The notes under the pieces: generated by a model | Database searches by the model: none | What the model saw: the letters and a program-made list of their open reading frames with translations, nothing else | What the model was told of the DNA's origin: nothing | Position numbers and translations under genes: made by a program | Part shown: piece by piece, positions 1 through 21,571 of the stretch | How the letters are laid out: each line of letters begins with the position of its first letter | How positions within the stretch are numbered: the stretch's first letter is position 1 | Virus record (IMG/VR): IMGVR_UViG_3300001533_001058 | Span: 1 to 21,571 of that record | DNA from: a virus | Length of the DNA stretch: 21,571 nucleotides | Direction: 5' to 3' (one strand)

Positions 1-49
1 ATTCGTTGTTTTTAAGTAGATTGTGGATTTTTGTGTAGAGATCAATCAT
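1..49 (-). CDS. Partial gene, product unknown, cut by window edge
   Basis: An ATG on the minus strand at 47-49 opens a frame that stays open to the window edge (16 codons, beginning MIDLYTKIHNLLKNN). It overlaps the stop of the upstream minus-strand gene by 8 bases, a common arrangement in phage operons. An AGAGGA Shine-Dalgarno-like sequence lies at 58-63, 8 bases before the ATG, which supports the start. Too little is visible to assign a function. It would be the next gene of the leftward, probably early or replication, operon. Confidence 0.55.
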   Translation of the reverse strand, partial: MIDLYTKIHNLLKNNE

Positions 50-440
50 CTTTGTATTCCTCTTTAAAATTATCAACCTCTGCTATTACCTGATGATATT
101 CTTTTTTAGGTGGAATTCCACCTTTAAACTTTTCTCTGAGTTTCTTTATCAGTGCTCTATTCTTTGCTCTCTGCTCGGGAGATATTAAATTTCCTTGCAT
201 ATTTCCACTAGTAATAGCATTCTTAGGTGTTTTTCTGTCTAAATAAAGGCATTCAATGTTGAATAGATTTATGGCAAAGCCATTAAACCATATCATCCCT
301 CGCTTTCCTGCGGTATCGGCACTTTTAAGCACAGACACCTGCTCTCCTGTGAGTTCAAATTTTTGTTTGCCTACAATGGCAATCCAGACTTCATTAAATG
401 TTTGAGGCATCGATCCCTCGGTATTGATTTTGTTTTGCAT
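42..440 (-). CDS. Hypothetical phage protein (132 aa) of the leftward operon
   Basis: The frame encodes 132 residues with no motif I recognise. It is polar, with a basic Lys/Arg-rich stretch around residues 88-106 and an acidic C-terminus. It follows the replisome-organizer-like gene and overlaps its 3' end by 47 bases, which is long. An AAGGAG at 444-449 lies 3 bases before the ATG at 440, somewhat close. A second in-frame ATG at 410 (MPQTFNEVW) has a weaker GAGGGA upstream and would shorten the overlap to 17 bases. Position suggests an early gene, perhaps DNA-metabolism related, but nothing in the protein itself shows this. Confidence 0.7.
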   Translation of the reverse strand: MQNKINTEGSMPQTFNEVWIAIVGKQKFELTGEQVSVLKSADTAGKRGMIWFNGFAINLFNIECLYLDRKTPKNAITSGNMQGNLISPEQRAKNRALIKKLREKFKGGIPPKKEYHQVIAEVDNFKEEYKDD

Positions 441-1071
441 AATCTCCTTTAATTTTTAACGCATCACGCTTTACCCAATTTATTAACGTTAGTTTCCAAT
501 TTCTTCCTTTCATTCTCCCTGGTTTTTCTCCTTCCCACAATTCAATGTCTTCCAGTTTACTTTTAACAAAAGATTCAGGGACTAAATACTTATTAGCAAT
601 TTCAGAAATAATCTCTGGAGTTATACTCTCCATATAGTCTTTATTAGTATTAATATTTATATTAGTTATAGTATTAGTAATAGTAGGAGGGTTGACTATA
701 GGTAACCTATCGGTTAACCCCCCCTCATCTTTACCCTTAATTAAGGTATTAAATATTTCTAATGGAATTAGTGTTAATTCTTTTTCTTTAGCCACTTCAC
801 TACTACCCCTAAAAGAGTTATAGCATTCAGAATTACAAACATATACCCAGTCTTTATAAAATTTAACCTTAGGATATAAATCATTTTTAGTCTTTTCTAT
901 TTCTTTTATTCTAGCTTCTGACTTGATAGAATAATTACTTAATTGAAAACAACCGGAAAAAGCAATGTTTTCGTTGGTTATTAAATATAAAAAAAGTTTT
1001 TGTCCTTGATCTGACAAAGATTGAAACCAATCGTCTTTCCAAATTTTAGTCCACACAATTCTTGTTCTCAT
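394..1071 (-). CDS. Replisome-organizer-like / replication initiation protein
   Basis: The 225-residue protein begins RTRIVWTKIWKDDWFQSLS and continues with LFLYLITNENIAFSGCFQLS. This looks like the winged-helix N-terminal region of phage replisome organizers and DnaD/O-type replication proteins, where a W-x-D-x-W-F segment is followed by an L-F-x-Y-L-x-T-N helix. A low-complexity linker of Thr/Asn/Ile repeats (about residues 129-143) separates it from a C-terminal part (about 150-210, WEGEKPGRMKGRNWKLTLIN) of the kind seen at the end of such proteins. The expected role is binding the phage origin and loading the host helicase; this comes from family resemblance, not from a catalytic motif. 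GGAGG at 1079-1083 lies 7 bases before the ATG, an ideal Shine-Dalgarno site. It overlaps the preceding gene by 4 bases. Confidence 0.65.
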   Translation of the reverse strand: MRTRIVWTKIWKDDWFQSLSDQGQKLFLYLITNENIAFSGCFQLSNYSIKSEARIKEIEKTKNDLYPKVKFYKDWVYVCNSECYNSFRGSSEVAKEKELTLIPLEIFNTLIKGKDEGGLTDRLPIVNPPTITNTITNININTNKDYMESITPEIISEIANKYLVPESFVKSKLEDIELWEGEKPGRMKGRNWKLTLINWVKRDALKIKGDYAKQNQYRGIDASNI

Positions 1072-1373
1072 TGTTTATCCTCCACATACATCCTATTTTT
1101 AAGTTCTTTAAAAGCATTAAATAGTTCTTTCGGGTCTACCAACAAATTACCACTCCAATATTGTTCTATCTCCATTTCTAAAAAAGTTACTGGACTAAAT
1201 CCAGTTGGGGTATCTTCTATTTCTGGGGAAAAAATGAAAAAACATTGTCTACCGTTTCTTTCTATTCTATATTGCTTTAAACCTCTGGCTATCAATGTTG
1301 ATGCAATATAAACATCTTTTGTTTTGTATTCTGAAATATCTGACATATAAAATTTAACATCTAATACATTCAT
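1068..1373 (-). CDS. DUF5659-like small protein
   Basis: A 101-residue protein with the layout I associate with DUF5659: an opening beta strand (VKFYMSDISEYKTKDVYIAS), a short helix with LIARGLKQYRIERNGRQCFFIF, and a C-terminal helix with QYWSGNLLVDPKELFNAFK. Such proteins occur in phages and mobile elements next to replication or DNA-processing genes, and their biochemical role is unknown. It is the first gene of the leftward operon, facing the divergent control region, and overlaps the next gene by 4 bases. A GTGGA just before the ATG may serve as a weak ribosome binding site. Confidence 0.65.
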   Translation of the reverse strand: MNVLDVKFYMSDISEYKTKDVYIASTLIARGLKQYRIERNGRQCFFIFSPEIEDTPTGFSPVTFLEMEIEQYWSGNLLVDPKELFNAFKELKNRMYVEDKQ

Positions 1374-1503
1374 TATTCCACTTCTAAATATGAAGTCAAC
1401 TATGTAAATCTATATCACTTTTTGACTATGTATGATAGTTATTTACCCACTTCCAACTGTATCAATAAGTGAGATAATAAGATAATTATAAATTAAATAA
1501 AAT
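1374..1503. promoter_or_regulatory. Divergent control region with operator-like inverted repeat
   Basis: These 130 bases separate the leftward operon from the rightward genes. They hold ACTAT-gtatg-ATAGT (1425-1439), an inverted repeat with 5-base arms, and a second copy of AACTATGTA at 1399-1406 against GACTATGTA at 1424-1432. On the minus strand TTGACT (1393-1398) resembles a -35 box. On the plus strand two GATAAT boxes and TATAAA (1487-1492) lie just before the ATG at 1504. The repeats could be operators for a phage regulator. No regulator gene is visible in the window, so this is inference. Confidence 0.4.
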
Positions 1504-1728
1504 ATGTTGAACGAAACAGCTTGTGATCAAATCAAAGACGAAAAAGTCGTTGATGTTATGAAATTAATTAGTGAAAATATCGGTGCAATTAAAGAAAAAT
1601 TAGGAATTATGTATCCTAAAGAACAATCTTCTCCATCACCTACTAACACAATAATGAGTTTCATGTTTGCTCTAAAAGATTTTAACGGAGATTTAAACGA
1701 AATATTAAAAGTCATTAGTAGTTTATGA
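1504..1728 (+). CDS. Hypothetical small phage protein (74 aa)
   Basis: The first rightward gene encodes 74 residues that look mostly helical (N-terminal LISENIGAIKEKLGIM, C-terminal FALKDFNGDLNEILKVISSL). There is no membrane segment and no recognised motif. No Shine-Dalgarno sequence precedes the ATG; a TATAAA lies 11 bases before it, so the mRNA leader may be only a few bases long. Its TGA overlaps the ATG of the next mini-ORF (ATGA). Function unknown. Confidence 0.6.
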   Translation: MLNETACDQIKDEKVVDVMKLISENIGAIKEKLGIMYPKEQSSPSPTNTIMSFMFALKDFNGDLNEILKVISSL

Positions 1729-1781
1729 AAAGAATTATAGATTTCCTCTTTGGCTGGATGAGATGTGTAGCCAATAGATAA
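1725..1781 (+). CDS. Possible 18-residue ORF, translationally coupled
   Basis: An ATG overlapping the previous stop opens an 18-codon frame (MKRIIDFLFGWMRCVANR) ending three bases before the next ATG. The protein is an amphipathic or hydrophobic short peptide. The ATGA overlap and the close packing are the only evidence that it is translated. It could equally be a chance spacer frame. Confidence 0.3.
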   Translation: MKRIIDFLFGWMRCVANR

Positions 1782-1783
1782 TT

Positions 1784-1918
1784 ATGACACCAAAACAAAA
1801 AAAACGAGCAATGAAAGGGCTTGATCGACGAATTAAAAATATCTCAAAAAAATATGAAAAAGAAAGGTGGGTTAAGTATTCTTCTAGTTATATATTTAAG
1901 TTAGAAAATGAAGAATAA
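1784..1918 (+). CDS. Small basic hypothetical protein (44 aa)
   Basis: The frame encodes 44 residues, very rich in Lys and Arg in its first 30 positions (MTPKQKKRAMKGLDRRIKNI), so it may bind nucleic acid or be a small helical protein. It starts three bases after the previous stop and overlaps the next ORF by 11 bases. No Shine-Dalgarno sequence is visible. Support rests on tight packing and a clean open frame. Confidence 0.45.
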   Translation: MTPKQKKRAMKGLDRRIKNISKKYEKERWVKYSSSYIFKLENEE

Positions 1919-2066
1919 AAAACTACTAGAATCAATTCTCGAAAGCATAGATATGGTCTTAATACAGATAGAGAATTGCTCTTATGATTATATACAAGGA
2001 ATCAAATCGTGTAAGAGCATTATCAACACATATCTCAAGGCAGTAAAGGAATCTGAGAAGGAATAG
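1908..2066 (+). CDS. Small hypothetical protein (52 aa)
   Basis: The frame encodes 52 residues predicted mainly helical, with two cysteines (NCSYDYIQGIKSCKS). It overlaps the previous ORF by 11 bases and is followed by the only non-coding stretch before the packaging genes. No motif recognised. Short helical proteins just before terminase genes are common in phages, but their roles vary. Confidence 0.5.
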   Translation: MKNKKLLESILESIDMVLIQIENCSYDYIQGIKSCKSIINTYLKAVKESEKE

Positions 2067-2182
2067 CATTTAGGCACGATAGGGGAATCATCTAGGCACG
2101 AAAAGAGGGGTATCCCCCACTGGTAGGGGACAAGGTAAAATAACCGATTTTGATGCGGAGATTATAAGTGTTATAATAGGCT
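2067..2182 (+). promoter_or_regulatory. Non-coding stretch before the terminase genes: direct repeats, G/C hairpins, extended -10 promoter
   Basis: TAGGCACGA occurs twice (2071-2079 and 2093-2101), 22 bases apart, each followed by a G-rich run. GGGG (2107-2110) can pair with CCCC (2114-2117), or TCCCC (2113-2117) can pair with GGGGA (2126-2130), giving two mutually exclusive hairpins. Repeats upstream of the small terminase gene are where cos or pac recognition sites often lie. The stretch ends with TTGATG (2150-2155), a 16-base spacer and TGTTATAAT (2169-2177), 5 bases before the next ATG. The promoter is well supported; the packaging-site idea is inference. Confidence 0.5.
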
Positions 2183-2356
2183 ATGAAGATTGAGTTCATT
2201 GCTGACAAATTACAAATATCAGGGCCAAGATCAACAGATAACAGTTTTGTAGTTAAACTAGAAACAGGAGAATATAACAATGATAAGATGGGTGATTTAC
2301 TTAAACTTCCACCACAAACTAATTTAAAAATTACCATTGAAACAGAAAATGATTAA
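2183..2356 (+). CDS. Hypothetical protein (57 aa) with leaderless-type promoter
   Basis: The frame encodes 57 residues starting MKIEFIADKLQISG and ending LKITIETEND. Alternating hydrophobic residues suggest a small beta sheet. The ATG lies 5 bases after a perfect TATAAT, so transcription should start at or next to the start codon and no Shine-Dalgarno sequence is possible. Its stop overlaps the ATG of the small terminase gene, so it likely leads the packaging operon. Small beta proteins of this look occur before terminase genes in environmental phages; function is unknown. Confidence 0.65.
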   Translation: MKIEFIADKLQISGPRSTDNSFVVKLETGEYNNDKMGDLLKLPPQTNLKITIETEND

Positions 2357-2687
2357 AGATAATAAATTACCACTAAAAGAAAAATATTTAGAATATTATA
2401 GAGAGTTACCTAATCAAGGATTAGCGGCTGATTCTATTGGAAGGAATGAGGATACTATAATTTTGTGGAGAAAAGAAGACTCGGAATTTTCGGACTTATG
2501 TGCAAAAGCAAAATCTGATTGGGCATTAAAAAAAAGTAAGAGAATAAGAAATGAAGAATGGTTATTAGAAAGAGTAATGAATGATCACTTCGGTCAAAAA
2601 AATAAAACTGATATAACATCAGGTGGAGAAAAGATAGAAACTAATACAATAGTTTTAACAAAATTCAATGAAACAGAAAGTAAATGA
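2349..2687 (+). CDS. terS: Terminase small subunit (TerS-like)
   Basis: The 112-residue protein has an N-terminal helix-turn-helix-like segment (about residues 18-40: GLAADSIGRNEDTIILWRKE) followed by a charged helical region. This is the layout of small terminase subunits, which bind the phage packaging site and feed DNA to the large subunit. It sits directly before and overlaps the large terminase gene by 20 bases, which is the strongest support. I chose the ATG at 2349, which overlaps the previous stop, over an in-frame TTG at 2337. No Shine-Dalgarno sequence is seen, so translation is probably coupled. Confidence 0.8.
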   Translation: MIKDNKLPLKEKYLEYYRELPNQGLAADSIGRNEDTIILWRKEDSEFSDLCAKAKSDWALKKSKRIRNEEWLLERVMNDHFGQKNKTDITSGGEKIETNTIVLTKFNETESK

Positions 2688-3894
2688 AATATATGAACCT
2701 TTGTTTATTAAAAAGCCGAGATATTTCATCTTAATGGGTGGAAGAGGTGCTGGGCGTTCAACAGTAGCATCACAATTAGCCAATGCAAGACTAATAGCAC
2801 CGGAATACTTTCGCTGTGCGATTATGCGTTATGTTTTAGGGGATATAAGAAATTCAATATATAGAGAAATACTAGACCGAGCCGAAGAGAACGGAATATA
2901 CGACAATCTTAAAATCAACAACAGCACCATGTCAATTCACTATGGCGAGAATAGTATCAACGCTGTGGGGTTTAGGAAATCAAGTACAGACCAAAAATCA
3001 AAATTAAAATCATTGGCAAATTATAACTGCGTTATCATTGAGGAAGCAGACGAGATACCGGAAGAAGATTTTATGCAACTAGATGACTCGCTAAGAACGG
3101 TTAAGGGGGATATTACAATCATTTTATTATTAAATCCCCCACCCAAGAGCCATTGGATAATTAAAAGGTGGTTCGACCTAGAACCAAGTGATATTAAGGA
3201 TTTTTACATTCCCAAACTTAAAGAAACCAATGACACGATTTTCCTCTATTCAAGCTATAAAGATAATATAAAAAACATAGCACAGGCAAGCGTTGATCAA
3301 TACGAAACATATAAAACAACTAAACCCAATCATTACTACAACATGATTCAAGGATTAGTACCCGAAGTCGTTAAAGGTAAAATATATCAAAACTGGAATA
3401 TAATCGACACGCTACCACCGGAAGCCAGAATGGAGAGATATGGCATGGACTTTGGATACACTAACGACCCAAGCACAATCATCGCCATATATAAACACGA
3501 CGGTGGTTATATCCTAGACGAGGTAATATACCAAAAAGGATTAAGTAATAAGCATTTAGCGGATATATTAAATAACCAACCAAAAGCTTTAGTCATCGCA
3601 GACAGTGCCGAACCCAAGAGTATCGACGAGATAAGAAGTTATGGAATCAACATAATCGGTAGCACTAAAGGGCAGGGTAGTGTCAATCAAGGAATCCAAT
3701 TTGTACAAGACCAAAAAATCAGCGTTACTAGAAGAAGCACTAATATAATCAGGGAATATGACAACTATGCTTGGCGTACCAATAAAGACGGGGAGAGCTT
3801 AAACGAACCGGAACATCATTACTCGCACTCAATGGACGCCCTTCGTTACGGATTAGTTAATAATTCATCTTCCTTTTCATTTGGTATAATATAA
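2668..3894 (+). CDS. terL: Terminase large subunit (packaging ATPase and nuclease)
   Basis: The 408-residue protein has all the landmarks of a TerL. Walker A is GGRGAGRS (residues 24-31). Walker B with the catalytic Glu is CVIIEEADE (121-129). A coupling motif LLLNPPPKSH lies near 153-162. The C-terminal RNase H-like nuclease has the three expected acidic residues: D261 in GMDFGYTNDP, D312 in ADSAEPKSI and D390 in HSMDALRYGL. It powers packaging of DNA into the prohead through the portal and cuts the concatemer. The length is typical of compact HK97-type enzymes. Its last codons contain the -10 promoter of the portal gene. Confidence 0.97.
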   Translation: MKQKVNEIYEPLFIKKPRYFILMGGRGAGRSTVASQLANARLIAPEYFRCAIMRYVLGDIRNSIYREILDRAEENGIYDNLKINNSTMSIHYGENSINAVGFRKSSTDQKSKLKSLANYNCVIIEEADEIPEEDFMQLDDSLRTVKGDITIILLLNPPPKSHWIIKRWFDLEPSDIKDFYIPKLKETNDTIFLYSSYKDNIKNIAQASVDQYETYKTTKPNHYYNMIQGLVPEVVKGKIYQNWNIIDTLPPEARMERYGMDFGYTNDPSTIIAIYKHDGGYILDEVIYQKGLSNKHLADILNNQPKALVIADSAEPKSIDEIRSYGINIIGSTKGQGSVNQGIQFVQDQKISVTRRSTNIIREYDNYAWRTNKDGESLNEPEHHYSHSMDALRYGLVNNSSSFSFGII

Positions 3895-3896
3895 GT
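3882..3896 (+). promoter_or_regulatory. Extended -10 promoter for the portal gene
   Basis: TGGTATAAT (3882-3890) is a perfect extended -10 element inside the last codons of the large terminase gene. Only 6 bases (ATAAGT) separate it from the portal ATG at 3897, so the transcript should start at or beside the A of the start codon. No good -35 box is visible, as expected for extended -10 promoters. Confidence 0.65.
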
Positions 3897-6047
3897 ATGA
3901 ACATATTTAGCACGATAAAAAAATCTTTCTCAAGGGGGCAGAGTAGGACTATAGGGGGGCTATTCGGGTGGATAAACCAAAACGATTGGTCTAAACGAAC
4001 CCTACTTAAGCAATACACACGATATGTATATCCCATCATCGCCGCAGTTGCCGAAGAGAGTGCTAAAGCTGATTTCTTTTTAGAAAGAAATGATAAACCA
4101 ATAAGCTCCCATCCTTTAATGGATTTACTGAAAACTCCGAATCCTGACACTTCCCAATTTCAATTTTTAGAAGCCCATTTTACTTATATGAAATTAGCAG
4201 GGGAATCTTTTTGGTATCTAGCCAAAGGTGAGAAAAGCTTAAAACCCAAACTCATGTATTTATTGCGTCCTGATATGGTAGAGGTAGCTATAGACGAAAA
4301 AGCCAATGTACCCGTCGTTAAGGGGTATGTTTTGACCGACGATAAGGGGAATAAGACCACACTAGAACCCAATGAAGTAATTCACTTTAGGATGCCAAAT
4401 CCAACCAATCCTTTCAGAGGACTCGGTCCGGTAGAAGCAGGAAAGATATATATCCAAACTGAAGAATCGGGAAGCGTATGGACTCGCAACGCATTAAACA
4501 ACGCAGGGAGACCAAGCGGAATCCTTTCGCTTAAAGGGGTAATCACTGACGATGACTTTAGTCAACTGAAAAAAGAATTTAAACAAAATTATACCGGTTC
4601 AGAGAACGCCGGCAAGACAATGTTATTAAAAGGAACAGACGGTTTAGATTATCAAAAAATGGGAATGGAATTAGGCGAAGTCGCCTTGAAAGAAATGAAG
4701 GATATGACTAGAGATGACATAATGGTAATGTTTAGAGTAAGTAAAACGATGTTGGGAATATCCGATGATGTTAATAGGGCTAATGCTAGAGAAGGTAAGC
4801 AAGTATTTATTGAAAATATAATTAAACCAGAATTAGACAGGTTTATTGACCAAGTTAATTCTAAACTCGCACCAATGTTTGAAAAAGGATTAACCCTTTA
4901 TTACAAAGACCCAGCCACTATCTCAGAGCAAGAGATGATGAAGGAATGGGAAATCGGACACAATAAATGGCTAACGACTAATGATATAAGATTCGAAAAA
5001 GGTTTAGATCCAATAGAGGGCGGGGATGTTATATACCAACCTCTTAATTTAGTACCTATGAGCGAAACTCCAGCCATATTAACTCCTCAAAAGAAAGTTA
5101 AGAAACAACTAACAAGACATGAGAAAGGCGAGATCTTCAGAAAGACGCTATTCACTCAAGCTGATCAGTGGTCAAGTAAATACGAAAATGAGTTAAAAAA
5201 GGAATTTGACATCCAAAGAAAAGAAATCTTTAGACAAAACAAATCCCTGACTAAGACATTCGCCTCATGGTTATTCGATAAAAAAGAATCTAAAGCAAGA
5301 CTCTTGAAAGTCTTAACACCCATATCTTATGCTTTCATGAAAGAGCAGAGTAAATTAGCTTTTGATATTGCAGGGGATAATGAAACACAATTTGAGATTG
5401 ACGCAAGTGTCAGAGATTATGTAACCGAGAGAATAGATAGATTTGCCGATACAGTCAACGATGAAACCATTAAACAGATAGAGGGTACTCTCGCACAAGG
5501 AATGGAGCAAGGGGAATCAGTGTATAAACTTAAAAAGAGAATAAGCGAGGTCTACACTGAAGCCAAAGGTTACAGAGCCGAAAGGATAGCGAGAACGGAA
5601 GCAATAGCAAGCAGCAATGAGAGTGCTAACCAATCGTATAGACAATCACCTTTAGTCAACGGCAAAGAGTGGTTGACCGAGCCTGACGCTTGTGAATTCT
5701 GTATACCCATGAACGGTAAAATTGTAGGCTTATCGGAAAACTTCTCAGAATTAAATCAAACACTAGAAGGTGTGGACGGTGGTATCATGACCACAGATTA
5801 TACTGAAATTGTACATCCACCTTTGCACCCTAACTGTCGTTGTACTATACTCCCAGTAGCTGATATTCCTAAAAGTGTTAAATACAAAGAAGTAGAAGAG
5901 GATATTGAAAAAGCAAAAAAAGAGTTTGAGGAAATGAAAGCTAAAGAGTTAATTAAAATTAAAAAAGAAAAGAGTAAAATTAAAAAACAACAAAAAAAAC
6001 TCAAAAAGGAGTTAAAAGACATAGAAAAACTCTATGAAACACAATAA
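3897..6047 (+). CDS. Portal protein fused to MuF-like head morphogenesis domain
   Basis: The 716-residue protein has an HK97-family portal region in roughly residues 1-400 (for example PLMDLLKTPNPDTSQFQFLE, VIHFRMPNPTNPFRGLGPVE and, near 285-305, the ADDVNRANAR-like SDDVNRANAREGKQ). It then has a MuF-type domain with RAERIARTEAIASSN (about 559-573), a CEFC pair within EWLTEPDACEFCIPMNGK (about 591-608) and HPNCRC (about 643-648). The conserved Cys/His set suggests a metal-binding minidomain. A Lys/Glu-rich coiled coil ends the protein (660-716). Portals form the DNA entry ring; MuF proteins are minor head proteins, usually encoded as a separate gene. The ATG is 6 bases after a TATAAT. It overlaps the glycosyltransferase gene by 14 bases. 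Confidence 0.93.
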   Translation: MNIFSTIKKSFSRGQSRTIGGLFGWINQNDWSKRTLLKQYTRYVYPIIAAVAEESAKADFFLERNDKPISSHPLMDLLKTPNPDTSQFQFLEAHFTYMKLAGESFWYLAKGEKSLKPKLMYLLRPDMVEVAIDEKANVPVVKGYVLTDDKGNKTTLEPNEVIHFRMPNPTNPFRGLGPVEAGKIYIQTEESGSVWTRNALNNAGRPSGILSLKGVITDDDFSQLKKEFKQNYTGSENAGKTMLLKGTDGLDYQKMGMELGEVALKEMKDMTRDDIMVMFRVSKTMLGISDDVNRANAREGKQVFIENIIKPELDRFIDQVNSKLAPMFEKGLTLYYKDPATISEQEMMKEWEIGHNKWLTTNDIRFEKGLDPIEGGDVIYQPLNLVPMSETPAILTPQKKVKKQLTRHEKGEIFRKTLFTQADQWSSKYENELKKEFDIQRKEIFRQNKSLTKTFASWLFDKKESKARLLKVLTPISYAFMKEQSKLAFDIAGDNETQFEIDASVRDYVTERIDRFADTVNDETIKQIEGTLAQGMEQGESVYKLKKRISEVYTEAKGYRAERIARTEAIASSNESANQSYRQSPLVNGKEWLTEPDACEFCIPMNGKIVGLSENFSELNQTLEGVDGGIMTTDYTEIVHPPLHPNCRCTILPVADIPKSVKYKEVEEDIEKAKKEFEEMKAKELIKIKKEKSKIKKQQKKLKKELKDIEKLYETQ

Positions 6048-6684
6048 AGTTGCAGTTTTAATCCCGACATACAATCGGGAAGAATTGATAACTCAAACAC
6101 TAGAATCAATTGACAAACAGACTTACAAGAATATAGATATTTATATATATGATGACTGCTCAACTGACAAGACGATAGAGGTTGTACAAAATTTCAAAAC
6201 TGATAAGAAAATTTTCATAAAGAAAGGGGAAGTGAACGGCGGTTGTGGTACAGCGAGGAATCAATTACTAGACTGGGTGTCAAGGGAATATGATTATTAT
6301 TTCTTTCAAGATAGTGATGACATAAGCGTAGAAACTCGATTTGAAGTAATGATAGGATATATGGAAAGCGGGGGATATGATATAGCGTGGTCGGATATGT
6401 ACTCATTCGTTCATCCTAATCTTAACAGAAGGGCATTAAGGCATGTCGATGTATCAAGGTATCAATCAAGAGAGGGATTATTCCAAAATATGAATTTCCC
6501 GACTTGTGTATTTAACCCTGAAATAGCGGATAAATTTAAATTCAACGACGGCACAAGAATTGGCGAAGATGTAGAGTGGATTTGTAAAATGATAGGGAAG
6601 GTTAAAATGGGTAGCTTCAATCACCCATTGTATTATTTGAGAAAACACGAAGGGCGGGTTACAAATTCAAAGTGGAATAAATGA
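6034..6684 (+). CDS. Family 2 glycosyltransferase
   Basis: The 216-residue protein is a compact GT-A fold enzyme. It starts KVAVLIPTYNREELITQTLE, has the nucleotide-binding DD at 40-41 (YIYDDCSTDKT), the metal-binding DSDD at 93-96 and GED at 177-179, the usual place of the catalytic base. It should transfer a sugar from a nucleotide-sugar donor; donor and acceptor cannot be read from sequence. No signal peptide or membrane anchor is seen, so it acts in the cytoplasm. It overlaps the portal gene by 14 bases and the next gene by 4, so the glycan cassette is co-translated with the head genes. Confidence 0.92.
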   Translation: MKHNKVAVLIPTYNREELITQTLESIDKQTYKNIDIYIYDDCSTDKTIEVVQNFKTDKKIFIKKGEVNGGCGTARNQLLDWVSREYDYYFFQDSDDISVETRFEVMIGYMESGGYDIAWSDMYSFVHPNLNRRALRHVDVSRYQSREGLFQNMNFPTCVFNPEIADKFKFNDGTRIGEDVEWICKMIGKVKMGSFNHPLYYLRKHEGRVTNSKWNK

Positions 6685-7682
6685 AAATAATCTTTTATAG
6701 CAATTCAAGGGTTGATTATAATCCGGACATTGCTTTCGACAAAGGCGTTGGTGGGGCTGAAGTCGTCATGATACAAGCCACTAAAGAATTAAGACAAAGA
6801 GGATATGAGATAGTCGTCTATAATAGGAATAAGGGGGGCGTATACGGCGGAGTAACATACAAAAACATAAATAACTATGATAATGAGGCTTGTGATGTTT
6901 TCATCGGTTTTGAAGCCTTTCCTGAAGTGATAAATTCTAAAAAAACAATAAATTGGAGTAATAGACCGCAAGACAGCGGAATAAACAAATTTCCTAATGT
7001 TGACCAAATAATATGCGTGTCAGAATATCACAAATCAATGTTTAAGACATCACCTCTATATGAGAAGATAATCGTCATTGAGAACGGGATTGAGGATTTA
7101 TATTTCGCCGAAACATATGCCAAGATTAAGCATTCAATTGTATACGCCGGTTATCCAGCCAAAGGGGGAATGGCAATCCTACCAAAAATCTTTGAAAAAG
7201 TAAGACAAGTATATTCAGACGCTACAATGAGAGTATTCGGCGGGGGGAGTATGTGGGGAATAGATGATGATAAATTTAAAAAGTTATACGAGGAATTAAA
7301 AAATGCTGGTATTTATTATGAAGGGCAGACGGGTTCAAATATGCTCTCACAGATAATGAAAATGTCAGAGATACTAATAAATCCCCTAGGGGGTTGGCAT
7401 ACCGAAACATTTGGATTAACCGTAGGGCAAGCAATGGCAAGTAAGACATTAGTCATAACATCAGGCGAGGGGAATTTGGGTAATTTAGTTGGCGATGATA
7501 GGGGCTTTGCCTTAATGGGGGAATTAGACGACAGCTGGATTGACAGGGCTAGTAATTTAATTATTGCGATGTTCGACCACTATGACTTTAAAATGGATAT
7601 GGTTAAAAGAGCCAGTAGATTTATCAAAAAGAATACTTGGTTTAACGCTATTAGTAATTTTGAAAAATTATGCCTAAAATAA
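6681..7682 (+). CDS. GT4-like glycosyltransferase (GT-B fold)
   Basis: The 333-residue protein shows a GT-B layout: N-terminal Gly-rich turn GVGGAEVVM (22-30), a linker with ICVSEYHKSM (111-120) and IENGI (133-137), then a donor-binding half with YAGYPAKGG (155-163) and TETFGLTVGQAMAS (241-254). The usual E-x7-E donor motif is E-x7-Q here (E242, Q250), a departure in the residue that commonly contacts the donor ribose. A retaining transferase using a UDP- or GDP-sugar is expected. It overlaps the upstream gene by 4 bases and the downstream gene by 13. No membrane anchor. Confidence 0.88.
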   Translation: MKIIFYSNSRVDYNPDIAFDKGVGGAEVVMIQATKELRQRGYEIVVYNRNKGGVYGGVTYKNINNYDNEACDVFIGFEAFPEVINSKKTINWSNRPQDSGINKFPNVDQIICVSEYHKSMFKTSPLYEKIIVIENGIEDLYFAETYAKIKHSIVYAGYPAKGGMAILPKIFEKVRQVYSDATMRVFGGGSMWGIDDDKFKKLYEELKNAGIYYEGQTGSNMLSQIMKMSEILINPLGGWHTETFGLTVGQAMASKTLVITSGEGNLGNLVGDDRGFALMGELDDSWIDRASNLIIAMFDHYDFKMDMVKRASRFIKKNTWFNAISNFEKLCLK

Positions 7683-8698
7683 CACTAACTAACTGCTATC
7701 AATGTGGAAATACAGGCGATGTGGCTATATGGGGCAATATGATGAGAAGATTGAGTGAAAAACTAGATTGTGAGTTCACCTTATTGAGTCAAGATATTTG
7801 TAAATGGGATATGAATCAGTTTAAAAAATTTAAAGTTAAAGCGAGGGTGGGCTGGGATGATGATTTTATAAAATCCCAAGATGTATTCGTCAGTCAAGGT
7901 GGTGGATATATGATAGGCGATATTATGCGACCAACACTTTTTTTTCTTAATCGTTGCCAAGAGTTAGACAAACCAGTTTATTTTGCGACTCAAACTTTCG
8001 TTGGGGATAAGAAAAGAGAAACATCAATGCTACTAGAAAAAGTTTTATCAAAAGCTAGATTGATAGTATCAAGAGAACCCAAGACAAAGGAATACATTAA
8101 AAATCATAGAGCGGAGTCAATAATGCTACCCGATCAAGTCTTTGATGTTGAGCCGACTAAAATGGAAAATGAAGACACAATCAAAATGTGTATAAGGAGT
8201 TACAATAAAGATGATTTAAGTCAAGTCGCACTCTTGGCGGATAAGATAATCGAAACTATGGGCGATGTGTTATTCGTACCGGTAGGGCATGACGGGGATA
8301 GGGATGACAGGACTTCATATAAGGAAATTAAAGAGAAAATGCGACACAAGAAGAATGTGAAATTTATAGATTGGCAACCCAACGCAGGGCAGATAATGGG
8401 AATGTTTAAAAAAGGAATTGTGATAACAGACAGGTATCATGGGGCAATATATTCAGCTAAGGTCAATACTCCCTTTGTGGCTCTAACGCCGGACATAGAC
8501 CATAAAATGGGGGGATTACTCCAATTATTAGATTATCCTATTAGAGATGTTTTAAATCTCAACCAAGATGTGTTTAAAAAGGCTTTTTACGTTTGGAAGA
8601 ATAGAGAGAAAATAAGGAAACATTTAAAAAAAATTACTCCTAAGATTATCAAAGACTCTAGGAAGGTCTATAAGTTAATCATAGATGATATTAGCTGA
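7670..8698 (+). CDS. Polysaccharide pyruvyl transferase family protein
   Basis: The 342-residue protein matches the pyruvyl transferase family (the family of CsaB, WcaK and EpsI). Seen are GNTGD (13-17), SQGGGYMIGD (75-84), IVSREPKTKEYI (132-143), LPDQVFDVEP (153-162) and DRYHGAIYSA (254-263), all at the expected relative places. Family members transfer pyruvate from PEP onto a sugar as a ketal, giving it a negative charge, usually on cell-surface glycans. In this cassette it likely modifies the sugar built or attached by the neighbouring transferases. A run of eight T lies at 7938-7945, a possible slippage point. It overlaps both neighbours (13 and 14 bases). Confidence 0.9.
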   Translation: MPKITLTNCYQCGNTGDVAIWGNMMRRLSEKLDCEFTLLSQDICKWDMNQFKKFKVKARVGWDDDFIKSQDVFVSQGGGYMIGDIMRPTLFFLNRCQELDKPVYFATQTFVGDKKRETSMLLEKVLSKARLIVSREPKTKEYIKNHRAESIMLPDQVFDVEPTKMENEDTIKMCIRSYNKDDLSQVALLADKIIETMGDVLFVPVGHDGDRDDRTSYKEIKEKMRHKKNVKFIDWQPNAGQIMGMFKKGIVITDRYHGAIYSAKVNTPFVALTPDIDHKMGGLLQLLDYPIRDVLNLNQDVFKKAFYVWKNREKIRKHLKKITPKIIKDSRKVYKLIIDDIS

Positions 8699-9440
8699 TT
8701 ATTTAAGTTACAAGATAGGTGGCGAAGCAGAAATAATTCACATTAAGACTATTAAGGACTTGAGTGGTGTTGATCCAAGCTCGTATTACATTTTAGGTGG
8801 GGGGAATAATATATTATGCAATAAGCCCAGCAAACCCATTTTACGAATAGAGATACAAGACCATAACGGATACATCGGGGCAGGTAGGCAGATTATAGAT
8901 GTAGTCAAAGAATCAACTAGCAGAGATGAGAATTTATTGCTAAATGTGGCAGGGATACCCGGAACGGTAGGCGGGGCAATAAGAATGAATGCCAGTGCGT
9001 CAATGGGGGCAGTATCAGATAATCTAATCGAGGTTGAATACTATGATGGGCAGTTTAAGACCATAAAAAAAGAAGATTGTAAATTCGGCTTTAGGACTTC
9101 AATTTTTAAAAATAATAATTGGATTATAACGGGGGCGAAGTTCAATGTTAACAAAGAACCCAACGGACAAAAGATATTAAAAACTATCCAAAAATCAAGA
9201 AAAGAAAACTATCCAATGCTCTTTCCTTCGGCGGGTTGTGTCTTTAAGGGTAACTGGGGTGGGCGTGATATAATTAGGGATAAAGGGCTTGTGGGAATGA
9301 TTAAAGGCGGAGCGGTAATATCACCGATATTTCCGTCTTTTATTTTAAATGTAAACGCAAGCTACAAAGATATTATTGATTTAATAAATGAAGTCGTTTT
9401 TAAAACTGGATTAAAACTTGAAATAGAAATATGGAAATAA
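8685..9440 (+). CDS. murB-like: MurB-like UDP-N-acetylenolpyruvoylglucosamine reductase
   Basis: The 251-residue protein carries the signatures of MurB, the FAD/NADPH enzyme that reduces the enolpyruvyl ether of UDP-GlcNAc to the lactyl ether of UDP-MurNAc. These are YKIGG (9-13), LGGGNN (37-42), AGIPGTVGGAIRMNASA (89-105), FGFRTSIFK (134-142) and SAGCVFKGN (182-190), with LEIEI at the end for the catalytic Glu. The residue that is Ser in E. coli MurB (SxxFK context) is Cys185 here, and the usual YR is FR. The N-terminus is short compared with about 300-residue cellular enzymes but the first conserved motif is present. Its place among glycan genes of a phage is unusual. ATG at 8685 overlaps the upstream gene by 14 bases. 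Confidence 0.88.
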   Translation: MILADYLSYKIGGEAEIIHIKTIKDLSGVDPSSYYILGGGNNILCNKPSKPILRIEIQDHNGYIGAGRQIIDVVKESTSRDENLLLNVAGIPGTVGGAIRMNASASMGAVSDNLIEVEYYDGQFKTIKKEDCKFGFRTSIFKNNNWIITGAKFNVNKEPNGQKILKTIQKSRKENYPMLFPSAGCVFKGNWGGRDIIRDKGLVGMIKGGAVISPIFPSFILNVNASYKDIIDLINEVVFKTGLKLEIEIWK

Positions 9441-11032
9441 AAGAAATGCCAACCAAAGACATCCTGCAAAGATACCTAGACGGGGATAAAAACATCGTAT
9501 TCGAAAAGGGAATTTTCAGGGATGTAACAGTCAACCCAACAAGAATAATAGCGGTTATCAATGTCTATAATGAAGCTAAGACAATAGAGAGGGCAATTGA
9601 GAGCATATACGACCATGTTGATATAATTGTCATTTGTGATGGTGCTTATAAGCAATTTCCCCACGATAAGCCATATTCAACAGATGGAACACAAGATATA
9701 GTTAAAAAATACTCAAAGGTTAAGTTAATAGAAACCGACAGGGCTTGGGCAAATCAATGTGTTAAAAGGTCGGCAATGTTTATCGGCAGAGAGGGGGATT
9801 ATTATTGCAAATTAGACGGGGATGAGTATGTAACCAACCCTGAGTTAATCCGCAAAGCCGTAGATGAGAAAATAGATGTTGGCTGGGCTTGGGTGTTATC
9901 GGATTTGTATCACTCACCCATTATGACTGCTAGAATTTTCAAACATCAAAACGGGATACATTACGCAGGGCGACATCACTGGTTATATAACGGCAGGAAT
10001 ATATTCATCACATCTGACCAAAACATGAACCCAAGATTTAATCACAGGGACACTCCTATTAGGATAATGAATTGTAGGCACGCAAGAGCCGACGAAAGAA
10101 AGCAGGAAAAACACCAATTTCTTCACACTAGGAATATAGAGGAATTATCGTTTAATAAAGAGGGGGAAGTATACGGAGACTATACAAGGATGATAGCCCA
10201 CCCCCGTAGAGCTTCAAGTAAACTAAGAAACCCATGTTTCAGGATACGACACATGGATAACCCTAAATATACATTGACTTTAATGTTTTCTCGTTCGTGG
10301 GCAGTTAAGAGGTTTTTCGATAATTTTAGAAAATTAAACTTCCCTCAAAACATAGAAGCCGTCGTCGTCGTCGATTCTAAGGATGACAATTTAAGGACAT
10401 CAATTTATGATTGGTTCGTTAAAGATGAGAGATTTGGAGAGGTTAAAATTTACTATACAGATAATCACAAATTAGACGAATTTTCAAATGTCAATGAAAG
10501 GCGACAAAGAATAATAGACAACTGGCATATTATAATTACTGAAGCTAGGGGGCAATACATACTCGGAGCAGAGGATGACTCCCTACCAATGGATAAAAAC
10601 TCATACATATCATTATTAAAAAGACTACATGACAAAAAAGCAGACTTTGTACAAGGGAATATCGTAGGTCGCTGGAAGAGTAAAATGTACCCCGCCTGGC
10701 AAGTTGAAGAAAAAGAAGGGAAACCATATCGGGTTTATACCTTACCTTATCAAAATACCGGAGTTAGTGAAATTCAAGGCTGTGGGTGGTACTGTTTTGT
10801 ATGTCATGCTGAAATTTTGGTAAAATATAGTATGCAACTTAATAATGACCTGCCTCTCGGTCCGGACTTAAATTTCGGTTACCAACTGGCAAGAAACGGA
10901 TACAAGCTACTTCATGATTGGGAAGTACCAGTATTACACTTCGGTACAGACTTTGAATTGATACCCGGACAAAGCACAGAAGTTTTAAAGTTAATCAAGG
11001 ATGGCAACACCTGGAAAAATGAAAATGAATAA
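9431..11032 (+). CDS. Two-domain glycosyltransferase
   Basis: The 533-residue protein holds two GT-A-like halves. The first (about 35-260) has RIIAVINVYNEAKTIERAIE, ICDGAY and the metal-binding DGDE (129-132), followed by many His residues. The second (about 278-520) has TLTLMFSRSWAVKRFFDNF, VVVVDSKDD and GAEDDSLP with EDD at 381-383, resembling another nucleotide-sugar binding core. It may add two sugars in sequence or one half may bind the acceptor. A GTC trinucleotide repeat encodes the VVVV before D315. It overlaps the MurB-like gene by 10 bases and the next ORF by 32. Confidence 0.85.
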   Translation: MEIKEMPTKDILQRYLDGDKNIVFEKGIFRDVTVNPTRIIAVINVYNEAKTIERAIESIYDHVDIIVICDGAYKQFPHDKPYSTDGTQDIVKKYSKVKLIETDRAWANQCVKRSAMFIGREGDYYCKLDGDEYVTNPELIRKAVDEKIDVGWAWVLSDLYHSPIMTARIFKHQNGIHYAGRHHWLYNGRNIFITSDQNMNPRFNHRDTPIRIMNCRHARADERKQEKHQFLHTRNIEELSFNKEGEVYGDYTRMIAHPRRASSKLRNPCFRIRHMDNPKYTLTLMFSRSWAVKRFFDNFRKLNFPQNIEAVVVVDSKDDNLRTSIYDWFVKDERFGEVKIYYTDNHKLDEFSNVNERRQRIIDNWHIIITEARGQYILGAEDDSLPMDKNSYISLLKRLHDKKADFVQGNIVGRWKSKMYPAWQVEEKEGKPYRVYTLPYQNTGVSEIQGCGWYCFVCHAEILVKYSMQLNNDLPLGPDLNFGYQLARNGYKLLHDWEVPVLHFGTDFELIPGQSTEVLKLIKDGNTWKNENE

Positions 11033-11363
11033 AATAGAAATCTTAAAAAAGAAAGCATTGCAAAAAAAGCAACAAGAAAAAGAATATAGGGATTCTATTC
11101 TAAACAAACTCGATAAGATTGGTAAAAAATCAAATAAAAAGGTAGTAGTAGCCATCAAGGAATTAAAACATGCGATACAGGGGCAATCACACGACGACAT
11201 TCTAAAGAAGTTGGAAGAATTGAAGCAAGAACCCATATCTTATACCCAAGAATTTAAAAATGTAGAAAAAGCTATAAAAGAGATTAAATTGAAAATCCCG
11301 GACAGTTTTGATATCAAGAAGCCTAAATGGTTTAACTGTGCTGACAAAAACAACAGACAGTAG
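11001..11363 (+). CDS. Lys-rich coiled-coil hypothetical protein (120 aa)
   Basis: The protein is strongly helical and charged: Lys-rich heptad-like stretches at about residues 8-45 and 65-100, then KIPDSFDIKKPKWF near the end. It overlaps the glycosyltransferase gene by 32 bases. In-frame ATGs further in (MKMNK at 11019, MNK at 11025) are alternative starts. It sits where phages often encode scaffold-like or head accessory proteins before the capsid gene, but this is only position-based. An ORF in another frame overlaps its 3' end, so a frameshifted longer product is conceivable. Confidence 0.6.
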   Translation: MATPGKMKMNKIEILKKKALQKKQQEKEYRDSILNKLDKIGKKSNKKVVVAIKELKHAIQGQSHDDILKKLEELKQEPISYTQEFKNVEKAIKEIKLKIPDSFDIKKPKWFNCADKNNRQ

Positions 11364-11610
11364 CGGATTGACAGAAACTGATTATGTAAACACAAGACAT
11401 ATGTATTTTGATGACGAAGCAGATTTAATCGTTGACCCGACATATTGGGGCAGAGGTAAAGAAGTAGATTATAACGATTTTAGTATCTACATCTCAAAAA
11501 CAGGTTATGAAACTTACTTCACAAAACAAACCTTATCAGCACCAACAACTCAAACTGTTACATTAAAGAAAGCAGTCCCTATACTCATAGGCACATCAGG
11601 ACAAACATAG
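11338..11610 (+). CDS. Hypothetical protein with beta-sandwich look, apparently interrupted by amber codon
   Basis: A frame ending in TAG at 11608-11610 encodes a sequence with phage accessory-protein character (TRHMYFDDEADLIVDPTYWG, FSIYISKTGYETYFTKQTLS and QTVTLKKAVPIL), like small Ig- or carboxypeptidase-regulatory-type beta domains. The start is uncertain: GTG at 11338 (90 aa), TTG at 11308 or 11368, or ATG at 11401. All but the last two overlap the previous gene. The same frame stays open past the TAG for 21 codons to a TGA at 11674-11676, which overlaps the next ATG as ATGA. Confidence 0.5.
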   Translation: MLTKTTDSSGLTETDYVNTRHMYFDDEADLIVDPTYWGRGKEVDYNDFSIYISKTGYETYFTKQTLSAPTTQTVTLKKAVPILIGTSGQT

Positions 11611-11672
11611 CTTAAACTTGATACTACCAACCTAACTAACAGACAGTTAATCATTGATGAAGAAGTGGTGGT

Positions 11673-11798
11673 ATGACGGAAGATAAAGAAGAAGAATTTG
11701 ACGGTGCTGAAACCTCGCCAGTTGACCAAGACGCTGTTTCTTTAGATGTTCACATAGAGGTTGATACACTAGGCTCAAGACAGGAGTACATAAAATAA
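11673..11798 (+). CDS. Small acidic hypothetical protein (41 aa)
   Basis: The frame encodes 41 residues starting MTEDKEEEFDGAETSP, very acidic. Its ATG overlaps the TGA of the extended upstream frame (GTATGA), a pattern typical of coupled phage genes. No Shine-Dalgarno sequence beyond GGTGGT is visible. It lies immediately before the capsid promoter. Function unknown. Confidence 0.45.
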   Translation: MTEDKEEEFDGAETSPVDQDAVSLDVHIEVDTLGSRQEYIK

Positions 11799-11822
11799 AT
11801 TGATTATTTTTTATTAAAAGAT

Positions 11823-11859
11823 TATAATTACTATAATAAGGGCAGGTATTTAATATATT
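11823..11859 (+). promoter_or_regulatory. Capsid gene promoter with GGGCAGG leader
   Basis: Two TATAAT boxes lie 3 bases apart (11823-11828 and 11832-11837). They are followed by AAGGGCAGGT and a 13-base AT-only spacer to the ATG at 11860. The expected start of transcription lies within or just after GGGCAGG. The same box-leader pair precedes the genes at 15387 and 20820. Confidence 0.6.
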
Positions 11860-13554
11860 ATGAATAAATTTGTTAAAAGACTTTTCAAATCAAAAGTGAA
11901 AAGCGTTAATGAAGGCGAATTGGAAGCGATAGTAGCTTCAAATAGTCTTGACAGACATGGAGAGGTTTTAGATATTAAAGGATTGGATCTAAGCAAATAC
12001 AAAGAAAATCCAGTCGTTGCTTGGTCGCACAACTATGATGAATTGCCAATCGGCAAAGCAACCAAGATAACCAAAACTAAAGACGGTAAGCTAAAAGCAA
12101 AAATGATATTTGCTGTCAATGAAAATCCAAAAGCTAAAGTAGTTTATGACTTATTCAAGGGTGGGTTTTTAAACGCATTCTCTATTGGTTTTATGGCAAC
12201 CGAAATGGACGGCAACACTTACACTAAATCCGAGATGTTAGAGTTTAGTGCTGTATTAGTACCGGCTAATTCTGAAGCATTGGTGTTGGCTAAAACCAAA
12301 GGCATCAAGATAGAATTACTAGAAGAAGAAAAGAAAGAGGAAAAATTCCTTGACACAAGTGATAAAAAAAATTATAATTTAGATAAAGAAGGGCAGGAAA
12401 ATAAAAAAAGTATGAAAAAACAAGAAAAAACTGAAGTCAAAAAGACTAAAGTAAAAAAATCGTTGCTTAAAAAAGTACAAAAAGAGTACGATGACAAGTT
12501 AAAAGCTCTTGAAGAAAAATTCGAAGCAATCCAAACCAAAAAAATCAACTTCAATGTTGATGGTGCAGATGTTGAGAAAGAAGTTAAATTAAAAAGCTGG
12601 TATAAAGGCTTAGTAACCGGTCAATTCGGTGAATACGAAAACTTAGTAGGTAAATCTGCTATGAACACAACCGACGACAGTGATATTCTTCCACCCGAAG
12701 AATTCATCGCTGAAGTTTCTCGCTTAGAGGAAGAGTTTGGCGTAGCTTCTAAATATGCCAATGTTCGTCGAGGTACTGCTCACACATTAAGAGGCATTAC
12801 TGGTGGCGATGATATTGAATTCACGGAAACCGATGAAAGTGGTGTCAAACCTAGCGTTAAACCTAGCTACAACAGCTATGAATTAACCTACAAAAAATAC
12901 ACTGCTATCGTTCCTGTTACTGATGAATTGATAGAAGATAGTGCGATTAACATCTGGAATGATTTAACTGGTAGATTCGCAAGAGCCTCTGCCAAGAAAC
13001 AAGACCAAATCGTTTTATCTCATGATGCTTCCGGTATTATCAATACTGTCGGCGTGAACACTGTTACTATTGACGGAACATCAATCAGCGATATTTCTTT
13101 CGATGATTTATCAGATGCAGTTTTCGCTGTACCTACCCCTTCCGCCAATAATGGCAGATTCTACTTACATCGTTCAGTCTTAGCTGTCTTACAACAGATT
13201 AAAGATGGAAACGATAACTATATCTGGAAACCAGGTGTAGACGGTATGAAGAGCGGTACAATTTGGGGTTACCCATATGAATTGTGCGAAGTTATGCCAG
13301 GTGTTACCGATGACGCAGCCGACAAAGGATTTATCATATTTGGAGATTTGAAGAATACTACTCTAGGTATTAGATTGCCAATGCAATTACAATACTTCGA
13401 TACTGGTATAATCGTTGATCCAGATGATAATGGGGATACTTTAAACTTGATGACTCAAGATATTCAAGCTGTTAGAGCTAGATTGAGAATGAATTTGATC
13501 CATGTACACAAAACTGCTTATGCAGTAATTAAGACTGGTCCATCAGCTTCCTAA
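11860..13554 (+). CDS. Prohead protease fused to HK97-type major capsid protein
   Basis: The 564-residue protein joins two usually separate proteins. Residues 1-150 resemble HK97 prohead proteases: ASNSLDRHGEVLD, catalytic-type His57 in WSHNYDELPIG, Ser108 in NAFSIGF and acidic E128 before the VLVPANSEAL strand. Residues 185-230 form a Lys/Glu-rich coiled coil like a delta domain. About 245-564 is the capsid shell domain (DILPPEEFIAEVSRLEE, YKKYTAIVPVTDELIEDSA, GSGTIWGYPYELCEVMP-type segment at 455-475). The protease should cut itself and the delta region away during maturation. An internal ATG at 12412 (M185) could give a capsid-only product. A strong promoter and leader precede it, and a terminator follows. 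Confidence 0.94.
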   Translation: MNKFVKRLFKSKVKSVNEGELEAIVASNSLDRHGEVLDIKGLDLSKYKENPVVAWSHNYDELPIGKATKITKTKDGKLKAKMIFAVNENPKAKVVYDLFKGGFLNAFSIGFMATEMDGNTYTKSEMLEFSAVLVPANSEALVLAKTKGIKIELLEEEKKEEKFLDTSDKKNYNLDKEGQENKKSMKKQEKTEVKKTKVKKSLLKKVQKEYDDKLKALEEKFEAIQTKKINFNVDGADVEKEVKLKSWYKGLVTGQFGEYENLVGKSAMNTTDDSDILPPEEFIAEVSRLEEEFGVASKYANVRRGTAHTLRGITGGDDIEFTETDESGVKPSVKPSYNSYELTYKKYTAIVPVTDELIEDSAINIWNDLTGRFARASAKKQDQIVLSHDASGIINTVGVNTVTIDGTSISDISFDDLSDAVFAVPTPSANNGRFYLHRSVLAVLQQIKDGNDNYIWKPGVDGMKSGTIWGYPYELCEVMPGVTDDAADKGFIIFGDLKNTTLGIRLPMQLQYFDTGIIVDPDDNGDTLNLMTQDIQAVRARLRMNLIHVHKTAYAVIKTGPSAS

Positions 13555-13573
13555 TCAATTAAAGATTAAAATT

Positions 13574-13606
13574 AAGCCCTCTTAGCAATTAAGGGGGCTT
13601 TTTTGA
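13574..13606 (+). terminator. Rho-independent terminator after the capsid gene
   Basis: AAGCCCTCTTA (13574-13584) pairs with TAAGGGGGCTT (13590-13600), an 11-bp stem with one G-U pair and a 5-base loop, followed by TTTT (six T in all from 13599). It begins 20 bases after the capsid stop and its T-tract runs into the next promoter. Confidence 0.85.
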
Positions 13607-13618
13607 TATAATATAGTT
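13604..13618 (+). promoter_or_regulatory. Extended -10 promoter of the neck gene unit
   Basis: TGATATAAT (13604-13612) is an extended -10 element 6 bases before the ATG at 13619. It abuts the T-tract of the capsid terminator, so transcription stops and restarts within about 20 bases. Confidence 0.6.
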
Positions 13619-13729
13619 ATGAATTTCAAAAACATGGCGTTATTTTTTAAGAAAAAGAAAAAATGTACACTAACAAAGCCTATATTGAGGCGTATCTCCA
13701 AAGAGAACTCACCACAAGTGAAGAAGTAA
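13619..13729 (+). CDS. Possible leader ORF (36 aa) of the neck unit
   Basis: The ATG 6 bases after TATAAT opens a 36-codon frame (MNFKNMALFFKKKKK, then a basic tail) that overlaps the head-tail connector gene in another frame. The connector ATG at 13663 falls right after the A-rich AAG/AAA codons and has no Shine-Dalgarno sequence. The leader could deliver ribosomes to it, or slippage on the A-rich tract could join them. Conservation is unknown. Confidence 0.35.
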   Translation: MNFKNMALFFKKKKKCTLTKPILRRISKENSPQVKK

Positions 13730-14235
13730 TCTTAAACAGTATCATCAGTCAAGCGACATTGATGATAAATAGCTATACCAACAGAAGTTGGATAGATATC
13801 GGTAGCGGAATTGGCGACATTTCCGAGAGTACAAGATATTACGACGGCAACAGAAAAAAGGAGTTATTTGTAGACGATTTTAGAGATTTGAGCAAAGTTA
13901 AGTTTGAGTTAATGGAATTTACCGAAGATGATGAGTGGGTACTATATCCTCTAAACTCAACGATTAAAAACAGCATTAGATTGATAGACTATCGCTTCCC
14001 ATATGACATTGTAGAAGTAACTGCTAAATTCACATCAGGCGAATTGCCTGCCGATGTTCAAATGGTAGCAACAGAATTAAGTGCTAATCTATTGGCAGAT
14101 AGAACCTCAACAGCATCCTTTAAAAAAGAAAGCATAGAGGGTTATTCTTACGAGAAAGGCACATCAGAAGAAACCATAAACACGACTAAAAATATCTTAA
14201 ATAAAATTAGTCATCATATAAAAAGAACACTATGA
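13663..14235 (+). CDS. Head-tail connector (gp6-like adaptor)
   Basis: The 190-residue protein begins YTNKAYIEAYLQRELTTSEE and continues with ILNSIISQATLMINSYTNRS, the helical start typical of HK97 gp6-type adaptors that dock beneath the portal ring. A tail of helices includes MVATELSANLLADRTS. The gene lies first in the neck block after the capsid, the usual order. The stop overlaps the next ATG (ATGA). No Shine-Dalgarno sequence is visible; see the overlapping leader ORF. Confidence 0.8.
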   Translation: MYTNKAYIEAYLQRELTTSEEVILNSIISQATLMINSYTNRSWIDIGSGIGDISESTRYYDGNRKKELFVDDFRDLSKVKFELMEFTEDDEWVLYPLNSTIKNSIRLIDYRFPYDIVEVTAKFTSGELPADVQMVATELSANLLADRTSTASFKKESIEGYSYEKGTSEETINTTKNILNKISHHIKRTL

Positions 14236-14564
14236 TTAACCATTTATTAGTACAGGCAGGAAGATTGGTAAAAACCGTACAGGATATATATGGCGACCAA
14301 GTAGTTTCATCGTCAACAGAAATTAGATTAAAATTCCGAGAATTAACTGAAATTGATAGAGGTACTAACATTGAAAGTATAGACACCGCCGATGCTATTG
14401 TTTGGGTGGACGCTTCACAAGAGGTCGCAGAAGGTGGTTTAATAGCGATAGAGGGGAAATACTACCGTATAGAGAAAATCGTCAAAGCTAGGAACTTTCA
14501 AAGCCCTAATATACGGTTTAAAAAGTTATTTGTTAAAAAATACAATGTCGAAGATGCGAGTTAA
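14232..14564 (+). CDS. Probable head closure (neck) protein
   Basis: The 110-residue protein looks mainly beta-stranded after an N-terminal helix (LLVQAGRLVKTVQDIYGDQV), with IAIEGKYYRIEKIVKARNFQ near the end. Size, fold impression and position between the gp6-like adaptor and the gp10-like protein fit a head closure or stopper protein, which holds packaged DNA and joins to the tail. Assignment is chiefly by gene order. It overlaps both neighbours. Confidence 0.65.
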   Translation: MINHLLVQAGRLVKTVQDIYGDQVVSSSTEIRLKFRELTEIDRGTNIESIDTADAIVWVDASQEVAEGGLIAIEGKYYRIEKIVKARNFQSPNIRFKKLFVKKYNVEDAS

Positions 14565-14877
14565 TAACAACATCAAGGAATTCGCTAAATTAAGCGATGA
14601 TGCAATGGATAGAGTTTTAAACAGAATGGCAATTGATGTTGAGAGGCAATCAAAACAAAATGCACCAGTCTTGACAGGTAGATTAAGAAGTAGTGGTAAG
14701 CATTACAGAAATGGGGAAATGAATTATAAAGTTGAGTTTGATGTTGAATATGCCAAATTTGTGGAATTAGGTACTAAATATCAAAAAGAGAGAAGATTCC
14801 TAACCCAAGCGGGTGATAATGTTAAAGCTGGCTCAATTAACTACATTAAAGCAGAAGCGGGGAGTATAAGATTATGA
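14545..14877 (+). CDS. HK97 gp10-like neck / tail completion protein
   Basis: The 110-residue protein has the family's hallmarks: QNAPVLTGRLRSS (38-50) and VEYAKFVELGTKYQKERRFL (67-86, the Y-A-x-x-V-E-x-G-T motif). These proteins act at the head-tail interface or in tail completion. I prefer the ATG at 14545; a TTG at 14530 and an ATG at 14554 are alternatives. It overlaps the previous gene by 20 bases and the next by 4. Confidence 0.88.
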   Translation: MSKMRVNNNIKEFAKLSDDAMDRVLNRMAIDVERQSKQNAPVLTGRLRSSGKHYRNGEMNYKVEFDVEYAKFVELGTKYQKERRFLTQAGDNVKAGSINYIKAEAGSIRL

Positions 14878-15251
14878 TAGCAGAATCATTACTGACATTT
14901 ATTAAATCTAATATAGCAGGGGATTATTATATCGGGGAATTACCAATAAATGGCGGGGATTGTACTGCTTTGATTTACGCCCCATCACCTAATAGTAATT
15001 ATAGTATTGATTTTTATGAACAGCACATCGACATAATGGTGAGGAATAAAAAAACAGACAACGGATACACTCAAATGGAAAATATATTTAAATTACTCCA
15101 TGCTAAGGGGAATTATGTCATGGGGGATTATTATGTTTATTTCTCGTCGGCTTTGGGGAATATCATTGACTTTGACAGGGACGCACAGAGGAATAAACGA
15201 TACAAGCTAACTATCCGCTTTATTTATCGAGAATTAGCAGATAGTAGTTAG
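14874..15251 (+). CDS. Tail terminator-like protein
   Basis: The 125-residue protein has an alpha-beta layout with DFYEQHIDIMVRNKKTDNGY and MENIFKLLHAKGNYVMGDYY, as in minor capsid or tail terminator proteins that cap the tail tube and join it to the neck. The position, last neck gene before the major tail protein, agrees. A GGGGAG at about 14859-14864 may be a ribosome binding site. It ends in TAG just before a large hairpin. Confidence 0.78.
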   Translation: MIAESLLTFIKSNIAGDYYIGELPINGGDCTALIYAPSPNSNYSIDFYEQHIDIMVRNKKTDNGYTQMENIFKLLHAKGNYVMGDYYVYFSSALGNIIDFDRDAQRNKRYKLTIRFIYRELADSS

Positions 15252-15253
15252 CG

Positions 15254-15325
15254 ATGAAACTATTGGGATGCTGATCAGGTTAAAACATTATCCTGCCCAA
15301 GATCAGCACTCAGTAGTTTCTTCAT
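15254..15325 (+). other. Long imperfect hairpin between tail terminator and major tail protein genes
   Basis: The arm at 15254-15276 (ATGAAACTA, then TTGGGAT, then GCTGATC) is nearly complementary to 15301-15325 (GATCAGC, ACTCAG, TAGTTTC, TTCAT). The 24-base loop can form an inner AGG/CCT pair, and TTGGG (15263-15267) can also pair with CCCAA (15296-15300). It is not followed by a clean T-run, so it may be an imperfect terminator, an RNA-processing site or a structured leader. Confidence 0.6.
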
Positions 15326-15347
15326 TGATTATTATCAGATAAAAGTT

Positions 15348-15386
15348 TATAATTAAATAAATAAGGGCGGGAAAACTTAAAAAAAT
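15348..15386 (+). promoter_or_regulatory. Major tail protein promoter with GGGCGGG leader
   Basis: TATAAT (15348-15353) is followed after 11 bases by GGGCGGG (15365-15371) and then a 15-base A-rich spacer to the ATG at 15387. This matches the layout before the capsid gene and the gene at 20820. Confidence 0.55.
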
Positions 15387-15860
15387 ATGTCAGTAGAAGA
15401 TTTTAGAATTGGGGCAGGAAGCCTCGCAATAAATGGTTCGGATATTGGATTAACAACTCCAGACGGTATCGTTGTTAACTACGAGCCTAATGTTCATTTG
15501 CATCAATCAGGCAAATACGGTACAACCCCCGTCAAAGCTTCATTGATTGGTGTTAATTTAACTATTGAGGTTTATTTTGCCGAAACTACTAAAGATAATT
15601 TAGTCAAAGCATTATCAGGTTCAACATCAGCAGACGGCAAAGTTAAGATTGGTGGTATTGCTGGAACGGATATAACTGGAGCAGTATTAACACTAACTCC
15701 TTTTGACGGTACAGTTTCTTGGACTTTCAGAAATTGTGTGCCAACTTCAGCAGTTGAGGTTGCCTATCAAGTCGAAAATGAGAGAGTCTATCAAGTAACC
15801 TTCACAGCTATGGTTGACACAACCAAGCCTGAAGCAGAAAATATCGCTTTTGCGTCATAA
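15387..15860 (+). CDS. Major tail protein (tube)
   Basis: The 157-residue protein is almost all beta: FRIGAGSLAINGSDIGLTTP, then GVNLTIEVYFAETTKDNLVK and YQVENERVYQVTFTAMVDTT. The opening 'G-x-L-x-I-N-G-x-D-I-G-x-T-x-x-G' pattern and the size fit siphovirus tail tube proteins. It is the first gene of the tail block and comes immediately before the chaperones, the expected order. A hairpin and a promoter with leader separate it from the neck genes, consistent with separate high expression. Confidence 0.85.
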   Translation: MSVEDFRIGAGSLAINGSDIGLTTPDGIVVNYEPNVHLHQSGKYGTTPVKASLIGVNLTIEVYFAETTKDNLVKALSGSTSADGKVKIGGIAGTDITGAVLTLTPFDGTVSWTFRNCVPTSAVEVAYQVENERVYQVTFTAMVDTTKPEAENIAFAS

Positions 15861-15861
15861 G

Positions 15862-15875
15862 TGTTATAATCAACT
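15862..15875 (+). promoter_or_regulatory. Extended -10 promoter of the tail chaperone gene
   Basis: TGTTATAAT (15862-15870) ends 5 bases before the ATG at 15876. The string GTGTTATAAT is identical to the one before the ATG at 2183 (2168-2177), with the same 5-base spacing. Confidence 0.65.
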
Positions 15876-16205
15876 ATGATTGATTTAGACAATTTATTAC
15901 CCGAACCTACACAAGTTAAAATATCAGGTAGGGTTTTGAATGTATATCCCGGAAAACTCAAAGCCTTAATTAAACTTCAAAAAGTATTCTTATCATTCGC
16001 TGATTTAAATAAAAGCGACCAAATGAATAAAATGGAAGAAGTCGTTGAAGCTCTAGGCTCATTTATTCCTGAATTAAAAGAAAATGATGTTGATATTTCA
16101 CTTGCTCAATTACCTAAAATAGTCGAGATAGCATATCAAACATCAATGCCGGAAACAGAAGAAACACAAAAACAAGAAATGACACCGCAAAAAAAAACGG
16201 AATAA
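15876..16205 (+). CDS. Tail assembly chaperone, gpG-like (unshifted product)
   Basis: The 109-residue helical protein, ending in a Glu/Gln/Lys-rich tail (ETQKQEMTPQKKTE), has the size, acidic character and position of gpG-type chaperones. These coat the tape measure during tail assembly. Its 3' end carries an A9 run with a canonical -1 slip site, so a minority of ribosomes should continue into the next frame. The transcript probably begins at the ATG (see the promoter entry). Confidence 0.85.
   Translation: MIDLDNLLPEPTQVKISGRVLNVYPGKLKALIKLQKVFLSFADLNKSDQMNKMEEVVEALGSFIPELKENDVDISLAQLPKIVEIAYQTSMPETEETQKQEMTPQKKTE
16190..16196 (+). promoter_or_regulatory. Slippery heptamer A_AAA_AAA for -1 frameshifting
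   Basis: The run of nine A (16189-16197) contains A_AAA_AAA in phase with the chaperone codons. A -1 slip leads into an open frame (NGIIRAIAYF) that joins the ORF at 16226 with no stop. Confidence 0.85.
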
Positions 16206-16483
16206 TTAGAGCGATAGCTTATTTCATGCGTAAATATAATTACCGATATAGTCAGGTACTAAATGAATACGCTTATATCTTTTTTGGTCTAGTGGAAGAA
16301 TCTCTAAAAATTGACGGTGGTCATTATATGATGATGGCGAATATATCCTCACTTCCTTACTTAAAGAAACCCGACGCACAAAAACTAATGAATAATATCA
16401 AGAAAATGGGCGATGGATTCCACAAGTCAGATATCAAGGCGGATAGAGAAGCATTAAGACAACTTTTATCAAATAAGGTATAA
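16196..16483 (+). CDS. Tail assembly chaperone, gpT-like extension (made by -1 frameshift)
   Basis: After the slip, the frame reads NGIIRAIAYFMRKYNYRYSQ and ends at 16483. The full gpGT-like fusion from 15876 would be about 202 residues. The extension contains FFGLVEESLKIDGGHYMMM and a basic helical tail. An ATG at 16226 lies inside it but has no ribosome binding site, and the open frame upstream of it argues for the fusion. In lambda the shifted product links the chaperone-coated tape measure to tube subunits. Confidence 0.85.
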   Translation, partial: NGIIRAIAYFMRKYNYRYSQVLNEYAYIFFGLVEESLKIDGGHYMMMANISSLPYLKKPDAQKLMNNIKKMGDGFHKSDIKADREALRQLLSNKV

Positions 16484-16490
16484 TATATAT
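16479..16490 (+). promoter_or_regulatory. -10 promoter of the tape measure gene
   Basis: TATAAT (16479-16484) overlaps the stop of the chaperone extension and ends 6 bases (ATATAT) before the ATG at 16491. There is no upstream TG; a TTAAGA at 16454-16459 is a weak -35 candidate. Confidence 0.55.
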
Positions 16491-17906
16491 ATGGCTGGAA
16501 TACAAATAGGCTCTATTTTTTATGATTTATCTATCAATACTAAGGATTTTGAGAGAGCGGTCGGTTCGGCAGGAAAAACTTTTGAAGGATTAGGGAATCA
16601 AATAACCCAAAGCTCAGAAAAATTCGCCAAAGCATTTTTGGCTGCTAGTGCTGTAATTGGTGCGGCTGCTGTTGCAATGGGAAAAAAAGCAGTAGATGCT
16701 TATAACATCCAAGCTGAAGCAGAAGCAAAACTCATACAATTACACAAAGAAAACACCGGAGCGACAGACGAACAAGTTAAATCACTTATGGATCAAGCAA
16801 GTGCATTACAGAAATCAGGTGTTATCGGCGACGAGGCTATCATTAACGGTCAAGCACAATTATCAACATTCAAATTATCAACCGAAGCCATTAAATCATT
16901 GACACCAGCAATGGCGGATATGGTCGCCCAACAGAAAGGGGTTAACGCTACTGGTGCGGACTTTGTAAATGTGGGAAATTTAATCGGTAAGGTTATGGAA
17001 GGACAGGTGGGTGCTTTAGGAAGATACGGTGTGTCATTTTCAGAAGCACAGGAAGAAATACTAAAGACAGGCAATGAAACTGAAAGAGCTGCAACATTAG
17101 CTGAAGTTTTAGCACAAAACTATGGTGGCGTTAATGAAGCTCTAAGGGCAACATTTGCTGGAGAAATGCAAGCTTCTAAAAATACAATGTCTGATTTTAT
17201 GGAACTTATTGGCGAAACGATAGTTAAATATATCGGTCCTCTAATTAAAAGATTCAATGATTGGGCAGATGCTATGGGCGGTCCGGAAGGAATGATTAAA
17301 AAAGTATCGGACTTTTTGGAAAAGCATGGAGATAAAATAAAGGCAGTGTCAATTGGAATAATGGCAATGTTAATACCCGCCTTTGTGGCTTGGACTATTG
17401 CTGCGGGTGCGGCTGCTGTCGCAACATTAGTGGCAATGGCTCCTCTTATTTTACTAGGTGCTGCGGTTGCTGGAGCTGCTTATATAATAATTAAAAACTG
17501 GGATAAAATTAAAGCATTTTTTAATGGAATACCAGACTTTTTCAGAAACTTAGGTGGAAAGATAGTCAAGGCTATCGTATCCCCATTTAATAAGGCAAAA
17601 GAGGCTGTCAACAGAATAGCTGGTAGAATTAAAGAATCCCTGAACAAAATAAACCCATTTGCAAGATTTTCACCTTCACTTGTGGATAATGTTCGCAAGG
17701 GTGTTGGAATAATAACCAAAGAATTTAGTCAATTAACAGACATAGGATTACCAACAGCCAGCATGGCGTTTGGAGTTGATGATGGTGCTTTCGGTGGTGC
17801 TAGAGTAGTCAGACAAGAGATAGCGGTCAATGTAGACCGCATGGGCAGTGATTTTGACCTAGAAAGTGTCGGCAGGGAATTAGGATTTAAAGCAAACTTA
17901 ACATGA
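16491..17906 (+). CDS. Tape measure protein (short)
   Basis: The 471-residue protein has the tape measure layout: an N-terminal helical region rich in Ala/Lys/Glu (SSEKFAKAFLAASAVIGAAA), a long helical body with the conserved-looking GKVMEGQVGALGRYGVSFSE segment, a hydrophobic stretch (about 284-336, with VAWTIAAGAAAVATLVAMAP) and a basic C-terminal region (IPDFFRNLGGKIVKAIVSPF). Tape measures set tail length and take part in DNA ejection. By the usual proportionality of about 0.15 nm per residue, the tail would be roughly 70 nm, at the short end. Its stop overlaps the next gene by 4 bases. Confidence 0.93.
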   Translation: MAGIQIGSIFYDLSINTKDFERAVGSAGKTFEGLGNQITQSSEKFAKAFLAASAVIGAAAVAMGKKAVDAYNIQAEAEAKLIQLHKENTGATDEQVKSLMDQASALQKSGVIGDEAIINGQAQLSTFKLSTEAIKSLTPAMADMVAQQKGVNATGADFVNVGNLIGKVMEGQVGALGRYGVSFSEAQEEILKTGNETERAATLAEVLAQNYGGVNEALRATFAGEMQASKNTMSDFMELIGETIVKYIGPLIKRFNDWADAMGGPEGMIKKVSDFLEKHGDKIKAVSIGIMAMLIPAFVAWTIAAGAAAVATLVAMAPLILLGAAVAGAAYIIIKNWDKIKAFFNGIPDFFRNLGGKIVKAIVSPFNKAKEAVNRIAGRIKESLNKINPFARFSPSLVDNVRKGVGIITKEFSQLTDIGLPTASMAFGVDDGAFGGARVVRQEIAVNVDRMGSDFDLESVGRELGFKANLT

Positions 17907-18658
17907 AAAACTTATCAATAACACATAATTCAACAACCTTTAGCTTTTCAGATGTTGATTCAACTACTATATTAAGGAAGTTTGAGGGATTTGATTATCC
18001 TGAAACTATACCAGTAGTCGAGGACATAGCTGGAGAGGGCGGAGCATTATATATAACATCTAAATTTGGCAGAAGGATGATTACAATCGTAGGGGATTTA
18101 ATCGGATCAAGTGTCTTTACAAATCGTAGGACATTGGGTTCGGTCTTAAGACAAAACGGAACATTGAAACTTTTCAAGTTCACAACTTACGATAACCTAA
18201 CCTTACAATGCGAAGCGGAAATAACGAAATACTTAAATCAATACAATCATTCTGTACATACATTCATGATTGAGGCTGTAGCTCCTGATTGGCGTTTATA
18301 TTCTCAAACCCTAGAAAGCGTTGATGTAGACGACGAAGAAGAAATAACTAATAATGGAAATGAGCAAAGCCCCCCAATAATTAGATTAAGTGGAGTGGGT
18401 ACTTGCTGGACGGTGGAAAATGAAACGACAGGTAAGTCCTTTATAATTGAAAAATCCATAACAGGGGAAAATTACATCGAGATTGATGTTAAAGAAAGGA
18501 CAGTGATGTTAAATAATACAAGTTCAGTATATGGAGATTTTGAGGGGGATTTTTGGAGCTTAGAACCTGGAGTCAACGACATCAAATTAACTGTTATTGG
18601 TGGCGACGAAACATCTAAAGCCAACATTAAATACAGACATGCCTACAATTCAATATAG
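17903..18658 (+). CDS. Distal tail protein (Dit-like)
   Basis: The 251-residue protein follows the tape measure directly. It has an N-terminal beta barrel-like region (ITSKFGRRMITIVGDLIGSS and TNRRTLGSVLRQNGTLKLFK, EVAPDWRLY-like EAVAPDWRLYSQTLESVDVD) and a C-terminal beta domain (NETTGKSFIIEKSITGENYI, GVNDIKLTVIGG). These fit siphovirus tail component proteins, whose hexamer forms the tail-tip hub ring. It overlaps the next gene by 20 bases if that starts at 18639. Confidence 0.8.
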   Translation: MKNLSITHNSTTFSFSDVDSTTILRKFEGFDYPETIPVVEDIAGEGGALYITSKFGRRMITIVGDLIGSSVFTNRRTLGSVLRQNGTLKLFKFTTYDNLTLQCEAEITKYLNQYNHSVHTFMIEAVAPDWRLYSQTLESVDVDDEEEITNNGNEQSPPIIRLSGVGTCWTVENETTGKSFIIEKSITGENYIEIDVKERTVMLNNTSSVYGDFEGDFWSLEPGVNDIKLTVIGGDETSKANIKYRHAYNSI

Positions 18659-19745
18659 AATACTAGTACAGGAAACGAGAGATATTAAGGGTGGTACGGA
18701 AATACCCGCAACGATTCCAATGTCATTTACAGCCGACAAGAGTAATATCTTTTTGGGAGAGATTTTTGAATTTAAAGATTTAGAATTTGGAAAGAGATTG
18801 AGTAATTACGGAAGGTGTAGTTTTAAAATCCCAGTACATCAAACTAAATTAGCCGATTTAATCCAACTAAGAAAAAACACAATTTGGATATATAGAGTTA
18901 GCGGGGAAAATAGTACACTAGTTTGGTCGGGGGAACAGGTAGCCCTAGAAGGACACCTAAACCCCGAAGAGAATAATTGGGCGACACTATACTGCTTTGA
19001 TTGGTTTTATTTATTAAAAGACCGTTACACAGCCGATTATGTAAGGTATGACGGTGTAGATGGTGGGGATATGGCTTGGCGGTTGATCAACACAACCCAA
19101 AGCAAAAGTAATGGTAATTTTGGAATTAAGAGGGGTACGATAGAAGTAACACAAGATAGAGATAGGAGTTATTACAATCAAAATATAATGGAAGCTATTG
19201 TCAATTTATCCAATGTCGTCGGTGGATTTGATTTTGAAATTGATAATAATAGAAACTTCAATGTCTATTCAATTAAAGGTCAAGATAAAAGTGAAGATGT
19301 TATCTTAGAATACGGAAAGAATATAACCAATGTAACCATTGAGCAGGACGCAGTGAATATGGCTAATAACGCCATAATTCTAGGCGAGAGTGAAGATGTA
19401 GACGAATTACAACGCATAGACAGGAAGGATTCCGCCAAAGAGGTAACTTATAAAATAAGAGAGGGTTTAATGAATGAATCGGAAATATCAGACACTACAA
19501 CCTTAGAAGATAGGGGCGATGCTTTATTATCAAAATACAGCGAACCTTTAATTAAACTTGATTTTGACTTATCGTACAACAGCGTATCAATTACAGACTT
19601 CAGCTTAGGGGATTTAGTTAGAATAATAATCAAGTCCGGCATATATGACATAGAGGAGCAATACCGAGTGTTCGAGTGGACTATATTTTATGATGAAAAA
19701 AATACAGAAAGGTTATCATTAGTATTAGGGAGATTAGGAATATGA
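18639..19745 (+). CDS. Tail hub / baseplate (Tal-like or gp37-like) protein
   Basis: I take the ATG at 18639 (368 residues, MPTIQYRILVQETRD) over an upstream TTG at 18597. The protein is beta-rich, with NYGRCSFKIPVHQTKLADLI, YTADYVRYDGVDGGDMAWRL and a segment MANNAIILGESEDVDE. The order tape measure, Dit, then this gene fits the tail hub protein that anchors fibres. No endopeptidase or lysozyme motif is visible, unlike longer Tal proteins. The stop overlaps the next ATG (ATGA). Confidence 0.72.
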   Translation: MPTIQYRILVQETRDIKGGTEIPATIPMSFTADKSNIFLGEIFEFKDLEFGKRLSNYGRCSFKIPVHQTKLADLIQLRKNTIWIYRVSGENSTLVWSGEQVALEGHLNPEENNWATLYCFDWFYLLKDRYTADYVRYDGVDGGDMAWRLINTTQSKSNGNFGIKRGTIEVTQDRDRSYYNQNIMEAIVNLSNVVGGFDFEIDNNRNFNVYSIKGQDKSEDVILEYGKNITNVTIEQDAVNMANNAIILGESEDVDELQRIDRKDSAKEVTYKIREGLMNESEISDTTTLEDRGDALLSKYSEPLIKLDFDLSYNSVSITDFSLGDLVRIIIKSGIYDIEEQYRVFEWTIFYDEKNTERLSLVLGRLGI

Positions 19746-20524
19746 GTTTAAATGTATTACAAAGAGATGATTTATTAAGACAGATAGCTAGGCTTAGGGC
19801 GGAAATTGACCAAGTCAAGAGAATGCTATCCGGTCAGCCAATTGGAACTGCTAGAATCGCCGATGCTGCAATTACTAACGCCAAGATTAAGGACTTAACT
19901 TGGAATAAAGCACAGGGTGGCACAGCAACACTGGGTGGGGAAGATAACGGCGATGGAATACTTGAAGTTAAGGATCAAGCGGATGATGTTAAAGTTACAA
20001 TTGACAAAGATGGCATAGAAATTGATGATGGCTCTATTTTGATTAAAAATGACGATGATGAAACGATGATAGACAGTAAAGGTGTCGTTAGCACTACTAA
20101 TTTTTTCAGTAATGTCAAAGAGGACACAAGTTTTAGGAGTATCTCGAATAGTGGTGCGTATGAGGACATAGATGATACATCAATAACTACAATATCATTC
20201 ACTAGAGATACAAGGGTTTTAATCATATATACAGCTAACATAGTGGAGTTTGTTAAAAGCGGTACTGCTTTTGCGGGAAAAATAACCCTAAGAATTGATA
20301 GCACAGACCAAACAGGTAATAGTTTTGAAACACTATTAACATCGGTTAGTGCTTATACTCCCCCGCCTGATGTGGCAACTTGGGGCGGTCCGGTAACAGC
20401 ATCCGGTGTTGTTACGCTAGGAACTGGAACTCATACCCTTAAATTGAGGGCTCAAACGATAAATACTAATAGCCAAATCAATGTTGAAGCAACATCGTTG
20501 TTCTACCTTGTTTTAGGTACTTAA
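19742..20524 (+). CDS. Tail-tip protein with N-terminal coiled coil
   Basis: The 260-residue protein starts with a short coiled coil (RDDLLRQIARLRAEIDQVKR), followed by IGTARIADAAITNAKIKDLT, a repeat of the kind found in phage tail-fibre stalks, then DDVKVTIDKDGIEIDDGSIL. The C-terminal half (about 130-260) looks like a beta-sandwich ending LFYLVLGT, plausibly a receptor- or carbohydrate-binding head. Seen in the sequence: coiled coil, repeats and beta strands; the binding role is inferred from position at the tail tip. Confidence 0.65.
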   Translation: MSLNVLQRDDLLRQIARLRAEIDQVKRMLSGQPIGTARIADAAITNAKIKDLTWNKAQGGTATLGGEDNGDGILEVKDQADDVKVTIDKDGIEIDDGSILIKNDDDETMIDSKGVVSTTNFFSNVKEDTSFRSISNSGAYEDIDDTSITTISFTRDTRVLIIYTANIVEFVKSGTAFAGKITLRIDSTDQTGNSFETLLTSVSAYTPPPDVATWGGPVTASGVVTLGTGTHTLKLRAQTINTNSQINVEATSLFYLVLGT

Positions 20525-20539
20525 TAATTTAAAAAAACT

Positions 20540-20788
20540 ATGAAATACAAAGAAGCAAAATATAAAGGTGCTACTCTTAAAATAGAGGATAAAAATAATC
20601 TCTTAATTGCTATCGTTGAAGCCAACGGCAGGCACGTAGGAGAATATACTTTTGTTAAGGTTGATAAAAAGACCATAAAACTCGTGCAAAGTCTTGAAAT
20701 TGAAAAAGACTTTTACCCATACGAAGTCATGTCAACCGAAATCAAAGATATACTAAAAACAAGAAAAATAACAAAAATCTTGTTATAA
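20540..20788 (+). CDS. Small hypothetical protein (82 aa)
   Basis: The 82-residue protein is predicted mostly beta with basic residues (MKYKEAKYKGATLKIEDKNN, VGEYTFVKVDKKTIKLVQSL). It lies between two tail-tip genes, 15 bases after the first. No Shine-Dalgarno sequence is visible. It could be a fibre chaperone or accessory protein, but nothing shows this. Its last codons contain the next promoter's -10 region. Confidence 0.55.
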   Translation: MKYKEAKYKGATLKIEDKNNLLIAIVEANGRHVGEYTFVKVDKKTIKLVQSLEIEKDFYPYEVMSTEIKDILKTRKITKILL

Positions 20789-20819
20789 TAAAATATACGG
20801 GGCAGGTATAAAATAAAAC
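20781..20819 (+). promoter_or_regulatory. Promoter with GGGGCAGG leader for the fibre-like gene
   Basis: TGTTATAAT (20781-20789) is an extended -10 element. CGGGGCAGG (20798-20806) follows, then a 13-base AT-rich spacer to the ATG at 20820. The leader motif and the 13-base spacing repeat those before the capsid gene. Confidence 0.6.
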
Positions 20820-21571
20820 ATGGCAATCTCAATTAGAATTAGAAACGGAATGCGACCATCACCGTCAACCGGTGAGGGTGGAGCGACAGAAGGCGATGTA
20901 AGAGGTTCATTTTCAGATATTATCGATACTATTGGTGTCGTTGATCTAGCCGGTGGGCATTTAGAGGTAGTCGAAAACTCCCCTGCTGATATGTCCGTTG
21001 TTGTCAATCCCGGTGTAGGTTATATCCCTAATTCTGATTATGACGAATTTGACAGTGATGAGATTAAATTTTGGGAAGCAGTGGTAACCACAGAAACCGA
21101 AGTAGAAATATCAGATAATGATTCAGGCGAAACACGAATAGACTTAATTTGTTTGAAATTAGACACAGCCGTCGAACCCGACGAACACGCAAGTAATGTG
21201 GCTACCCTAGTAGCGGTTGAAGGTACTCCAGGTGCTGGAACTCCCGCATTACCCGATAATCACTTATTACTCGCTGAAGTTGAGGTGGCTGACAGTGCGG
21301 TTACCATAACTAATGCCGAAATAACAGACGAAAGAGAGCAATCAACTTTTAATGAAGATTTTGGTGGTGGTGGTGCTGATATGGTAACTTTAGACGGTGT
21401 TCAAACCCTAACTAATAAAACACTTACTTCACCTGTAATCAATTTAGGAAATCAACCTTTAATGTGTAAATCAGTTGCTATTGCAGATAATGCAGCAACT
21501 TCTTTTACACCTACTTCAGGTAGTAGACATTTAGTTATAATTTTTGGAACAAGTAACGTTGGCTTGTTTGG
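20820..21571 (+). CDS. Tail fibre / receptor-binding-like protein, cut by window end
   Basis: The frame opens with MAISIRIRNGMRPSPSTGEG and stays open for 250 codons to the window edge. The N-terminal half is beta-rich and acidic (VVNPGVGYIPNSDYDEF, IDLICLKLDTAVEPDE), resembling the structural shoulder found in tail or baseplate proteins. A GGGG linker is followed by VTLDGVQTLTNKTLTSPVIN, a fibre motif common in phage tail fibres. Its promoter and leader match those of the major capsid and tail genes, suggesting high expression. The C-terminal receptor-binding part lies outside the window. Confidence 0.78.
   Translation, partial: MAISIRIRNGMRPSPSTGEGGATEGDVRGSFSDIIDTIGVVDLAGGHLEVVENSPADMSVVVNPGVGYIPNSDYDEFDSDEIKFWEAVVTTETEVEISDNDSGETRIDLICLKLDTAVEPDEHASNVATLVAVEGTPGAGTPALPDNHLLLAEVEVADSAVTITNAEITDEREQSTFNEDFGGGGADMVTLDGVQTLTNKTLTSPVINLGNQPLMCKSVAIADNAATSFTPTSGSRHLVIIFGTSNVGLF

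Follow-up and report, generated by a model that had tools for sequence, protein, structure and literature searches.

MurB is regarded as a dedicated peptidoglycan enzyme, and its known reaction is the reduction of an enolpyruvyl ether. The phage cassette described here resembles the MurA-MurB route to UDP-MurNAc in the fold, FAD motif and catalytic Arg and Glu of its MurB-like protein. It departs from that route in that the phage records searched are without MurA, the reductase has a partner or fusion partner of the polysaccharide pyruvyltransferase family (PF04230), and an invariant Tyr and His are lost.

Virion glycosylation has been described in mycobacteriophages (Freeman et al., 2023, cited in PMC11256854 and PMC12619734), where soluble phage-encoded glycosyltransferases (GTs) have been proposed to add sugars to the capsid or to tail proteins. 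Our cassette likewise encodes soluble GTs together with structural genes, a likeness known here from the genes. In the cited accounts no pyruvyltransferase or MurB is reported in those phages, and the GT genes of Maravista are described near the genome 3′ end, unlike those studied here, which lie between portal and capsid genes. Virion glycosylation by phage GTs is already known, while the enzymatic couple is possibly new.

The phage PF04230 proteins are like the ketal pyruvyltransferases of the CsaB, Pvg1p and GumL type (PMC6801904) in family, GT-B fold and conserved His. They differ in that a MurB-like reductase is their neighbor or fusion partner, and a ketal would be useless to it. Ketals are not reducible by MurB chemistry. 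The GtrABC seroconversion cassettes of temperate phages share a GT2 gene and a phage-borne glycan change with our cassette, which however has no membrane flippase or membrane-anchored GT and lies inside the head operon.

A sugar-gene cassette between portal and capsid genes

The window, meaning the whole stretch of DNA analysed, is a complete IMG/VR virus entry of 21,571 bp, and a stray host contig is excluded. Five sugar genes, all on the + strand, occupy 6034-11032 between the portal gene and a protease-capsid gene (Table 1). The first-pass annotation had placed them there, and Pfam identified Phage_portal on the left and Phage_capsid on the right; it also matched each of the five families that had been named, the MurB-like protein being recognised in addition by a structure-sequence match and by fold. 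Overlaps of 4-14 bases, including one with the portal gene, had been claimed as well, and the coordinates agree: in gene order those within the cassette are 4, 13, 14 and 10 bp (ORF list), and the first GT2 gene shares 14 bp with the portal gene. Base composition is alike in cassette and flanks. At the right border one 564-aa ORF joins the prohead protease to the major capsid protein.

Table 1. Coordinates of the cassette, its borders and the PF04230 deletion
Feature	Coordinates	Strand	Evidence
Portal with C-terminal Mu_F; left insertion border	3897..6047	+	Pfam Phage_portal 2.7e-53, Phage_Mu_F 2.5e-14
GT2 glycosyltransferase, 216 aa, without membrane segment	6034..6684	+	Glycos_transf_2 1.3e-27; hydropathy
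GT4/GT1-type (GT-B) glycosyltransferase, 333 aa	6681..7682	+	Glyco_trans_1_4 4.6e-9; PHROG 2170 3.7e-17
PF04230 polysaccharide pyruvyltransferase-family protein, 342 aa, GT-B fold	7670..8698	+	PS_pyruv_trans 3.2e-17
MurB-like FAD reductase, compact, 251 aa	8685..9440	+	MurB_C 5.4e-10; 2gqt match 2.6e-30
Two-domain GT2 glycosyltransferase, 533 aa	9431..11032	+	Glycos_transf_2 2.8e-11, two stretches
Small ORF between cassette and capsid gene	11001..11363	+	ORF list; 0 Pfam, 0 PHROG matches
S78 prohead protease + major capsid protein fusion; right border	11860..13554	+	Phage_capsid 8.5e-39, Peptidase_S78 7.6e-6 (N-terminus)
PF04230 deletion polymorphism	L010 9964-10728 vs L009 6152-6439		Identical flanks

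Relatives were gathered by terminase alignment (80 loci). In the 21 where both portal and capsid have homologues, these two ORFs are -18 to 1481 bp apart, with nothing between them but ORFs sized like a head protease or MuF; the gap in the window is 5.8 kb, and relative to those phages the cassette is therefore an insertion.

Five related phages (L080, L081, L082, L090 and L091) have variable glycan islands immediately upstream of terL, with GT2 genes (some two-domain), LicD, a cytidylyltransferase, an epimerase and GT6. The phage group of the window habitually carries glycan islands by its packaging or head genes, with changing content. No homology was detected between the two-domain GT2 of the window and the two-GT2-domain proteins of these relatives. 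In L033 (15408-20430) a TPR-GT fusion (780 aa), a cytidylyltransferase and GT genes come right after a putative capsid gene. The terminase of a Manatee Spring phage (MW202577.1, 14527-15900) is 51% identical to that of the window and the head genes that follow are dissimilar, a pattern that reads as modular exchange.

Altered residues in the phage MurB-like proteins

Among solved structures, phmmer matched the MurB-like protein of the window to Thermus MurB 2gqt, to which its AlphaFold model (pLDDT 85) has a TM of 0.87. The catalytic R137 and E248 are kept, while F136, C185 and F216 occupy a divergent substrate site. All nine cassette MurBs that we found in phages retain the FAD motif (IPGTVGGA...N) and equivalents of the catalytic Arg and Glu; their best identity to cellular MurBs is about 34-37%. 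PHROG gave no match to the window MurB, and a viral structure library held no MurB-like model.

The Tyr before the catalytic Arg and the His in VSxKHxxF are present in 145/145 bacterial MurBs and lost in 9/9 cassette MurBs, and by this the latter differ from ordinary cell-wall MurBs. The comparison set combined 85 sampled sequences with the 60 best matches to the phage profile from 778 genomes; the 85 are nearly all bacterial, and the exceptions, which group with bacteria, come from fecal ‘phage’ records lacking annotation (four) and a viral contig (one). The Tyr is replaced by F, H or R (F136 in the window) and the His by F, N, S, A, Y or a gap (F216 in the window). The catalytic Ser position is C185 in the window and S, C, T or G across the phages; Cys also stands there in 10/60 and 4/86 of the sampled sequences. 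MurBs of the Kdo-type group described below lack the GLxGxxxGGA loop. To judge from the residues, these changes would fit an enzyme that reduces some enolpyruvyl compound different from UDP-GlcNAc-enolpyruvate. A tree placed the nine on one branch, but with support of 80 and long branches, for which reason we do not claim monophyly.

Several other MurBs were set aside. None of the MurB matches in phage records of the annotated collection was counted: the one bearing annotation, an Acinetobacter ‘phage’ contig, is bacterial chromosome, and L004-L007, which are fecal, fall with Clostridia in the tree. What looked like a second MurB frame of 598 aa in Epulopiscium is actually an ordinary 300-aa chromosomal MurB. 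The T4-like contig L018 ends (8859-10305) in a MurB of housekeeping type, followed by an FtsQ-like ORF; this MurB keeps the Tyr and His, giving an internal contrast, and was rejected as a cassette type. The end of L018 is a host-phage junction, a chimera or a capture of cell-division genes.

PF04230 and MurB are paired in several phage lineages

Scans of viral contigs with single proteins gave no matches to MurB or PF04230 and two distant ones to the portal, so scans with alignments and DNA motifs were needed. A MurB-alignment scan found L009-L015, and a DNA-motif scan with a second alignment scan found four more kinds. PF04230 is in the same cassette in 5/6 of the phage lineages having a cassette MurB; as a rough baseline, it is present in 1/46 searched terminase relatives unselected for MurB (L100). 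Among the matches listed for 50 bacterial genomes, PF04230 was always on a contig other than that of MurB. The PF04230 protein and the two-domain GT of the window had no matches in phage or plasmid collections.

L202 and L203 have terL, PF04230 and MurB as an overlapping pair, then an SU10-type portal; identity to the window is 41-43% for PF04230 (homologues in L194/L198) and 42-44% for MurB. The overlapping pair keeps its order at 41-44% identity in these phages, whose terminase and portal are different (L194/L202, L198/L203). In L204 and L205 a single stop-free protein of 603 aa has MurB at its N-terminus and PF04230 at its C-terminus (Pfam MurB_C 2.8e-23, PS_pyruv_trans 3.2e-33), with GT32, IspD-like and SDR genes as neighbors, ahead of scaffold and capsid. 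L207 has PF04230, one intervening ORF, MurB and GTs. L206 has MurB with LicD, a cytidylyltransferase and GTs, and PF04230 is absent from the contig; one of its GT2s is 31% identical to the GT2 at 6034-6684 of the window.

The Kdo-type group (L009-L015) is arranged as terL, portal, MuF, cassette, scaffold and capsid. Its cassette has KdsA-like, GT29-like, MurB, PF04230, GT and KdsB-like genes, MurB adjoining PF04230, and a KdsC-like HAD gene lies past the capsid. A GT2 of the L014 cassette is 30% identical to the same window GT2. The genes around MuF and capsid for KdsA-, KdsB- and KdsC-like proteins and for a GT29-like (sialyltransferase-family) one (L009 3861-9880, L014 856-8587) form what looks like a phage CMP-Kdo-type pathway.

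The first-pass annotation had supposed the combination of pyruvyltransferase and MurB in phages to be undescribed, and had proposed a search for their co-occurrence near head genes. The co-occurrence is found in several lineages, once as a fusion, and our literature searches returned no paper describing it. Homologues found only scattered and disrupted had been named as evidence against the cassette; the pair is not in that state, but conservation does not extend to all five genes together.

The fusion, present in one lineage and two contigs, is good evidence that both activities serve one pathway. EPSP_synthase/MurA was found on none of the 15 phage records, which are fragments (controls matched 14/14). 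A MurA-independent phage pathway, in which PF04230 and a neofunctionalised MurB, sometimes fused, would make lactyl-ether sugars that are placed on virions, is possible but doubtful; all relatives are metagenomic fragments, and MurA may be elsewhere in those genomes. Alternatively the MurB-like protein would convert the product of host MurA to UDP-MurNAc, which would enter peptidoglycan or serve the phage GTs as donor. Pyruvate ketals would be added to the glycan separately by PF04230, the two being neighbors only through a shared cassette. The retained fold, FAD motif and catalytic residues suit this account, as does the survival of MurB where PF04230 is lost. We think it distinctly unlikely, given the loss of the Tyr and His from every cassette MurB, the missing loop in the Kdo-type group and the fusion that links both activities.

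The loss of PF04230 can be followed in the Kdo-type group, where L010 is nearly identical to L009, L011 and L012. L009 and L010 match exactly over MurB and 1864 bp downstream, and L009 has lost 480 bp of PF04230, in frame, at an 8-bp direct repeat (CGGCAGCG), a loss shared by L011 and L012; in L013 and L015 the PF04230-GT2 remnant has decayed and MurB is intact. Two explanations offer themselves: too little time has passed since the deletion for decay of MurB, or MurB is independently useful. This deletion in otherwise identical flanks is a ready comparison for the effect of the modification.

Variation of this kind in cassette content among relatives is what would be expected of functionless passengers acquired not long ago from a polysaccharide locus of the host. 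That account has hardly any probability: the frames are open and overlapping, the split from cellular MurBs is ancient with catalytic residues conserved, and the pair recurs.

Predicted product, acceptor and host

The PF04230 protein of the window scores 63.8 bits against a Pfam cut-off of 25.3, and its H257 is invariant in seven sequences. Its AlphaFold model (pLDDT 78) has structural matches to GT-B folds, which leave the reaction undecided.

The co-expression, chemistry, donor sugars and acceptor of the cassette are inferred. It would be a late-expressed glycan-building module inserted in the head operon. The PF04230 protein would move a three-carbon unit from phosphoenolpyruvate onto a sugar, and the MurB-like flavoenzyme would reduce the enolpyruvyl ether so formed to its lactyl (1-carboxyethyl) counterpart, giving a muramic-acid-like acidic sugar with no need of MurA. 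The soluble GT2, GT4-type and two-domain GT2 proteins would carry out glycan assembly in the cytoplasm, the likeliest acceptors being phage structural proteins from the same transcript. This inserted late module, with a PF04230-MurB couple making a lactyl-ether sugar and with structural proteins as the likeliest site of the glycan, is our best explanation, held tentatively and with somewhat less than even confidence. Against it count the deletion or decay of PF04230 in L009 and L011-L013 and in L015 with MurB still open, MurB without PF04230 in L206, the variable catalytic Ser position and the restriction of the fusion to one lineage. Moreover, the PF04230 enzymes characterised to date form ketals, not enolpyruvyl ethers (reviewed in PMC6801904), so the proposal requires the phage enzymes to halt at the enolpyruvyl ether. 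The chemistry of the family is barely studied, and its physical tie to an altered MurB group predicts a new way for enzymes to make acidic sugars with ether links. With two small soluble proteins, virion glycosylation can be tested in phages that are uncultured.

None of the five cassette proteins has a membrane segment (no stretch with mean hydropathy >=1.6), and the cassette has no flippase or lipid-carrier enzyme, which favors cytoplasmic acceptors made simultaneously, namely head proteins; enzymes that are soluble and in a late operon make virion proteins a likelier target than the host surface. The same features, with the position on the same strand inside a structural operon and the lack of a recognised integrase in the window (a fragment), speak against the enzymes acting, in infection or lysogeny, on an envelope glycan of the host so as to block superinfection or change serotype. 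We consider this rather unlikely, although loci for envelope polysaccharides typically contain PF04230 and GTs, the first GT2 weakly matches GtrB-like PHROGs (5.4e-9), and the PF04230 deletion polymorphism is akin to surface-antigen variation.

DNA-glycosylating GTs are known in phages (cited in PMC12619734), and sugar hypermodification of the phage DNA by the cassette was considered. It is very improbable: the thymidylate synthase/hydroxymethylase family was found on 0/18 related records, which are fragments (control 9/14), and pyruvyl or MurB chemistry is not known in DNA modification. A search for Tet/JBP dioxygenase gave no matches, and its control likewise matched nowhere.

Some clues to the host are available. 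Shine-Dalgarno motifs precede 4/24 window genes and are lacking in all close relatives too, against fractions of 0.70-0.82 in the Kdo-type group and 0.62-0.67 in Firmicutes phages. The contig of one terminase relative was binned with a genome from the same phylum as a Paceibacterota record. Together these suggest that the host of the window phage is likely a bacterium not using Shine-Dalgarno motifs.
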